Assembly (NCBI GenBank): GCA_030913385.1
Contig: CP133159.1
Span: forward strand, 4,567,001-4,631,000
From: Cytophagaceae bacterium ABcell3
Lineage (GTDB): Bacteria > Bacteroidota > Bacteroidia > Cytophagales > Cytophagaceae
Direction: 5' to 3'
Length of the DNA: 64,000 nucleotides
Both the position numbers and the translations under genes were made by a program. This document shows positions 1 through 64,000 of this stretch, one piece after another (positions within the stretch are counted from its first letter, which is position 1; each line of letters begins with the position of its first letter). The notes beneath the pieces are model-generated. The model was given only the letters and a program-made list of their open reading frames with translations. It had not been told where the DNA came from and ran no database searches.

Positions 1-1269
1 TTTATATTCTCCTTTTCCAAACTGCTCGATAGCGTCTGGTTCAGGATAAGCATTATCAAACAAACCTACCTTAAATTTAAGAGCTAGAATTCTAGAAACC
101 GCCTCGTCAATTCTAGACATAGGAACTTCTCCTTCATTTACTAACTCTACAAGCAGTTCATGGAAAGAAAAGTCATGAGGAACCATACTCATATCTACAC
201 CAGCCATAACACCCATTTTTACAGCTTCCTTAGGAGTACGCGCCACTCTATGTTTTGTATGAAGTCTGATAATATCTTCCCAGTCAGAAACAGCCACACC
301 TTCGAAACCAAGCTCATCTCTTAAGATAGTAGTCAGAAGGTAATGGTTACCATGTACAGGAATACCATTAACATCACCAGAATTAATCATAATTGTATGA
401 GAACCTGACTTAACAGCCTCAATAAAAGGAGGAAGGAAAAACTCTCTTAGTTGTCTTTCTGGTATGAAAGCAGGCGTTCTGTCCTTACCACTTCTAGGAT
501 CAGAGTAACCGATATAGTGCTTCATACAAGAAGCCACTCTATCAACTCTGTTAAGCTCACCGTCACCTTCCATACCTTTGATAGAAGCTACACCAAGTTC
601 CTTAACAAGGTTAACATCTTCACCATAAGTTTCTCCAAATCTAGGCCAAAGCGGTTGTCTTCCTACATCTAGTACAGGAGCAAAGTTCCATCTGATACCA
701 GAAGCCCTAGTTTCTTTGGCAGTGATTTCTCCAGCAAGTCTAGAAAGCTCTTTGTTACGAGCCGCACCAATACCAATGTTTTGAGGGAATAGAGTAGATT
801 CTAGCGTAAATGTAACACCGTGAATAGCATCAATTCCGTAAAGAACAGGGATATTATTAGGAGTATTGTTAGTTGCTTCGTCCTGAATGGCTTTAATGAT
901 AGTATGCCATGTGTCAAGATCATAAGCATGGTTGATCGCGTTTAGAATAGAACCAACTTTATACTCAGAAACGGCCTTCTTAAGCAACTCGTCATCTATA
1001 GTACCATCTTGGTTGGCGTATCCTCCTTTTAAAAGAACATTAAGGTTAACTTGGGTCATTTGCCCAACTTTTTCCTCAACGCTCATTTTGGAAATTAATT
1101 CCTGTACGCGCTTATCAGTTTCAGCGTCTGTAAGCGGATATTTAACAGCATTAGCAGAAGCTTTCTTTACTTGCGCACTATTTTCTGGTTCAGAACAACT
1201 GACCATAAAAGCACAAGAAACAGCCAATACACAAGCTGAAACTTTGTTTAGTAAGCTGATTTTCATCAT
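1..1269 (-). CDS. Glycoside hydrolase family 3 beta-glucosidase-type lipoprotein (3' end outside window)
   Basis: Hydrolyses terminal beta-linked glucose (or related sugars) from oligosaccharides, probably at the cell surface or in the periplasm. Reading the minus strand from 1269 gives a lipoprotein signal ending in FMVSC, then a GH3 N-terminal barrel: IPVLYGIDAIHG, an RWNFAPVLDVGR stretch, SCMKHYIGY, and GVAVSDW. The Asp in SDW at about residue 329 is the expected GH3 nucleophile. The frame stays open to base 1, so only the first 423 codons are present and the C-terminal domain is missing because of the window edge. Two ATGs in tandem (1269 and 1266) can start it. It follows a terminator-separated run of carbohydrate-binding-like genes on the same strand, which suggests a common substrate. 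Family assignment is firm; the exact sugar is not known. Confidence 0.93.
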   Translation of the reverse strand, partial: MMKISLLNKVSACVLAVSCAFMVSCSEPENSAQVKKASANAVKYPLTDAETDKRVQELISKMSVEEKVGQMTQVNLNVLLKGGYANQDGTIDDELLKKAVSEYKVGSILNAINHAYDLDTWHTIIKAIQDEATNNTPNNIPVLYGIDAIHGVTFTLESTLFPQNIGIGAARNKELSRLAGEITAKETRASGIRWNFAPVLDVGRQPLWPRFGETYGEDVNLVKELGVASIKGMEGDGELNRVDRVASCMKHYIGYSDPRSGKDRTPAFIPERQLREFFLPPFIEAVKSGSHTIMINSGDVNGIPVHGNHYLLTTILRDELGFEGVAVSDWEDIIRLHTKHRVARTPKEAVKMGVMAGVDMSMVPHDFSFHELLVELVNEGEVPMSRIDEAVSRILALKFKVGLFDNAYPEPDAIEQFGKGEYK

Positions 1270-1326
1270 AAATTATTAAAATACTAGATAAGTTAAAGAT
1301 AAGTGGCTAAACATTGGGCAATAAAA

Positions 1327-1363
1327 AACAGAGAACCAGTATAGTATAACCAGATTCTCTGTT
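1327..1363 (-). terminator. Rho-independent terminator after the 198-aa secreted protein gene
   Basis: On the minus strand AACAGAGAA pairs with TTCTCTGTT across an 18-base loop and is followed by a U-run (A-run at 1323-1328 on the plus strand). It lies 11 bases past the stop of the upstream gene and separates it from the GH3 gene. Confidence 0.7.
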
Positions 1364-1373
1364 AGTTATTATC

Positions 1374-1970
1374 TTATTCAGCAGGAAGTGCTATGATGTC
1401 GTCCATCCAAACAGTTCCAGAAAAAGCTGGTCCACCTGGATTTAAGAAAACAAGAAGCTCAACAATCTCAACAGCGTCAACTTCTTGCTTGTCAGGCCAA
1501 GACTGAGTCCATCTACCAGTAAAGTCAAACTCTACAGTTTGGAATTCATCGCTTTTCTCAATAGTTTTTACGATAGGCTTAGCGTTAGCAACAAAACCAT
1601 CAACATCTTTTAGGTCAATTCTTACTTTAACATCTTCATCAGACTTAATTTTAAGTCTCATTACAGGGTTCTTGGTAAAATCAATTGGATCGAACTGTTT
1701 TCCAAAACATTCATAATCTTTACCAACACCTTTAGCTTTAACTTTAAGCACTTCACCATCTCTTTCTCTGTCCCATTTTTCAGAGCCACTGTCCCACCAG
1801 CTCCAAATTTCTGTAGAGAAATCATCGATAAGTACACCACCTTTGTTAGTTGCATCTTCAACAAGCACAAGAGGCTTTTCTGAAGCTACTTTTGTTTCCT
1901 TTTCCGCTACAGGTGCAGCACCCATAAACAGAGACAAGAATAAAGCTGAAATAGAGCTAAAATTTACCAT
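1374..1970 (-). CDS. Secreted single-domain protein with carbohydrate-binding-like beta-sandwich
   Basis: The 198-residue product has an N-terminal signal-like segment (SALFLSLFMGAAPVA) followed by one domain at about residues 45-195. The domain opens with IDDFSTEIWSWWDSG and closes with NPGGPAFSGTVWMDDI. The same domain occurs twice in the neighbouring 443-residue protein, so the family is clear even though its ligand is not. The pattern, with Trp-rich start, jelly-roll-like strands and a closing DDI motif, resembles the galactose-binding-like folds of CBM11 and CIA30-type proteins; that comparison is inference from pattern. It is the last gene before a terminator in a tightly spaced minus-strand run (26 bases after the previous gene). 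Likely role: extracellular glycan binding, or stabilising an envelope complex. Confidence 0.8.
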   Translation of the reverse strand: MVNFSSISALFLSLFMGAAPVAEKETKVASEKPLVLVEDATNKGGVLIDDFSTEIWSWWDSGSEKWDRERDGEVLKVKAKGVGKDYECFGKQFDPIDFTKNPVMRLKIKSDEDVKVRIDLKDVDGFVANAKPIVKTIEKSDEFQTVEFDFTGRWTQSWPDKQEVDAVEIVELLVFLNPGGPAFSGTVWMDDIIALPAE

Positions 1971-1996
1971 AAATCAATCTGTTTTATTTATACAAT

Positions 1997-3328
1997 TTAC
2001 TTTACACGGTTAAACTCTTCAAGGCTAATAGCTTCTATCTCATCAATAAGAAGATTCCCTGTAAAAGGCTCTCCTCCCGGATTGATAAAAAATATTGCCT
2101 CGATAATTTCATTAGGATTTACCCTGGTTACATTTGGGAAACTTTGTTCAAAGCGCCCGGTAAAATTGTAATAGTATTCAACAAAATCCGTACCACTTTC
2201 AAACTTCATTACTATAGGACGTGCATTTGTTGAAAAACCTTCCATATCTTTAATATCTACCCTTAGTTCTCCAGGTTTTTCACAAATAGGTTTGAAACGG
2301 ACTCTGATCACAGGAGTTCTATTGAAGTTAATAGCTTCATCAAACTTCATACCAAAAGTCTCGAAAGCAGGCCCTGCTTCATCAGCAATAACTTTTAAGC
2401 CGTTCTCTTCCTGTTGAAGTGTAATCCTATCACCTGACCACCAATCAGATATACCTTCTTCAGAAAAATCATCGAGCATTACAGGGTCAGCACTTCCGCT
2501 TACATTTAAATTAGAGCCATCAATATCTGTGGCCATATCTCCAGTTTCAGGAAGCTCACGATTGGTTTTGCCACCATCATCCTCTCCCTCATTTTCATCT
2601 TCGTCCTTTTCAGCGTCAGCTTTTTCTTTTTCAGCTTTCTCTTTAGCTTTTCTAGCCTCCTCTTTCTTTTTACGAGCTTCCATCCTCTGTTTACGTGGGT
2701 CAACTACATCATCAGGATGAACAAAAACAATATCATCTATATAAAGCGTACCTGTCCAGTTCATTTTACCAGGGTTAACAAAGAATAAGATTTCTCTGAT
2801 CTTGGTATTATCCACTACATCACTTGCAGGCCAAATTTGCTTCCACTTATTATTAAAGTCAAAGTAATAGTCAGTAAAGCCTCCTCTTTTAACCATGGCT
2901 TGAGGCGGGTTCATGTTGGTGGCAATTCCGTTCATATCCTTAACCTGGATATTAACCATAGGAGAAAGTCCACCTTCAAAACGCATTCTTACTTTAAGCG
3001 CTGAAACTTCGCTCATATCATACATTCTGGAAAACTCTCTTCCCCAGCAGTCATAATTAGCACCAGCTTCTTTAAGCTGCAATTTTAAAGTATCGCCGAC
3101 TTTTTGAATACCAATCTTTTCTCCAGAAGTCCACCAGCTCCAGATTTCTCCTGTAAAATCTTCAAGTATACCTTTATTATAAGATAAAGGGTCTATCCCA
3201 TACTCAGGGTCTTCTGGGACTGCAATTTGATGACTATCATCCAAAGCGACTTCTACAAAGTTATTTGAACAATCTTTAAGTGCTAAAGATGACAGCAATA
3301 AAGCTGATATTAGAAATATGTTGTTCAT
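1997..3328 (-). CDS. Secreted protein with two tandem carbohydrate-binding-like domains and a charged linker
   Basis: A 443-residue protein with an N-terminal hydrophobic signal (FLISALLLSSLAL). Domain 1 spans about residues 52-205 and begins LEDFTGEIWSWWTSG; domain 2 spans about 283-437 and begins LDDFSEEGISDWW. Both end with NPG...GTL or GNL and an I-D-D/E-I motif. They are joined by about 60 residues that are almost purely Lys/Glu/Ala and then Asp/Glu, likely a long charged helix or flexible spacer. Both domains match the single domain of the next gene, so the locus carries three copies. The Cys in KDCSN does not make a convincing lipobox. Two binding modules on a spacer suit a surface glycan-binding or bridging role; this is inference. 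Confidence 0.8.
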   Translation of the reverse strand: MNNIFLISALLLSSLALKDCSNNFVEVALDDSHQIAVPEDPEYGIDPLSYNKGILEDFTGEIWSWWTSGEKIGIQKVGDTLKLQLKEAGANYDCWGREFSRMYDMSEVSALKVRMRFEGGLSPMVNIQVKDMNGIATNMNPPQAMVKRGGFTDYYFDFNNKWKQIWPASDVVDNTKIREILFFVNPGKMNWTGTLYIDDIVFVHPDDVVDPRKQRMEARKKKEEARKAKEKAEKEKADAEKDEDENEGEDDGGKTNRELPETGDMATDIDGSNLNVSGSADPVMLDDFSEEGISDWWSGDRITLQQEENGLKVIADEAGPAFETFGMKFDEAINFNRTPVIRVRFKPICEKPGELRVDIKDMEGFSTNARPIVMKFESGTDFVEYYYNFTGRFEQSFPNVTRVNPNEIIEAIFFINPGGEPFTGNLLIDEIEAISLEEFNRVK

Positions 3329-3345
3329 AGGTGTTATTTACGCTG

Positions 3346-4455
3346 TTACTTAGGATTAAACGGTTTTCCGAAGGTAATTATTGGAAAATCGAACGTAGCT
3401 TTTACTTCATTTCCCGGAGGAGACGAAACAAGGTTGAACCCAACACCTCTCAAATACTGCGGTTCTCTTCTTCCATTACCGTTACCACCATAGTCAGGGT
3501 TAGCAGACCTAGTAAGGTCAGAGTATCTAATGCTAAACAGTTTCCAGCCACGATGATCGAAACTCAATTGGTGCTCCCACGCATCATGTTTATTCTCTAT
3601 ATGTTCAGAACCTCCATCATCTGCTTCTTCACACGACACATTCATTTTAGTGGCAGCATGTCCTCGGCCATATATATAAATGTTGATATAAACAGAATCG
3701 GGATCGGAAGGCATACGCTCTATTTCTTGGTTAGTCAATGCACGTTTGATACCAGTAACGAAATAATCGTCGTTCCTATCATTTCCATGGAGCGTCAAAG
3801 CGAACTCTCCTTGCACAGGAGGATGGTTATCACGTTCCATTTTATCCTGACCAAAGAAAATCTGTTCTCCCGGATCCGGATAAGGACCAAATGTCCAAGT
3901 AGCTGAGTTAAAATTAAAGATACCTTCAAAGCCTTCACGAGAGTTACGGTTATCATCATTACTAAGCATAATGCTACTTCTTGTCCCAGGTGGACTAAAC
4001 AATTTAGCCGCAGAAATTTTTATTGTGTCCCTTTTTACCAACTTGCTACCCATAAAAGAAAGCTCCACGGCCACATTTTCATCTTTTTTAAAAAAGTAAA
4101 GCTCATCATGTCCTCCATCCCAACGGACGAGATCAGCATTGATATGATCATCCACTCCTTTAATCATTTTCTCAGCACCAGAGGTAAGGCCTTTTAACCT
4201 TATCCGCCAAGAAACACGGTGGTTAAATTCCGCTTTAAAAGACACATCTTCTCGTTCTAAGTTTACCGATTTCGGAGAAACTTCAAACGAATTTTCAAAA
4301 ACCTCAAAATCATCTGGTGCTACAACAAGCTCTGTACCGGAAAATTCTTGCTTGGTTCCGCACCCAGATGTGGAGAAAACCAGATAGAGAAGAAAAGGAG
4401 TAGCAACAGCAAATCCTTTCCTAAAACAGTTGTAGATAAGTGAACCCTTGCTCAT
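3346..4455 (-). CDS. Lipoprotein of the envelope/carbohydrate locus, unknown function
   Basis: 369 residues with a long N-terminal segment and a lipobox ending STSGC at about residues 29-33, so it is probably anchored in the outer membrane. The middle has beta-rich sequence; the C-terminal third (about 215-369) includes YFVTGIKRALTNQEIERMP and a closing stretch HRGWKLFSIRYSDL ... TFDFPIITFGKPF. That closing stretch resembles a beta-sandwich binding domain and recalls the DDI-type end of the neighbouring proteins. It sits between a barrel gene (22 bases upstream) and the two-domain protein (17 bases downstream), so co-transcription is likely. I do not recognise a named family. A surface-exposed partner of the barrel proteins is a reasonable guess. 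Confidence 0.75.
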   Translation of the reverse strand: MSKGSLIYNCFRKGFAVATPFLLYLVFSTSGCGTKQEFSGTELVVAPDDFEVFENSFEVSPKSVNLEREDVSFKAEFNHRVSWRIRLKGLTSGAEKMIKGVDDHINADLVRWDGGHDELYFFKKDENVAVELSFMGSKLVKRDTIKISAAKLFSPPGTRSSIMLSNDDNRNSREGFEGIFNFNSATWTFGPYPDPGEQIFFGQDKMERDNHPPVQGEFALTLHGNDRNDDYFVTGIKRALTNQEIERMPSDPDSVYINIYIYGRGHAATKMNVSCEEADDGGSEHIENKHDAWEHQLSFDHRGWKLFSIRYSDLTRSANPDYGGNGNGRREPQYLRGVGFNLVSSPPGNEVKATFDFPIITFGKPFNPK

Positions 4456-4477
4456 AATTAAATTTTAGTAAATGGCA

Positions 4478-6235
4478 TTAAAAAACCATAGTGTAGTTTA
4501 AGAACGCCTGATTAATGCTATAATTGCCCGGGAAACGTTCATCACCAGTGATATTTACTCTATTTGTAAAACCTGCAAAATGTCCCTGGAAGGTAAAATA
4601 GCTATTATTACTAAACCTATACCTTACACCAAAGGCAAGTATATCTTCAGTTAAATCTAGGCTAAGATCGTCATAATCAGAAATAAAGTTAAATGAATCA
4701 TATACTGGAACAAATTCATTTCCACTTGCAACCAACAATTTATATCCACCTAAAATATCTAAACCTGTCAAAACTTCAATAGATAATCCCGCATCATACA
4801 AAGTACTTTGGAAATTAATTGGATTTTGTTCTCTCCTTGTATCTTCATACCTAATTCCACCATTCAAAGCAATCGCCTTTTCCCATCCTAATATACGATT
4901 TACATTAAGAACCATACCTCCTCTTAGTCCGGTAAAAGTCCTAGTTCCAGGCGAACCAACCCCCACAATCTCAGTTAAAAGGTCAGCCGTTGCATTAAAT
5001 TTAAGTATTTTATCATCCTCTCCAGCAGAAACTGTAGCAGTAAAACCTTGTCTGTTTGGTGTTGCTGTTCCATATGGAGTAATATTATTATACTGCGGCA
5101 AAAAAGGCATTAACGTAGGTTGGATAGTAAGGTTTCTTAAGCCATACTCTTGAGTAATCCTATCAAACAACATTGGATTCCTATACACCTCTTGATTGCC
5201 AAGGAACGGGTAAATTTGATGATCTAAATCTCCAATTCCACCATCAAATATTCTTCTGGTTTGTGCTCCAGGACTGAGAAAGTCAGGCTGAACATTTCTA
5301 TAAGACACCGCCACTTTAGCTTGAAGAGGCTTGTATTCCCCAGACAATCCCATGTCGTAGAAGTAGTTGTCATCCGTTCTGGTAACATTTACCCCATCAA
5401 GGTCATAGCTATAGTTAGAAAGACCACCTTCCCCAAACAGCTTAAACCTAAAAGCATCAAGATCTAAAGTACTGGCAAAGTCTCCAGTAAATACTCTATT
5501 ATTATAATTGGTTAGATCAGAAGGTACGGTAGTTACAATATCAAAAAAGTTTGTTGCATTCAAACCAACACTCAAGTATTTACTTTGTTTAACATCAATT
5601 CTACCACCTGCAAGGACACGGTCAGGCACATTAAGAAAATTTGTTCTATTGGTCCTTGTGGCAAAAGCTCTGAAACCAAGCCTTTCGATACCCTTCTCAT
5701 ATTGAAAAGCTGCCGAACCATTAAACCCTTGAAGCCTCCATTTGTTTCCAAAATTAAAATTTTCATAATGAACAATGCTTCTTCTGATAGCAAAAACATC
5801 TGCTTCAAAATCATTGTACATTTCTTCAAAGTTATATAAGGTATAAGGAGTCAACATTAAATCAACATCGCCTATTTCGTATTTAAAAACCTTTCCTAAT
5901 ACCCCGTCTAAGCGAAGCTGACGAAATTCAAGGAAACTACCATCTCCATAGAAGCCCCCAAACTCATTTCTTATTCTAAGAAGCGCATGCGCCCTTAAGT
6001 TTTCGTTTGGTTGCGCATTTACACCAAGGTCAAATATGGTATATCCACCTGTACCACTTCTTGGGTTAATAGTATCAGTAAGGCCAGCTGCCGGATCAGG
6101 ATCCATTGCAACACCGCCTATATTATCAGTGGTAACCAGAGCCCTTCCAAGCCCGTTGAAGTAAACAACCTGTGCTTTAAGAATATTGCCAGCACTCAAA
6201 AGTACAAAAGCAATTAAAACTAACTTTCTGATCAT
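4478..6235 (-). CDS. Outer-membrane beta-barrel protein, 585 aa
   Basis: Begins with a clear Sec signal (MIRKLVLIAFVLLSAGNILKAQ). The rest is built of alternating aromatic and polar strands typical of outer-membrane barrels and ends in LNYTMVF, with the terminal Phe expected for Bam-dependent insertion. Stretches such as FLEFRQLRLDGVLGKVFKYEIGDVDLMLTPYTLYN describe a barrel with long loops. No plug domain and no TonB box are seen, so it is not a SusC-type transporter. It lies 22 bases after another barrel gene and 22 bases before the lipoprotein gene. Possibly a passive channel or surface scaffold for the locus; the function is unassigned. Confidence 0.8.
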   Translation of the reverse strand: MIRKLVLIAFVLLSAGNILKAQVVYFNGLGRALVTTDNIGGVAMDPDPAAGLTDTINPRSGTGGYTIFDLGVNAQPNENLRAHALLRIRNEFGGFYGDGSFLEFRQLRLDGVLGKVFKYEIGDVDLMLTPYTLYNFEEMYNDFEADVFAIRRSIVHYENFNFGNKWRLQGFNGSAAFQYEKGIERLGFRAFATRTNRTNFLNVPDRVLAGGRIDVKQSKYLSVGLNATNFFDIVTTVPSDLTNYNNRVFTGDFASTLDLDAFRFKLFGEGGLSNYSYDLDGVNVTRTDDNYFYDMGLSGEYKPLQAKVAVSYRNVQPDFLSPGAQTRRIFDGGIGDLDHQIYPFLGNQEVYRNPMLFDRITQEYGLRNLTIQPTLMPFLPQYNNITPYGTATPNRQGFTATVSAGEDDKILKFNATADLLTEIVGVGSPGTRTFTGLRGGMVLNVNRILGWEKAIALNGGIRYEDTRREQNPINFQSTLYDAGLSIEVLTGLDILGGYKLLVASGNEFVPVYDSFNFISDYDDLSLDLTEDILAFGVRYRFSNNSYFTFQGHFAGFTNRVNITGDERFPGNYSINQAFLNYTMVF

Positions 6236-6257
6236 TATATTTGGGAATTAGGAATAT

Positions 6258-8369
6258 TTAGAAAAAGATTTTAAGTTCTACTGTTGATTCTGAACCTCTG
6301 AACCTGTCGAGTTCAAAGTTTTTATCGGTATGGCTTAACCACCTATGTCTCAAGAAAAGACCTGCACGGCTAGAAAAGTCATAGTCCAGACCAATGCCAT
6401 AACCGTATGCCGTTTGGTTCATCGGTTTTCCGTTTTCGGCGAGCTCTGTCCTCATGTTACCAAAGTTCCTTTCAAGGCTAAAGAACTTTATAATGGTTAG
6501 CTTGGGGCTAACTGCATAAAAGGTCATAAGCTCCTCATAAAATGTTCTTACGAAAGCTTCCTCTGTAAATGTCGGGACAGGAGAGAAACCTTCCCTAACC
6601 GAATTATAGTTACCGTAATTAGACACAATTAAGTCCCTATCCAAGACCCTGAACTTATACTTCAAAGAATATTCAATACTGTTGTAGCCTTTTTTATAAT
6701 CAGCCACCGGATCAGTAATCCGAATAGTCTCAAAAGTTCTCCTAAACTGACTTATGATCCGGTTGTAAGGTCCTAAATCTCTTTGAAAGTATGCAAATCT
6801 TGACCGGGTAAAATGGTTGGATCTGTGATGAAAGGATACAGAATTAAAATCGGGGTTATTGAAAACACTGTTGGTATCACTACTAAACAAGTTGTCATGT
6901 TCCTGGCCTGCACTGATCATAAACAGGACTTTCAACTTGCCATGCGTATCTTCATACTTTGCATTGGTAGCCCATCTATTATTAGCCATTTGCCCCACAT
7001 CTGTGATACCATTATATATAGTCATAATATCATTAGGGCTATATATTAGGGCAGGCGTAGCAACTGCATGAGGGTTAGCAGTATTTAACACTTGGCTATT
7101 TACATTGACAACTGATTTTTTTATACTATATGCTTGAAGACTAAGGGGTACCCCGAACAAACTTTTGGCAACATCTACCTGCATGTTAAAGCAGTGGTTG
7201 TTAAGAATGTTTTCTCTGTCCCAATCCCAGTCTATACCTCCAGGCCTTATCTCCCCCTCAAACTCCCCTCTGGCTGGGTTATCGTATACATTTACACTAT
7301 CTCTCCAACGCCCGACACCAAACTCTGTATAAATTTTGATATCATTAAAATTTAATCGTGCGTCAGCAGTTAAAATTTCCTGATTTATCCTATACCTTGC
7401 TCGGCTGTCTGTAAATCCATTTTGACCAAAATAGTTAACACCGACTTTATGCCTGCCAAGTGTCTTGTCTACTTTAAATGCAAACATATTCTTAGGAGTC
7501 CTAGCAAGATAAGTTTGGAAACCACCACTATTGTCCGTTTTACCATACATTACCTTGAAATTAAAACCTCCCGGCAAATTTCTACCATCTAGGACAAAAC
7601 CTTGAGTACCAGTATTTCCCCATCTTTGGTCCCTTGCAATATTTTGGTCAGCGTAATATGTATTATACCTAGCCCAAGAAGCACCTTCGGGTTCCCAAGG
7701 AAACCGCTCGAACATATCATCTCTATATTCATAGTTCCATAGGGTAAAAGGACTCATTTTTTGCCAAATAACACCACCACCTGAAGTCAAGGTAAAATCG
7801 CCAAAATTGGTATTGGCTCCGGCTGTAAATTCAAAAATCCTGTAGTTCATTATCCTCCTGTTGGCTGTACTACCAGGCCCTGTCCCTAGCTCTATGGTAT
7901 TCTCAAAAAAGTTACCGAACAACTGATGGTCCATGTGGTATTCAACCTTGAAGTGTGTTCTTGAGGTGGGCGCCCCTTCTAACCGAAGAAGAAAAAGTGG
8001 TTCTTGATAACCTGTAAAAACTCCGGCTCGTCTATCCAAACCGTTAAAGGTGAAAACTGTCTGTGCAGGAAGCTCCTCGTACCTGACAGGCATATTAAGC
8101 ATTTGGTTATAACTTCTGATATAACCAGAATATTTTAGGTTAGTCCATCGTTTATAAGTTGACTCTTTTGCTTCTTGAGGAGCACTTTTCTTTGTGTGAG
8201 CTTTGGAACGCTTGGCAAAGTTTTGATTATCCAAAAGAAGCACAGTCTTTTGTTCACCTGTACTGTCCGGACTGCTAGAACCTCCTTTACCGGGGCCTCC
8301 ACTTGCATTTGCACTGAAGGCTATCAGGAAAATGCAAAATACTGACAATAAAATGGTATTAGTTTTCAA
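6258..8369 (-). CDS. Outer-membrane beta-barrel protein, 703 aa
   Basis: First gene of the compact minus-strand run. It has a signal peptide (LLSVFCIFLIAFSANA), then a low-complexity Gly/Ser-rich and basic stretch to about residue 65. After that come many aromatic amphipathic strands ending STVELKIFF, a classic C-terminal barrel signature. The protein includes repeated FxRxRF-type strands and Trp-rich loops (FPWEPEGASWARYNTYY). It is similar in style, not in obvious sequence, to the 585-residue barrel that follows. No plug or carboxypeptidase-like domain is present. A structural or channel role in the outer membrane is likely; the substrate is unknown. The 330-base gap upstream probably holds its promoter. 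Confidence 0.8.
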   Translation of the reverse strand: MKTNTILLSVFCIFLIAFSANASGGPGKGGSSSPDSTGEQKTVLLLDNQNFAKRSKAHTKKSAPQEAKESTYKRWTNLKYSGYIRSYNQMLNMPVRYEELPAQTVFTFNGLDRRAGVFTGYQEPLFLLRLEGAPTSRTHFKVEYHMDHQLFGNFFENTIELGTGPGSTANRRIMNYRIFEFTAGANTNFGDFTLTSGGGVIWQKMSPFTLWNYEYRDDMFERFPWEPEGASWARYNTYYADQNIARDQRWGNTGTQGFVLDGRNLPGGFNFKVMYGKTDNSGGFQTYLARTPKNMFAFKVDKTLGRHKVGVNYFGQNGFTDSRARYRINQEILTADARLNFNDIKIYTEFGVGRWRDSVNVYDNPARGEFEGEIRPGGIDWDWDRENILNNHCFNMQVDVAKSLFGVPLSLQAYSIKKSVVNVNSQVLNTANPHAVATPALIYSPNDIMTIYNGITDVGQMANNRWATNAKYEDTHGKLKVLFMISAGQEHDNLFSSDTNSVFNNPDFNSVSFHHRSNHFTRSRFAYFQRDLGPYNRIISQFRRTFETIRITDPVADYKKGYNSIEYSLKYKFRVLDRDLIVSNYGNYNSVREGFSPVPTFTEEAFVRTFYEELMTFYAVSPKLTIIKFFSLERNFGNMRTELAENGKPMNQTAYGYGIGLDYDFSSRAGLFLRHRWLSHTDKNFELDRFRGSESTVELKIFF

Positions 8370-8699
8370 TATTGATAAATATTAAATAGTTTATGGGTTA
8401 ATCCTGATTTTACACAATGACAACAACCTTCAAAATTATATAAAAAAATTAATATTCTAAATACTAAAAAAACCTTTCTGGCCTAGATTACGTAATCACG
8501 GATATTCTACCTCATGAGAAGCACCCAAATCTGAGCGAGGTATTTTTTGCAATAACCTTTGTAACCTAGACGAAAAAGCAGGAAAAGATTAAATGACACA
8601 GTTGTATCATTAAATTTAATCTTACGAAGGGGCAATATTAATTAAAAATAAAACAACAACAAATTTTTTAAACTCAAAATGTCAATCATACACTATGAA
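8370..8699. other. 330-base intergenic stretch
   Basis: Separates the Omp85-like gene from the barrel/carbohydrate run, both on the minus strand. It is AT-rich and has no convincing reading frame. It contains one hairpin (8585-8623, listed separately) and presumably the promoter for the 703-residue barrel gene, but no promoter motif could be fixed with confidence. Confidence 0.5.
8585..8623 (-). terminator. Possible terminator hairpin downstream of the Omp85-like gene
   Basis: On the minus strand AAGATTAAAT pairs with ATTTAATCTT, with an inner GATACA/TGTC pairing and a short bulge, followed by TTTTCC. It lies about 75 bases past the stop of the Omp85-like gene. The U-run is short, so it could also be a regulatory hairpin. 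Confidence 0.4.
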
Positions 8700-10793
8700 T
8701 TACATTTGGCGTAAATAAGCAGCAGCAGGTTTAGGGAACTGGAACTGATTAAATTCGTAGAAAAAGCGGCTGCGCTCAAAAAACTGAAAGCCTGGCCTAC
8801 CAACGTGGGGGGCTTGAGGGTAAAAGCCAACCAAAAACTGAAGTGTTCCAAAAATCAAGTGCTCATTTCGAAAGCGGAGACCAAAACCAAAACCTGTCTG
8901 TAGGTTTTCGTTTTTAAATAAAAAACCTTCATTCCCTATATAAGCCATATCGGCAAAAAATATCAGCGCTGAGTTAAAGCCAAAAAAATTAAGTGGTGGG
9001 AAAAGGTTCAACTCCAGGTTTAAAACCCCTTTTTTGATACCTCTTAGATCAGGTGCATTAAAGCCACGCACCCCCATACTTCTATTTACATCAACCTCAA
9101 GCCATGGTAACGGATTGATACCTTCTGTGTACCTAAGCCCGACATAAACCCGAGACTTCCATCGGTGCATATTCATAATTGGGGTAAAGTACATAAATCG
9201 ACCATGAAGCGCCCCCTCTTCCCATATGGCTCCATTTCTATAGGCTCCGAGGGTAAAGTTCCCATAGAAATACCCTAAGTTTCTATTAAAACGGCTCCAA
9301 GCCATGTTCACCCCAAAGTAGGGCCTGCGGATATTGTTCAGCCCTTGATCAAAGCCGCTCACAAATGCTATTAAATCACCTTCTGGCACATCTTCTGTCC
9401 GGCCGAAACGGAAAATATATTTGTCCTTGAAAAAACGGGTATTGATATACCCAAGGCTACCCAACAACTGATGGCTGTTAAAACCGTCAGGCGGCATTAC
9501 GGTATGGTGCACCCTAGAAGCTTTTAATGCAGCCACCCATCGATTACCCTTAAGCTTTTGCTTGTTGCTCTGAATCAATTTACTCGAATAACCTATCCAT
9601 GCCTCCTGATGATTCATATAACTACGTGGTGGGTCATCATCCCAAGGCAAAGGATAATGCCCTTGTTCAAGCCAGGATAAACTAACGCCTCCTGCCCACT
9701 TTATCGCAGGAGAAATAAATTCACGGTTTAGACTAACCCCGTACCTTTTCACACCGTCTTCTAGAACATAATGTGCGTGACCGGTAAAATAAGTGTCATA
9801 AATATTATTTACCAGTAAATTGCCATTGTAATTGTAGCCAGCAGGCAACATAGGGCTAATCAGCATTTGATTAGAAATAGTAGTACCAGTTCCCAAAAAG
9901 TTGGCATCTCCAAGAGATAGGTTCCCTCCCGTCATCGGAGGGTCATAACGACCTCCGATGGACTTACTCCATACATCCTGAACAACTACTTCCACATCTA
10001 CGCTATCATTATCTTCCTGATAGTTAAGAATATCTATTTTTGAATCAAAAGTATACTCATACTGTCTAAGCAATCGCTCGTTTTCTGCAATTTCAAACGC
10101 GTTGACTTTATCCCCCTCTTCAAAAAGCAGTTTATTTTTTATAAGCCACTTTCTACTTTTAATATGGACGACATTCCCAGTTTTTTCTAATAAGTTTTTA
10201 GCCTGCCTTTCAGGATCTGTAATGGTAGCCCCAAAAGGATCCAACACTTTAATTTCTATACTTCTGATAACACGATCTTCGTATTGCTGGAAATAGCTAT
10301 CGCTTTGCTCGGTCGTCTCTTCTGCCCCTTCTTTCACCTCACCTTTCCTGTCAAACCTTACCACATTTTTAAGCAACTTAGCTATATAATTATCCTTTTG
10401 CACATAATCTTCAAGCTTCATCAACATCAGCTTGTCTTTTTTATACAATGTATCCCTAGAGGTTACAATACTGTCACGGAAGGATATGAGCGAATCTTTA
10501 TAGTCCACATAAATAGTACCGGCAGAATCTACATTGACTTCCTTATAAGCCATTAAAGAATCAGAGAAGGTTATATAATAATAATTGGCAACATAGAAAG
10601 AATCAGAAGGAGTATATGCGGTATCTTTGATGGAAATAAAAACATCATCTAAAGGAATATGCACAAGCGAATCTTTTACCCCTAAATCGCTTTCTATCTG
10701 CCCTTGCTGTGCTTTAAAAGCAGAACATCCACACAAAAAGTAGGTAAAACATAAGCCTGATAATATAAAAAGATATGCGGTTTTCTGAGACAT
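8700..10793 (-). CDS. Omp85/BamA-TamA-like surface-antigen lipoprotein
   Basis: 697 residues with a lipoprotein signal ending YFLCGC at about residue 23. A predicted helical/charged periplasmic part runs to about 160. POTRA-like sequence follows (IRSIEIKVLDPFGATI ... LLFEEGDKVNAFEIAENERLLRQ), then a beta-barrel from about 290 to the C-terminus. The stretch LRQYEYTFDSKIDI ... VDVEVVVQDVWS is typical of the last POTRA before the barrel, and NRSMGVRGFNAPDLRG looks like the conserved barrel-lumen R-G-F loop of the Omp85 superfamily. BamA itself is longer and has five POTRAs, so this is more likely a TamA-like or Bacteroidota-specific Omp85 paralogue acting in outer-membrane protein or lipid export. 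It stands alone between two long intergenic gaps. Confidence 0.82.
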   Translation of the reverse strand: MSQKTAYLFILSGLCFTYFLCGCSAFKAQQGQIESDLGVKDSLVHIPLDDVFISIKDTAYTPSDSFYVANYYYITFSDSLMAYKEVNVDSAGTIYVDYKDSLISFRDSIVTSRDTLYKKDKLMLMKLEDYVQKDNYIAKLLKNVVRFDRKGEVKEGAEETTEQSDSYFQQYEDRVIRSIEIKVLDPFGATITDPERQAKNLLEKTGNVVHIKSRKWLIKNKLLFEEGDKVNAFEIAENERLLRQYEYTFDSKIDILNYQEDNDSVDVEVVVQDVWSKSIGGRYDPPMTGGNLSLGDANFLGTGTTISNQMLISPMLPAGYNYNGNLLVNNIYDTYFTGHAHYVLEDGVKRYGVSLNREFISPAIKWAGGVSLSWLEQGHYPLPWDDDPPRSYMNHQEAWIGYSSKLIQSNKQKLKGNRWVAALKASRVHHTVMPPDGFNSHQLLGSLGYINTRFFKDKYIFRFGRTEDVPEGDLIAFVSGFDQGLNNIRRPYFGVNMAWSRFNRNLGYFYGNFTLGAYRNGAIWEEGALHGRFMYFTPIMNMHRWKSRVYVGLRYTEGINPLPWLEVDVNRSMGVRGFNAPDLRGIKKGVLNLELNLFPPLNFFGFNSALIFFADMAYIGNEGFLFKNENLQTGFGFGLRFRNEHLIFGTLQFLVGFYPQAPHVGRPGFQFFERSRFFYEFNQFQFPKPAAAYLRQM

Positions 10794-11596
10794 ACCACCT
10801 GTAAAAAATAGGATAACCTCCTTTAAAAAGTAGTTCAGACTGTAAAATGTTTAATATTTAGCCATCCATATCCCGGGTAAAAAAAAAGCTGAAGCTGGCA
10901 CAACAACTTTTCAAGTATTTCCCACCCTCTAATGATAATATTCACAAAGCACCTGGCATTTTTCACCTAAGAAAAACACCATTGCAGAACCGAAATAAGC
11001 CCAAACAGTGAATCTTATAGCAACGCCAGCCATAAAGGCAAATGAAGAAAGGTTAAAAATGTATAATCGAATAAATAAGGAAAACAAGAACAAGTATTTG
11101 TACTTTTCCAATACAAAAACTCAAATACACAGGAAGTATTTTATCCAAAACCTTAAATAACACCTAAAAACTTTCTAAAAAAAGACTATAAACAAATATT
11201 TACAATTTTATCTTAAACAAGAAATGGTAATCCAAACAATAAATTTTAACAACACCAACTACTATAAAACGCAAACCAACAAACAGACAAAAATACCAAA
11301 AACTAAAAAAGACCGTTTAATTTTAAACTACATATCGAAAAAACTATAAAAAATTTAAAAAATGCCGTCCAATAAAACACTTAACTAAAAAAGAGTAAAC
11401 TTGACTAAAAAATTGAAAATATCCGATAGACTCAAAAACACACGACCATAAGATTGCACTTTAAGAATAGAAAACATAAACAATTAAAGATAATACCTTA
11501 TTTTATAATTTTTTCAATAAATTCATGATGAAAATTTAAAACATTTATTATAAATTTATCTTCATATTACAATTAGGAACCTAAAAGACCATTGAC
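10794..11596. other. 800-base AT-rich intergenic region upstream of glnB
   Basis: No supported gene. The plus strand is very A-rich from about 11100 to 11540. A 60-codon minus-strand frame at 10929-11111 encodes a hydrophobic peptide but has no other support. The region lies between the divergent Omp85-like gene and glnB-amtB, so it should hold promoters for both and any nitrogen-responsive sites. No recognisable operator was found by eye. Confidence 0.5.
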
Positions 11597-11935
11597 ATGA
11601 AAAAAATTGAAGCAATAATCAGGACTTCGCATTTCAACAATGTAAAAGAAGCCTTGCACACCATCGGGATCGACTTTTTCACTTTTGAGGATGTAAAAGG
11701 TGTGGGAAATCAAAAAAGTGAAAAGACGGTTTACAGAGGCCATGAATATGACTTGGGCTCAATTGCGAGAACAAAAATCACTATCGTAGCACCAGAAGAT
11801 AAAGCGGACGAAATTATCAACTCTATAATGTCAAGTGCAAGAACAGGCGAAATAGGAGACGGTAAAATATTTGTTTCGACCATTACAGAAGCTTACCGGA
11901 TAAGGTCTGGCGAGAAGGACATTTCAGCCCTTTAA
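11597..11935 (+). CDS. glnB: PII nitrogen regulatory protein
   Basis: Senses 2-oxoglutarate and ATP/ADP and controls ammonium uptake, usually by plugging the Amt channel. At 112 residues it has the normal length. The T-loop reads TVYRGHEYDLG, with Tyr46 and Tyr51; Tyr51 coincides with the uridylylation site of the enterobacterial proteins, though no modifying enzyme is in the window. The C-terminal signature RTGEIGDGKIFVSTI is intact, and Arg/Lys residues near the C-terminus fit ATP binding. It lies 78 bases upstream of amtB on the same strand, the classic glnK-amtB arrangement, so it is probably the Amt-dedicated PII (GlnK-like). Co-transcription with amtB is likely. Confidence 0.96.
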   Translation: MKKIEAIIRTSHFNNVKEALHTIGIDFFTFEDVKGVGNQKSEKTVYRGHEYDLGSIARTKITIVAPEDKADEIINSIMSSARTGEIGDGKIFVSTITEAYRIRSGEKDISAL

Positions 11936-12013
11936 AAGTTACCAATACCATTACCAATAACCATTTTATACCAAACCATTTTATTAACCTAATTACTAGC
12001 TAAATAGAAAAAC

Positions 12014-13267
12014 ATGGAACCAACAACAGTATCAAATGAACTATTTACCGTAAACAACCTGTGGCTTATGATCGCTACAGCCCTTGTATTTATCATGCAC
12101 TTGGGCTTTGCCACAGTTGAATCAGGATTATCCAGGGCAAAAAATACTGTCAACATTCTTTTCAAAAACTCGATAATTCCAGGCTTAGGCCTACTTACCT
12201 ATGCCATGTGGGGTTTTAGCATTATGTATCCAGGCGAGGCTTTTGAAGGGTCATTTTTTGGCTGGGCTGGCTGGGGCGTAAGCTCACCAGAAGGAGCTGC
12301 TGGACTTATCGCATATGAAGACGGCCAATATACTTATTGGACAGATTTCTTATTTCAGGCTATGTTTGCCGCTACTGCAGCCACTATCGTTTCAGGTGCT
12401 GTAGCAGAAAGGATAAAACTTGAAAGCTTTTTACTTTTTTCTTTGATTCTTGTAGGCTTAATGTACCCAATTGTAGGCATGTGGAAATGGGGCGGAGGTT
12501 TCCTTGAAACGCTTGAAACGCCATTTATTGACTTCGCTGGATCTACTATTGTCCATTCTGTGGGTGGATGGGCTGCATTAGCTGGAGCTATTGTCTTAGG
12601 GCCACGTATCGGCAAATACTTAAACGGAAAAGTTAGACCTCTTCCAGGTCACAGCATGCCTCTTGCCACTATGGGGGTATTTTTCTTATGGTTAGGCTGG
12701 TTTGGTTTTAACGGTGGATCTGTCCTATCTGCGGACCCAGGCGAAGTTTCTCTAGTGCTTGTAACCACCAGCCTTGCAGCAGCGGCAGGTGCCTTTGGCG
12801 CAATGATTACATCATTCATTATTACAAAAACTCATGACTTAACCATGGTGTTAAACGGTATCTTGGGCGGATTAGTGGGTATAACAGCAGGTGCCGACCT
12901 GATGACTCCACTTGATGCAGCTATCATTGGGCTTGTATGCGGAATGATTGTTGTTTTCTCTGTCTTGTTCTTTGACAAAATTAAAGTAGACGATCCTGTA
13001 GGAGCTATATCGGTACACCTTGTATGTGGGATGTTCGGAACGTTGGCTGTAGGAATCTTTGGAAGCGAAGCAGGTGGAGCACAGCTCATAAGCCAGCTAA
13101 TCGGAATTGCAGCAACTGGAATATTTATTTTCCCAGTATCTTTAGGCCTTTTATTCCTAATTGACAAAACTCTAGGACTAAGAGTAAGCAGCAAAGAAGA
13201 AATTGAAGGCTTGGATTTAGGAGAACACGGAATGCGTGCCTATAACATTGATTATGAAAAGGCTTAA
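12014..13267 (+). CDS. amtB: Ammonium transporter of the Amt family
   Basis: A 417-residue integral inner-membrane channel for ammonium/ammonia with about 11 membrane segments. Family hallmarks are visible: FGFATVESGLSRAKN-like start (LGFATVESGLSRAKNTVNI), FQAMFAATAATIVSGAVAERIK, DFAGSTIVHSVGGWAALAGAIVLGPRIGK and FFLWLGWFGFNGGS. The two pore His residues are expected in the VHSVGG and in the later VHLVCG motifs. The cytosolic tail ends GLDLGEHGMRAYNIDYE, the PII-contact region conserved in Amt proteins. It follows glnB directly, and a strong terminator follows 27 bases after the stop, so glnB-amtB forms a closed two-gene unit. Confidence 0.97.
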   Translation: MEPTTVSNELFTVNNLWLMIATALVFIMHLGFATVESGLSRAKNTVNILFKNSIIPGLGLLTYAMWGFSIMYPGEAFEGSFFGWAGWGVSSPEGAAGLIAYEDGQYTYWTDFLFQAMFAATAATIVSGAVAERIKLESFLLFSLILVGLMYPIVGMWKWGGGFLETLETPFIDFAGSTIVHSVGGWAALAGAIVLGPRIGKYLNGKVRPLPGHSMPLATMGVFFLWLGWFGFNGGSVLSADPGEVSLVLVTTSLAAAAGAFGAMITSFIITKTHDLTMVLNGILGGLVGITAGADLMTPLDAAIIGLVCGMIVVFSVLFFDKIKVDDPVGAISVHLVCGMFGTLAVGIFGSEAGGAQLISQLIGIAATGIFIFPVSLGLLFLIDKTLGLRVSSKEEIEGLDLGEHGMRAYNIDYEKA

Positions 13268-13285
13268 TATTTTCCAACACTCAAT

Positions 13286-13320
13286 AAAAAAAAACCTGTG
13301 CAGAAGCACAGGTTTTTTTT
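13286..13320. terminator. Bidirectional rho-independent terminator after amtB
   Basis: CCTGTGC (13295-13301) pairs perfectly with GCACAGG (13306-13312) around an AGAA loop. It is flanked by eight A on the left and eight T on the right, so it can end transcription from both strands. It serves amtB and the convergent serine hydrolase gene. Confidence 0.93.
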
Positions 13321-13359
13321 ATTTTCAATATCACTTTCAGTGAAAACCGTCACAAACAA

Positions 13360-14541
13360 CTATTTTTGACCCAACTCTTTCTTGATTTTATTGGCTATTC
13401 CTTTAAGAGTGCTACTCCCTGTATTATTTAGTATGATAATAGCATCATTGTCTTTATAGTAACGAATAATACAAGCCCGAGCTCCTTTCCAATGTCCATA
13501 ATGATAAACCATATCAGGATTGTCTTTGATTTTTCTCCAACCAAAACCATACAGCACCCTTCTGCCATTATCCAGGTTTGTATACCCCATAAGTTCCTCA
13601 AGGGTTTCTTCTTTCAATAAGATTTCACTATACAAGGCTTGATCCCACCTAAAGAGGTCTTCTACAGACGAATATATCCCTTTTTCTCCAACAAATCCGT
13701 TCCTAATATCATCATCGAAAGGTTGATACCCCCACCGGTTCAATTGGTAATTATAGACACGGTTGGGAATTATAGGTTCATTAGCCAAACTAACTACTCT
13801 AGAGTTAGTCATTCCTAATACATCAAAAATCCTTTCCTGCACAAAACCCTGAAAAGTCATACCTGAAACCTTCTCGACCAGATGTGCCAACAGCACATAC
13901 CCTGTGTTATTATAAGCGAACCTTGTACCTGGCTTAAACTGAAGTCTCGGCTGTTTATCACTTAAAATATACGGCATTTCAGTATTGGTAGCTATTTTAC
14001 AACTGTCCCAATAGCATAAATAAGTAGGCACATAGTTCAAAAAGTTAATTAGGCCAGAAGTATGGTTCAACAAATGTCTTACCTTAATACCTTCGTATGG
14101 AAGTTCAGGCATATACTCAGTAATGTCATCATCAAGATTGATTTTGCCTTCATCCCTAAGCATCAAAACCGAAACCGCCGTAAATTGCTTTGATACAGAG
14201 GCTAGGTGAAAAGAAGATTCTGGCAGCAAAGGCTCCTTTCTCTCAAAGTTGCTATACCCGTAAGATTTTTTAAAAATAATTTCTCCACCTTTGCTTACAA
14301 GCACGCTCCCATTAAATAGTCGTCTCTTGTGAAGCCTCTGCAAATAGCTATCTATTCTTTTTTGATGAGCGGAAAACTCTGGATAATTAACCACTTCTAC
14401 TGAAACATCAAAAGTACCACTTATAGAATCTTCGTCTACTTTTGCAGATTCTAAAACATCTTGACTCCCCTCAATCTTCGATAGCTCACAGCCAGATAAG
14501 TAAAGACAACCCAGCAACATTAATATTATACCGTATTTCAT
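13360..14541 (-). CDS. Serine hydrolase, class C beta-lactamase/penicillin-binding-protein family, lipoprotein
   Basis: A periplasmic or surface-anchored active-site-serine hydrolase of the AmpC/EstB/PBP4* type. The catalytic SxxK motif is visible as SVSK in LASVSKQFTAVSVL, the YxN motif as YNN in FAYNNTGYVLLAHLVE, and a third motif as HYGHWKG near the C-terminus. The start chosen is the internal Met at 14541 because it gives a clean lipoprotein signal (MKYGIILMLLGCLYLSGC); the frame is open 32 codons further upstream but encodes an unlikely leader. At 393 residues it has the usual single-domain length. The substrate (peptidoglycan peptide, ester or D-amino peptide) cannot be told. It stands alone, converging on amtB. 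Confidence 0.88.
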   Translation of the reverse strand: MKYGIILMLLGCLYLSGCELSKIEGSQDVLESAKVDEDSISGTFDVSVEVVNYPEFSAHQKRIDSYLQRLHKRRLFNGSVLVSKGGEIIFKKSYGYSNFERKEPLLPESSFHLASVSKQFTAVSVLMLRDEGKINLDDDITEYMPELPYEGIKVRHLLNHTSGLINFLNYVPTYLCYWDSCKIATNTEMPYILSDKQPRLQFKPGTRFAYNNTGYVLLAHLVEKVSGMTFQGFVQERIFDVLGMTNSRVVSLANEPIIPNRVYNYQLNRWGYQPFDDDIRNGFVGEKGIYSSVEDLFRWDQALYSEILLKEETLEELMGYTNLDNGRRVLYGFGWRKIKDNPDMVYHYGHWKGARACIIRYYKDNDAIIILNNTGSSTLKGIANKIKKELGQK

Positions 14542-14641
14542 CAAGTTCACAATTAACAGCAAGCTGGACTTCTCCAAACACCACCATTTGCCTGCAAATA
14601 TAGGAATATAGCGCCAAAACCATTTACCCTTTTCCAAAAGA

Positions 14642-15164
14642 CAGAAGTGTCAGCCTATTTTTAACGCTTGAAGGCTTTAACTATTTCAGCGCTGCTACCA
14701 CTTAAATGAAAGAAAAAATAAATTTTCATACATAAACATTAACTTTTCTGAGATGCCGACTGTTTACTTTAAAAGGGTTTACAGATATGGGTGATAAGAG
14801 AAATAATATGAACGGGGACAGGGAGCTATCTGATCTGGTAATAAACTCAAAAGGACAACTATGTGAAATACTAGATTTAGGTAGCACAATATTTGTACAT
14901 GTATTTAATTCTTTAAGAGAAGACCCTTGGGTTGGTATAAGTTTTAGTTTTAACCCGAGGTTTATTTCAAGAAGTGTAGGATGGTAACACAAGGAAAAAA
15001 GTCTGTTTAATTATCAAAAACAAAGTGCAAATTTCTAAGAGGTGGCAAAAAATAAATCAATACGGTACCTGTTAGCCAGAACAACCAGTTCAGCCAATCG
15101 AGGTTACAGTCAGATTTAGCGTTTTGCCCCAACTAGAAATTCTACCAGTAACTTTGTTTACTAA
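14642..15164. other. 520-base stretch without a supported gene
   Basis: Lies between two minus-strand genes. Short overlapping frames exist on both strands (plus 14787-14987, 66 codons; minus 14726-14992, 88 codons). Neither has a recognisable domain, and the two overlap almost fully, so at most one is real. The plus frame ends at FNPRFISRSVGW and could be a remnant. No hairpin with a U-run was noted. Confidence 0.4.
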
Positions 15165-15653
15165 TCAACAGGCTTTTTTCCAATAATCATATGCAATATC
15201 GAGCGAGTGGTTTATTTCTTCGAGGACCATTTCTGGATCAGGGTCTGAGATATACCTGCTTTGGGGAAGGAACATGCAAGCCACCAAACTCTTATCTTGA
15301 GTGTTTTTTGCTTTATTAAGAAGAAAGTGATATATCGGGTCTGGAAATATTTGTAAAAGACTGTTTATATCCTCAGCAGTTTCCGAATGCCGTATTAAAG
15401 CAAACATTTCCATAACTGCATCATCAGATTTATCCAGTGCCTTATACAAAGCATAATATGCCAAGTATTCCTTATTCTCAAGCGCTGAATTGTTTATCTG
15501 CTGAAACACAGCAAGACAATCGTTTGAGCTTTGGCAATTTTTTAAGGCATAATTAAAATACATTTGCGCATCTTCATTGTCCTGCAGCAAAGCTTTTTCC
15601 TTTGCCACTTGACACAGTTTTTCTATATACTGAACTACGTCGTTGTTCTTCAT
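15165..15653 (-). CDS. Hypothetical helical protein, 162 aa
   Basis: No signal peptide or membrane segment; the composition is helix-rich, with the Ala/Leu/Asn/Glu pattern of a tetratricopeptide- or HEAT-like cytosolic protein. One example is EDAQMYFNYALKNCQSSNDCLAVFQQI, followed by repeating helical pairs. Six Cys residues are scattered, without a CxxC arrangement. The start at 15653 (MKNNDVVQYIEKL) is well placed. No family is recognised. It lies 197 bases downstream of the WYL regulator gene on the same strand, with one copy of the dispersed repeat (15685-15710) in between, so a functional link is possible but unproven. Confidence 0.6.
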   Translation of the reverse strand: MKNNDVVQYIEKLCQVAKEKALLQDNEDAQMYFNYALKNCQSSNDCLAVFQQINNSALENKEYLAYYALYKALDKSDDAVMEMFALIRHSETAEDINSLLQIFPDPIYHFLLNKAKNTQDKSLVACMFLPQSRYISDPDPEMVLEEINHSLDIAYDYWKKAC

Positions 15654-15684
15654 AAGGCTTTTTTGTTATGAGTAAAAAATCTTA

Positions 15685-15710
15685 AACCTGAATTATGCAA
15701 TAGATTTCGC
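15685..15710 (+). repeat. Dispersed AACCTGAATTATGCA repeat, copy a
   Basis: Reads AACCTGAATTATGCAATAG and continues ATTTCGC. It is a single half-copy of the family found at 21722, 27288, 35865, 37037 and 48239, lying in the gap between the WYL regulator and the 162-residue hypothetical gene. Confidence 0.65.
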
Positions 15711-15849
15711 AGTTTAACCACCGACTCCTTGCCTAAACATCAAAGAGCAGGCATATTTAGTTTACTTATAACAAAAAAAAGCCGTCACAACGCATTGAAA
15801 CTGCGTGGTAGAAAATTTTGTAAAAAATATGCACAAAGGTTAAGCAAAG

Positions 15850-16851
15850 TCAATAGTTTGCCAAGGCATTTTGTAACATGGCAATCATTTGCTGCTTGAC
15901 CGATTCAGGCTCAACCACTTTTACATTTTCACCATAGCTCAGCAGTTGCATCATAAGTTCATAGGTAGGAAAAACATAAAGCTGTATCAAGCACTCATCT
16001 TCAGACTCCTTAACAACCTTTTGCGAATGATGCAAAGGAAGTGTCTTTATATAATCTGCAGCTTTAGGGGTAAAAGAAAGGAGGAGTTCAACAGGGTCAT
16101 CCTGCATGGACGTAATTCCAAAGGCATGTCGGAAATACTTATCTCTATCAAACCCCTTATCCGACTCATAATAAGCGGTTAGCATCTCTAATTCAACAAT
16201 TCGGTCTAAGCCGAAGACCTTTACTTTATCATGATTGGTATCTTTGCCTATTACATACCATCTATTTCTAAATTCTTTAAGCAAATAAGGTTCTAGCTTA
16301 TAAGATTTAAGCACCTGCTCGCCGTGTTTTTTATAGCTGAATTCAATCAATTGTTTTGCTTTAATCGCCTCTACAATCTTGTTCAACAAATGGCCGCCGG
16401 ACAGATAAGGGGGGTTATCAAACTCAACAAAGTCAAAAGTTTCGCTATCACTGATACGATTTAAATTAAATGCCTCAACGATTTTCCCCACAGCACCAGA
16501 AAACTGTCCCATCAGAGGAATGCTTTTTAACTGATCCAGCACAGCAACGGCAAACTGAAGCGCATTTACCTCTTCTTCATTAAGCGGAATCTTGTCAATA
16601 GAAAAGTCTTGCTCTGAATAATAATACCCTTTTTTCACTCTGTCATAAGCAATTGGGGCAAAATATCCCAACTCTTCGTTATGCCTCATATCTTCGATGT
16701 CTTTGTCAATGGTGCGAAAAGACACTTTACAGCCTAGCGCATCCATGCAGGCTTCACAAAGCTCCTCTTTAGAAGGATACTTACGCATTTTATTAGTAAG
16801 GCATTTATTGATAATCCTATACCTTACCAATGCATCTTTGTTAATAGGCAT
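15850..16851 (-). CDS. WYL-domain transcriptional regulator (YafY/PafC-like)
   Basis: A ligand-responsive DNA-binding regulator. The N-terminal 60-70 residues form a helix-turn-helix (YPSKEELCEACMDALGCKVSFRTIDKDIEDMR). A WYL domain lies at about 145-235, containing the pattern LIEFSYKKHGEQ ... LEPYLLKEFRNRWYVIGKD; the W-Y-V triad is the signature. A WCX-like C-terminal part (VELLLSFTPKAADYIKTLPLHHSQ) completes the usual 320-330-residue architecture. WYL proteins bind nucleic acids or nucleotide ligands and often control DNA-damage, defence or metabolic genes. Here the neighbours are a hypothetical gene downstream and an acidic lipoprotein upstream, which give no clear target. Confidence 0.88.
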   Translation of the reverse strand: MPINKDALVRYRIINKCLTNKMRKYPSKEELCEACMDALGCKVSFRTIDKDIEDMRHNEELGYFAPIAYDRVKKGYYYSEQDFSIDKIPLNEEEVNALQFAVAVLDQLKSIPLMGQFSGAVGKIVEAFNLNRISDSETFDFVEFDNPPYLSGGHLLNKIVEAIKAKQLIEFSYKKHGEQVLKSYKLEPYLLKEFRNRWYVIGKDTNHDKVKVFGLDRIVELEMLTAYYESDKGFDRDKYFRHAFGITSMQDDPVELLLSFTPKAADYIKTLPLHHSQKVVKESEDECLIQLYVFPTYELMMQLLSYGENVKVVEPESVKQQMIAMLQNALANY

Positions 16852-16898
16852 AATAGAAGTTGAGTAAATAAACTTTATGTGCTTCTAAAATAAAAAAA

Positions 16899-16935
16899 GG
16901 CCTGAAGGAGTAAAAATCCATCAAGCCTTTTTTTT
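16899..16935 (-). terminator. Terminator hairpin after the acidic lipoprotein gene
   Basis: GGCCTGAAGGA (16899-16909) pairs with TCCATCAAGCC (16917-16927) with two mismatches, flanked by A and T runs on the two sides. On the minus strand it follows the acidic lipoprotein gene by 22 bases; the flanking A-run gives the U-tract. Confidence 0.75.
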
Positions 16936-16957
16936 AAGAGCTGTATTATAATATCAA

Positions 16958-17227
16958 TTATTCAGCGTCCTCTTCTTCAGTTTCGTCCTCAGCGCCTTCT
17001 TCTTCAGTTTCTTCAACATCAGCAGCCTCATCTAGATCTTCAACATCTTCTTCAGTTGCAGAAACTTCAGCATCTAGTTCTTCAACATCACCTTCTAATT
17101 CTACTTCATCAGAAATTTCAGTTTCAGCAGTAGCATCGTTTGCAGTCTCTTCTTCTGGAGCAGAACAAGCAAACATCATAGAAGCTAAAAATACGATCGC
17201 GCTGAATTTTGCAAATACTTTTTTCAT
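16958..17227 (-). CDS. Small, extremely acidic lipoprotein
   Basis: 89 residues: a lipoprotein signal (FSAIVFLASMMFAC, lipidated Cys at about residue 21) followed by a tail that is almost half Glu and Asp, with Ala, Thr and Val as the other common residues and no Lys or Arg. The mature part is certainly disordered. It could bind cations, carry charge to the cell surface or act as a spacer; no family is recognised. It has its own terminator and is divergent from the ECF sigma factor gene 143 bases away, so the two may share a control region. The reading frame is convincing because of the signal peptide. Confidence 0.72.
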   Translation of the reverse strand: MKKVFAKFSAIVFLASMMFACSAPEEETANDATAETEISDEVELEGDVEELDAEVSATEEDVEDLDEAADVEETEEEGAEDETEEEDAE

Positions 17228-17370
17228 AATTGTAAGTGGTTAGTTAATCCTAGTTAAATAATATAAATTGTACCCTTAATACAAAAAGTAATTAAAGGTA
17301 ACCCACGAAAAAATATTTTTTTTTAATTTGGGTTACTTACATAAGAATAAAGTATTAAATATTGAAGTTA

Positions 17371-17961
17371 ATGAGCAAAAGCAACCACCTTTCTGACGAA
17401 GAAATAACGGCTGGGATTAAAGAAGGGGACTTATCGGTGCTAAAAATAGTCTACAAACTATACTTTCCGATGATCCTTCACTTTATTGCCAAAAACAATG
17501 GTTCAGAACAGGAGGCAAAAGATATCTATCAGGAAGCCATTATTAACTTGTATGAAAAGGTAAAAGACAGCGACTTTTTACTTAACTGCAAGGTCAAAAC
17601 GTATATATATTCGGTATGCAGAAGAAAATGGCTAAAAAAACTGTTAGAAAAATCGAAGAATACTGGCAGAGTTGAAGACTTTGAAGAGTTTCTGGAGATA
17701 GAAAAAGAAGACAGCCAAGCAAAGGACAATGAGATCAGGTTTAACATTATGTATAAATCACTTAGTCGGTTAGGAGAACCTTGCAGGACTATTTTGGAAG
17801 ATTTTTACATAAGGAACCTGAACATGGAAATGATTACCGAAAAGTTTGGATATACTAACCCAGACAATGCCAAAAACCAAAAATATAAGTGCCTGATGAG
17901 GCTAAAAAAAATGTTCTTCAGTGCTTACAACAACCAGGATAACTTAGACGATCATGAATGA
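17371..17961 (+). CDS. ECF-type RNA polymerase sigma factor
   Basis: Directs RNA polymerase to a stress or envelope regulon. The start chosen is the ATG at 17371 (MSKSNHLSDEEITAGI) rather than the upstream TTG at 17362. Region 2 spans about residues 20-95 (IVYKLYFPMILHFIAKNNGSEQEAKDIYQEAIINLYEKV). Region 4 spans about 125-190 (SRLGEPCRTILEDFYIRNLNMEMITEKFGYTNPDNAKNQKYKCLMRLKK), with a helix-turn-helix that carries the -35 contact. The length of 196 residues fits. Its stop overlaps the start of the next gene by 8 bases, so the two are translationally coupled. That partner looks like its anti-sigma factor fused to a protease, which makes the pair notable. Confidence 0.9.
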   Translation: MSKSNHLSDEEITAGIKEGDLSVLKIVYKLYFPMILHFIAKNNGSEQEAKDIYQEAIINLYEKVKDSDFLLNCKVKTYIYSVCRRKWLKKLLEKSKNTGRVEDFEEFLEIEKEDSQAKDNEIRFNIMYKSLSRLGEPCRTILEDFYIRNLNMEMITEKFGYTNPDNAKNQKYKCLMRLKKMFFSAYNNQDNLDDHE

Positions 17962-19075
17962 AGATGTTTTGATACTGGAAAAAATAGACGCTTGGATCAC
18001 CGGGCGTATGACAGAAAACGAAAAGATTGCTTTTGAAAAAGAACTGAAGAGCAATCCTGAGCTTCATGATTTGTTCCAATCTCAACTGGACACTTATGAA
18101 AACTTTCAGCTTTACGGAAGAAGGATAGAATTGAAAAAGCAACTGAACAAGTTTCATAAAGAAATGTTAGATGAGGGAATCCCTCCATATAAAGAAGCAA
18201 AAACAGAAAAGCCTCCTAAAAGGAAAGTTAAAAAGTTTAATTTTACCAAGCTAGCTGTAGCAGCCTCTATCTTGTTATTGCTTGGCTGGTCTTTCACATT
18301 TTTCTCTACCTATCTAAAATCGCTAGAAGAGAGCCAAAGTGTTCACTATAAACAACTAAGAAGAGATTTAGATAAAATAAAGAAATACCAATCAGAGATA
18401 TTGCAAGATATACATTCGGCTGATGAAGAAAAAAATGCGCCACCGGTTAAAGCCAATTGCAGCGGATCTGGTTTTGCCATTTCTGACAATGGTTACCTTG
18501 TCACAAGCTACCATGTGGTAAAAGGAGCCAAAGGTATTATAGTAGAACGTTCTTATGACGAAACAGTTTACCCTGCAAAAGTGGTATACAAAGACAAACA
18601 AAGAGATTTAGCGATCCTGAAAATTGTAGACACCACATTTACAGGTTTCGGCAACCTTGCCTACACCATTAATGAAAGTTATCTAGCCGACCTTGGAGAA
18701 AGGGTTTACACATTAGGCTTCCCTAAAGAAGACGTTGTTTACGGCGAAGGATCGATAAGCTCATCTACAGGATATGAAGGCGACACCACTTCTTACCAAA
18801 TATCCGTACCTGTAAATCCTGGAAACAGCGGTGGCCCTCTTCTGGATGAAAAAGGACAGGTAATAGGGATTATCAGTGGGAAACATATGGGCGTAGAAAG
18901 TGCTGCTTTTGCCGTAAAATCTCAATATTTACTTCAAATTATAGAAGAACTAAAAGCAGACTCACTGGCAGAGCCAATAAACTTACCAAAATACAATCAA
19001 CTAAAAAGCCTAAAACGGCCACAGCAAATTAAGAAGTTAAAAGATAACGTATTTATTATAAAGGTATATTCATAA
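17954..19075 (+). CDS. Membrane-anchored anti-sigma-like/trypsin-like serine protease fusion
   Basis: 373 residues with three parts. The cytosolic N-terminal region (about 1-90) has the IDAWITGRMTENEKIAFEKELKSNPEL pattern usual in Bacteroidota anti-sigma factors. A single membrane helix follows (about 99-120), then a short coiled linker. The periplasmic trypsin-like domain has His187 (TSYHVVKG), Asp218 (QRDLAILK) and Ser292 (NPGNSGGPLL). No PDZ domain is present; after the protease there is only a short tail. The gene overlaps the sigma factor gene by 8 bases. The layout suggests that a periplasmic signal alters the protease domain and so frees the sigma factor, merging the roles usually split between DegS-like and RseA-like proteins. 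This mechanism is inference. A terminator follows directly. Confidence 0.87.
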   Translation: MNEDVLILEKIDAWITGRMTENEKIAFEKELKSNPELHDLFQSQLDTYENFQLYGRRIELKKQLNKFHKEMLDEGIPPYKEAKTEKPPKRKVKKFNFTKLAVAASILLLLGWSFTFFSTYLKSLEESQSVHYKQLRRDLDKIKKYQSEILQDIHSADEEKNAPPVKANCSGSGFAISDNGYLVTSYHVVKGAKGIIVERSYDETVYPAKVVYKDKQRDLAILKIVDTTFTGFGNLAYTINESYLADLGERVYTLGFPKEDVVYGEGSISSSTGYEGDTTSYQISVPVNPGNSGGPLLDEKGQVIGIISGKHMGVESAAFAVKSQYLLQIIEELKADSLAEPINLPKYNQLKSLKRPQQIKKLKDNVFIIKVYS

Positions 19076-19107
19076 AAAAAGAGGGGCTTAAAACCCCTCT
19101 TTTTTTA
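19074..19107. terminator. Bidirectional terminator between the protease and DUF885 genes
   Basis: GAGGGG (19081-19086) pairs with CCCCTC (19094-19099). A seven-A run on the left and a T-run on the right extend the stem and give U-tracts on both strands. It serves the two convergent genes. Confidence 0.92.
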
Positions 19108-20958
19108 TTTGCTTCCACTCAGCTCCTCTTGCTGTTTCTCTTTTTCTATCCAATTTTGCATATTTTCTTCAAGTATATCTAAAGGCAATGCTCCATCTGT
19201 AAGTATTGCATCATGGAACCTGCTAATATCAAAGTCCTCACCTAGCTCTTGTCTTGCGAAATCCCTTATCTCCAGTATTTTCAACATACCAGTTTTATAA
19301 GATGTTGCTTGACCAGGATATACAATATAACGTTCTATCTCTCTTCTACAATCTTCTTGTGCATTTGGTGTATTCGTACATAAGTAATCAATCGCTTCTT
19401 CACGTGTCCATTTTTTATAATGAATTCCCACGTCTAACACAAGACGGCATGCACGCCACATTTCCATAGTCAGACGTCCAAAGTCAGAATAAGAGTTTTC
19501 ATACAGCCCCATTTCCTTAGGTAAAAGCTCAGAATATAGCCCCCACCCCTCTGCATAAGCAGTGTAATTGCCCAGCCTTCTGAATGTAGGGATACCTTCT
19601 AATTCTTGGGCAATGGCAATTTGCATATGATGGCCAGGCAGCCCTTCATGATATGCCAAAGCCTCCATCTCATATTTTGGCATGGCACGCATATCAGAGG
19701 TATTTGCATAAAAAATACCTGGTCGAGATCCGTCAGGAGCTGGAGATTGATAGAAAGCCGCTGGTGAGGATTTTTCACGAAAAGGCTCTACCGGTTTTAC
19801 CACAAGCTCTGCTTCAGGCAAGGTATTAAAAATACGAGGCAGCAGCGTTTTCATGCTATCCAAGATTGCTTCAGCCCGAGAAATATAAGCTTGTCGCCCT
19901 TCTTCCGTATCTGGATAGTAAAACTTAGGATCTTCTCTTAAATACTCATAAAACGCTTGCAAGTCCCCTTCAAAACCTACCTGTTCCATCAGCTCTTTCA
20001 TCTCCCCCCTGATCCTTTCTACTTCAGTCTTTCCTATTTCAAATATTTCTTCAGGAGTAAGTTCTGTAGTAGTGTTTCGTCTTAAAGCATATTGGTAAAA
20101 CTCATCTCCATCAGGCAACTTCCAAACGCCATCCTCTGTAGTAGCATTCTCAGAAGATTCCTGTAAAAAATCAATGAGCTTTTCATAAACAGGTTGGACT
20201 TTACCTGTCAAAGCACTGCGTCCTTCAGCTAACAACCGTTCTTCTTCCTCGGAAGAAATGTCCAGGCTTTCTACTTTAGATGTAAAGTCCTTCCACAAAC
20301 TTGAAGGTTTATCAGAGTCGTCAAATGGCACACCTTGCAGTAGGCTTTTACAATCATTGATTACCCTTTCGTAAACGAATTTAGGTGGCATAATATCTTT
20401 TTCTTCCCTAACCTTTACTTTTTCCATAAACTGCTCAAACAACGGTTCCATGCCCTCTAGTCTGGCTATGTAGTCTTCAGCATCAGGAATACTGTCGATC
20501 CTGTGTACGTTGATCAAAAAGGAAGGCGCTGAAGAGTGTAGGCCAAAAAGCTGGTTTACCGGATAGTTGTGAAACCTCCATTGCATACCCTCCTCTCTCA
20601 TTTTAAAATTATAGTCAGAGAGCCTGTAACTAATTTGTGCCTGGCGGTTTAGTTTTTCAAAATTAAAACTGTCACGCATGATCTGGTTGTTCCGTTTGCT
20701 TATCTCAAACTCTTCCAGTTCATGTTCATCAGAAATGTCGTCCCATTTATCATAATCTTTCTTGATCCCCAGGCGCGACTGATATTGGGGACTCCGTTCA
20801 ACACCTTCATTAAATCTTTTTTCAAAAAATTCATTCAGCCGTTCGGATTCTTCATCTATTTCCTCCTGAGAAAAAACAACTTCTTTTCCGGTACTTCCTG
20901 CACAGGAAACCAGTATACCGGCCATTAAAGCTAGAAAAATGTACTTCATTACATTCAT
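19105..20958 (-). CDS. DUF885-family peptidase-like lipoprotein
   Basis: 617 residues beginning with a lipoprotein signal (IFLALMAGILVSC, lipid Cys at about residue 19). The rest matches the all-helical DUF885 family, which is thought to act as zinc-dependent carboxypeptidase-like enzymes. The key motif EALAYHEGLPGHHMQIAIAQEL, with an HExxxxHH-like metal site, is present at about residue 430, and a second conserved region YAEGWGLYSELLPKEMG follows. A closing stretch (RCREIERYIVYPGQATSYKTGMLKI, written here with the conserved part YPGQATSYKTG) is typical of the family. Likely located in the periplasm or at the outer membrane. It is a single-gene unit, convergent with the sigma/protease pair. 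Two in-frame Mets, at 20958 and 20949, could serve as the start. Confidence 0.9.
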   Translation of the reverse strand: MNVMKYIFLALMAGILVSCAGSTGKEVVFSQEEIDEESERLNEFFEKRFNEGVERSPQYQSRLGIKKDYDKWDDISDEHELEEFEISKRNNQIMRDSFNFEKLNRQAQISYRLSDYNFKMREEGMQWRFHNYPVNQLFGLHSSAPSFLINVHRIDSIPDAEDYIARLEGMEPLFEQFMEKVKVREEKDIMPPKFVYERVINDCKSLLQGVPFDDSDKPSSLWKDFTSKVESLDISSEEEERLLAEGRSALTGKVQPVYEKLIDFLQESSENATTEDGVWKLPDGDEFYQYALRRNTTTELTPEEIFEIGKTEVERIRGEMKELMEQVGFEGDLQAFYEYLREDPKFYYPDTEEGRQAYISRAEAILDSMKTLLPRIFNTLPEAELVVKPVEPFREKSSPAAFYQSPAPDGSRPGIFYANTSDMRAMPKYEMEALAYHEGLPGHHMQIAIAQELEGIPTFRRLGNYTAYAEGWGLYSELLPKEMGLYENSYSDFGRLTMEMWRACRLVLDVGIHYKKWTREEAIDYLCTNTPNAQEDCRREIERYIVYPGQATSYKTGMLKILEIRDFARQELGEDFDISRFHDAILTDGALPLDILEENMQNWIEKEKQQEELSGSK

Positions 20959-21071
20959 AAACCATCAAAATTTTAGTATGTGATTATATAAACAACTTTA
21001 CACTATTTATCGTTTAAAAGCACTTGCAATATAAAAAAATTGTTACCTTTTGCAGACTGTTCTTAGAAACA

Positions 21072-21722
21072 ATGGAGACCAACATTTTGCAGCAAAGTCA
21101 TCTGGAAGATGATATGCTGAACAGGGTAAGCACTGACCTGTATGAAAAAGGATATGCGATACTAGAGCATTTCATCAGTGAGACTTCAATTGCCCTACTA
21201 AAAAATGAAATGTTTAGCCATCTCGAATATGGCCATTTCAAAAAAGCAGGGATTGGTAACAAAGTAAACACAGTGGTCAAAGAAGAAATCCGGGGAGACT
21301 ATATTAAATGGATTGACCAAAATGACCATGTCTTTCAAAATCACCCCTATTTTATCCAGTTGGAAAAAATCCGCCAGCATTTAAACCAATCATTCTTCCT
21401 CGGCTTGGAAGACTTGGAAATGCACTTTGCTATTTATCCCGCAGGCAAAGGGTATCAAAGGCATTCGGACCAGTTTAAAAATGATGGAGGAAGAAAAATA
21501 TCGGCTGTCTTTTATTTAAATGAGCAATGGGAAGAAAAAGATGGAGGGCATCTGACCATATACTTACCCAAAGACAATGGACGGGAGGAAGTCATCACTG
21601 TTACGCCAAATGGAGGGACCTTAGTCATATTTGACAGCAGCCTGGAACATGAAGTAATGCCTGCAAATCGAGAGCGATGCAGCATTACCGGGTGGTTTTT
21701 AAACAGAAAAATCTTGTATTGA
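21072..21722 (+). CDS. 2-oxoglutarate/Fe(II)-dependent oxygenase, prolyl-4-hydroxylase-like
   Basis: A soluble iron enzyme that couples 2-oxoglutarate decarboxylation to hydroxylation of a protein or small molecule. The double-stranded beta-helix core is visible from about residue 110. It has the HxD iron pair in YQRHSDQFK, then ISAVFYLNEQW and GGHLTIYL, the distal His in SSLEHEVMPANRERCSITGWF, and the Arg that binds 2-oxoglutarate a few residues later. The ATG at 21072 (METNILQQS) is preferred over an upstream TTG at 21024. The length of 216 residues fits the compact bacterial members. The substrate is unknown. A terminator follows, overlapping one copy of the dispersed palindrome. Confidence 0.88.
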   Translation: METNILQQSHLEDDMLNRVSTDLYEKGYAILEHFISETSIALLKNEMFSHLEYGHFKKAGIGNKVNTVVKEEIRGDYIKWIDQNDHVFQNHPYFIQLEKIRQHLNQSFFLGLEDLEMHFAIYPAGKGYQRHSDQFKNDGGRKISAVFYLNEQWEEKDGGHLTIYLPKDNGREEVITVTPNGGTLVIFDSSLEHEVMPANRERCSITGWFLNRKILY

Positions 21723-21766
21723 ACCTGAATTTATGCATTAAAACTTTCTATTGCATAATCCAGGTT
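21722..21766. repeat. Dispersed palindromic repeat, copy b (both halves)
   Basis: AACCTGAATTTATGCA at the left and TTGCATAATCCAGGTT at the right are near-perfect inverted copies around a 13-base loop. It is the most compact example of the family and lies just after the stop of the 2OG oxygenase gene. Confidence 0.75.
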
Positions 21767-21772
21767 GAAAAT

Positions 21773-21813
21773 AAAAAAGGTAGTGACTGAAATTTCCAGC
21801 CACTACCTTTTTT
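21773..21813. terminator. Bidirectional terminator between 2OG oxygenase and catalase genes
   Basis: GGTAGTGACTG (21779-21789) pairs with CAGCCACTACC (21797-21807) with one mismatch. It has six A before and six T after, so U-tracts occur on both strands. It serves two convergent genes. Confidence 0.9.
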
Positions 21814-21821
21814 AATTTCTC

Positions 21822-24020
21822 TTATGCAGGCACCATGGTTTTTTCTTCCCTAGACCAAAACCTGTGCTGTTTTATAGCTTCCACAAACTCCCAGCCAAAA
21901 TGCTGAATATTATCAGGGCTGGCACATGAAATCACTCCTTCGCTTTTCTTGATTTCACTTCCAATGGTTTGGTCAGCTATTTCTACACCTTTGATATCAG
22001 ACTCGGCAAGAAGCTCCACCCCTTCGCTACTGGCAGCTATTGGTTTACAATGCTTAAAAGCTTCGTTGATAAAATGTAGTGCGTCTCCTTGCTTTTTCAT
22101 AGCCTCTACACTCTCTTTGCCTCCTGGCACATACACCGCATCAAACATAATAGAGCCAGTGGTAATATGGTTTTTATCAACTTCCAACTCCTTACCTTCA
22201 GCACTCTTGACTTTTCCTTTAAACTTGGAAATAATTTTTGCCTTACCTCCAAACTCCATAATTTTATTTTTTACCTGCTCTACTTCATCATAGTTAAAAC
22301 CGTCAGACACAAGTACAGCTACTTTACGACTTTTAATAGAATCAGCTTTTTTATTCCGTTCTATACTCAAGGCAGGTGAGTCTTCCACCATTCTACCGGA
22401 AGCTACTGCATTGCTTATAGATTCTTTGATTTTATCCATGGTAGAAGTGCTTGGAGGAGCCACTCCTATGCCCTCGGCTGTTTTTACTGCTAGCTCATGG
22501 TCTATATTGTTAAGAATTTCGTTGACCATTCTTTGCCTTACCTCTTTTGACTCTACTTTACCTAGTTCAAAATGCAAAGCTTTAATGATATGCTTTTTTT
22601 CAGGCATAGACATACTATTCCAAAACAAAGTAGCCTGAGAAAAATGATTTTGAAAACTTTCGCTTCTTTTGCGAATTTTTTGACCTTCTACTTTTTCCAT
22701 ATAGTGGACAAATCCACTCATATCGCCATTGGCCATTACTGGACATCCACCACCAAGACTATTTGGCCAATAGTTCACTTTCCCTTTGTTAATGGTTTGC
22801 TTCATAAAGCCACCACCATTTTGATTATGCACAGGTGTAACAGGTCTATTGATAGGTATTTCTGTAAAATTAGCACTGTTAAACCGATTAAGTTGCGTAT
22901 CAAGATAAGAAAATAACCTGGCCTGCAACAGCGGATCATTTGTAAAGTCTATACCTGGAACTACATTGCCTGGATGGAAAGCCACCTGTTCTGTTTCTGC
23001 AAAAAAGTTATCCGGATTGCGGTTCAATACCATCTTTCCTACTTTTTTAAGAGGAACAAGCTCTTCTGGAATAATTTTCGTCGGGTCTAACAGATCAAAG
23101 TCAAACTTATGCTCATCTTCTTCCTCCACCATTTGAACACAAAGTTCAAATTCAGGATAATCACCAGACTCTATGGCCTCCCACAAATCCCTTCTCAACC
23201 AATCAGGGTCTTTTCCGGCCAGTTTTTGCGCTTCGTCCCATACAAGAGAATGGGTACCAAGTGTAGGTCTCCAATGAAATTTAACAAAACGTGCTTTACC
23301 TTGATCGTTAACAAAACGGAAAGTATGTACACCAAAGCCTTCCATCATACGAAAACTCCTAGGAATAGCACGGTCAGACAAAACCCACATAATCATATGA
23401 GATATTTCCGGCATAAGGGATGCAAAATCCCAAAAAGTATCGTGCGCTGCAGACGCTTGTGGCATTTCGTTGTCAGGCATAGGCTTTAAAGCATGAACCA
23501 CATCAGGAAACTTCATTCCGTCCTGTATAAAAAATGGCGCCATATTATTAGCTACTAAATCATAATTTCCATCTTCGGTATAAAATTTAGTAGCAAAACC
23601 ACGAACATCCCTCACGGTATCGGCCGAGCCACGGGATCCTATTACCGTTGAAAACCTGACAAAAACTGGGGTTTTAACATTAGGGTCTTGCAGAAATTTA
23701 GCTTTGGTAAATTCAGCCATAGGTTCATATACCTGAAAATACCCATGGGCACCAGCACCCCGGGCATGCACTACCCTTTCGGGTATAGACTCATGATCAA
23801 AATGTGTCATTCGCTCACGGAACAGAAAATCTTCCATTAGCGTAGGGCCTCGAGATCCTGCAGTAAGTGAATTGTCAACATCTGTAACCTTCACACCCTG
23901 ATCTGTAGTCATAGGTTGGTCTTTGGGGTCTTCTCTAAAAGGCTCTAACTGCTCATTCTTTGTGTTTTCATTTACATTTCTTGTACCTTTCAAATTGCCT
24001 TGATTGTCTTTATTCTCCAT
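21822..24020 (-). CDS. katE: Large-subunit catalase (HPII/KatE type)
   Basis: Breaks down hydrogen peroxide using heme. At 732 residues it is a clade-2 catalase: a core of about 560 residues plus a C-terminal flavodoxin/DJ-1-like domain from about 590 ([34 protein letters not shown]). The catalytic His lies in [14 protein letters not shown], the catalytic Asn in [17 protein letters not shown], and the proximal heme Tyr in [14 protein letters not shown]. The N-terminal 70 residues are polar and disordered, as in other large catalases. It is monocistronic and convergent with the 2OG oxygenase. No peroxide-sensing regulator lies next to it. The assignment is firm. Confidence 0.97.
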
Positions 24021-24411
24021 AAGTCCTTATTTATTAGCGTTAGTTTGTCGTTACCAAGCGAACATCCAACCTTCTGCCCTTCCTGCCCTTATCAAAGTTG
24101 GCATACCCTTTATCTTTTTACATAGCTTAGAAAAAATCAACAAGGAACATTTGGAAATGTTTATTAAAAAAGACGCATTAAGAAATATGTTTTTACAGAA
24201 ATAAATGAAGCAGGATTAATAAAAAAACTTAAACAAATTAGCCAGAAAATAATTATCAAATAGCCAATAAGGGAGTTTACTCCTTACTTACACTCCAAAA
24301 GCCCATCAGGCAAAAAGGTTTTATAAAACTGAAAAATGCAGAAGATCCTGTGAAAGTCGGGAAAGAAAATTTGTTATTATAATAAACATAGTCATTTAAA
24401 AGGGAAGCGTT
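24021..24411. other. 390-base intergenic stretch upstream of katE
   Basis: AT-rich divergent region between katE (minus) and the small Rof-like gene (plus). It should contain both promoters. No convincing gene, hairpin or repeat was seen; a 66-codon plus frame at 24004-24204 has no support. Confidence 0.5.
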
Positions 24412-24681
24412 ATGAACAAAAACTATGTACCTGTTCCGCAGGACTTCAGAAATACCATTGAGGATATTAAGACCAAGGAAATATTCTCTGAAATATTCTA
24501 TTTTGATGAACACGAAGTCCTTCATACCTCCAAAGGCGTAATAGAGGGTATTGCATCCTTACAGGAGGAGGGTGACTATCTTATAACCAATAACAAAGAA
24601 AAAATAAGGCTGGATAGAATTGTGAAAATAGAGGGTGTGCCAGGCCCTGCATTAAAAAGTTATCATTCACAATTACCATAA
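24412..24681 (+). CDS. Small protein resembling Rho-binding antiterminator (Rof)
   Basis: 89 residues with no signal. The order of motifs, MNKNYVPVPQDFRNTIEDI at the start, then a short beta-strand region and KIRLDRIVKIEGV near the end, matches the layout of the Rof/YaeO Sm-like-fold family (Y-x-P-I near the N-terminus and IRLDRI near the C-terminus). Rof proteins bind transcription terminator Rho and weaken it. The usual Cys-Asp-x-Tyr-Asp part of the N-terminal motif is changed here to PQDFRNT, so the call is tentative. A Shine-Dalgarno-like AAAAGGGAAG lies just upstream of the ATG. It is monocistronic and convergent with ccoI. Confidence 0.55.
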   Translation: MNKNYVPVPQDFRNTIEDIKTKEIFSEIFYFDEHEVLHTSKGVIEGIASLQEEGDYLITNNKEKIRLDRIVKIEGVPGPALKSYHSQLP

Positions 24682-24784
24682 ATTCAAAAACACGCAATCA
24701 GGGATTCGTTTTAGCAGTTAAGTAAGAGTGGTTCCAAAAGAGCACTGTTATTTCTTTGACCACTCTACCTGAATTGATTGCATA

Positions 24785-24830
24785 AGCTGTAAAAAAAAAG
24801 GGGGACATTTTCCCCTTTTTTTTTACAGCT
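24785..24830. terminator. Bidirectional terminator at the end of ccoI
   Basis: AGCTGT plus nine A plus GGGG (24785-24803) pairs with CCCC plus nine T plus ACAGCT (24812-24830). The long perfect stem gives U-tracts on both strands and overlaps the last codons of ccoI. Confidence 0.92.
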
Positions 24831-27231
24831 TCCTTCCTTTTAAAGAAGTTGCCCAAGTAACATAACATACTATAAGAATAGCACTTGAAGGCATTAATAT
24901 GGCAGCTATAAGCGGACTCAAGATACCCTGAACTGCAAAACCGAGCCCTGTGAAATTGTACACCAGCGACAGTACAAATGCAATCCATACAATGGTCAAG
25001 CATTGACGGGCATACCTAACATATCGGTGCAACCTACTCAATTTTCTAGAGTCAAGTATAGCATCGCATGCTGGTGAAAAATTATAGACATTGTCCGAAA
25101 TGCTTATTCCAAAATCAGCAGCCTTTAAAGCACCTGCGTCATTCAGGCCATCCCCGATCATCATTACAGTATGTCCTTTTTTCTTTAGCGCTTTAATATA
25201 ATTCAACTTATCTGCCGGCTTCATATCAAAATGCAGGTTATCAGGGTCTCTGAAAAGTGTTTGCAGGTAAGGCTTTTCAGACTCATTATCGCCAGATAGC
25301 AAATGCAGGTTGTAATCCTTTTCTAATGACACGATCATTTCATCAAACCCCTTGCGATATTTATTTTTAATCAGAAACACACCTTTATAATCCCCGTCGA
25401 TGCTTACATGCACCTGAGAACTCTTTCGGATACAATCTGAAACATCCTTCGCCCCAGCAAATTTGGCAGACCCGAGAACCACTATGTGCTTATTGCATTT
25501 CCCTGTAATTCCTTCAGACGCTTCCTCTCTAAATTCTGATATCACATAACTTTTCCTGTCTTGAAGATGACTGTACAGCGCTTCACTCAATGGATGCGTA
25601 GACTGTTCTGTTAAAGAATATACCATTGCCAGCTCTTCCTCCGACAAAGGCTTTCCCTCATAAGTAACCTCAGACACGTCCGTGCGGGTAAGTGTTCCGG
25701 TTTTGTCAAAAACAATCGTATCAGCTTTAGCCAAATTAGCCAATAAATCTGGCTTTCGTAGATAAAAACCTCTATTCCCCAAAGTATTCATACTATTGCC
25801 AAAGGCAAAAGGAATAGCCAGGGCAAATATGCAAGGACAAGCAACAATAAACACTGAAGCCAATGCGTGCATAGCCAGCGAAGGGTCAGTAAGAGTCCAA
25901 AATAGATAAACAGCCACACCTGTCAGTAAAACCGCTGGTGTAAAATAATAGCTTACCTTATCGGTTATTCCCGAAATTTTACTTACTGATGGTTTGGCAA
26001 AAGCCTCATCGTTCCATAATTCTGTAATTTGACTGGCAGAGACTTCTTTAAGCACTTCTAATTCCAAAATTGCCCCCTTCTGTCTTCCGCCTGCAAATAC
26101 TTTGTCGCCTTCATATTTAGTGACAGGACGTGATTCGCCAGTAACAAAACTATAGTCAATACTCCCCTTACCACTCCTAATGACAGCATCGGACGGGATC
26201 AGTTCATTGCTCCTTATCCTTATATGGTCTCCGGACTTTAGATCAGTAACCGCAATATTTACTTCTTTACCGTCTCTAATACCTTTTACAGCAACAGGAA
26301 AATATGATCTAAAATCACGGTCGAAAGACAACGCTTCGTAGGTACGTGCTTGAAACCACTTCCCTACCAACAAAAAGAAAACCAAACCTGACAAAGAATC
26401 TAAATACCCCGCACCAGTATGAGATAGTATTTCATATACACTCTTAAAGAAAAGGGCGAACATACTCAAGGCTATGGGGATCTCTATATTTAGAATACGT
26501 TTTTTCAACCCTCTCCATGAGTTAACCAGATAGTCAGAACCACCATATACGAAAGCAGGCACAGCTAACAAAAGGCTCAAATAGGAGAAATATTTCTTGA
26601 GCGAATCTTCCATTACCGCCTGACCATCCAAATATTCAGGCAGTGCAAGCATCATTATATTACCAAAGCTGAATCCGGCAACACCAATTTTATAATAGAG
26701 GCTTCTGTCAATTTTCTTTTTGCTACCATCGGCGTGCTCTAAGTTAATCAAAGGCATATAACCAACTTTGCCTAACAATTCGGCTACTTCCCTTAAACTA
26801 ACTTCTTGTTCCTTAAAGGTAACGGTAACCTCTTTGCGTATAAAGTTTATCCTAGAATGAATAATACCAGCATGGAGGCGGCTTAAATTTTCAAGTAGCC
26901 AAATGCATGAACTGCAATGGACTGACGGTATATAAAAGGTAACCCTACTTATGGTTCCGTCATAAAAAGAAAGAAGCTTTTGCCTGATCCCATCATCATC
27001 AAGAAAACTGAGGTCCTGTGAAGGTTGATTTGATTTAACCCCAGGGTTTTCCTGCAACTGGTAATATTCACAGGCATTTCCTGTATTCAGTATTTCATAA
27101 ACAGCCTTACAACCTTGACAGCAAAAAAACTTGCTATCAAGGGAAATGCTTTGATCTTTGCAGTCATCACCACAATGATAGCATTTCTTTTCTTCGATTG
27201 CTTTAAGTGAGGTGGTATCCATTAAAAGCAA
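24823..27231 (-). CDS. ccoI: Copper-transporting P-type ATPase of the CcoI/FixI type
   Basis: Moves copper for assembly of cbb3-type cytochrome oxidase in the inner membrane. 802 residues: an N-terminal Cys-rich domain (CYHCGDDC then FCCQGCKAVYEIL) special to CcoI/FixI proteins, an HMA-like domain with VHCSSCIW at about 105, about eight membrane helices, and an intramembrane ACPCIFALAIPF. Then come the phosphorylation motif DKTGTLT, the STHPLSEAL nucleotide-site HP motif and MIGDGLNDAGAL. All catalytic parts are intact. The usual ccoS/ccoNOP neighbours are missing: the next genes are a small membrane protein upstream and a terminator downstream. It is therefore an isolated ccoI, and the oxidase genes must lie elsewhere if present. 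Confidence 0.94.
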   Translation of the reverse strand: MLLMDTTSLKAIEEKKCYHCGDDCKDQSISLDSKFFCCQGCKAVYEILNTGNACEYYQLQENPGVKSNQPSQDLSFLDDDGIRQKLLSFYDGTISRVTFYIPSVHCSSCIWLLENLSRLHAGIIHSRINFIRKEVTVTFKEQEVSLREVAELLGKVGYMPLINLEHADGSKKKIDRSLYYKIGVAGFSFGNIMMLALPEYLDGQAVMEDSLKKYFSYLSLLLAVPAFVYGGSDYLVNSWRGLKKRILNIEIPIALSMFALFFKSVYEILSHTGAGYLDSLSGLVFFLLVGKWFQARTYEALSFDRDFRSYFPVAVKGIRDGKEVNIAVTDLKSGDHIRIRSNELIPSDAVIRSGKGSIDYSFVTGESRPVTKYEGDKVFAGGRQKGAILELEVLKEVSASQITELWNDEAFAKPSVSKISGITDKVSYYFTPAVLLTGVAVYLFWTLTDPSLAMHALASVFIVACPCIFALAIPFAFGNSMNTLGNRGFYLRKPDLLANLAKADTIVFDKTGTLTRTDVSEVTYEGKPLSEEELAMVYSLTEQSTHPLSEALYSHLQDRKSYVISEFREEASEGITGKCNKHIVVLGSAKFAGAKDVSDCIRKSSQVHVSIDGDYKGVFLIKNKYRKGFDEMIVSLEKDYNLHLLSGDNESEKPYLQTLFRDPDNLHFDMKPADKLNYIKALKKKGHTVMMIGDGLNDAGALKAADFGISISDNVYNFSPACDAILDSRKLSRLHRYVRYARQCLTIVWIAFVLSLVYNFTGLGFAVQGILSPLIAAILMPSSAILIVCYVTWATSLKGRKL

Positions 27232-27287
27232 ATATCACCTCTTATAAAGACTTTTTAAATGACTAGGATCATCGAAAAAAATGATTG

Positions 27288-27457
27288 AATCTGAAGTATG
27301 CATTAGAACTTGCTATTGCGTGGCAAAACAACTTCAAATCAGACGCTTCGCTAGCATTTGGTTTTTAGCCATAGAACCACGATCCTTTACAAACCAAATA
27401 CGCTGATTTTTTTATCCTTTTGCCCCTCATAACGAAATCTAATGTATAATCCAGGTT
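27288..27457. repeat. Dispersed repeat, copy c: 170-base MITE-like unit
   Basis: Left end AATCTGAAGTATGCATTAGA, right end reading inward on the minus strand as AACCTGGATTATACATTAG. Inside are nested inverted segments: ATTTGGTTT (about 27355-27364) with AAACCAAAT (about 27391-27400), and AAATCAG with CTGATTT. The whole can fold into one long hairpin and carries no gene. It fills the gap upstream of ccoI. Confidence 0.6.
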
Positions 27458-27477
27458 GAAGTAGAAAGCAGAATCCT

Positions 27478-27810
27478 TTACATGGCATCTAATCTCCGCC
27501 GGATACTTTCTTTGAGGCGGGTTTTAATAACAGGGAAATAAGGCCTTAGCTTTTTCCTGAACAGGTAGCGCACTAACATGAGCACAATAAAGCCTGCAAT
27601 AAAGGATATGGCCGTTTCCATAAATTCATACTCTGTTTTGGAAACAATGGTCTTCTTGGAAGCCAAACCCCATAGGTTTTTAATGCTGCGAGTTTCAAAA
27701 AAACTAGAAAGTAAGCCAGCTACGCCCATACCAGTCAGGAAACCTACAAAGTTTTCAGCTATTTCTTTAAAGAGGTATGTAAAAAAACCTTCTTCTTTTT
27801 CCATGGTCAA
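27478..27810 (-). CDS. Small inner-membrane protein, two helices, unknown function
   Basis: 110 residues. A first hydrophobic segment (FVGFLTGMGVAGLLSSFF) and a second (AISFIAGFIVLMLVRYLF) are separated by a polar stretch, and a basic tail (RKKLRPYFPVIKTRLKESIRRRLDAM) points to a cytosolic C-terminus. No family is recognised. It lies 246 bases upstream of ccoI on the same strand, but the MITE-like repeat stands between them, so co-transcription is unlikely. The Met at 27804 (MEKEEGF) is an alternative start two codons in. Confidence 0.6.
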   Translation of the reverse strand: MTMEKEEGFFTYLFKEIAENFVGFLTGMGVAGLLSSFFETRSIKNLWGLASKKTIVSKTEYEFMETAISFIAGFIVLMLVRYLFRKKLRPYFPVIKTRLKESIRRRLDAM

Positions 27811-27978
27811 TTGTTACATTAACAATGTGCTTTACTTATACAATCATAAAAAATAAGCTAAACACAGAAAGATTCAAAGAAAAAAGGCAAAAAAACATCC
27901 AATACTGTCCAGCACCCGATGACAAGGTGCTATTTTTGCCATTTTCATTAAACGAAAGGGCAAGACAAATAAGGTTCT

Positions 27979-28872
27979 TTATTTATAGAACCTATAAAAG
28001 GTACCTAAAGGCAGCTTTTTATTAAAAGAGTCTTCTAAGTAAAGTTCACCCATTTCTGGGTGGCTTACTGTACCAAATACTGATTGCACAAGTGTTTCCT
28101 GAACAAGGGCAGAAAAACCAATAGAGTACAGGTTAAGTATAAAAAAATGATGTGTTGGGCTTAACAATTCTTTGCAGGCAGAAATCATTTCATGGATCTG
28201 TTCTTGAATTACCCATTTTTCGCCTTTCGGGCCTCGGCCATAAGCAGGCGGATCTAAAATTATCCCATGATACTTATTCCCCCTTCTTGCCTCTCTCTGC
28301 ACAAACTTCATAGCATCCTCTACCACCCATCTAATATCATTGAGCTGGCTGGCTTCCATATTCTCTCTTGACCAGTTTATTACCTGTTTTACAGAGTCCA
28401 CATGCACCACATCAGCCCCAGCGGCTTTAGCTGCAAGTGACGCACCGCCGGTGTAAGCGAACAAGTTCAAAACCTTTGGTTTTTCTACAGGCATTTCCTT
28501 GATGCGTTTATAAATATAATCCCAGTTAGAAGCTTGTTCCGGAAATATCCCCACATGTTTAAAAGCCGTAAGCCCTAAGCGGAAACTAATCTTGGTATCA
28601 TTTAAAGGATAATTAATATACCACTGCTGTGCCATTCCTTTTTTCAGCAACCATTCGCCTTTTTCGCCATCAAGCTTTTCTTTACCGTTGCTCGCCCGCT
28701 TAAAAGTAGCATTCACTTTACTATCCCACTCTTGCTCAGACAGTGAAGGTCGCCATACCGCTTGAGGTTCGGGACGAGCAAGAAAAAACTCACCGAATTT
28801 TTCTAATTTTTTATAACCACCACTATCTATTAATTCGTAATCATTCCAATGAAGGGGCTTTAAAAGAAGCAT
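27979..28872 (-). CDS. SAM-dependent rRNA methyltransferase, RlmI/RlmL-like
   Basis: A class I methyltransferase that probably modifies 23S rRNA. 297 residues with the SAM-binding motif VLNLFAYTGGASLAAKAAGA followed by acidic VDSVKQVINWSREN. Later come ILDPPAYGRGPKGEKW (the catalytic DPP-like motif IV) and LNLYSIGFS. This order is typical of the RlmI/YccW and RlmL C-terminal family, though the usual N-terminal PUA domain is replaced by about 110 residues of other sequence. The target base is not known. It is a single-gene unit, divergent from the small lipocalin-like gene 51 bases away, so they may share a promoter region. Confidence 0.88.
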   Translation of the reverse strand: MLLLKPLHWNDYELIDSGGYKKLEKFGEFFLARPEPQAVWRPSLSEQEWDSKVNATFKRASNGKEKLDGEKGEWLLKKGMAQQWYINYPLNDTKISFRLGLTAFKHVGIFPEQASNWDYIYKRIKEMPVEKPKVLNLFAYTGGASLAAKAAGADVVHVDSVKQVINWSRENMEASQLNDIRWVVEDAMKFVQREARRGNKYHGIILDPPAYGRGPKGEKWVIQEQIHEMISACKELLSPTHHFFILNLYSIGFSALVQETLVQSVFGTVSHPEMGELYLEDSFNKKLPLGTFYRFYK

Positions 28873-28923
28873 AGCGTTAAAGTGTAACAGTTAGTGAAAG
28901 AATAACAGAAAAAGGTTCTTCCC

Positions 28924-29346
28924 ATGCAAAAAACAAGATATATCATTCTGATCTGCTTTTCATTGGTCAGTATATTTATGGCTTCTCTTTTTTTTACCTA
29001 TAATTTAGATTCAAAAAAGCAGGCTTTTGATACTGAAAACCTTTATCAAACATGGCAAATTAAGAAGTTTTACAAAAACGGAAAGCTAGTCCTCAATGAT
29101 CCCAAATATGACAACTTACGCCTGAAAATAAACAGAGACGGAACTGCCCAATGGATTCGTGAAGGAGAAAGCTTGTATATTTCTTTCGAAGTAACTCCTG
29201 ACGGCTCTCAAATAATTATTGACGACGGCTACACCATAGAAAATATAGAGACCATATTTGAGCTCAGCAAAGAGAAATTTCGCTTTGGAAAAAGGAATGC
29301 CATAACACACTACGAGTATGTTATGGTCCCCTTAGATTTTCATTAA
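28924..29346 (+). CDS. Lipocalin-like small exported protein
   Basis: 140 residues with an N-terminal hydrophobic segment ([18 protein letters not shown]) acting as signal or anchor. A beta-rich domain follows, of the pattern [17 protein letters not shown] ... [14 protein letters not shown], a common opening for Bacteroidota lipocalin-like domains (W-x-I/L, then a G-T strand). There is no lipobox Cys. Its stop codon overlaps the stop of the convergent lysS gene by two bases, leaving no room for a terminator. The ligand is unknown. Confidence 0.65.
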
Positions 29347-31070
29347 GAAATCCATCCCTTAACATCTTCGGCTTTTGGTGCCGGAATGTCAAGTTTTAGT
29401 TTTTTTCTCATGCCACAAAGGTCATTAAACAATTTATTAGGATTGGCAGCTTTCAAATCAGAGACAGTAACAAAGCCTAATTTTTGAATAACGGGAATCC
29501 ATTCTTTAGGCACACCAATTTCCAGATAGTCCTCTTCTGAGGAAACTGTTGCTTTCTTTTCAGGCTTCATTTGAGGGAAAAACAATACATCCTGAATAGA
29601 TGCAGAATTGGTCATAATCATCGTTAACCTGTCTATACCGATACCAAGACCAGCAGTAGGCGGCATACCATATTCTAAAGCCCGAAGGAAGTCTTCATCA
29701 AGCACCATGGCTTCAGAGTCACCTCTTTTGCCAAGTTCCAATTGCTCTTCAAAGCGTTTACGCTGGTCTACAGGGTCATTCAACTCTGAGAATGAGTTAC
29801 AAATCTCTTTCCCATTGCAAATAGCCTCAAAACGCTCTACCAGCCCTTCTTTGCTTCTGTGTTTTTTAGCAAGCGGCGACATTTCTACAGGGTAGTCGGT
29901 AATAAAAGTTGGCTGGATAAGCTTAGGCTCACATTCACTACCAAAGATTTCATCAATGATCTTACCTTTACCCATAGAAGGATCTACAGGTATGTCAAGC
30001 TTTTGAGCCACTTCCCTAAGTTCTTCTTCGTTCATTTCATCGATCTCGTAACCTGTAAAGTGCTTTATAGCTTCAAACATGGTAAAGCGTTGCCAAGGAC
30101 GTTGAAAGTTAATCACATTATCTCCCACCTTCACTTCAGTACTTCCGTTTAAGGCAAGAGCCACTTTTTCCACCATTTCCTCTACCAAGTCCATCATCCA
30201 GTAGTAATCTTTATAGGCTACATAAAGCTCTACCTGCGTAAATTCAGGATTATGGAACCTGGACATACCCTCATTACGGAAATCTTTGGCAAACTCATAT
30301 ACACCTTCAAAACCTCCGACAATAAGCCTCTTAAGATAAAGCTCATTGGCAATACGAAGGTATAAAGGCATATCAAGCGTATTGTGATACGTCTTAAAAG
30401 GCCTGGCAGATGCACCGCCATAAATAGGCTGAAGTACCGGGGTTTCAACCTCTAAATATCCTTTATCGTTTAGGTAGTTGCGGATAGAGTTGATTAACTG
30501 TGTCCTTTTAAAAAAGGTGTTCCTTACCTCAGGGTTTACAATTAAGTCTACATACCTCTGCCTATAGCGCATTTCTGGATCAGAAAAGGCATCATAAACC
30601 ACCTTATTCCCATTTTCATCCACAGCCTCTTTTACAATAGGGAGTGGCTTTAGGGCTTTGGTAAGCACCTTTAGGTTGGTAACATGAATAGAAACTTCTC
30701 CAGTCTGCGTAGTAAATACATAACCTTGCAGACCAATAATGTCACCTATATCAAGAAGTTTTTTAAAAACCTTATTATATAAAGTTTTGTCCTCATCAGG
30801 GCAAATGTCATCACGGCGAACGTATATCTGGATACGCCCTGTAGCATCCTGAATTTCAGCAAAAGAAGCACTCCCCATTATACGACGGCTCATCAAACGG
30901 CCAGCAATGGATATATTTTTATAGTCAGTCTTTCGCTTTTCGTAGTTCTGAAAAATATCCTGAACAGATACATTGACGTTAAAAGTTTCTGATGGATAAG
31001 GGTCTAACCCCATTTTCATCAGTTCTTCTCTCTCTTCTCTTCTTATAATCTCTTGTTCACTTAGATGCAT
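29343..31070 (-). CDS. lysS: Lysyl-tRNA synthetase, class II
   Basis: Charges tRNA-Lys. 575 residues: an N-terminal OB-fold anticodon domain (about 55-150: [29 protein letters not shown], key part [15 protein letters not shown]), then the class II core. Motif 2 is [18 protein letters not shown] and motif 3 is [11 protein letters not shown]. The residues after about 505 form an extra C-terminal part ([20 protein letters not shown] ...) not found in the 505-residue enterobacterial enzyme. It looks like a short helix-hairpin-helix module, an extension I believe is common in Bacteroidota. The gene is followed by a convergent small gene and preceded by a short AT-rich gap and the proline dehydrogenase gene on the same strand. 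Confidence 0.97.
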
Positions 31071-31143
31071 ATTAGTAAGCGGGCTTATTCAATTAATCAG
31101 ATAGCAAAAATAAATGAATTACCCGAATAAAAATAATAAGCAC

Positions 31144-32364
31144 CTAAAGTTTTGTCATATCAGCAGGATTATCTTTGCTATATTCCATTTTTCGGCGATC
31201 AAGTTCCTTTCTGATCAGCGACAGTTCTCTACTGGCCTGTCCAGCGACAGACTGATTTTCGTTGGCCCTACGAATCAGGTATGGCACTGCTGCCTCCACA
31301 GGGCCCCAAGGCAAATATTTAGTAACATTGTACCCTCTCTGAGACAGGTTAAACGAAATATGGTCTCCCATCCCATATAACTGAGAGAAAGAAACCCTTG
31401 GGTCATCAGGTTCAATGTTGTGTTCCCGCATAAGATCAGTCAATAACATATTGCTCTTTTCATTATGAGAACCACAGCAGACATGTACCCGGTCTATATT
31501 CTCTACGCATAACTTCAAAGCATTATCAAAAGCCTCGTCAGTTTCAGGCTTAGTTTCAAAGACTGGGCTTTTGTACTTCAACTTAGCTGCCCTTTCACGC
31601 TCTTTGTCCCAATAAGCCCCTCTAACCAATTTTGCTCCAAGGTAAAACTGTTCGTCTTTTGCCAGACGGAGAACATTTTCCAGGTTTTTGGGCATATCCG
31701 ACCTATACATCTGAAAAGTATTATAAACAATAGCTGTTTCTTTATTATACTTGCTCATCATGGCAGTAATAATAGCATCCACAGCATCTTGGATCCAGCT
31801 TTCCTCAGCATCCGCCATTATCGGCACCTTAAGTTCAGCTGCCCTATGGCAAAGAATGTCAATCCTTTCCTTGAGCAAATCAAACATTTTGGTTTCCTCA
31901 TCATTCAAAACCTTACCACTCTGAACCTTATCAAGTACAGCCACAGACCCAATGGCGGAAGGTTTGAAAACTGTAAAAGCAACATTTTCCTGCTGACCGG
32001 TAAACTCAATGGTATCCAAGATATTTTCAAAGGCATCTTTATACGCCTCCTCAGAGCTACCACCTTCAGCAGCATAGTCAGGAATGGTTTTGATGTTAAA
32101 CTGAGCCAGTGCATCAATGGCTGTTTTACACTCTTCCAAAGTTTCTCCGCCACAGAAATGAAAAAAAAGTGTCTTTTTCACCAAAGTTTTTATCGGAAGT
32201 TTATATTTCAGAGCGGATTTTACAAAATAACTCCCTATCTTTGCAGGGTGTTTCCAGTTCATAAGAGAGAACAGCAAATGCATTCTCCGCAGGTCTCCAT
32301 TAGTTTTATGCACAAACGCTTTGGAAGTGTCTTCGAACGATAATATGTCGGGATTCTGTATCAT
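31144..32364 (-). CDS. Proline dehydrogenase, monofunctional
   Basis: Oxidises proline to pyrroline-5-carboxylate with FAD. 406 residues form the TIM-barrel domain. Visible signatures are FTVFKPSAIGS, MADAEESWIQDAVD, YNTFQMYRSD, YLGAKLVRGAYWDKERERA, VHVCCGSHNEKS and the C-terminal YLPWGPVEAAVPYLIRRANEN, where the RR pair binds substrate. It lacks the P5C dehydrogenase half of bifunctional PutA, so a separate P5C dehydrogenase is expected elsewhere. The gene is divergent from the shikimate operon, with an 86-base shared upstream region, and lies 73 bases upstream of lysS on the same strand. Confidence 0.94.
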   Translation of the reverse strand: MIQNPDILSFEDTSKAFVHKTNGDLRRMHLLFSLMNWKHPAKIGSYFVKSALKYKLPIKTLVKKTLFFHFCGGETLEECKTAIDALAQFNIKTIPDYAAEGGSSEEAYKDAFENILDTIEFTGQQENVAFTVFKPSAIGSVAVLDKVQSGKVLNDEETKMFDLLKERIDILCHRAAELKVPIMADAEESWIQDAVDAIITAMMSKYNKETAIVYNTFQMYRSDMPKNLENVLRLAKDEQFYLGAKLVRGAYWDKERERAAKLKYKSPVFETKPETDEAFDNALKLCVENIDRVHVCCGSHNEKSNMLLTDLMREHNIEPDDPRVSFSQLYGMGDHISFNLSQRGYNVTKYLPWGPVEAAVPYLIRRANENQSVAGQASRELSLIRKELDRRKMEYSKDNPADMTKL

Positions 32365-32450
32365 ATAAAAAATAAATAAAACAATATATTTCTATTAGAA
32401 CGGTTATTTTATTTAATTGTTGACCTAATTCATTCTATACTTTTAATAAT

Positions 32451-33557
32451 ATGAAAGTTAATTTAAATGTTAGTCCTCTTGACAAATGGGCTAATCTGAG
32501 TTCAAAACCTTTGGTAATAGCAGGGCCATGCAGTGCAGAGACCCCAGAACAGCTAATGAAAACAGCCCAAGGACTCAAGGACCTAAAGGTTGATGTAATC
32601 AGAGCTGGTATATGGAAACCAAGAACCAGGCCAAACTCTTTTGAGGGTGCCGGTGCTGACGGTCTTCAGTGGCTTAAAGATGTTAAGAATGAACTTAAAA
32701 CTCCGGTTGGAACTGAAGTAGCCAACCCTGAACATATTGAAGAAGCCCTAAAATACGATATTGACGTACTTTGGATAGGCGCCAGAACTACTGTTAGCCC
32801 ATTTGCTATGCAGGAAATGGCTGATGCCCTAAAAGGAGTAAAGAATATTACCGTATTGGTGAAAAACCCTACGCACCCTGAACTGGGTCTTTGGATAGGC
32901 GCTTTCGAAAGATTGAACCAGGCTGGGATTACCAACTTAGGAGCTATTCACAGAGGGTTTGCCGTGTATGACAAGTCTAAATATAGGAACCAACCTTTCT
33001 GGCAAATTCCTATTGAACTTAGAAGAGTTGCTCCGCAAATTCCTATCATCTGCGACCCTAGCCACATAGCTGGTGCAAGAGATTATATCTTTGAAATCTC
33101 GCAGAAAGCAATGGACCTAACTTTCGATGGATTGATGATCGAAACACACATAGATCCTGACAATGCATGGAGTGACGCAGCTCAGCAAGTAACACCTGCT
33201 AGGTTAAAAGAAATCCTTTGCGACCTACAAATCAGGGAAGCTTCTATAGACAACCAGGAGTTCAACAGTCAACTGGATGATTTAAGAAAGAAGATTGATA
33301 ACATCGACAGAGAGCTTATCGAGATCCTTGCGGCCAGAATGCACATTGTTGAAAAAATCGGCGAATACAAGAAAGGCAACAATGTAACCACATTTCAGGT
33401 GAAGAGATGGGATGAAATCATGAAAAACAGAACAGAGCTTGCTAAGAAGATGAACCTTAACGAAGCTTATATAAGTGAGATCTACAAGATCGTTCATGAA
33501 GAATCCGTAAGGAGACAAACAGAAATAATGAAAAAAGAGGAAGAATCTAAAGCTTAA
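32451..33557 (+). CDS. Bifunctional DAHP synthase/chorismate mutase type II
   Basis: Catalyses the first committed step of aromatic amino acid synthesis and also converts chorismate to prephenate. Residues 1-260 form the DAHP synthase (type Ibeta-like): VIAGPCSAETPEQL near residue 23, AGIWKPRTRPNSFEG, GTEVANPEH, LVKNPTHPELGLW, and PIICDPSHIAGARDYI near 200. Residues about 275-360 form an AroQ-class chorismate mutase helix bundle (LDDLRKKIDNIDRELIEILAARM ... VKRWDEIMKNR). The mutase domain often gives feedback control by prephenate. First gene of a three-gene operon with aroB one base after its stop codon. This fusion is typical of Bacteroidota. Confidence 0.96.
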   Translation: MKVNLNVSPLDKWANLSSKPLVIAGPCSAETPEQLMKTAQGLKDLKVDVIRAGIWKPRTRPNSFEGAGADGLQWLKDVKNELKTPVGTEVANPEHIEEALKYDIDVLWIGARTTVSPFAMQEMADALKGVKNITVLVKNPTHPELGLWIGAFERLNQAGITNLGAIHRGFAVYDKSKYRNQPFWQIPIELRRVAPQIPIICDPSHIAGARDYIFEISQKAMDLTFDGLMIETHIDPDNAWSDAAQQVTPARLKEILCDLQIREASIDNQEFNSQLDDLRKKIDNIDRELIEILAARMHIVEKIGEYKKGNNVTTFQVKRWDEIMKNRTELAKKMNLNEAYISEIYKIVHEESVRRQTEIMKKEEESKA

Positions 33558-33558
33558 A

Positions 33559-34593
33559 ATGCCTTCTGAAATTTTTATAACCAGTAATATTGCCGGTAAA
33601 ATCCGGCAGTATCTGGAGGGGAAGCAGTACTCCGGAATCTGTATTATCGTAGATGAAAATACAGAGGAGCATTGCCTCCCTTTACTTTTACCCTCACTGC
33701 CAGGAGCCAATATCATTGCCATTAAAAGTGGTGAAGAAAACAAAAATTTGGCTACCTGTGAGCATATCTGGCAAAAGATGACTGACCTTCAACTAGACAG
33801 GAAGGCATTGGTCATTAATGTCGGTGGCGGTGTTATAGGAGATATGGGCGGATTCTGTGCCGCAACATATAAAAGAGGTATAGACTTTATTCAAGTACCT
33901 ACCACCCTCCTATCGCAAGTCGATGCAAGTGTAGGGGGAAAATTAGGTGTTGATTTCCAACACTTCAAAAACCATATTGGTGTTTTTTGTGAGCCTGTAG
34001 CAGTTTTTATTGACACTGTTTTCCTTAAAACTTTGCCAGTAAACGAGCTAAGATCGGGGTATGCTGAAGTAATCAAACACTGCCTCATCGCTGATAGTGA
34101 AAAGTGGGAAGAAATTAGCCTAAAAAGCTTTGAAGAGCAGAACTGGAATGATTTGGTAAAACATTCTATCCAGATGAAGGCAAAAATCACTTCAGAAGAC
34201 CCTTTTGAAGGTGGACTCCGAAAAATCCTCAATTTTGGACATACCATAGGCCACGCCATAGAAAGCTATTTCCTGAACATTCCGGGCAAAAAGCTTTTAC
34301 ACGGTGAAGCTATTGCTATTGGTATGATAGCAGAAGCCTTTATAGCCCATGACAAAGGCTTTATAAGTGAAAATGACCTAAACAAGATCAAGTCTTATAT
34401 TCTGTCCGTTTTTGGACATAGGGAACTTTTTGAATATGATTTGGAAAAAATAATCACCCTGACCCTCCAAGACAAAAAAAATGAACGCAACGCCATCTTG
34501 TGCTCATTGCTAGAGGAGCCTGGAAAGGCCAATTATAACCAGCCTGTCCAGTTTAGGGAAATAAGAGATGCGCTAAAATTTTATTCATTATAA
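33559..34593 (+). CDS. aroB: 3-dehydroquinate synthase
   Basis: Converts DAHP to 3-dehydroquinate using NAD and a divalent metal. 344 residues with the family landmarks: VINVGGGVIGDMGGFCAATYKRGI (NAD contact), PTTLLSQVDASVGGKLGVD, YAEVIKHCLI (metal Glu), RKILNFGHTIGHAIE and LLHGEAIAIGM (metal His residues). It starts almost directly after the DAHP synthase/chorismate mutase stop and ends 4 bases before aroA, so the three genes are surely co-transcribed. The assignment is firm. Confidence 0.97.
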   Translation: MPSEIFITSNIAGKIRQYLEGKQYSGICIIVDENTEEHCLPLLLPSLPGANIIAIKSGEENKNLATCEHIWQKMTDLQLDRKALVINVGGGVIGDMGGFCAATYKRGIDFIQVPTTLLSQVDASVGGKLGVDFQHFKNHIGVFCEPVAVFIDTVFLKTLPVNELRSGYAEVIKHCLIADSEKWEEISLKSFEEQNWNDLVKHSIQMKAKITSEDPFEGGLRKILNFGHTIGHAIESYFLNIPGKKLLHGEAIAIGMIAEAFIAHDKGFISENDLNKIKSYILSVFGHRELFEYDLEKIITLTLQDKKNERNAILCSLLEEPGKANYNQPVQFREIRDALKFYSL

Positions 34594-34597
34594 AGGT

Positions 34598-35842
34598 ATG
34601 TCTCAGGCCAAAATGAACATTCTGGAAATTAAAAAACATTCTGGAAAAGTACACTGTACAATAACACCTCCGTCTTCAAAAAGCGAAAGCAATAGAGCAT
34701 TAATAATAAATGCATTGACCGGATTTAAGTCAGACATACAAAATGCGTCTAATGCCCGTGACACACAGACCATGATAAGGCTGTTACAGTCGGAAGAAAA
34801 AACATTAGATGTAATAGACGCTGGGACAACCATGCGTTTTTTAACGGCTTACCTTGCCATTACGGGTCAAAACAAGATATTAACCGGAACCAAGAGAATG
34901 TGCGAGCGCCCTATCAAACTTTTGGTAGACGCTCTAAGAACATTGGGTGCCAATATTACTTATTTGGGCAACGAAGGTTATCCACCGCTAGAAATACACC
35001 ATTTTGACAAGTCTAAGGTACCTACCAACAAGTTAAGCATCAGAGGAGATGTAAGCAGCCAATACATTACAGCTTTGCTCATGGTAGCACCTGTGCTTCC
35101 CGAAGGGCTAGTACTAGAACTTACCGGTAAAATCGGTTCACGGCCATACATAGAAATGACCCTGAGCCTAATGGCCAAATTTGGTATCCAAGCTGACTGG
35201 ACCGGGAACACAATTACTATCAAACACCAAGAATATAAACCGGCCACTTATAAAATAGAGTCTGACTGGTCGGGGGCAAGTTACTGGTTCAGCATAGCAG
35301 CTCTTGCAGACGAAGCTGAAATTAAACTAGAAGGGTATAAAAAAGACTCCTATCAAGGCGACCATGTCATTACTGAGATCATGGAGCATTTAGGCGTAAA
35401 AACCACTTTTACGGAAAGCGGATTGCTTTTGCAAAAAAGTGGGACTGCTTCTGACTTTTCTTTCGATTTTACCCATTGCCCAGATTTAGCACAAACCATT
35501 GCTGTGGCATGCGCCGCAAAAGGTATTGAATGCACTATGTCAGGGCTAGAAAGCTTGCGCATAAAAGAAACCGATAGAATTGCCGCTTTGCAAAACGAGT
35601 TAAAGAAGTTTGGCACCGAAATGGTGGAAGTTGAAAAAGATGTTACGTACAAGGTCTTAAAGTCTGACTTTAAGATTGACAATCAACAAATAGCCACTTA
35701 TAAAGACCATAGGATGGCTATGGCTTTTGCCCCACTTGCCTTACTAGGCGAAATTGCCATTGAGCAACCTGATGTGGTGGACAAGTCATATCCAGACTTC
35801 TGGAAAGATTTGTCTGTAGCAGGCTTTAGCTATAAAGACTAA
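34598..35842 (+). CDS. aroA: 3-phosphoshikimate 1-carboxyvinyltransferase (EPSP synthase)
   Basis: Joins shikimate-3-phosphate and phosphoenolpyruvate. 414 residues; the two-lobed fold is signalled by ITPPSSKSESNRALIINAL, DAGTTMRFLTAYLA, GDVSSQYITALLM, IKETDRIAALQNELKKFG and YKDHRMAMAFAPLAL. The usual GNAGTxxR motif reads DAGTTMRF here, with Asp replacing the first Gly-Asn. The Lys and Arg residues for substrate binding look intact. A second Met five codons in (34613) may be the true start. Last gene of the operon, followed by a perfect palindrome (35865-35900). Confidence 0.96.
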   Translation: MSQAKMNILEIKKHSGKVHCTITPPSSKSESNRALIINALTGFKSDIQNASNARDTQTMIRLLQSEEKTLDVIDAGTTMRFLTAYLAITGQNKILTGTKRMCERPIKLLVDALRTLGANITYLGNEGYPPLEIHHFDKSKVPTNKLSIRGDVSSQYITALLMVAPVLPEGLVLELTGKIGSRPYIEMTLSLMAKFGIQADWTGNTITIKHQEYKPATYKIESDWSGASYWFSIAALADEAEIKLEGYKKDSYQGDHVITEIMEHLGVKTTFTESGLLLQKSGTASDFSFDFTHCPDLAQTIAVACAAKGIECTMSGLESLRIKETDRIAALQNELKKFGTEMVEVEKDVTYKVLKSDFKIDNQQIATYKDHRMAMAFAPLALLGEIAIEQPDVVDKSYPDFWKDLSVAGFSYKD

Positions 35843-36149
35843 CTAGCGCCCTCTTCATATTAGCCCTGAATTATGTAAAAGGTCCTTTACATAATTCAGG
35901 TTTATAGTTTAACTGGATTATATATTTCAGGCTTAGTACCGAAAATTCACCTTTTCATATCCCGCACCTACCTACGCCTCAGCTTACCGCACCAAATACA
36001 CCAAAATACATGAATTAATAGGCTAGAAACGTATTTCAGAAGATTAATCCCCTAAATATTTACTTTTTGGTTACAAATATTTAACCTGATTTAATTTAAT
36101 ATTATATTTTTTTTTCCCATTTTAGGGTCAATTTATTACGCCAGTATAT
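35843..36149. other. 306-base intergenic stretch after aroA
   Basis: Contains the palindromic copy d of the dispersed repeat at 35865-35900. The rest is AT-rich (long T-run near 36107) and should hold the promoter for the DUF4783 gene. No gene was seen. Confidence 0.5.
35865..35900. repeat. Dispersed palindromic repeat, copy d (perfect hairpin)
   Basis: CCTGAATTATGTAAA pairs perfectly with TTTACATAATTCAGG around a six-base loop (AGGTCC). It matches the dispersed AACCTGAATTATGCA family with changes near the centre. It sits 22 bases after the aroA stop codon and may also serve as a terminator, though the T-tract after it is weak. Confidence 0.75.
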
Positions 36150-36554
36150 ATGAAACTACATAACACTTTTTACTATTTTGGCATTTTTTCGCTTTTACTG
36201 CTATGCAGCTTTTCTCATAATTCCCAACAAGAGCCTCTTGACAATATAATGGGTCTTATACGTACTGCCAACCTAAAAGAGCTAACCGGTTATTTGGACA
36301 AAGAAGTCAAAGTTATTCTGCCAGGAGAGGAAAAAAACTACAAAAATACCCAGGCAGCAAGCGTACTTGATGGCTTTTTCAAAAAACATCCCCCTTCAAA
36401 TTTGTCTTTACTACACAAAGGAAAATCCAATAAAGATGCCCAATATGGAATAGCAAACTACTCTTCTGAGGATAAAAACTTTAGGGTATACATTTACCTT
36501 AAGACTATAGACGCATCCCTTGTAATACAAGAAATAAAAATAGAAGAACAATAG
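36150..36554 (+). CDS. DUF4783 family exported protein
   Basis: 134 residues with an N-terminal signal (FGIFSLLLLCSFS) and a compact domain. The layout, a helical start (LDNIMGLIRTANLKELTGYLDKEVKVIL) followed by beta strands (YKNTQAASVLDGFFKKHPPSNLSLLHKGKS, then AQYGIANYSSEDKNFRVYIYLK), matches the DUF4783 family, which has an NTF2/SnoaL-like fold. Function unknown; probably periplasmic or outer-membrane attached. It lies in the same orientation as the small acidic protein gene 87 bases further on. Confidence 0.78.
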   Translation: MKLHNTFYYFGIFSLLLLCSFSHNSQQEPLDNIMGLIRTANLKELTGYLDKEVKVILPGEEKNYKNTQAASVLDGFFKKHPPSNLSLLHKGKSNKDAQYGIANYSSEDKNFRVYIYLKTIDASLVIQEIKIEEQ

Positions 36555-36641
36555 GTATTTTTTTTCTAAGAAGGGTAACATTTCACATCTTCTGATGGTT
36601 AAAATATTAAGTATTGTAGTAGATGGATTTAATTGAAGGGT

Positions 36642-36932
36642 ATGAAATATTTAATAGCACTAATGATCTCCTTTGGGATGATCTCCACATCATTGGCTCA
36701 ATCAGGTCAGGAACTAGAAGAGTTAGAGGAAGAAGGCGAAATCGCATGTTTTTTCATAGATGAAAATACAATTGCTTGTTTTCAAGAACCCGTAGAAGAA
36801 GATACACTTCAATCCCCTAACCAGGACAGAAGACATGAGTCAGACACTCCCCAGGAAGAAAAAGACCACTGGGACAGGAGCAGAGAGGAGGAAGATGACG
36901 ACTACAGGAGAATCCAAACATTCAATTATTAA
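36642..36932 (+). CDS. Small exported acidic protein, unknown
   Basis: The ATG at 36642 is preferred over an upstream TTG at 36633 because it directly opens a signal peptide (MKYLIALMISFGMISTSLAQ). The mature part is 75-80 residues, Glu/Asp-rich at first (ELEELEEEGEIACFFIDENTIACF), with two Cys in matching ACFF/ACFQ contexts that might pair. A charged Asp/Glu/Arg tail with HWDRSREEEDDDYRR follows. No family is recognised. It is followed by a weak terminator hairpin. Confidence 0.6.
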   Translation: MKYLIALMISFGMISTSLAQSGQELEELEEEGEIACFFIDENTIACFQEPVEEDTLQSPNQDRRHESDTPQEEKDHWDRSREEEDDDYRRIQTFNY

Positions 36933-36966
36933 TAAAACTTTACGTCATATTTTCTTTTGTGTAAAT

Positions 36967-36997
36967 AAAGGACTGTTTTTCTACTAAAGCAGTCTTT
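36967..36997 (+). terminator. Weak terminator hairpin after the small acidic protein gene
   Basis: AAAGGACTG pairs with CAGTCTTT with one bulged G, around a 14-base loop, followed by a short T-run. Plausible but not strong. Confidence 0.5.
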
Positions 36998-37036
36998 TAT
37001 TTATTATGCCCCACATTAACATTTCTATTGATTTTC

Positions 37037-37061
37037 AACCTGAATTATGGCGATAGATTTC
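37037..37061 (+). repeat. Dispersed AACCTGAATTATG repeat, copy e
   Basis: Reads AACCTGAATTATGGCGATAG then ATTTC. Half-copy of the family, in the 319-base gap between the small acidic protein gene and the 714-residue envelope protein gene. Apart from this repeat, the terminator and presumably a promoter, that gap holds nothing recognisable. Confidence 0.65.
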
Positions 37062-37251
37062 ACCATCAGGAGCAAAATAACAGTAAGTTTCCCCCCTTGC
37101 GTTTACAAAATATATTTTAAGTGAAGCTTTGAGCATTTTTCTACACGCCTTAAATATAAATCCAGCATCATAATTTAGGCCTTGTATACGTTTTTACTAT
37201 ATTTACTCAAATACCTTAAAAGATCAAGTATATAATATTCGTTTCTTTGAC

Positions 37252-39396
37252 ATGAAACCTGGCTTTTTCAAAAAGTATATTCTCCTGTTTTTGTTGATTG
37301 TAGGAGCATCAATGTTCCCTACAAAAAATTATGCGCAGAACCACTTCAATGAAGTGGTTATAAAAACTGATACTTCAGAGTATCTCTTTAGCAAAAACGC
37401 TATAACATATATGCACGAAAAACACTTCGCATTTAGAGCCGAAAGTGAAAAACCAGTGCTTGAAATAACTATTTATCCGGATTCAGTATATAATTTTAAC
37501 GAAATCCACCTTTTGAATTCTCCCGACTTTTCTATAGTTGACTCAATGTTGTTCATAGATGACAAGTTTTTCCGTGGGAAAATAAAATTACATAATACCA
37601 ACAATACTGATTTCCCTCACCTTCTTTTTCAGGTACATACAGAAAAAAAAGTACTTATAAAAGAAATAAAGTTGCTGCCATACTATGAACCAGTGGTTTA
37701 TATAAAGGAAGAGGAAACACAATTGTTTCAAGATGAAGAAAAGTCAATACAGCTTCATGGAAAAAACTTGTTTAACCTAAAAACCAACGATACTTGGATA
37801 GAAGAAAGCAGCTACGACCACAGAATTGTAAAAACTGACGGCAACTATTTCCTACAAATCAAACCCAAAACTACAGGAATTAAGTTTTTTTCTCATAAGC
37901 TAAGAACTATTCGTCCTTATGTCAATGAACATAGTCTCCTTTCTTACAACTTAGACCCTCTTAGCTTAAAGCTGCATGTGCTTCCATCTAGGATCGACTT
38001 TTTAAACACCGACAGAAGCTACATCTACCTGGACATCAGCCACAAGTCCGGCGAGGAAATACAGTTGGACAATAACAAAAACCTACAGTTAAAAAAAACC
38101 TATAGGCTAGAAGATCAAGAAGAAAGAGGAGGAAGACTAATTGCCGAACTTTTTACAGTTTCTCAAATAGCCAATACCGACAAGGTGCTTTGCAGGGTAA
38201 AGCCCTATGCTTTACACAGAGTGGAAGACGGATATCTATACATTAAAGATGGTGACAAAAACCGGTTTATAACGAACTTTAATATTGTAGAAAAGCCACG
38301 CATAGACAAAATACATATCATGCATGAAGGACAGGATTGGACTAATAACCTGTCTGTAAATCCAGGTGAAAATATAGAGGTACGTATTGAGGGCACAGGG
38401 CTAAAAAATTCCTCACTCCAATTTGACGGTTTACCCATCATCCACCCTGACAGCACCAGGCTCTCGGACGAGACTTTGTTTTATAAATTTAAAATACCTG
38501 TAGATATTTCAAAACGCAAGGTGTCTCTATTTATGAACAAAAAGGTTACGCCTTACGAGCTTTTGATAAAAGAATACCAGCAACCTTCCGATTTTGATTT
38601 TGTATATATTAACTACGACGGCAATAATATTCCTCTAAACAATCAAAAGTTAGACAAACCCATTTTCATTCAAGATGCTTTGAAAGATATAAATTTAACC
38701 TTTGATGGCAATAAAATAGACAAGGATAACAAGCTATACGGGAAACAATATATCAATATCGAAATTAGGGTTATGGACAACCGAAACCAGCTGGTAGACT
38801 ATCAGACTATTAACAATATAGTAGTTTGCCCTGGGGAAGCGTCTCCTCGATTTTCTTATTATGACACCAAAGACTGCCGTTTCAAAACCATAAGCCTTAA
38901 TGATTACCTAATGCAGAAAACCTACAATTTGGAAGCATTTACACAGCTACAAATCAGCGTGAGCCATAATGAACCCAAACAAGGCGCCGTAGGGTATACT
39001 AGAAAAGTGAAATTCATAATGACAAGAAGTATTCACTTTGACATGCAGGTTTCATTTCCAGCAGGTCTTTTGGTAAAGAAGTTTAACCAACAAGGTATAG
39101 GTAACTTGTCAGGTATAAGTACCGCAGTGCTTGCACAACTTGCTTTTTATGACAAAGAAAGGATAGGGCGGTTGAGACCGTATAAAGTTGGGGCAGGGTT
39201 TATAGCGCTTAATGCTTTTAACTTTAGCGAAGACCCCAATGTAACCCGGGACATAGGAATTGTTGTTCTAGGCTCTCTCCTACCGGTGAGAAAAGACTCT
39301 AAGTTCAGCATCCCACTTTATGTAGGTGGCGGATACCTGCTTAAAAACAATACCTGGTTCCTAATACTTGGCCCAGGTATTCAGTTCAACTTCTAG
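37252..39396 (+). CDS. Large exported protein with C-terminal outer-membrane barrel-like part
   Basis: 714 residues with a signal peptide (ILLFLLIVGASMFPTKNYAQ). The long middle is beta-rich, with repeated Ig-like or bacterial-immunoglobulin-like strands (EKPRIDKIHIMHEGQDWTNNLSVNPGENIEVRIEGTG is one; key part PRIDKIHIMHEGQDW). The C-terminal 150 residues (FDMQVSFPAGLLVKKFN ... YLLKNNTWFLILGPGIQFNF) end in Phe and read as a short barrel. No named family is recognised. It is monocistronic and closed by a strong terminator. Likely an envelope surface protein; function unknown. Confidence 0.75.
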   Translation: MKPGFFKKYILLFLLIVGASMFPTKNYAQNHFNEVVIKTDTSEYLFSKNAITYMHEKHFAFRAESEKPVLEITIYPDSVYNFNEIHLLNSPDFSIVDSMLFIDDKFFRGKIKLHNTNNTDFPHLLFQVHTEKKVLIKEIKLLPYYEPVVYIKEEETQLFQDEEKSIQLHGKNLFNLKTNDTWIEESSYDHRIVKTDGNYFLQIKPKTTGIKFFSHKLRTIRPYVNEHSLLSYNLDPLSLKLHVLPSRIDFLNTDRSYIYLDISHKSGEEIQLDNNKNLQLKKTYRLEDQEERGGRLIAELFTVSQIANTDKVLCRVKPYALHRVEDGYLYIKDGDKNRFITNFNIVEKPRIDKIHIMHEGQDWTNNLSVNPGENIEVRIEGTGLKNSSLQFDGLPIIHPDSTRLSDETLFYKFKIPVDISKRKVSLFMNKKVTPYELLIKEYQQPSDFDFVYINYDGNNIPLNNQKLDKPIFIQDALKDINLTFDGNKIDKDNKLYGKQYINIEIRVMDNRNQLVDYQTINNIVVCPGEASPRFSYYDTKDCRFKTISLNDYLMQKTYNLEAFTQLQISVSHNEPKQGAVGYTRKVKFIMTRSIHFDMQVSFPAGLLVKKFNQQGIGNLSGISTAVLAQLAFYDKERIGRLRPYKVGAGFIALNAFNFSEDPNVTRDIGIVVLGSLLPVRKDSKFSIPLYVGGGYLLKNNTWFLILGPGIQFNF

Positions 39397-39417
39397 CTTC
39401 CTGACAAGAAGTAAAGA

Positions 39418-39458
39418 AATGTGGCATTTCCTGTCGTTTGTTTAGGAAATGCCACATT
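39418..39458. terminator. Strong bidirectional terminator
   Basis: AATGTGGCATTTCCT (39418-39432) pairs perfectly over 15 bases with AGGAAATGCCACATT (39444-39458). It separates the convergent envelope protein and TonB receptor genes. No long U-tract is present, but the stem is very stable. Confidence 0.8.
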
Positions 39459-39461
39459 AGA

Positions 39462-41735
39462 TCAAAAAATCACTTTTAATCCTGCGGTAATATTACGCCC
39501 CATATTATAAATACCCCATTGCCTCGTAATCGCCAGATGGTCAAAATAAACTGCATTAAGCAAATTATTAGCAGTAAGATTTAACTGAAGAGCATATCCA
39601 GAAAAAGGTACTGTAGCCCCTAAGCCAGTGGAAAATAAAAAGTAGCCAGGCGTGGCCAGTTCATCAGACGCCACCCGATCCTGTGCAAATACATAATTAC
39701 CCCTTGCAAAGAAATAAGGAGCTTCCGCAAATCCAGCCTTATCGGCAGAAAGCCTAAGTTCATTAATAATTCTATCAGCAGGAATAAGAGGCAAAGGTTC
39801 GTTAAGCGAAAGCCTAGTCCCCCTAACACCGGCATAAGCAAGTTTGTACTCAAACCACCTCAAATTATGTGGATGAATGCGTACCCCTGCCTCACCACCA
39901 TACAGGCGTGCATCATCTTGTTCAAAAGCCCAAATATCCAACTCACCAGCTCCCTCTCCAATGGTTTCTCCCGTAGGGTTAAAAAATATGTAATTTTGGA
40001 TGTGATTAAAATATCCTGCTGCCTCAAACGAAAAACTCTTTCTTCTGAAAAGCATGCTCAAGTCAACCTCTAGATTTTGCTCCCTATCAAATTCAGCATT
40101 ACCCATTTCAAACCTCCTTGTTCCCGGATGATGTCCATTTGAAAAGAGTTCAGCCAAATCAGGTGCCCTGAAACCGGAAGCGATATTAGACTTTAATAAA
40201 AGTTGCTTACTTATCTCCCAAGACAAGCCTGCCGAACCCGTAAAGCCACCAAAAGTCCTACTCATCATCTCCGACTCAGGGGAACCAGGGAGCTCAAACT
40301 CTTCTAGCGCTGTTGTACTTGCCCTTGTGTGACGATAGTCATACCGCAAACCACCCTGCAGGTTAAGCTTTCCTAAGTCTTTAATAACCAAAGAATAAAT
40401 ACCATTGTCATACATAACAGCATCAGGCATCAAAATTTCATCCGCTTCTGCCATATTCGTGTTAGACATTCTAAATCCCTGAGCTCCAATAACCAACTCA
40501 GTATTTTTAAGAGCGTTATTAGAAAAGCGAAGGTCATAGGTAGAGGTATTTAATATAAGGCCTAAATCGATCTCATCAACCTCCTCATTTTCCTCCCTTA
40601 AGTTTAAATGGTGGCCTAATGTTAGGTTAAGTTTAGACTTCCCTAAAAAAATTGTATTTTGAGAAGTAACTAAATGGTCTGTCACGTCCATATAAGGAAC
40701 CATAATACTCCGATCCCAACGGTGCGTAGCCATGGTTTCTTCCATTTCATCATCCTCGATCATCCCAATACGCTGCTTATTGTATGTGTAAGACAACTTG
40801 CTTTGAAACCGCTCCTTATTGATACCAGCAGTGGCTTTTCCCATACCTGATTGAAACCTGGAATTGCCAACAGCCCTATTGTTACCATCAACATAGTCAG
40901 CATGTGATTGGAGATTCCCATAAGCTTGCCAGTAAAAACCATTGTCAGCACTCCCCTTTAACAGCACTTCATTCCTGTGACCTAAGGTATTAGAAAAAGC
41001 TTGCATACCCACCATTCCTTCAAACCTCCTGTCGGAGGGTTGTGCATCAATAAAATTCAGTACTCCACCAATAGCACCAGAACCATACATTAAAGAAGCA
41101 GGCCCTTTAATTATTTCGATTCTATCAACAGAAAAGTCATTTAAGCCCAAGCCATGATCCTCTCCCCATTGGTGGTTTTCAAACCTTATGCCCTGATACA
41201 TGGTTAAAATCCTACTAAAAGACAATCCTCTGATAACAGGTTTTCCTACTCCGGGGCCTAATGAGATTTGAGTCACTCCAGGTACCCTTTCCAGTGCATC
41301 CATCATATCAAAACCGCCTGTTTCTTTAATTTCCCTGCCAGAAAGACTTGAAACTTGGTAAGGAGTTTCGTCTTTACCTGCAAAACGACCTGCGGAAACA
41401 ACCACTTCATCTTCCATCCCCCAAGATTCGGCCATCATAAATGTTTTCTCGTTATTCCCTTCGGCCAAGATTAGAGGTTCGATAATATCCTGAAAAGAAA
41501 GGTGTTCAATTTTAAGAGTAAATCTTCCAGAAGGAAGGTTTCTAAAAACAAACACCCCACTATCGTTTGAAATAGCCGTTTTGTTTAGCTCAGGGAAAGA
41601 AACAGTAGCACCTGCCACAGGTTTACCATCCTCTTCTGATAAAATTGTGCCTTTTATAAGCACTGTACCATCTACCTGAGCCATAACTAAAGTAGCAGTC
41701 TTTAAAAAAATCAATAACAAAAATAAGCGTGACAT
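39462..41735 (-). CDS. TonB-dependent outer-membrane receptor
   Basis: Imports an unknown ligand (metal chelate, vitamin or similar) across the outer membrane using TonB energy. The start at the internal Met (41735) gives a proper signal (MSRLFLLLIFLKTATLVMAQ). A carboxypeptidase-regulatory-like domain follows (about 27-105, IKGTILSEEDGKPVAGATVSFP). The plug domain is at about 110-225 (DEVVVSAGRFAGKDETPYQVSSLSGREI ... VDRIEIIKGPASLMYGSGAIGGVLNFID; key part RIEIIKGPASLMYG). A 22-strand barrel ends in GLKVIF. The plug contains ENHQWGEDHGLGLND and the barrel SNGHHPGTRRFEMGN, a His-rich set seen in a Bacteroidota receptor subfamily of unproven ligand, possibly a metal. No SusD partner is present. 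Confidence 0.93.
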   Translation of the reverse strand: MSRLFLLLIFLKTATLVMAQVDGTVLIKGTILSEEDGKPVAGATVSFPELNKTAISNDSGVFVFRNLPSGRFTLKIEHLSFQDIIEPLILAEGNNEKTFMMAESWGMEDEVVVSAGRFAGKDETPYQVSSLSGREIKETGGFDMMDALERVPGVTQISLGPGVGKPVIRGLSFSRILTMYQGIRFENHQWGEDHGLGLNDFSVDRIEIIKGPASLMYGSGAIGGVLNFIDAQPSDRRFEGMVGMQAFSNTLGHRNEVLLKGSADNGFYWQAYGNLQSHADYVDGNNRAVGNSRFQSGMGKATAGINKERFQSKLSYTYNKQRIGMIEDDEMEETMATHRWDRSIMVPYMDVTDHLVTSQNTIFLGKSKLNLTLGHHLNLREENEEVDEIDLGLILNTSTYDLRFSNNALKNTELVIGAQGFRMSNTNMAEADEILMPDAVMYDNGIYSLVIKDLGKLNLQGGLRYDYRHTRASTTALEEFELPGSPESEMMSRTFGGFTGSAGLSWEISKQLLLKSNIASGFRAPDLAELFSNGHHPGTRRFEMGNAEFDREQNLEVDLSMLFRRKSFSFEAAGYFNHIQNYIFFNPTGETIGEGAGELDIWAFEQDDARLYGGEAGVRIHPHNLRWFEYKLAYAGVRGTRLSLNEPLPLIPADRIINELRLSADKAGFAEAPYFFARGNYVFAQDRVASDELATPGYFLFSTGLGATVPFSGYALQLNLTANNLLNAVYFDHLAITRQWGIYNMGRNITAGLKVIF

Positions 41736-41865
41736 ATATCTCAATAATTGTTTTAAGTTATTAAATAATATTTTTAGAATCACCTAAACTTAAAACAAAG
41801 GTAAGCAAAATATTTTTTAAGGCAACAACGTTACATATATTTAGGTTAAAAAAAAGCATAAAAAA

Positions 41866-41892
41866 AGCACTTGACTATACAAGCCAAGTGCT
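41866..41892 (-). terminator. Terminator after the AsmA-like gene
   Basis: On the minus strand AGCACTTG pairs with CAAGTGCT around an 11-base loop, followed by a seven-U run (A-run at 41860-41866). It lies about 70 bases past the stop of the large minus-strand gene. Confidence 0.88.
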
Positions 41893-41961
41893 AATCCTTC
41901 TCCGAGCTAAGAAAACTCTTTATTTTGTGGCTGCGCACACATGTAAATTATTCAGAAGGTT

Positions 41962-44900
41962 CTATCTATCTTGTTTAGTTTTCTGATAGAATTCACCCTC
42001 TTCTCCTGAGCCTCCTATAAACGGCAACCTGTCCTGGATTTCGTCTACAATATCCAGCAAGTTAATTACCCCAAAAGAGTCGAACATTCCTCTACTTAAC
42101 GCTTCTACCAAAAGACCGGTAAACTCCATTTCAGGTTCTCTTTCAGCAGACATATCACCCACTGTAAAGTCATCAGTACCCTCTAAATTATCTGTATCCA
42201 ATAACCTATCGGCGATACTGCTTATTACTGTAGTAGGGAAACCAGGTTCTTCAGGCCCTTCTTCGAGCAGCTCTATACTTAAATTTTCATAGCTAGCATA
42301 CATATCGCCATTAGCTTCACTCCTATTACCTTCCATTTCAAACCTTAAACTGTGCATTTTTCCCTCCTCTATTCGCACAAAAGCTATAAACTCAAGAGCA
42401 GGGTTTAACTTTTCAAGGTTCAGGGGTTGCAGCTCTCCTGAAAAAGTGAACGACTTGTCAGGGTCAAGCACTGGAAATGCTAGAACTCCTTCAAAATCTC
42501 CTACTCCCATTAGGTCGAAGTTAACTTCAGCCACCGTTTCTTCATAACCCTCAGTGGGACGATTGACCACATCACGGATGGTAGCATTAAAATCTTCAAA
42601 GGTAAACTCGCCCGATTCATAACCACCTTCAGCAAGCTCTTCATAAACAAGAAACCCATCTTCCAGCACAATTTCTCCTATATTAAGTCGTATTGGAAGT
42701 GTGGTCAACTGATCGTGCGGATACAGTGGCGGCTCTGCCTCAACTGGCGGCAAATGGCGGTCGAGGAACATCCCTGCCTGTGCACCTCGTATATTGATTT
42801 GGTCAGCAACAAACTCTAAGTCCAACACTCTGTTGTACTCAATGCCTGTCATTTCAATAAATGGCACCTCTATGTCCATCCGTAAACTTGCCTCACCCAA
42901 TATCTCTGCAAACTCAATTTTAGGGTAATTCGGTATCAGCTCAAAGTTATTCATACTCAATACCCTCTTTTCTTTATTGGCCTTAAAGTCTTCCAGCTTA
43001 ATTGTATAAAGATGATCGGGAAGCGCCTCTACCTTATCCATGTTAAGGTCAAAGTTTTTAGCAAACAAAAACCGGTCATCCGCATCAACAGCCGCTGAGT
43101 CAAACCTAATGTTGTCCATAGCAAGATGAAGCCCTTCGACAACATAATGCGCTGGTTCTTCATTATCTTCCGTTTCCATTTTCACATCAAAGAAACCATT
43201 AGAGATTTGCAAATCCCCCACAGTGAGCAAAGACACAAAAGCTGAAAGCTCTTCTGGTATTATGTAAAGATCGGGTTCTTGCTCACAGTCCAACGGCCTA
43301 TCATCCTGCTCATCATCTACCTCCTCTTCTTCTTCTGTCCCTGGAACAAAACCAGTAATTTGGGGAGATAGTATGGCAATTCTTTCAACATGTGTATCTT
43401 TTCCTTGCTGCAGATTCCCCCACTGGGTAAAATTTATATTCAACGCCTCAAGAGAAGCCGCTACTTCAGGCGAGGCAGTGCCTTCAAACTGCAAGTTATT
43501 AACAAAAAAACCGCTGTCAGTAGCAAAAACGACTTGATCTGTGGACATTGAAAGCATACCTCCTTGATTGAAGCTCATCCCCTGGCGCATCATTAAAGAG
43601 GCTTCCTGAGCATAAACAAAACGATTGGCATCGCTAGCTCCGACAGCATCCAGTCTTAATTCTGAGGCTAAAAGGTTAAAATCAGGAACAACCAGCTCAG
43701 ACACATCTTCCCCATTAACCAGCCTAGCCTGGACATCTGCATTAGATATATCAATTAATCCGACAGTCAACAATGCCACAAACTCATCTAGCCCCTCATG
43801 AAAATCAAGCTTAAAACCTCTATCGTTCCCAGCTTCCTCATTCACCGCTTCCTCATCATCAGGCAGTTCAAAGTCACCCCTAACTACCGGACTACGCAGT
43901 GCAATAGCCTCTATTCTGGTATTCTGCCCTTGCTGAAGTTGTCCCCATTGCGTAAAGTGAAGATCCATGCGGGCCAATGAGGCATCTAATTGGGCAGAAG
44001 CACTTCCCGAAAAATCAATATTCCTGACAAACACCCCGCTATCAGTAGAAGCCACAAATAGTCCAGTCCGCATAGCCATTTCATCGCCCTGCTGCACGTT
44101 CAAGCCTTGGCGTGCCAATACAGAACCTCTCTGCGCATACATAAACCGGCTTGGATCGGAGGCTCCTAAACCATCTATCCTAAATTCAGAAAACAAAATG
44201 TCTATATGAGGAACTTCTACCTGAAGAGGCGCTTCACCTTCTCCATTTTCAAGAACAGCAGACAAGTTAGCTTGCGAAACAGCTACAGACCCAATAGTCA
44301 ATAAAGGCACGATATCATTTACATCATGATGCAAGTCTAGCTGAAATCCCCTTTGCTCTGGTGCAGAAGCCTCGCCATTCTCCATTGGCATCCTGCCACT
44401 AAATACAGGCCTATGCAAAGCTATAGATTCAACTCTGGTAGTATCGCCTTGCTGTAAAGCTCCCCACTCAGTAAAATGGATATTCAGACTAGCTAAAGAC
44501 GCTTCAGAAAAAGGCAGTTCAGCACCTGACAACTGGATATTATTGACAAATACACCGCTGTCAGAAGCCATCAAAAACATATCCGTACTTGCAGCCATCT
44601 CCGCTCCCTGACGCACTACCATTCCTTCTCTGGTGAGTACAGAAACTTCTGAAGCATACATAAAACGGTCAGTATCCACCGCCCCTGCTGAATCAAGTTG
44701 TATGCCTGCCAAATTGAGATTTAAATCAGGAACCTGCACATCCATCGTATCGGCACCTTCAGGAAGCAAGGCATGTATATGTGCATTCCACATCTGCACG
44801 GCGCCTACCGTAATAGAAGGATATAAATCATTTAACTCTTCATGAAATGTCATTCTAAAACCCTGCTCATCTGGATATCCCACCTCTTTACCTCCATTAC

Positions 44901-45873
44901 CAGGAGTCATTGGCGGGGCTACCATATAAATATTAGGGTTATTCACCACCAAGTGGTTCACATGAAGTTCCTCGCCCCCCTGTTGCAGCTTTCCCCATTC
45001 ATCAAAAGCAAGTTCTACACTGTCCAAAGCCAAACTTATATAAGGCTCCTCTAAAACCCGCATATTTACCTTATGCTGATACAGCGAGTCGTCTGTACGC
45101 ACATTGACTCCAAAGGCACGTAACTTATCATCAGAATCCCAGTAAAAAGACTTCAAAGCACCATCATAAAGCCCTACCAAGTCAAAGGTTGCTGTATCTT
45201 GAATGGCTATTTGAATGCGATCAGTATAAAGAAACTTGTCTTTATCATAAGCAGATGCTGAGTCAATCCTTAGGTTATTTACATCTAAACCTCCGTTCGC
45301 CAAAGAAACATTGTTCCAGGCTTGCCCATCCTGAATTGCCATGGTAAGAAAAATAGAATCAATTTCGATAGTGTTAACAATTAATGCATCAGCAAACTCT
45401 TCAAGGTCACGGTAAATATCCTCTATGTGAAACTCCGTTTCTTGCTCATAGGCACGGACATTTAACACAGGGTTGAACAGCCTAACAGCACCAATTTGAA
45501 GACGATTGGCAAGTAAAAAACTCCACACGTTGATATTGCTAATGGTTAGCCGGTCAGCCTCAAGGTCTATATAAGGCATAGGGTCAGGGTCGTCAAGCTG
45601 GGCAGCGTGTTCATCCTCGTTTGTCCAAAACCGTATATCGTTCACCTCAATCCGAAATGTACGTACATTCAGATCAAGTTCGCCAATCTCTACTTCATAA
45701 ACCCCATCAGTACCCTCTCGCACTTCCTGAGTAATGGTATCTTTTATATAATCATCCAGAAATGCATCTGCAACAATTAAGACCCCCAATACCAGAAAAG
45801 CTAAGGACAGAAAAACAATAGATATAATCTTTAAAGCCTTTCCTTCTCTTCTTTTACCTTTATTCTCTTCCAT
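41962..45873 (-). CDS. Very large AsmA-like (DUF748-type) envelope protein with internal repeats
   Basis: 1303 residues. One N-terminal membrane helix (IISIVFLSLAFLVLGVLIVADAFL) with a basic cytosolic lead anchors a long periplasmic body. The first part reads like AsmA proteins (IGELDLNVRTFRIEVNDIRFW ... LEADRLTISNINVWSFL). The middle contains at least three complete repeats of about 160 residues, each with the order GF-x-LDFHE-x-LND, RFMYAQ or RFVYAQ, TDSGVFVNNI, and FTQWGxLQQG. The C-terminal part carries the DUF748-like LTTLPIRLNIGEIVLEDG and FEGVLAFPVLD. AsmA-like proteins form long bridges that carry lipids between membranes; the repeats would lengthen the bridge. That role is inference. 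The gene lies just after the TPR protein gene and on the same strand. Confidence 0.8.
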   Translation of the reverse strand: MEENKGKRREGKALKIISIVFLSLAFLVLGVLIVADAFLDDYIKDTITQEVREGTDGVYEVEIGELDLNVRTFRIEVNDIRFWTNEDEHAAQLDDPDPMPYIDLEADRLTISNINVWSFLLANRLQIGAVRLFNPVLNVRAYEQETEFHIEDIYRDLEEFADALIVNTIEIDSIFLTMAIQDGQAWNNVSLANGGLDVNNLRIDSASAYDKDKFLYTDRIQIAIQDTATFDLVGLYDGALKSFYWDSDDKLRAFGVNVRTDDSLYQHKVNMRVLEEPYISLALDSVELAFDEWGKLQQGGEELHVNHLVVNNPNIYMVAPPMTPGNGGKEVGYPDEQGFRMTFHEELNDLYPSITVGAVQMWNAHIHALLPEGADTMDVQVPDLNLNLAGIQLDSAGAVDTDRFMYASEVSVLTREGMVVRQGAEMAASTDMFLMASDSGVFVNNIQLSGAELPFSEASLASLNIHFTEWGALQQGDTTRVESIALHRPVFSGRMPMENGEASAPEQRGFQLDLHHDVNDIVPLLTIGSVAVSQANLSAVLENGEGEAPLQVEVPHIDILFSEFRIDGLGASDPSRFMYAQRGSVLARQGLNVQQGDEMAMRTGLFVASTDSGVFVRNIDFSGSASAQLDASLARMDLHFTQWGQLQQGQNTRIEAIALRSPVVRGDFELPDDEEAVNEEAGNDRGFKLDFHEGLDEFVALLTVGLIDISNADVQARLVNGEDVSELVVPDFNLLASELRLDAVGASDANRFVYAQEASLMMRQGMSFNQGGMLSMSTDQVVFATDSGFFVNNLQFEGTASPEVAASLEALNINFTQWGNLQQGKDTHVERIAILSPQITGFVPGTEEEEEVDDEQDDRPLDCEQEPDLYIIPEELSAFVSLLTVGDLQISNGFFDVKMETEDNEEPAHYVVEGLHLAMDNIRFDSAAVDADDRFLFAKNFDLNMDKVEALPDHLYTIKLEDFKANKEKRVLSMNNFELIPNYPKIEFAEILGEASLRMDIEVPFIEMTGIEYNRVLDLEFVADQINIRGAQAGMFLDRHLPPVEAEPPLYPHDQLTTLPIRLNIGEIVLEDGFLVYEELAEGGYESGEFTFEDFNATIRDVVNRPTEGYEETVAEVNFDLMGVGDFEGVLAFPVLDPDKSFTFSGELQPLNLEKLNPALEFIAFVRIEEGKMHSLRFEMEGNRSEANGDMYASYENLSIELLEEGPEEPGFPTTVISSIADRLLDTDNLEGTDDFTVGDMSAEREPEMEFTGLLVEALSRGMFDSFGVINLLDIVDEIQDRLPFIGGSGEEGEFYQKTKQDR

Positions 45874-45929
45874 GGCTATAATTATCCCTCCTAAATAATT
45901 AAGCCAATATGACTAAGAAATGTTAAGTG

Positions 45930-47177
45930 TTATTTGCAGGCAGAATGTAAGCTAGGAGAAAACTCGTTAGATACTTGAGAAAACCCTAATTCTAATGAGG
46001 CAAAAAAGTCTTCACAAGCCTGTTCGGGGTCTTCCAAAAAGAGCCAAGTTTGTCCTCTGTAGTAAAAAGCTCTACCATACTCTGGGAACAATTCCAGCGC
46101 TTGATCAAAGTCCTCTACAGCTTTTTCATACAAACCTAGACGTAGGTAAGCCTCAGCCCTCTTATTGTATATTGAAAAATTATACTGGTTTAGCGAATTA
46201 TAAGCGGTAAGATCTGCAATAGCAGCATGCAAGCTGTTCATATCCAAGTAAATATTGGCCCTGAACAAATAAGCATCCATATAGTCAGGTTTAAGTGCAA
46301 TGAGCTTACCATAATCTTCCACTGCCTGCCTTTGTTCACCGGTCATTACTAAGGTTCTTGCCCTGTATAAATAAATATCGGCCAAAGAAGAGTCTATCTT
46401 TTCCGCAACGTTAAAATCAGCGATTGCTTTGTCATACTTTCTTAAGTAATGCAAAGTAAGCCCTCTTTGAACAAGTAGTTCGGGATTTTTTTTGTTTTTT
46501 GACAATGCTTTGTTCAGCCCTTTCAAAGCATCACTGTACTTACCAAGCCTGTTCAAAGCTCTAGACCGGAACAAGGCATAAGTAAGATTGTTTGGCTCTG
46601 CATCTACAGCCTTCTGCAAGTACATTAAAGATGCCATATCCCGCCCCAGTCTACTTTCTAAATAACCTGTCAAAAAGTATAGTTCTGAAGAAGGTTTAAG
46701 CTTGACGCACTTTTTAAAATCAAAGAGCGCATACTCATATTCCCCGGCCATTTTATAAAGCATACCACGCTGATAGTAAGCATCCCGCAAGTCAGGTTTT
46801 AAATTTAAAGCCTGGGCATAGTCATCTATAGCCTCCTCTTCCAAACCGGCGGCTTCTTTCGCACGGGCACGAAGCATAAAATACTGGAAATCTTTAGCGT
46901 TAGTACTTACTAATTTATCATAATCAAGAATAGCTGAAAACATATTTCCAACTTTAAAATGGGCGTCGGCCCGCAATTTTAGAGTTAAAGTATCATCAGG
47001 CCTACTTTCCAAAACAACTGAAAAATCCGAAATAGCATCTTCAAAAAGCTCCTGCTCCACCTTTTGCATTCCACTCGCCCTTAAGCTGTCCAAATCATCT
47101 GCCAAAGAAGATACCGCATAACAAGGCCCTCCAAGCACGAAGCCCATAAGCAAAAACGGTATAAGCAGTTTCTTCAT
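45930..47177 (-). CDS. Exported tetratricopeptide-repeat protein
   Basis: The Met at 47177 is preferred since it opens a signal peptide (MKKLLIPFLLMGFVLGGPCYA). The mature part is built of about 11 TPR motifs from start to end, with the A-[x3]-Y-x-Q/R-A pattern seen in DDYAQALNLKPDLRDAYYQRGMLY, VDFDQALELFPEYGRAFYYRG and others. It is a protein-interaction scaffold in the periplasm. A final stretch (PEQACEDFFASLELGFSQ) is the usual cap in this group. It lies 57 bases upstream of the AsmA-like gene and could act with it. A longer frame begins 12 codons earlier but does not improve the signal. Confidence 0.85.
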   Translation of the reverse strand: MKKLLIPFLLMGFVLGGPCYAVSSLADDLDSLRASGMQKVEQELFEDAISDFSVVLESRPDDTLTLKLRADAHFKVGNMFSAILDYDKLVSTNAKDFQYFMLRARAKEAAGLEEEAIDDYAQALNLKPDLRDAYYQRGMLYKMAGEYEYALFDFKKCVKLKPSSELYFLTGYLESRLGRDMASLMYLQKAVDAEPNNLTYALFRSRALNRLGKYSDALKGLNKALSKNKKNPELLVQRGLTLHYLRKYDKAIADFNVAEKIDSSLADIYLYRARTLVMTGEQRQAVEDYGKLIALKPDYMDAYLFRANIYLDMNSLHAAIADLTAYNSLNQYNFSIYNKRAEAYLRLGLYEKAVEDFDQALELFPEYGRAFYYRGQTWLFLEDPEQACEDFFASLELGFSQVSNEFSPSLHSACK

Positions 47178-47405
47178 AATTAGCAATAAAAAAATATTAA
47201 GGCACCTTGTCATTTTACGGCAACCGAAAGAAATGGTTTACTCCACCATACAACTATCAGAATTAAAACCATTTAACACAAAAACACCTTTTTTATAAAA
47301 CATATTTTTAAGATATTTGTCTGTAACACTGCTATTTCAGCCAGTTTCTCAGGCAGATCGCATATCTATGTTTTCCATCGTAGGCAGCTTATTGGCACCA
47401 ACCTT

Positions 47406-48191
47406 TTATAAACTTTCAACCAATTCAGAAACATATCCTTTTATATACCTCATCCGAGCGCCATACCATGAAAAAATTTCACCATCAACACAAACCACTT
47501 TACTGGAAGGCGCCAACTCCTGAAATGCTGCCTTGTGTTTTTCTTTGAAAGGATATGGTTCGGAGGAAAGAAAAATAAGGTCAGGGTTTAACTGGCGTAT
47601 TTCTTCATCTGAGAGGACCGGGTACCGCTTCAAGTGTTTAGCAACATTTACAAAGCCTGTTTTTTCCAAAACTGCATCAATATAAGTATTCCCTGCGGCT
47701 ACCATATATGGTTTTTGCCATATAAAGTAAAGCACGCTTAAAGGCTGGGGAGTTATCGGCACTTCCAATCCTGAAGAAATCTCTTTTATAAGTTTATTCC
47801 CTTCATCAGGCGTTGCTGTTACTGTGGCTACCTTTTCTATCATATCAAGCGCCTCCTCGACATCATGAATATCACTCATCCAGACCGGAAGCTTTTCTTT
47901 TAAGGCCAAAATACCTGTTTTTTCATTTTCCTCCTTATTGGCTATAACCAAATCGGGCTGCAATTTTATAATATGATCAACCTTAAAATCTTTTGTCCCT
48001 CCTACTTTAGGCACACCTTTCATAAGTTCTTTGGGATGGGTACAAAACTTTGTAACCCCACAAATACGATCTTGTAACCCTAAGTGGAATAACAGTTCTG
48101 TATGAGATGGAACAAGCGAAACTATTTTTTTAGGGGGGAAGTCAATACTGACTTTATATCCCATCTGATCTTGAAAAACTTTACTCGCCAT
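47406..48191 (-). CDS. BtuF-like helical-backbone metal-receptor protein
   Basis: 261 residues of the periplasmic-binding-protein (cobalamin/siderophore) fold: KIVSLVPSHTELLFHLGLQDRICGVTKFC, VGGTKDFKVDHIIKLQPDLVIANKEEN, YFIWQKPYMVAAGNTYIDAVLEKTGF and LNPDLIFLSSEPYPFKEKH. Each part lies in the proper order. There is no signal peptide, and no ABC permease or ATPase is beside it. The class is known in Bacteroidota as isolated 'helical backbone metal receptor' proteins, which may bind corrinoid or act in the cytosol. The ligand is unproven. The gene is single, downstream of the accessory region boundary. Confidence 0.85.
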   Translation of the reverse strand: MASKVFQDQMGYKVSIDFPPKKIVSLVPSHTELLFHLGLQDRICGVTKFCTHPKELMKGVPKVGGTKDFKVDHIIKLQPDLVIANKEENEKTGILALKEKLPVWMSDIHDVEEALDMIEKVATVTATPDEGNKLIKEISSGLEVPITPQPLSVLYFIWQKPYMVAAGNTYIDAVLEKTGFVNVAKHLKRYPVLSDEEIRQLNPDLIFLSSEPYPFKEKHKAAFQELAPSSKVVCVDGEIFSWYGARMRYIKGYVSELVESL

Positions 48192-48894
48192 TTAATGTAT
48201 TTTCAAATGTTTTTATTATTCAATGACTTTGTTCATTAAACCTGGATTATGCATTAGAACTTTCTATTGCGTGGCAAAATACAATTATCCCAGAAACAAC
48301 ACCAGAAATTTCTAAAGCACAGCAGCAAAAATTGAACCACCAACGGAAGGTTGAGCAAGTGCCCACCCCGGTAACAAAACCGCCAGTTTAAGTATTATGC
48401 CTTAGGATCCAGGACGGACTTAGATTACATACCCCACAAAAAATCCTCACCACCTAGTTTGCGGCCATTCACATTCAAAAAACGAAAAGCCTATAAAAAC
48501 TTTCTGGCATTATTTTCCACTATGCATTAGATTACAAACCCTCTTTCTCGAAGGGCTGGAAAGCGAGGTGAAAAATAATTGAGCGTACAAATCTCCCCAC
48601 TCACTTTACTTATCCATTCATTAATTAGGATTTATGCAACAGTAAAACAACGATGTTACCTGAAAAAAGCAGGTTGTTTAACAAAAACAAAAAAATCATA
48701 TTTTTTTTATGACCAAAAACTGGTAATTATCAATAGTTTAATTTATTTTGCTTTCGTTTTCAAGCCTTTACCCTTCAGCTATGTTTTTTTTTGATGTTTA
48801 GATTTTTTTTGAGGGAAAGATAAAAGAAGCTGTTTTAAGAAAGGCCTTTAATATTAACTAACCAGCAGGCGCAGTCTGTTTTACCTTTTTCTAT
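48192..48894. other. 700-base stretch between the BtuF-like gene and the first rhs gene
   Basis: Contains copy f of the dispersed repeat at its left side (48239-48280). From that repeat a plus frame stays open for 50 codons and ends at 48391 with a Gln/Pro/Thr-rich tail (KVEQVPTPVTKPPV), but no start codon is present, so it may be a remnant. A second short echo of the repeat (TATGCATTAGATTAC) lies near 48524. No promoter was fixed. This is the left border of the accessory region. Confidence 0.5.
48239..48280 (+). repeat. Dispersed repeat, copy f
   Basis: AACCTGGATTATGCATTAG followed by AACTTTCTATTGCGTGGCAAAA. It is the longest half-copy: the second part also occurs almost unchanged in copy c (27310-27330) and, in part, in copy b. 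Confidence 0.7.
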
Positions 48895-51800
48895 ATGCTT
48901 TTAGCCAACAAGCACTATACCATGGTCATGGGTATGGACATCCACATGGTTACCATACCACCCGGTGTACCGACGCCCATACCGCACCCTTTCATAGGCT
49001 TTGTCATGGATCCTATGGACTATGTGCCCTTTATCGGATCCACGGTGTTTATCAACGGCGTGCCCCGTGGCACCAGCGACACCAACGGGATGCTCGGTAT
49101 AACAAAACATATCCCTATGGGCGGCCCCTTCACCATGATGCCCATGATCGGGCACGAGTCCGTCAACTTTTTCGGCAGCCTTACCGTCAAGGCGCAGGGG
49201 ATGTCCCTCAGCCCCGCAGGATATATGGTCATGAGCTGCAACGACATCGGCATGCCGCTCACCGCCACACCCGGCAAAAAGATGAAGCCCAGGCCGAGCC
49301 TCTTCCTGCCAAGTTCGCAGACCGTCCCATTGCCGGGCGGAAAGCCTGTCATGGTAGGCGGCCCTTATGCGCCCGACCTGGCCGGTGCCGCCAAAAGGCT
49401 GGCCATGTCCTACGGTTTCGGCGGGCTGCTCAAAGTAGGGGGAAAAGCTGGGAAAGCTGGCCTTTCGGCATGCAAGAAAAAGACAAAGGCCGCAGGAAAA
49501 CATACCAAAGGGCAAAAAGACAGCCTTACAAAATGTATCGGTGACCCTGTCGATATGGTCACAGGGCGCGTTATTTACGGGGGCACGGACTTTGAGCTCC
49601 CCGGGCCACTGCCGGTCACCTGGGAAAGGAACTGGTACTCGGACTCCTCCTATGAAGGGCCGCTGGGGCACGGCATGCACCACTGTTACGACCTTTCCCT
49701 GCACTTTTTCAAAGAAGAAGAGGCCATCATGCTGGTGCTGCCCGACGGCAGGACAGCCTCCTTCCCGTTTTTGGTGGCAGAGGGCGAATCCTTCTACAAC
49801 CGCATGGAAAAGCTCACGCTTACCTGTGTAAACTTTAGGGAATACCGCCTCAAAGACCATGAAAAAAACCTGACCTATACCTTCCGGAAAGAAGGCAGGG
49901 AGTTTTTCAGCCCCGTAAAACTTGAAAATACGGCCGGACAGGCCTTGCGCTTTACCTATAACCAGCGCAGCTGCCTGACCTGGATCACCGACACGGCAGG
50001 CCGAGAGATCAGGCTGCACCTGGACCATGGGGACAGGATCAAGAAAATTACCGCCAGGCACAAAAAGAAAGAAAAGACCCTGGTGGAATACCGGTATAAC
50101 GAGGCCGGCGACATGGAGGCGGTTGCCGATGCCCTCGGACAGGAAACAAGGATGCAGTACCGCAACCACCTGATGGTGTCCAAGACCGACCGCAACGGAC
50201 AGACTTTTTACTGGGAGTACGACGGCCACTCCACCGGTGCCAGGTGCATCCACACCTGGGGCGACGGGGGCTTGTTGGAAGTCAGGCTGGATTACGGACA
50301 GGGCAAAAACGTGATGACGGACTCCCTGGGCCGCAAGACCGTGTGTTACTACAATGCAGACAACCTCTGTACACAGATAACAGACCCGGAGGGCAACCAT
50401 ATCTTCCACGAGTACACCGACTATTTTGAACCCTACCGGGACATTGACGAAGAAGGCAACCTGACGGGCTATACCTACGATGACCGGGGCAACCTCAAGT
50501 CGGTGGTGTACCCCGACATGACCTCTTCCGTGTTCGTCTATGACGACCAGGACCGCCAGATACTGTCGGTCAGCCCCGAAGGGAGGAGCACGGTAAAGGT
50601 CTACAACGAACAGGGCCTGCTGTGGTCGGTGGAAGACCCCGACGGCAGCGTCAGCAGCTTCCAGTACAACGGACAGGGGCTGGTGGAAAGCATACGCGAC
50701 AACAAAGGGCGGCACACAACATTCAAGTACGACGGGGACCACAACCTGGCACAGGTCACCTTCCCCGACGGTGCAGAACAGGAATGGGGCTATGACGCCT
50801 TCGGGCGGTGCTTCTACTCCAAAGACCCCGAAAAGCGCGAGCAGAACTTCTACTATGACGACCTCGGGCGGCCCGTGCGCGTGTGCCTGGCCGACGGCAA
50901 CATCATAAAGCTGTCCTACAATGCCTATGACGAGGTGGTCCGTGCCGAGGACATGCAGCACAAGGTGCGCTTTGAGTACACGCCCCTCGGCAGCATCAAG
51001 CTGCGGGAGGAGGACGGCGCCAAGGTACACTTCAGGTACGATACCGAAGAGCAGCTAAACGCCATAATCAACGAGCACGGGGAGGTATACCGCTTCAAAA
51101 GGAACGGCAGGGGCGATATCGTGGAAGAGGCGGGCTTCGACGGCCTTACCAGAAAATACGTCCGCGACAAAGCGGGCAAGGTAATAAAAGTGGAAAGGCC
51201 GGGCGGCAGGCACACCACCTATGAATATAACCGCAAGGGTCAGATCTGGCGCGCCGAGCACAGCGACGGCACCTGGGAGACCTATGCCTACGACAAGGAC
51301 GGCCAGCTGATAGAGGCGGTAAACCAGCACAGCAAGGTGGTCCTCACCCGCGACAAGAACGGCAGGGTAATCAAAGAAGACCAGGACGGCTACACGGTAG
51401 AGAGCAGCTACGACAAACTGGGGCTGAGACAGCACATTGGCAGCAGCCTCGGTGCGGACATACAGCTGGGGCGCAACGAATCAGGCTTTGTCACCAGTAT
51501 GCAGGCCAGCCAGCAGGGCATGAAACTCCCGTGGCAGGCAGAGATCACCTACAACAGCCTTGGACAGGAACTGGACAGGGTACTCGGCATCGGCAACGTA
51601 AAGAACCAGTTCGCCTACGACCTGTCGGGGCGCCCGAGGGAACAGAAGACCTGGAACGGTACCGGTGCCCGTCGCCTGCACCGCCACAAGCAATATTACT
51701 GGCACCCCAACGACCGCCTCCAGCGCATCCACGACGTGCTGACAGACACTGCCACCAGGTTCCGGCACGACAGCTTCGGCAACCTGATCGAAAGCCTGAC

Positions 51801-52953
51801 CGTTCAGGAATATCGTATACAGGGAAAGGAAAACTACTTCCGTGACGAAGTCGGGAACATATTCCGTGAAGAGGAAAAGAAAGACCGGAAATACGGCGCG
51901 GGCGGAAAGCTGCTGGAAAACAAAGGGGACAAGTACAGTTACGACGAGGAAGGCAATTTAATACAAAAGACGACCAAAGAGGGCAACTGGATTTACGAGT
52001 GGAACGGCAACGGCAGCCTGAAACAAGTGACCCGCCCCGATAACAAAACCGTCAGTTTCGAGTATGATGCTTTAGGGCGCAGGACCGCCAAGTTATTTGA
52101 CGGAAAGATTACAAGATGGGTCTGGGACGGGAACAACCCCGTTCACGAATGGCATTATAAAACAGAAGACCGTCCAATAGACGTGGTGGACGAGTTCGGG
52201 TTTATTTCTAAGGACAGAGAGGAACCTGTAGAAAACCTCATTACTTGGGTTTTCGATGATGGCTCATTCAAACCTGCCGCAAAAATTGTAGACGGAGAGT
52301 ATTATTCCATCATCAATGATTATCTTGGCACCCCGAAGGAAGCCTATGACAAATACAGCGACTGCGTATGGAAGTGTGAACATGAAGCGTACGGAAAAGT
52401 AAGGAGTTGCGAAGGAGAAGTGGGATTTATTCCATTTAGATTCCAGGGACAGTACCACGATGTGGAGACGGGGCTTTACTACAACCGCTTCCGCTACTAC
52501 GCCCCTGACGAGGCCATGTATGTGAGCCAGGATCCAATTGGGTTGGAAGGGGGAAATCCGACTATTTATGGATATGTTTTTGATGCTAATAATGAAATCG
52601 ATCCTTTTGGGCTGGAAATGTGCAATGCAAAAGTTTCAAAAGTCGCAAAATGGCAGAAAGCTGTACAAGGAATTGATGGGCCAGGCATAAGTGACCATTT
52701 TGCAAAACATGGATCACAGGTAGGTGCGTTTTCAAGAAAAGCCTATGATAAGAGTGCAAGAGAAACAATTAGGAATGGGCGTAGGTTTAACTATAGGGAT
52801 AGGTCCACTGGTAAAAGACGAATTGGATATTACGATTCTGAAACAGGACTTTTTACAGCAACTACCCAAAGAGGAAATAATGCCATAATTCATACTCATT
52901 TTGCAGAAAGTTGGGATAACCTAAGAAAGTTACCAGGGTTCTCAGCAGGGTAG
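48895..52953 (+). CDS. PAAR-like/Rhs polymorphic toxin with RNase-like tip
   Basis: A 1352-residue contact-delivered toxin, probably loaded on a type VI secretion or related spike. Residues about 18-170 form a PAAR-like N-terminal domain (IPPGVPTPIPHPFIGFVMDPMDYVPF is its start; key part PHPFIGFVMDP). DUF6531 follows (GDPVDMVTGRVIYGGTDFELPGPLP, about 216), then many YD/RHS repeats and an RHS core ending RFQGQYHDVETGLYYNRFRYYAPD and DPIGLEGG. The tip after about residue 1240 has HFAKHGSQVGAFSRKAYDKSA and IGYYDSETGLFTAT, the order seen in BECR-fold RNase toxins; this is by pattern only. The shell is GC-rich while the tip is AT-rich, so the tip was swapped in. No secretion genes are in the window. 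Confidence 0.88.
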   Translation: MLLANKHYTMVMGMDIHMVTIPPGVPTPIPHPFIGFVMDPMDYVPFIGSTVFINGVPRGTSDTNGMLGITKHIPMGGPFTMMPMIGHESVNFFGSLTVKAQGMSLSPAGYMVMSCNDIGMPLTATPGKKMKPRPSLFLPSSQTVPLPGGKPVMVGGPYAPDLAGAAKRLAMSYGFGGLLKVGGKAGKAGLSACKKKTKAAGKHTKGQKDSLTKCIGDPVDMVTGRVIYGGTDFELPGPLPVTWERNWYSDSSYEGPLGHGMHHCYDLSLHFFKEEEAIMLVLPDGRTASFPFLVAEGESFYNRMEKLTLTCVNFREYRLKDHEKNLTYTFRKEGREFFSPVKLENTAGQALRFTYNQRSCLTWITDTAGREIRLHLDHGDRIKKITARHKKKEKTLVEYRYNEAGDMEAVADALGQETRMQYRNHLMVSKTDRNGQTFYWEYDGHSTGARCIHTWGDGGLLEVRLDYGQGKNVMTDSLGRKTVCYYNADNLCTQITDPEGNHIFHEYTDYFEPYRDIDEEGNLTGYTYDDRGNLKSVVYPDMTSSVFVYDDQDRQILSVSPEGRSTVKVYNEQGLLWSVEDPDGSVSSFQYNGQGLVESIRDNKGRHTTFKYDGDHNLAQVTFPDGAEQEWGYDAFGRCFYSKDPEKREQNFYYDDLGRPVRVCLADGNIIKLSYNAYDEVVRAEDMQHKVRFEYTPLGSIKLREEDGAKVHFRYDTEEQLNAIINEHGEVYRFKRNGRGDIVEEAGFDGLTRKYVRDKAGKVIKVERPGGRHTTYEYNRKGQIWRAEHSDGTWETYAYDKDGQLIEAVNQHSKVVLTRDKNGRVIKEDQDGYTVESSYDKLGLRQHIGSSLGADIQLGRNESGFVTSMQASQQGMKLPWQAEITYNSLGQELDRVLGIGNVKNQFAYDLSGRPREQKTWNGTGARRLHRHKQYYWHPNDRLQRIHDVLTDTATRFRHDSFGNLIESLTVQEYRIQGKENYFRDEVGNIFREEEKKDRKYGAGGKLLENKGDKYSYDEEGNLIQKTTKEGNWIYEWNGNGSLKQVTRPDNKTVSFEYDALGRRTAKLFDGKITRWVWDGNNPVHEWHYKTEDRPIDVVDEFGFISKDREEPVENLITWVFDDGSFKPAAKIVDGEYYSIINDYLGTPKEAYDKYSDCVWKCEHEAYGKVRSCEGEVGFIPFRFQGQYHDVETGLYYNRFRYYAPDEAMYVSQDPIGLEGGNPTIYGYVFDANNEIDPFGLEMCNAKVSKVAKWQKAVQGIDGPGISDHFAKHGSQVGAFSRKAYDKSARETIRNGRRFNYRDRSTGKRRIGYYDSETGLFTATTQRGNNAIIHTHFAESWDNLRKLPGFSAG
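51157..52557 (+). repeat. Shared rhs segment, copy A (inside the full-length gene)
   Basis: The last 1.4 kb of the rhs shell, just before the tip, is nearly identical to 53800-55199 (copy B) and largely to 58433-59580 (copy C). It spans from TACGTCCGCGACAAAGCGGG to the DPIGLEGG codons. Such long near-identity in direct repeat allows homologous exchange of tips. Confidence 0.9.
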
Positions 52954-52959
52954 ATATCT

Positions 52960-53406
52960 ATGAAAAATAAAAACAAATTGTTACATTCAGTGAACACTAG
53001 ACTAAAGAAGAATAATTGTTTACCCCATATTGTTTCTTCTTTAGCATATGATATTTTTTACTTGATCTCAAATTATGAAGATGTAGATGACGAACTTATT
53101 AAAAATAAATTCCTTGATTATGTAACTAGAAATAATCAGGAGAATCTTTTAGATATCCAAATTGAATATGCTGTTCAGCTTATGGATCATAATTCTAAAC
53201 TAGAGTATGAGGAGGTACATAAAGTTTTTTCTTTAGTGGATGAGATCTTCGCATTAAAAAAATTAGGCTTAAAAACAGACTTTTTGTGCCACATTTATGA
53301 GCAAAAATTAAAAATTTTTCTTCAAAAGGAATTTACAAGAGCAAAAATGGTTGTAGAAGACAGATGGGAGGATTGGAAAAAAGATTGGTGGTGGTATAGA
53401 ATTTAA
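52960..53406 (+). CDS. Putative immunity protein for the RNase-like tip
   Basis: 148 residues, starting 6 bases after the rhs stop. It is helical, without signal or membrane segment, and of low GC like the tip. It has acidic helices (YEDVDDELIKNKFLDYV, KLEYEEVHKVFSLVDEIFAL) and an aromatic C-terminus (DRWEDWKKDWWWYRI). No family is recognised. Position directly after a polymorphic toxin is the main evidence for an immunity role: such proteins normally bind and block the cognate tip in the producing cell. It is followed by the shared spacer sequence. Confidence 0.65.
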   Translation: MKNKNKLLHSVNTRLKKNNCLPHIVSSLAYDIFYLISNYEDVDDELIKNKFLDYVTRNNQENLLDIQIEYAVQLMDHNSKLEYEEVHKVFSLVDEIFALKKLGLKTDFLCHIYEQKLKIFLQKEFTRAKMVVEDRWEDWKKDWWWYRI

Positions 53407-53459
53407 CTATAGAATTTAACTACAGTATTTAAAACAACGTGGTATTTGGACAATACTTT

Positions 53460-53720
53460 TCCCTGCACAACGCCAGACAAAACCATATTTAACCCTTCAA
53501 ATATCCGAATTGTCGGATCATCAGATGTTTGCAGTCTGATGGTCTGTTTTCTATTGTTGTTTTTATTGAAAGTTTTTTAAAGAACCATTTTCGGCTTGGT
53601 GATTTTAAAGAGATTCCCCAACCCAATCTAATATCCTTACTTTTCCCCTGTCAGCCTCGGGAGTTTGAAAGGGCTATAAGTGTTTGTCCGGTATTTTTAT
53701 GCTCATTTAGTTCCTTATGA
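53460..53720. repeat. Inter-cassette spacer, copy 1
   Basis: Begins CCTGCACAACGCCAGACAAA and is recognisably related to 58171-58430 (copy 2) over its whole length, with a fragment again at 59924-59960. It lies after the immunity gene. It encodes nothing convincing; the 394-base gap 53407-53800 holds only this spacer and about 80 bases before copy B begins. Confidence 0.7.
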
Positions 53721-53799
53721 GCAAGTATGCAAAGGGAACCGTGACCAGAAAGTTTATCATGTTCATCAAATGAATCATTAAAATCATGGTTCAGACAGA

Positions 53800-55199
53800 T
53801 ACGTCCGCGACAAAGCGGGCAAGGTAATAAAAGTGGAAAGGCCGGGCGCAGGCACACCACCTATGAATATAACCGCAAGGGCCAGATCTGGCGCGCCGAA
53901 CACAGCGACGGTACCTGGGAGACCTATGCCTACGACAAAGACGGCCAGCTAGTAGAGGCGGTGAACCAGCACAGCAAGGTAATCCTCTCCCGGGACAAGA
54001 ACGGCAGGGTAACCAAAGAAGACCAGGACGGCTACACGGTAGAGAGCGGCTACGACAAACTGGGGCTGAGACAGCACATTGGCAGCAGCCTCGGTGCGGA
54101 CATACAGCTGGGGCTCAACGAGTCAGGTTTTGTCACCAGTATGCAGGCCAGCCAGCAGGGCATGAAGCTCCCGTGGCAGGCAGAGATCACCTACAACAGC
54201 CTTGGACAGGAACTGGACAGGGTACTCGGCATCGGCAACGTAAAGAATCAGTTCGCCTACGACATGAACGGCCGTCCGCGGGAACAGAAGACCTGGAACG
54301 GCACCGGTGCCCGTCGCCTGCACCGACACAAGCAATATTACTGGCACCCCAACGACCGCCTCCAGCGCATCCACGACGTGCTGACAGACACTGCCACCAG
54401 GTTCCGGCACGACAGCTTCGGCAACCTGATCGAAAGCCTGACCGTTCAGGAATATCGTATACAGGGAAAGGAAAACTACTTCCGTGACGAAGTCGGGAAC
54501 ATATTCCGTGAAGAGGAAAAGAAAGACCGGAAATACGGCGCGGGCGGAAAGCTGCTGGAAAACAAAGGGGACAAGTACAGTTACGACGAGGAAGGCAATT
54601 TAATACAAAAGACGACCAAAGAGGGCAACTGGATTTACGAGTGGAACGGCAACGGCAGCCTGAAACAAGTGACCCGCCCCGATAACAAAACCGTCAGTTT
54701 CGAGTATGATGCACTGGGGCGAAGGACAGCAAAAATATATGACGGAAAGATTACAAGATGGCTGTGGGACGGCAACGTACCGCTGAACGAGTGGAAATAC
54801 GACCTCGAAGACAGGCCCAAAGACGTGGTGGACGAGTTCGGGTTCATTTCTAAGGACAGAGAAGAGCCCGTAGAGAACCTCGTCACATGGGTCTTCGATG
54901 ATGGCTCATTTAAACCAGCGGCAAAAATTGTAGACGGTGAATATTATTCCATCATCAATGATTATCTTGGCACCCCGAAGGAAGCCTATGACAAATACAG
55001 CGACTGCGTCTGGAAGTGTGAGCACGAGGTTTATGGGAAGGTAAAAAGCTGTGAAGGGGAGGTTGGTTTTATTCCGTTCCGTTTTCAAGGCCAGTATCAC
55101 GACGTAGAGACGGGCCTGTACTACAACCGCTTCCGCTACTATGCACCTGACGAGGCGATGTATGTGAGCCAGGATCCGATTGGGTTGGAGGGGGGAGAT
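53800..55199 (+). repeat. Shared rhs segment, copy B
   Basis: Near-identical to 51157-52557. Copy B starts abruptly at ACGTCCGCGACAAAGC. It lacks one G in the run GGGCGGCAGG (reads GGGCGCAGG at about 53846), which puts its first 47 bases out of frame with the rest. Confidence 0.9.
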
Positions 55200-55670
55200 A
55201 GGTTGTATAATTATGTTTATGATCCAAATTGTAGAATTGATGTACTAGGTTGGGTCGATATTTGGTATAGAGCATTAAGCCAAGCTGATATAAATAGTTT
55301 AAATAGTGGTAATGGAAAAATACCCAAAGATCCATTTGCCAATAATTCTCCGTTAGAACATGTTTTACATGGATCAACTGATGGGTATAATGATCAATAT
55401 ATTTCATTAACTAAAGAAAAAGCCTTTGCGGAACGGTGGGCTCGAAAGTCTGGAACCGAAGTTGTAAAAATAGATTTGGATCAAGTACCTAACAGTAAAT
55501 TAGATTTAACAACTTCTGCTGGAAGAGTAACTCATCTTGGAAATGCAGGATTAGGTGACCCAGACATTGTCAAAGCAAATAAATTTGCTAAAAACGCAGC
55601 AGAGTTACTAGTTGAAGGAAATATTCCTCAAGCAGCCATTGTTGACAGGTATAAACCAAAATGTCATTAA
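53961..55670 (+). CDS. 5'-truncated rhs cassette with ADP-ribosyltransferase-like tip
   Basis: A displaced rhs C-terminal module: 569 codons from a GTG with no PAAR, no DUF6531 and no evident promoter, so it is probably silent and waits for recombination with the full gene. Residues 1-415 copy the shell of the first rhs. The tip (about 430-569) has an R-S-E ADP-ribosyltransferase pattern: Arg437 in WYRALS, Ser482 in YISLT, and Glu548/Glu552 in AELLVEGNIP. The VVKIDLDQVP strand is also typical. If active, it would attach ADP-ribose to a protein, RNA or DNA target. The tip is AT-rich. The stop overlaps the start of an immunity candidate. Confidence 0.82.
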   Translation: MNQHSKVILSRDKNGRVTKEDQDGYTVESGYDKLGLRQHIGSSLGADIQLGLNESGFVTSMQASQQGMKLPWQAEITYNSLGQELDRVLGIGNVKNQFAYDMNGRPREQKTWNGTGARRLHRHKQYYWHPNDRLQRIHDVLTDTATRFRHDSFGNLIESLTVQEYRIQGKENYFRDEVGNIFREEEKKDRKYGAGGKLLENKGDKYSYDEEGNLIQKTTKEGNWIYEWNGNGSLKQVTRPDNKTVSFEYDALGRRTAKIYDGKITRWLWDGNVPLNEWKYDLEDRPKDVVDEFGFISKDREEPVENLVTWVFDDGSFKPAAKIVDGEYYSIINDYLGTPKEAYDKYSDCVWKCEHEVYGKVKSCEGEVGFIPFRFQGQYHDVETGLYYNRFRYYAPDEAMYVSQDPIGLEGGDRLYNYVYDPNCRIDVLGWVDIWYRALSQADINSLNSGNGKIPKDPFANNSPLEHVLHGSTDGYNDQYISLTKEKAFAERWARKSGTEVVKIDLDQVPNSKLDLTTSAGRVTHLGNAGLGDPDIVKANKFAKNAAELLVEGNIPQAAIVDRYKPKCH

Positions 55671-56023
55671 ATATGATTACTTTAAAAGAAAAAGCTAAAC
55701 TCTTTGAGGAGTATTATAATTCAGATAATGATTTTTTAAGTTATTTGAGATTGAACTATGAGTGGGATCAGTCCAAGTTTGACGTATTAGTAAAACTAAT
55801 TAAAAGTGTTTTAGATGAATATTCCGAAGAGCCTGTTTTTCCAAAAACTTTGTTGCATTTTTTTTATTTAGATTTAAAATTAATTGAAGGAATAATTTCA
55901 AACCCTTTGTTTTATAAAAGTCCACCAGCAAATTTTTCCTCTGAGCAATATAGTAGTTATTTAATAAATCAACTTGAAACTTTAAAAAATCTACAAAGGA
56001 TTTTTTTGGGAAAAAGGAGCTAA
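55661..56023 (+). CDS. Putative immunity protein for the ART-like tip
   Basis: 120 residues, overlapping the toxin stop by 10 bases (ATG at 55661, or the Met at 55673 just after). It is helical and AT-rich with no signal or metal motif: FEEYYNSDNDFLSYLRLNYEWDQSKFDVLVKLIKSVLDEYS, key part SYLRLNYEWDQSKFD. No family is recognised. The tight coupling to the ART-like tip makes a blocking role likely. The NADAR gene that follows could give a second, enzymatic kind of protection. Confidence 0.65.
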   Translation: MSLNMITLKEKAKLFEEYYNSDNDFLSYLRLNYEWDQSKFDVLVKLIKSVLDEYSEEPVFPKTLLHFFYLDLKLIEGIISNPLFYKSPPANFSSEQYSSYLINQLETLKNLQRIFLGKRS

Positions 56024-56240
56024 ATATAGATACACCATAATATTGCTAAAAAGTAATTTATTATGTTATAAAAATACTAGATTTAATAATAGGGACTATT
56101 TCTAAAAGTTTACTAGTAAATAACTGTACAAATCTTTAGTAAAGATGAAATTTAAAACTAAAAGAGAAATTTCTTAAATGGATACTTCTGCCCAATATGA
56201 ATTTTTTTATGGGTATTATCATCCTTTGTCGCAATGGTAT

Positions 56241-56250
56241 ATATCAGATT
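56241..56250. repeat. Target-site duplication, left copy
   Basis: ATATCAGATT, identical to the copy at 57721-57730. It marks the insertion point of the IS element in the NADAR gene. Confidence 0.95.
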
Positions 56251-57720
56251 CAATGTCGTTTAGTTAGTGATAATGGTCACAGTTTTTTATAGTTCATCGA
56301 GTGTGGTTTTTTTATTTTTTTAGGTCGATCTACTTTTCTGTCTGGCCTTACAACTTCTTTGGTTCTGGAGACAATATCATCAAATGCTTTAACGGCTTTT
56401 CGGTATTTTCTTTTAAGGAAAATTGGGATAAGCATGTCCATTAAGTTTGCTAAAGCATTTGTCTTATTAGGTTTTTGTTGGTATTTTCGCTTCTTTTTTC
56501 CTTTCTCTTCTTTCTGTTCCTCTTCCTTTTGTTCCTGTTCCTTTTGCTCCTCCTCATATTCAGCCAGGACTTTAGCTTCAATAGGATGGCAATATGCTGC
56601 ACATAGTGTTAAAAGGAAAACTTTGGCATGAAAATCCTGACGTACAGCCTTTGCCGTTTTTCCAGAAAAAGATTCCAGATCAAGACGACTTTTCAGTAAT
56701 TTATAGCACTCTTCCTCATTCCACCGATAATGATAAAGCCGCTTAAACTCCTCAATATCGTATTTTTTTAAATCTGTCAGGGAAGTACAAAGTATTTCTG
56801 TCTCACCTGTTTCAAGCTTTACTTTTATAAGCCTGCAGTCTATTTCTTGACTGATAATTTCCGGGTATTCACTCAGTTTACCATGGTCTTTTTTAGGGAG
56901 CCGAAACTTCACTATGCGTTCCTGTTCAGGGCTGGCCATCAGACTTTCAACTTCTTTCCACCATTCATTCTCAAGCCTTATGCAAAACTCTACCCCCTTG
57001 GCTTTAAGCAGAAAAAACAACCAAAAACAAGGATATCCCCTGTCCAGAAGGAGCAAATCGCCCTTTTCAACTTTTTTAAGGTGCTGTACAAGCAAATCTC
57101 TTTCGCTTGAAGCATAAGGTGCTATTTCTGCATCGAGAGTTATGTGATTAAGTACATCATAAAGCATAGAACCCATTGCCATAGAGCGAGGAGTGCTTGC
57201 TTTAGGCCCAAACATATATTCCCCAAATTCTTCTTTTACTGTGGGATGATTTGGAAGTTGAAGACGGGTGCCATCAACAGCAAGAGTACGCATGCCATGC
57301 CATGTGTAATAGGAGGCCTTTTTGTAGAAAAAATCCACACTTATTTCGTTCAACCTAACAAATGCCCATGGATTTAGCTTGGATCTGGACTGAGAAAGGG
57401 CGCTTTTAGTAACCTCGCGAATATTAAAATCGCTATTGGACATTGCTTTGTAAAATCTGTCAAGATCACGTTGCAATGCTGACTTAAAAGACATGATAAA
57501 AACAATTAACTTCCTGATATCCAGCTTTCTTTGTCTAGAGAATACCCTTTCACAGCCGTCTTTAACACGGCTAATGAACTCTTTACAGTTAATCTCATGG
57601 CTGATATGTTTGGTTAGTTCTTCTCTATAGTCAGAGTTTTTATTAGTCCCTATATACCCTCACAATTTACAAAAAAATATCTTACCAATACAACAAGAAA
57701 AGCTTAACTAAACGACATTG
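56251..57720 (-). mobile_element. IS4-family insertion sequence, 1470 bp
   Basis: Bounded by perfect 16-base inverted repeats, CAATGTCGTTTAGTTA at 56251-56266 and its reverse complement at 57705-57720. These in turn are flanked by a perfect 10-base duplication (ATATCAGATT). One transposase gene fills it on the minus strand. Target duplications of 10 or more bases are typical of IS4. Both ends and the target copies are flawless, so the insertion looks recent. Confidence 0.96.
56277..57494 (-). CDS. IS4-family DDE transposase
   Basis: 405 residues. The catalytic Asp residues lie in LAVDGTRLQLP and LLLLDRGYP. The Glu lies in the IS4 YREK signature, seen here as YHYRWNEEECYKLLK (Y-x2-R-x3-E-x6-K fits exactly). 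A lysine/glutamate-rich insert (EEEQKEQEQKEEEQKEE, about 310-330) is present near the C-terminus, followed by a basic tail ending KKPHSMNYKKL. All catalytic residues are intact, so the element could still move. It has a lower GC content than the rhs shell around it. Confidence 0.95.
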   Translation of the reverse strand: MSFKSALQRDLDRFYKAMSNSDFNIREVTKSALSQSRSKLNPWAFVRLNEISVDFFYKKASYYTWHGMRTLAVDGTRLQLPNHPTVKEEFGEYMFGPKASTPRSMAMGSMLYDVLNHITLDAEIAPYASSERDLLVQHLKKVEKGDLLLLDRGYPCFWLFFLLKAKGVEFCIRLENEWWKEVESLMASPEQERIVKFRLPKKDHGKLSEYPEIISQEIDCRLIKVKLETGETEILCTSLTDLKKYDIEEFKRLYHYRWNEEECYKLLKSRLDLESFSGKTAKAVRQDFHAKVFLLTLCAAYCHPIEAKVLAEYEEEQKEQEQKEEEQKEEKGKKKRKYQQKPNKTNALANLMDMLIPIFLKRKYRKAVKAFDDIVSRTKEVVRPDRKVDRPKKIKKPHSMNYKKL

Positions 57721-57730
57721 ATATCAGATT
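57721..57730. repeat. Target-site duplication, right copy
   Basis: ATATCAGATT, identical to 56241-56250. Confidence 0.95.
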
Positions 57731-58170
57731 TTACAATTGAGGGAAATATATTTAATTGTTGTGAACAGTGGATGATGTACAACAAAGCTTTTTTATTTGG
57801 CGACAAAGATAAGGCAAAGCAGATTTTGGAAGAAAAAAGACCAAATGTTCAACGAAAGCTTGGGAGACAAGTTCGTTTTTTTAAAGAAGAAAAGTGGCTG
57901 CAATATCGATATAGGATTGTTTTTCAAGGAAATTATGCTAAGTTCACACAAAATGATAAACTTAAAGTGTATTTATTAAATACCGGAAATAAAAAACTAG
58001 CCGAATCTAGCCCGACAGATTTAATATGGGGAATAGGGTTACCTGAAGATAGTCCTTATAAATTTGATGAATCTAAATGGAGGGGAGAAAACTTGCTTGG
58101 AGAAGTTTTAATGAAAGTAAGAGAATGTATAAGAACAGGATATCAACCCTTTAAATAAGAATGCACAGTA

Positions 58171-58430
58171 TCCTGCACGACACCAGGCAAAACCATATTT
58201 ACCTTATAAATATTCTAAATATTAGATTATCAAACAATTACATTTTAATGATCTGCTGGTTATATATTTCTCTTATTGACAGTTTCTTAAATGGCTTTTG
58301 GGTTGCCGGGTTTTAACAAATCCCGCAACCGATCCGGTTTATTTTCACCCTTTCCTTGCCAGCTTCGGCGACCTGAACCGAGAACTGATGTATATCGGGC
58401 GCTTTTCCGCTCATTACTTCCAGAGAGATA
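58171..58430. repeat. Inter-cassette spacer, copy 2
   Basis: Begins TCCTGCACGACACCAGGCAA and follows the NADAR gene. Related to 53460-53720 along its length, including the right end (CCAGCTTCGGCGACCTGAA against TCAGCCTCGGGAGTTTGAA). It fills the gap before copy C. Confidence 0.7.
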
Positions 58431-58869
58431 AGTACGACAAACTGGGGCTGAGACAGCACATTGGCAGCAGCCTCGGTGCGGACATACAGCTGGGACGCAA
58501 CGAGTCAGGTTTTGTCACCAGTATGCAGGCCGGCCAGCAGGGCATGAAACTCCCCTGGCAGGCAGAGATCACCTACAACAGCCTTGGACAGGAACTGGAC
58601 AGGGTACTCGGCATCGGCAACGTAAAGGACCAATTCGCCTACGACCTGTCGGGACGCCCGAGGGAACAGAAGACCTGGAACGGCACCGGTGCCCGTCGCC
58701 TGCACCGCCACAAGCAATATTACTGGCACCCCAACGACCGCCTGCAGCGCATCCACGACGTGCTGACAGACACTGCCACTAGGTTCCGGCACGACAGCTT
58801 CGGCAACCTGATCGAAAGCCTGACCGTTCAGGAATATCGTATACAGGGAAAGGAAAACTATTTTAGAGA

Positions 58870-58926
58870 GGGCGGAGCGTTAAAAAATGATTTGGTAAAT
58901 CATTTTAGCGACGAGCCAGCTTGCAG
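58870..58926 (+). repeat. 57-base palindromic element, copy 1
   Basis: Opens GGGCGGAGCGTTAAAAAATG, has a central hairpin AAATGATTT-GGT-AAATCATTT and closes AGCGACGAGCCAGCTTGCAG. It differs from copy 2 at only two bases in the last ten. Confidence 0.88.
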
Positions 58927-59334
58927 GGCTGCAACATCTTCCGTGAAGAAGAAAAGAAAGACCGGAAATACGGCGCGGGCGGAAAACTGCTGGAAAATAA
59001 GGGAGATAAGTATACTTATGATGAAGAAGGCAATTTAATAAAGAAGTCCACCAAAGACGGCAACTGGCATTATGAGTGGAACGGCAACGGCAGCCTGAAA
59101 CAAGTGACCCGCCTCGATAACAAAACCGTCAGTTTCGAGTATGATGCTTTAGGGCGCAGGACCGCCAAGTTATTTGACGGAAAGATTACAAGATGGGTCT
59201 GGGACGGGAATACGCCAATTCACGAATGGCATTACAAAACAGAAGACCGTCCAATAGACGTGGTGGACGAGTTCGGGTTTATTTCTAAGGACAGAGAAGA
59301 GCCTGTAGAAAACCTCATTACCTGGGTTTCGATG

Positions 59335-59391
59335 GGGCGGAGCGTTAAAAAATGATTTGGTAAATCATTTTAGCGACGAGCCAGCCTGTAG
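59335..59391 (+). repeat. 57-base palindromic element, copy 2
   Basis: Same as copy 1 apart from its end (CCAGCCTGTAG). It interrupts the codons for TWVFDDGSFKPAAK of the rhs shell; homology to copies A and B resumes directly after it with GGAGCACTCAAGCCAGC. Confidence 0.88.
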
Positions 59392-59583
59392 TGGGAGCAC
59401 TCAAGCCAGCGGCAAAAATTGTAGACGGAGAGTATTATTCCATCATCAATGATTATCTTGGCACCCCGAAGGAAGCCTATGACAAATACAGCGACTGCGT
59501 CTGGAAGTGCGAGCATGAAGCATACGGGAAGGTGAAAAGTTGCGAAGGGGAGGTGGATTTTACACCTTTCAGATTTCAGGGGG

Positions 59584-59608
59584 GGGCGGAGCGTAAAGAA
59601 ATGATTTG
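59584..59608 (+). repeat. 57-base palindromic element, partial copy 3
   Basis: GGGCGGAGCGTAAAGAAATG then ATTTG: the left 25 bases of the element with two or three changes, after which similarity ends. It marks the point where the rhs core breaks off and the small antitoxin-like gene begins. Confidence 0.7.
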
Positions 59609-59613
59609 TTGAA

Positions 59614-59907
59614 ATGAGTAAAGAAAGAGGTCTTGAGCAATATTATTCAGGAGATAAAGTATGGGACAATTGGGTACAGAAGGCTAAGGAGGATTATTGG
59701 AAAAATACAGATTATCAAAAAGAGCTACTATCTCTACTGGATAAAAGTTTTGACCTAGCAGTTGTAATTTATGCAAAACATGGTAAAGGAAGTATTTGCT
59801 GGCTTAGCAAGGAAGTTCCTGCGTTGGAAAACCTAACTCCAATTGAATGCCTGAAAACAAAGGAACTAATGCTCAGGTTAAGAGAATGCTTATTAAGAAT
59901 GCCCTGA
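59614..59907 (+). CDS. Small protein with MbcA/ParS/Xre-antitoxin-like (DUF2384) C-terminus
   Basis: 97 residues. The C-terminal half, ICWLSKEVPALENLTPIECL then KELMLRLRECLLRMP, follows the W-L-x-x-P-x-x-x-L-x-x-x-T-P-x-x-x-L order of the toxin-binding domain found in MbcA/ParS/Xre antitoxins. Those usually neutralise RES-domain NAD-consuming toxins. No helix-turn-helix is seen in its short N-terminus. In this setting it is best read as an orphan immunity gene whose toxin tip was lost from copy C. The start lies six bases after the partial third palindromic element. Confidence 0.65.
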   Translation: MSKERGLEQYYSGDKVWDNWVQKAKEDYWKNTDYQKELLSLLDKSFDLAVVIYAKHGKGSICWLSKEVPALENLTPIECLKTKELMLRLRECLLRMP

Positions 59908-59923
59908 TTTTCATCTACGGTGG

Positions 59924-59960
59924 CCAGACAAAGCCATATTTAGTCGTTCAATTGCTCAAG
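59924..59960. repeat. Inter-cassette spacer, fragment 3
   Basis: CCAGACAAAGCCATATTTAG and the next 17 bases match the start of spacer copies 1 and 2. It marks the right end of the rhs region. Confidence 0.55.
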
Positions 59961-60073
59961 GGAGTAATATAAATAATCTGCTACATTGAGAAAAATCATA
60001 ACTATAAGCCAAACAATCTTTCTTTCCAACCTCTTATTTTATTGAGAAGGGATAAAAAGTTAGGAGGCGAGGT

Positions 60074-60796
60074 ATGAAGAAGACAGGAAGATGGGCAGGA
60101 CTTATAATTGGTTTGTTTACGCTGGTATCTTTTATAAAAGGGTGCACTTCTATATACAACACCTATGCAGACCTAGATGCAGAAGCAGACTTTGCAGAAT
60201 ACAAAAGCTTCTCATGGATTCCTCGAGATTCATTCCCGGTTTACGGGACTGAGTATGATAATGAACTGGTAGAAAAAGAAATTAATAACTTGGTAAACCA
60301 AGAATTGAGGGCCAGAGGTATGTTTGAAGACAATTATGACCCTGACCTCTACATAGTTTATTATTTTCAAATGGAAGACAAGATCAATACGTTCCAGTTG
60401 CCAGTTTATGCTTATGCGCCCACAGCCAGAGACCTAACACCAAATCCGTACACATATACAACCCATATGTATAACAATCCACATAGTAATTTCTGGAACT
60501 TCAGGTATAACAACCCATACAATCCACACCAGACACCGTACTTGTACGACTGGAATGTACCCGTAGGAACACCAGAAAAGCCTTATATTATAGGACAGTA
60601 TATACAAGAAATCCCATTTACAGAAGGGATGCTGATTATAGACATTATAGACAGCAACGACAATAGTCTAGTCTGGAGGGGTTGGAGTACTGGTGCGCTC
60701 GACTCTCCTCATATTTACAAACAAAAGCTGCCCGTCATGATCCGGGACATTTTTACAAGATACCCCGTAGATCCAGTAGGTATGAGCCGAAAGTAA
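60074..60796 (+). CDS. DUF4136 family lipoprotein
   Basis: 240 residues with an N-terminal membrane segment and lipobox-like FIKGC at about residues 20-24. The sequence STYADLDAEADFAEYKSFSWIP-like start (here YNTYADLDAEADFAEYKSFSW) followed by DPDLYIVYYFQMED and, near the end, GMLIIDIIDSNDNSLVWRGWSTG is the standard DUF4136 layout. These proteins are found on the outer membrane of many Bacteroidota; function unknown. A long Tyr/Asn/Pro-rich loop (about 120-165) interrupts the domain. It is the first ordinary gene right of the accessory region. Confidence 0.85.
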   Translation: MKKTGRWAGLIIGLFTLVSFIKGCTSIYNTYADLDAEADFAEYKSFSWIPRDSFPVYGTEYDNELVEKEINNLVNQELRARGMFEDNYDPDLYIVYYFQMEDKINTFQLPVYAYAPTARDLTPNPYTYTTHMYNNPHSNFWNFRYNNPYNPHQTPYLYDWNVPVGTPEKPYIIGQYIQEIPFTEGMLIIDIIDSNDNSLVWRGWSTGALDSPHIYKQKLPVMIRDIFTRYPVDPVGMSRK

Positions 60797-61025
60797 AATC
60801 GGCCTCTTTAGTTTTTTGCCGCCTCCCTCCCCCTAACACTACCCCTGCTTAAGCGATGATTATATTTTACTGATTTTTTGAATATTAATACCTGCACGAA
60901 CCCCATTCTATAAAGATTGGTTTTATACAAATAGAGTTTTATCAGATTTTTAGATGAGCATACTAAAGGATTCCTCTTTGGTTATGTTATCTTTGTATTT
61001 GGACCAAAAATAATATAATTAGTAA

Positions 61026-61385
61026 ATGGAAGTTAAAGGAACCGTAATTAAGCTCCTTCCCCTTCAGAAAGGTCAAGGAAGAAATGGTGAATGGAAAAAG
61101 CAAGAGTTTGTTATAGAAACAGCCTCTCAATACCCCAAAAAGGTATGTATGAATTTATGGGGAGACAAGATTGATCAATTTAATGTTCAAGAAGGAGAGC
61201 AAATAACAGCTTCAATAGAAATAGAAAGTAGAGAATACAACGGGCGCTGGTATACCGATGTACGCGCATGGAAAATACAGAAAGACTCAGAAGGTACCCC
61301 TCCCCCACCACCCCCGGCAGATGATTTCCCAGGCGAAAATGCATCTTCATTTTCTGGCGGAGACCCAGACGACTTACCTTTTTAA
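61026..61385 (+). CDS. DUF3127 OB-fold protein with SSB-like acidic tip
   Basis: 119 residues. The first 90 form the DUF3127 domain, an OB-fold found mainly in Bacteroidota (GTVIKLLPLQKGQGRNGEWKKQEFVI then VCMNLWGDKID and TASIEIESREYNGRWYTDVRAWKI; key parts GxWKKQEFVI and NGRWYTDVRAW). A short Pro-rich linker leads to a tail ending DPDDLPF. That tail copies the acidic C-terminal tip of single-stranded DNA-binding proteins, which recruits repair enzymes. It is therefore likely to work in DNA replication or repair, but binding to DNA is not shown. It lies 24 bases upstream of a methyltransferase gene on the same strand. Confidence 0.88.
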   Translation: MEVKGTVIKLLPLQKGQGRNGEWKKQEFVIETASQYPKKVCMNLWGDKIDQFNVQEGEQITASIEIESREYNGRWYTDVRAWKIQKDSEGTPPPPPPADDFPGENASSFSGGDPDDLPF

Positions 61386-61409
61386 CGAAATAGTTTATTT
61401 AAACAGGGA

Positions 61410-62195
61410 ATGGATCAAAAAATAGTCAACTTTGTAAAAAAGGTAGTTCCACATGATATCCGGATTTTCTTTAGAAAGTTAAACTGGAAGCGTCACTACA
61501 TACTGCAAAACCTTTTTCAGGCACAAAAGCCGAAAGTTTATTGCCCCATTGCCAAAAGAGAGTTCAAAGCTTTTGTAAGGCTTCAAAACGAACTTATTAC
61601 TCCAACCAACGGAGCGCGGGCAAGACAGAGGCTGGTATGGCATTTCATTGAAAACAAATTAGCTATTCTAAATAGAAATGCCAAACTTCTGCATGTAGCA
61701 CCAGAACACGCATTTTATCAGGTTTTTAAAAATCAAAAAAACCTCACCTATGTAGCTGGTGACAAAATGGTAGACGGATATTCGAATCAAAAAGGTGTGC
61801 AAAACATCGACTTGACAAAGCTTTCATTTCCTGACAATGAGTTTGATTTTGTTCTTTGCAACCACGTATTAGAGCATATCCCGGACGATGGGGCGGCCAT
61901 GTCAGAAATCTATCGGGTTCTTAAAAGTCAAGGCACTGCTATCATAACAGTACCGATAAATGAAAGTTTTGAAAAGACGTATGAGAACCCCTCTATCACC
62001 TCACCCAAGGATAGAAAAGAACATTTTGGCCAATGGGATCATGTAAGATGGTATGCACCAGACATTAAAGACCGACTTGAAAAACATGGGTTTACTGTTG
62101 AAATGAACAGATACGGTAAGGAGTTTTCGACAGAGGCCTTTGAAAGGTTTGGCTTTTGCAATGATATCATTGTGGTAGCCCATAAAAAACCATAG
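61410..62195 (+). CDS. Class I SAM-dependent methyltransferase
   Basis: 261 residues with the methyltransferase-11 type core at about 85-200: LLHVAPEHAFYQVFK (motif I, with the usual Gly-rich loop reduced), then DLTKLSFPDNEFDFVLCNHVLEHIPDD (motifs II and III, including NHVLEH) and AMSEIYRVLKSQGTAIITVP. The N-terminal 80 residues contain two spaced basic segments and YCPIAKREFKAF. The target is unknown; proteins of this shape often methylate cell-surface sugars or quinone intermediates. It is closed by a strong terminator shared with the convergent hydrolase gene. Confidence 0.85.
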   Translation: MDQKIVNFVKKVVPHDIRIFFRKLNWKRHYILQNLFQAQKPKVYCPIAKREFKAFVRLQNELITPTNGARARQRLVWHFIENKLAILNRNAKLLHVAPEHAFYQVFKNQKNLTYVAGDKMVDGYSNQKGVQNIDLTKLSFPDNEFDFVLCNHVLEHIPDDGAAMSEIYRVLKSQGTAIITVPINESFEKTYENPSITSPKDRKEHFGQWDHVRWYAPDIKDRLEKHGFTVEMNRYGKEFSTEAFERFGFCNDIIVVAHKKP

Positions 62196-62205
62196 ACAGC
62201 CCAGT

Positions 62206-62246
62206 AAATATTAGAGAGTAGCTTACAGTATTACTCTCTAATATTT
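62206..62246. terminator. Strong bidirectional terminator
   Basis: AAATATTAGAGAGTA (62206-62220) pairs perfectly over 15 bases with TACTCTCTAATATTT (62232-62246). It lies between the convergent methyltransferase and hydrolase genes and overlaps the last bases of the hydrolase stop codon. Confidence 0.88.
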
Positions 62247-63135
62247 ATTTATTGTTCCTACGGACGAACCCCTGTATAGTATATACATAGTTGATAAACT
62301 CCATATCTATAGGCACAGACTGATGCCAAGCCCCTTCTACCCGATACCCCTCTTTAAAAGCACCATTATGATTGTTATAGACAAGTTCTCCATGCGCCTC
62401 TATATGAAGTAAGCGGTCTTCGGTACCGTGCATCCACAACAAAGGCTGCTGCACCTTCTTAATTTCATCAGCATTGTTTATTTCAAGGTTAGTGATATAA
62501 GAAGCCGGAAGAGAAAGCTGTACCGCATCTCTCACGAAAGCCTCTGCGGACGCAAAAGGTGCCTCCAAAATTAATTTAGAAGGGGTTAAAACCTGCGGAT
62601 GCGCTGAAAGTTTTGTAGCAGGCGCTGATCCTAAACTAAAACCATAAATCACCAGCCGGTCGTCGGTTAGGCCTCTTTCCTTCAGCCATTGAAGCACCGC
62701 CCGCGTATCAGCATATAAACCTTCCTCCGTAGCTTGCCCCTCAGACTTTCCATACCCTCGGTAGTCAAAAGTTAATACTCCATAACCAGTATTGGCCAGC
62801 AACTTAGTTCTTGGCCAGTAATAGTCCATATGCATATGATTTCCATGACAATAAACAATAACCGTATCTGTACTAATAGTTTCCAGATCCCCAACATAGG
62901 TGGCATAAATCTTAGCCTCATCCCCATTCAGGTTCGAAGTCATTTGCACCAAATGTATTTTCTCTTCAGGAATATCAAAATAAGACCCTAAAGTAAAGTC
63001 CGTTTTCCCTTTGTAATCATCAAATTGATAAAAGTCGGTTTGTTCTGGCTCAAACAATACATCCTCCACTCGCATACATGAACAAACCAAACACATTAAA
63101 ACACCTACTACCGGAAATACTCCTATCTTCCTCAT
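62245..63135 (-). CDS. Alpha/beta-hydrolase lipoprotein
   Basis: 296 residues: a lipoprotein signal (FPVVGVLMCLVCSC, Cys at about residue 18-20) and then a serine hydrolase of the abhydrolase/DUF-type. The oxyanion segment is VIVYCHGNHMHMDYYWPR and the strand before the active site is VLTFDYRGYGKSEG. The nucleophile elbow is GFSLGSAPA, with Ser at about residue 178. The probable Asp lies in WMHGTEDRLLHIE and the His in EGAWHQSVP. All three members are present. Likely an esterase or peptidase on the outer membrane or in the periplasm; the substrate is unknown. A 69-base gap separates it from the lipoprotein gene upstream on the same strand. Confidence 0.88.
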   Translation of the reverse strand: MRKIGVFPVVGVLMCLVCSCMRVEDVLFEPEQTDFYQFDDYKGKTDFTLGSYFDIPEEKIHLVQMTSNLNGDEAKIYATYVGDLETISTDTVIVYCHGNHMHMDYYWPRTKLLANTGYGVLTFDYRGYGKSEGQATEEGLYADTRAVLQWLKERGLTDDRLVIYGFSLGSAPATKLSAHPQVLTPSKLILEAPFASAEAFVRDAVQLSLPASYITNLEINNADEIKKVQQPLLWMHGTEDRLLHIEAHGELVYNNHNGAFKEGYRVEGAWHQSVPIDMEFINYVYTIQGFVRRNNK

Positions 63136-63204
63136 ATGACCTCCTCTACTAAACCTTCAATACATATACTCAGCACAATTCCCAGTCAAACCTGGCCCTG
63201 CATA

Positions 63205-63879
63205 CTAAAACCTTCTTGATACCCCAAAATAAAAACCCCAGACCCCGTGAGAGCGAATACTTAAAAAGTCCAGAGCCATACGCTCAACATCTGCCCCAGG
63301 CCCCATATATTTCAACTCAAGTGTATAATTCATCCGTGGTGTTGTAAATGTATGCCCCGTATGAAAGCCGGGCACCCAATAGTTGTACCTTTCTTCACCA
63401 TGTACCGATTGCTCTCTTAGGTCAAACCAGTTAGTTGTTCCCAGATAAAAGAAGTTTCCCGTATCACCATAATCCCAGTAAGCGTTTAAGTCCAACTGAG
63501 GGTAAAAGCGAAAATTCCAATCCCATCTGTCAATCATAAAATTCCCAATAGGTGAGATGGTCAAACCAGGAATCATACCTTTTGGCTTCCATAGCCCTTT
63601 TACCATTCCAACATCAGCATTGAAAACACCAAATAAAAGTCCCGTAGTATTAACACCACCAAACACCGTCAAATCGTCAGCTATGCCAGCAGCTCCTGAG
63701 AAAGACGTCATTGGAATAGGCGCAAAAGTGTAAGGGTGTCCTGGAAGATTTACCAAAGGACCTCCTACAGAAAACGACACTGCTTTCTCCTTTTTTTCCA
63801 AAGGCTTCACCATTCGCACGGGTGCACATGAAAAAACAAAAAAACAAGTAGTTATCGATATGTAAGCTAGTGCCCTCAC
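63205..63879 (-). CDS. Lipoprotein with small beta-barrel-like body
   Basis: 224 residues with a lipoprotein signal (ISITTCFFVFSCAP, lipid Cys at about residue 18). The body is of alternating aromatic/polar strands (FSVGGPLVNLPGHPYTFAPIPM is its start; key part GGPLVNLPG, then GITISPIGNF-like GLTISPIGNFMIDRWDWNFRFYPQLDLNAYW) and ends VWGFYFGVSRRF with terminal Phe. This looks like an outer-membrane-associated small barrel protein; no family is recognised. It may form an operon with the alpha/beta hydrolase downstream. Confidence 0.72.
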   Translation of the reverse strand: MRALAYISITTCFFVFSCAPVRMVKPLEKKEKAVSFSVGGPLVNLPGHPYTFAPIPMTSFSGAAGIADDLTVFGGVNTTGLLFGVFNADVGMVKGLWKPKGMIPGLTISPIGNFMIDRWDWNFRFYPQLDLNAYWDYGDTGNFFYLGTTNWFDLREQSVHGEERYNYWVPGFHTGHTFTTPRMNYTLELKYMGPGADVERMALDFLSIRSHGVWGFYFGVSRRF

Positions 63880-64000
63880 ATTTAATGAACCTATTTGTAG
63901 AGAAGTTTGTTAAGCCCACCGACTTATTTCGCCAAAAATTGACTTTTGTCTATTTTATTATATAACTTCATTTTTTGAACCAGATTAACAAATAGTAGCG

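Follow-up and report, generated by a model that had tools for sequence, protein, structure and literature searches.

A structured family of short, apparently mobile palindromes in Bacteroidota chromosomes, with copies in a broken rhs cassette

The palindromic repeats that interrupt an rhs cassette of Cytophagaceae bacterium ABcell3 are probably copies of a short element, mobile but not autonomous, in the chromosomes of Bacteroidota; it would be recognised by the fold of one strand and would spread when the folded single strand is grafted into exposed hairpins. We put the probability of this reading at roughly 0.55, and we class the repeats among the short mobile palindromes, as a new family that has unusual features. 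They lie in a stretch of 64,000 nucleotides, referred to here as the window (positions 4,567,001-4,631,000 on the single 5.1-Mb contig CP133159.1). Short mobile palindromes are common in bacteria, and the movement of those without a RAYT is an open question. The element described here folds clearly, with many compensatory changes, and its filled and empty sites are sharply defined; there may be a rule of orientation, and some carriers are named strains, so that its mover and the strand that the mover uses are directly testable.

The window holds two complete copies and one half copy, which are given here with their surroundings:

58869..58928, + strand: element copy 1, complete, inside the rhs core, where it takes the place of target bases as compared with intact rhs paralogues
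58884..58906, + strand: tip stem-loop of copy 1, with a 10-bp stem and a 3-base loop, the sequence-variable and length-constant part of the family
59334..59393, + strand: element copy 2, complete, in the same rhs fragment, 3′ of copy 1
59583..59609 (start also given as 59584), + strand: third copy, 5′ half only and without the fold, at the junction of the rhs core and the next small gene
58298..59038, + strand: ORF of the host rhs fragment (RHS_repeat PF05593, E 5.7e-6), put out of frame by copy 1
58921..59355, + strand: host rhs fragment in another frame (RHS_repeat PF05593, E 2.4e-8), ending in copy 2
59614..59907, + strand: small gene directly 3′ of the half copy, a 97-aa ORF

The earlier note on this DNA had reported a 57-base unit in two near-identical copies, with a partial third, inside a broken rhs cassette, and our coordinates agree, with 2 of the 57 bases differing between 58870-58926 and 59335-59391. 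The hairpin arms that it had placed at the centre, AAATGATTT/AAATCATTT, are present in the window copies, and reading of the frames bore out that one frame is open across the 57 bases while the frame of the host is broken by the element; intact rhs paralogues elsewhere in this genome carry no insert. The idea that a length of 57, being a multiple of three, is an adaptation to the reading frame did not hold up: the unit naturally spans about 60 bp (58869-58928 and 59334-59393) rather than exactly 57, its G-rich 3′ tail is loosely conserved, and the copies in rhs and reverse transcriptase (RT) genes shift the frame or add stops. The element accounts for part of the damage to rhs cassettes and introns in the window genome. 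Folded as single-stranded DNA, the + strands of the full copies were better than their shuffles (z -2.96 and -3.91), and the half copy was no better (z +0.68). The 97-aa ORF had no match in Pfam, and its position suggests that it may be a partner gene of the rhs tip. Just upstream of the rhs fragment, a DDE transposase gene (56277-57494, - strand; PF01609, E 9.3e-15) adjoins an ORF with a NADAR domain (57718-58158).

To follow the element beyond the window we used DNA searches, pattern scans and covariance models. A DNA search returned three more rhs copies on contig 1 of the window genome, G000 (starts 340018, 339708 and 886441; E 4.7e-25 to 1.3e-20), as well as diverged copies within group II intron copies. 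A covariance model built from ten copies (R1) gave 18 matches in the window genome, 13 of them above 76 bits and the half copy not counted among them, in rhs, in group II introns and in other places; a second model (R2) served for later scans. Matches were carried by the window genome and five of its 58 relatives (6/59 in all), one of which, G049, alone has 58, and in a sample of the phylum, scanned with R2 at E 1e-5 under stricter filters, by the window genome and seven of 295 others (8/296). Further carriers, listed as G348 to G352, hold 3, 9, 32, 9 and 24 matches, respectively, and the carrier G045 holds 3. The pattern scan of 84,980 species genomes yielded 105 stretches, which, from record titles and general taxonomy, we take to be from Bacteroidota, save one titled 'uncultured bacterium'. 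Named carriers include Cecembia lonarensis, Reichenbachiella agariperforans and Algoriphagus species. The presence of the element is patchy even inside one genus (g49), with one genome having it and two listed without it, and its copies are in places tandem or clustered. Viral contigs (searched with the exact pattern) and plasmid and phage records (blastn with one copy) gave no element match, and our searches of the open-access literature brought up no description of the element. The earlier note had envisaged that the unit might be present only here, through local duplication or assembly error; the dispersed matches in the genome and the phylum rule this out.

Whether the copies always sit in rhs cores had also been raised in that note. 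They do not, and an rhs-specific element is ruled out by copies that lie in introns, between genes or next to tRNA genes. Of the 101 copies away from locus edges, a crude ORF caller placed 88 in intergenic DNA (27 of 128 copies, at locus edges, were omitted), and the upstream gene was on the same strand as the element for 57 of 86 copies; scans with short patterns for rhs and RT lacked the sensitivity to be used (1 and 0 of the 105 loci, and 7 and 0 in a second scan). The intergenic location, the shared strand and the strong fold are what a host-used RNA element would also present, such as a 3′ UTR hairpin, a terminator or a processing site that selection maintains and that travels with adjoining genes. 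This explanation is very improbable in our view: the element is patchy within a genus and is present in decayed rhs and introns, no terminator-like site was called at either window copy, and no curated covariance model of Rfam matched it (14 loci, E 0.5).

From the outside inwards, the fold has a GGC/GCC stem and a GA bulge, then a short helix in which two G.A pairs are stacked, a GTNAA bulge on one side and a tip hairpin of 10 bp. In 97 distinct copies, aligned to fit the R1 structure, standard pairs made up 95.9% of the pair cells, as compared with 79.8% after shuffling and at most 49.9% with partners slid, and covariation reached 0.488, as compared with 0.176 and at most 0.114; the counted structure was itself drawn from covariation on the same alignment, and its pairs 6-55 and 9-52 are absent from the R1 structure. 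Pair 6-55 takes all four Watson-Crick combinations (UA 30, CG 29, AU 13, GC 8, UG 4, GU 1, other 11), and pair 9-52 is GC in 63 copies, AU in 15, GU in 10, CG in 4 and other in 4. The tandem G.A stands between co-varying pairs; 90 of 95 copies have it at one position and 87 of 94 at the other, with A-T instead in five copies per position. Tip length is exactly 23 nt in 84 of the 97 copies; the sequence of the tip stem varies with compensation, its pairs changing together at constant length. Mere perfecting of the palindrome would presumably remove the G.A mismatches and the GTNAA bulge, and since both are kept we infer that they are recognised features. At the foot of the tip, the junction pair 17-49 is G.T in 67 copies, A-T in 20, T.T in 9 and never A.C (G.T or A-T in 87/96), which suggests that the + strand as written is the functional one; the tip pairs 18-48 to 26-39, with 12 A.C cells versus 8 G.T, lend this no support.

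Clean pairs of filled and empty sites were found in rhs paralogues, introns and other repeats of several genera. We used 13 of 31 filled-empty rows, having dropped seven in which a site recurred, one false hit, six that were tandem or compared with another copy, and four with large losses or poor flank similarity. At 11 of these 13 empty sites 5-11 bp of the target are replaced and at the other two none is lost, with no constant target duplication among the 13; from 43 more copies in two high-copy genomes no usable new empty site was obtained, as the alignments ran in simple repeats or tandem copies. Three neighbouring copies of a group II intron give a series of their own: copy A is intact and without the element, another has one element, and a decayed one has four. 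Other copies lie between the end of the RT gene and domain V of decayed introns. Filled and empty paralogues and the patchy presence show, at the level of sequence comparison, that the family inserts into new sites, and the earlier proposal of a palindromic element able to settle inside genes stands, with copies in rhs and RT genes.

Some sites carry larger changes, namely a loss of about 480 bp at the element junction in intron copy C, a 363-bp gap in L098 and a deletion of 148 bp in L088. Direct repeats surround the copy in L166, L049 and L047, with alignment lengths of 80, 224 and 354 (the last is gapped and extends into the element), and in self-comparisons of the loci such flanking repeats were mostly duplications with the copy at the junction. 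The direct-repeat test kept 126 of 156 copies, the rest being near a locus end or near-identical; like the flank-complementarity test below, it took one copy per strand of each large locus of the window genome and included one false pattern hit (L015). The tip, too, can change as a unit. Among 54 same-genome copy pairs with at most two differences in the 30 outer positions, most tips differ by 0-3, and six pairs, all from the MAG G352, have tips that differ by 12-17 and are still complementary and of equal length. In that MAG, copies L225, L227 and L228 have one common foreign tip, and copies L222 and L226 bear a second palindrome, CGCCAGCTGGCG, in the tip loop; in Cecembia, one copy in L246 and two in L247 hold another palindrome within the lower bulge. 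Copies at deletion junctions and between direct repeats, tips that differ en bloc in one MAG with the remainder nearly identical, and palindromes nested in loop or bulge could all be produced without a dedicated enzyme if replication forks, stalled at hairpins, used an element copy as template for a time and then returned, palindromes spreading in this way as junction sequence. Template switching leaves it unexplained why the tandem G.A, the GTNAA without pairing partners and a tip of exact length are conserved across genera, and we judge it decidedly unlikely.

A second class of tiny palindromes, CCTGTCCCGA-n-TCGGGA or CCCGATAGCTATCGGG, was seen in intron copy C, in the tip of an intron domain V and in the lower bulge of the element (L017:10500-12250 and L204 in the window genome, L246 and L247 in Cecembia). 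The sequence TCCCGATAGCTATCGGGA, with up to 2 mismatches allowed, is absent from the window.

Insertions tend to fall in small hairpins, domain V of introns and the ends of tRNA genes. By eye, many of the empty sites form small hairpins, and the local hairpin at the 13 empty sites was stronger than at control positions within 350 bp, with a median percentile of 0.14 (KS p 0.006, Fisher 1.5e-4); the idea of hairpin targets arose from these same 13 sites, and three of them were no better than the median position. Complementarity between the flanks of filled sites was modestly raised over that of swapped flanks, a weak effect with p of 0.084, 0.009, 0.039 and 0.028 for flanks of 20, 30, 40 and 60 (4/70, 11/98, 14/95 and 11/95 filled sites, respectively, beyond the 5% quantile of swapped flanks, some of these sites being tandem arrays). 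PMC3733652 reports REPs within palindromes in other bacteria, so hairpin targeting would not be unique to this element. As for tRNA genes, 9 of the 105 loci have one no more than 400 bp from a copy; these loci hold 22 tRNAs in all, and the remaining 13 give an estimate of roughly two by chance. In 27 of the 160 left flanks that were distinct after collapse of near-identical copies and removal of the false hit L015, a tRNA-like segment of at least 11 bases ends no more than 3 bases from the element, and shifts of 15, 25 and 35 bases gave 6, 10 and 14 as a control in which terminal matches were not counted separately. Fourteen of the 27 reach the tRNA terminus or stop one base short of it (tRNA-Leu, Ser, Glu, Met, Gln and Arg); three of these, Leu, Ser and Glu, were each hit at one and the same position in three genomes. 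Exact matches of at least 12 bases between a flank and a tRNA of the same locus occurred in 13 of 128 comparisons versus 3 of 2484 in the null, two of the 13 being artefacts of L150, in which the copy starts at the contig end. At L171, L180, L123, L097 and L175 a partial tRNA end accompanies an element copy, in some cases with an inverted piece of tRNA, and is repeated or adjoins an intact tRNA gene.

Orientation and neighbours were examined at 179 distinct sites, after collapse and removal of the false hit L015. All 26 copies with a recognisable neighbour within 500 bp are in sense to it (12 intron RT and 14 rhs), with 11 of the 14 rhs cases resting on ORFs from element loci; the rhs ORFs of L089 and L098 score above the cut-off for the Rhs-associated core TIGR03696, and the L131 ORF falls slightly short of it, with 30.9 of 32.5 bits. 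Because intron and rhs copies have sites in common, we estimate about 15 independent insertions among the 26, and several intron copies at one site may equal a single insertion. Co-directional intergenic copies have a weak bias (29 sense versus 16 antisense). No sense bias was seen in a cruder open-frame test (6 sense only, 7 antisense only and 5 both, of 179; 3 to 4, 13 to 23 and 4 to 0, respectively, at other thresholds) or among tRNA-end copies (5 sense versus 9 antisense). Copies at 807-810 kb on the plus strand and at 886 kb on the minus strand of the window genome would speak against the replication strand as the cause of the sense bias, depending on where origin and terminus lie.

Under the grafting of a folded strand that we favour, the sense orientation would follow from exposure of the coding strand or of its RNA. 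Recognition would be by the fold of the + strand and not by its full sequence: a trans-acting enzyme would bind the folded single strand, either a displaced DNA strand or an RNA, and graft it into another exposed hairpin, with part of the target lost. A SINE-like hairpin can also be envisaged, mobile as folded RNA or as the displaced coding strand, grafted in sense into hairpins of transcripts or transcribed genes by an undescribed kind of mover, with the tip as an exchangeable module of fixed length; we consider this doubtful. Movement by RNA proper, as in a bacterial SINE-like element whose transcript is put into transcripts or genes by a reverse transcriptase, is consistent with a + strand fold that has G.T pairs, with 26 of 26 copies in sense and with variable target deletions and duplications. 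It is nevertheless unlikely, given tRNA-end copies without sense bias and carriers in which RVT_1 (PF00078) was not found, 9 of 13 (G049 with 58 element matches, G352 with 24, and G351, G349, G348, G166, G027, G045 and G051). The same absences led us to reject a group II intron RT as the mover. The element as a part of a group II intron was likewise rejected, with RT-like sequence at 12 of the 179 sites and none of the element in the intact intron copy A.

Among the Y1 transposases and reverse transcriptases of the 13 carriers we found no convincing partner enzyme. The earlier note had proposed a search for a REP-associated tyrosine transposase, and the window genome does hold six matches to Y1 transposase (PF01797), none linked to the element. 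Y1 was found in 9 of the 13 carriers and not in G352 (24 element matches), G351 (9), G348 (3) and G045 (3), where RVT_1 was not found either; these absences are not proof, because the genomes are drafts or MAGs (G348 is a one-contig MAG). A REP- or REPIN-type repeat moved by a RAYT or another Y1 transposase of the IS200/IS605 kind would share with the element its size class, palindromy, tandem or clustered copies and insertion into genes and palindromes (PMC3733652), and the six Y1 matches would provide candidates. This origin is nonetheless unlikely in view of the carriers lacking Y1 matches and of the surroundings of the transposase genes: across 43 Y1 loci, with about 1.5 kb on each side, R2 gave one weak element match (L263, 35 bits), and R1 gave none at the first 20. 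Five RAYT-like genes (L077, L079, L080, L082 and L084), of which one belongs to G051 and the other four to the window genome, are flanked by other hairpins, distinct for each, and these are several possible REP/RAYT pairs. A scan of the fetched loci for unpaired halves gave no convincing pair that could enclose a gene as an autonomous version; L123 has two degenerate halves, separated by 474 bases, which enclose a complete copy and also a tRNA gene.

The element is a structured palindrome family of Bacteroidota, REP-like in behaviour and failing the REP, RPE and MITE features that were tested. In REPs the GTAG/CGTC tag stands at the foot of the hairpin, which it heads. The element has no such foot tag, and its 3′ GYAG comes after the hairpin instead (compared with PMC3733652). 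Column 55, where a CGTC tag would stand, varies freely (G 43, A 32, T 14 and C 8 in 97 copies), so CGTC is not conserved. Both REPs and GTAG/CGTC repeats resemble the element as short dispersed palindromes that form clusters and lie in some cases in genes or other palindromes, and CGTC repeats occur in Bacteroidetes among other phyla with no dedicated transposase (PMC3733652). Unlike REPs, of 20-40 bp (PMC3733652), the element has 60 bp, a two-tier fold, the tandem G.A and the GTNAA bulge. It also differs from REPs in a tip of fixed length and free sequence and in usually replacing target bases. We know of no mover for the Rickettsia palindromic elements (RPE). They are like the element in being mobile palindromes that enter reading frames (see PMC3733652). 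Unlike RPE, the element keeps no open host frame, its rhs and RT copies in the window genome breaking the frame or adding stops. The copies traced there sit in rhs and intron genes that have decayed, most others lie between genes, and the phylum is another one. Mitochondrial double-hairpin elements and yeast mitochondrial mobile DNA are, like the element, tiny mobile hairpins, and belong to organelle genomes.

In phage T4 gene 60 and in yeast byp elements, translation hops over the insert and resumes in frame. Read by hand, some of the rhs and RT copies have glycine codons on either side, in frames that could be used. In L128 and L089:3186, a stop directly follows the would-be landing codon, and ribosome bypass would not be a general feature of the copies.

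MITEs are non-autonomous and dispersed like the element, which unlike them has neither the terminal inverted repeat pair of a transposon nor a constant target duplication. Element copies within longer units that have inverted ends and a MITE-like look were seen at L055 and L058 of G020, with a 57-bp inverted match, and by eye at L061 of G049.
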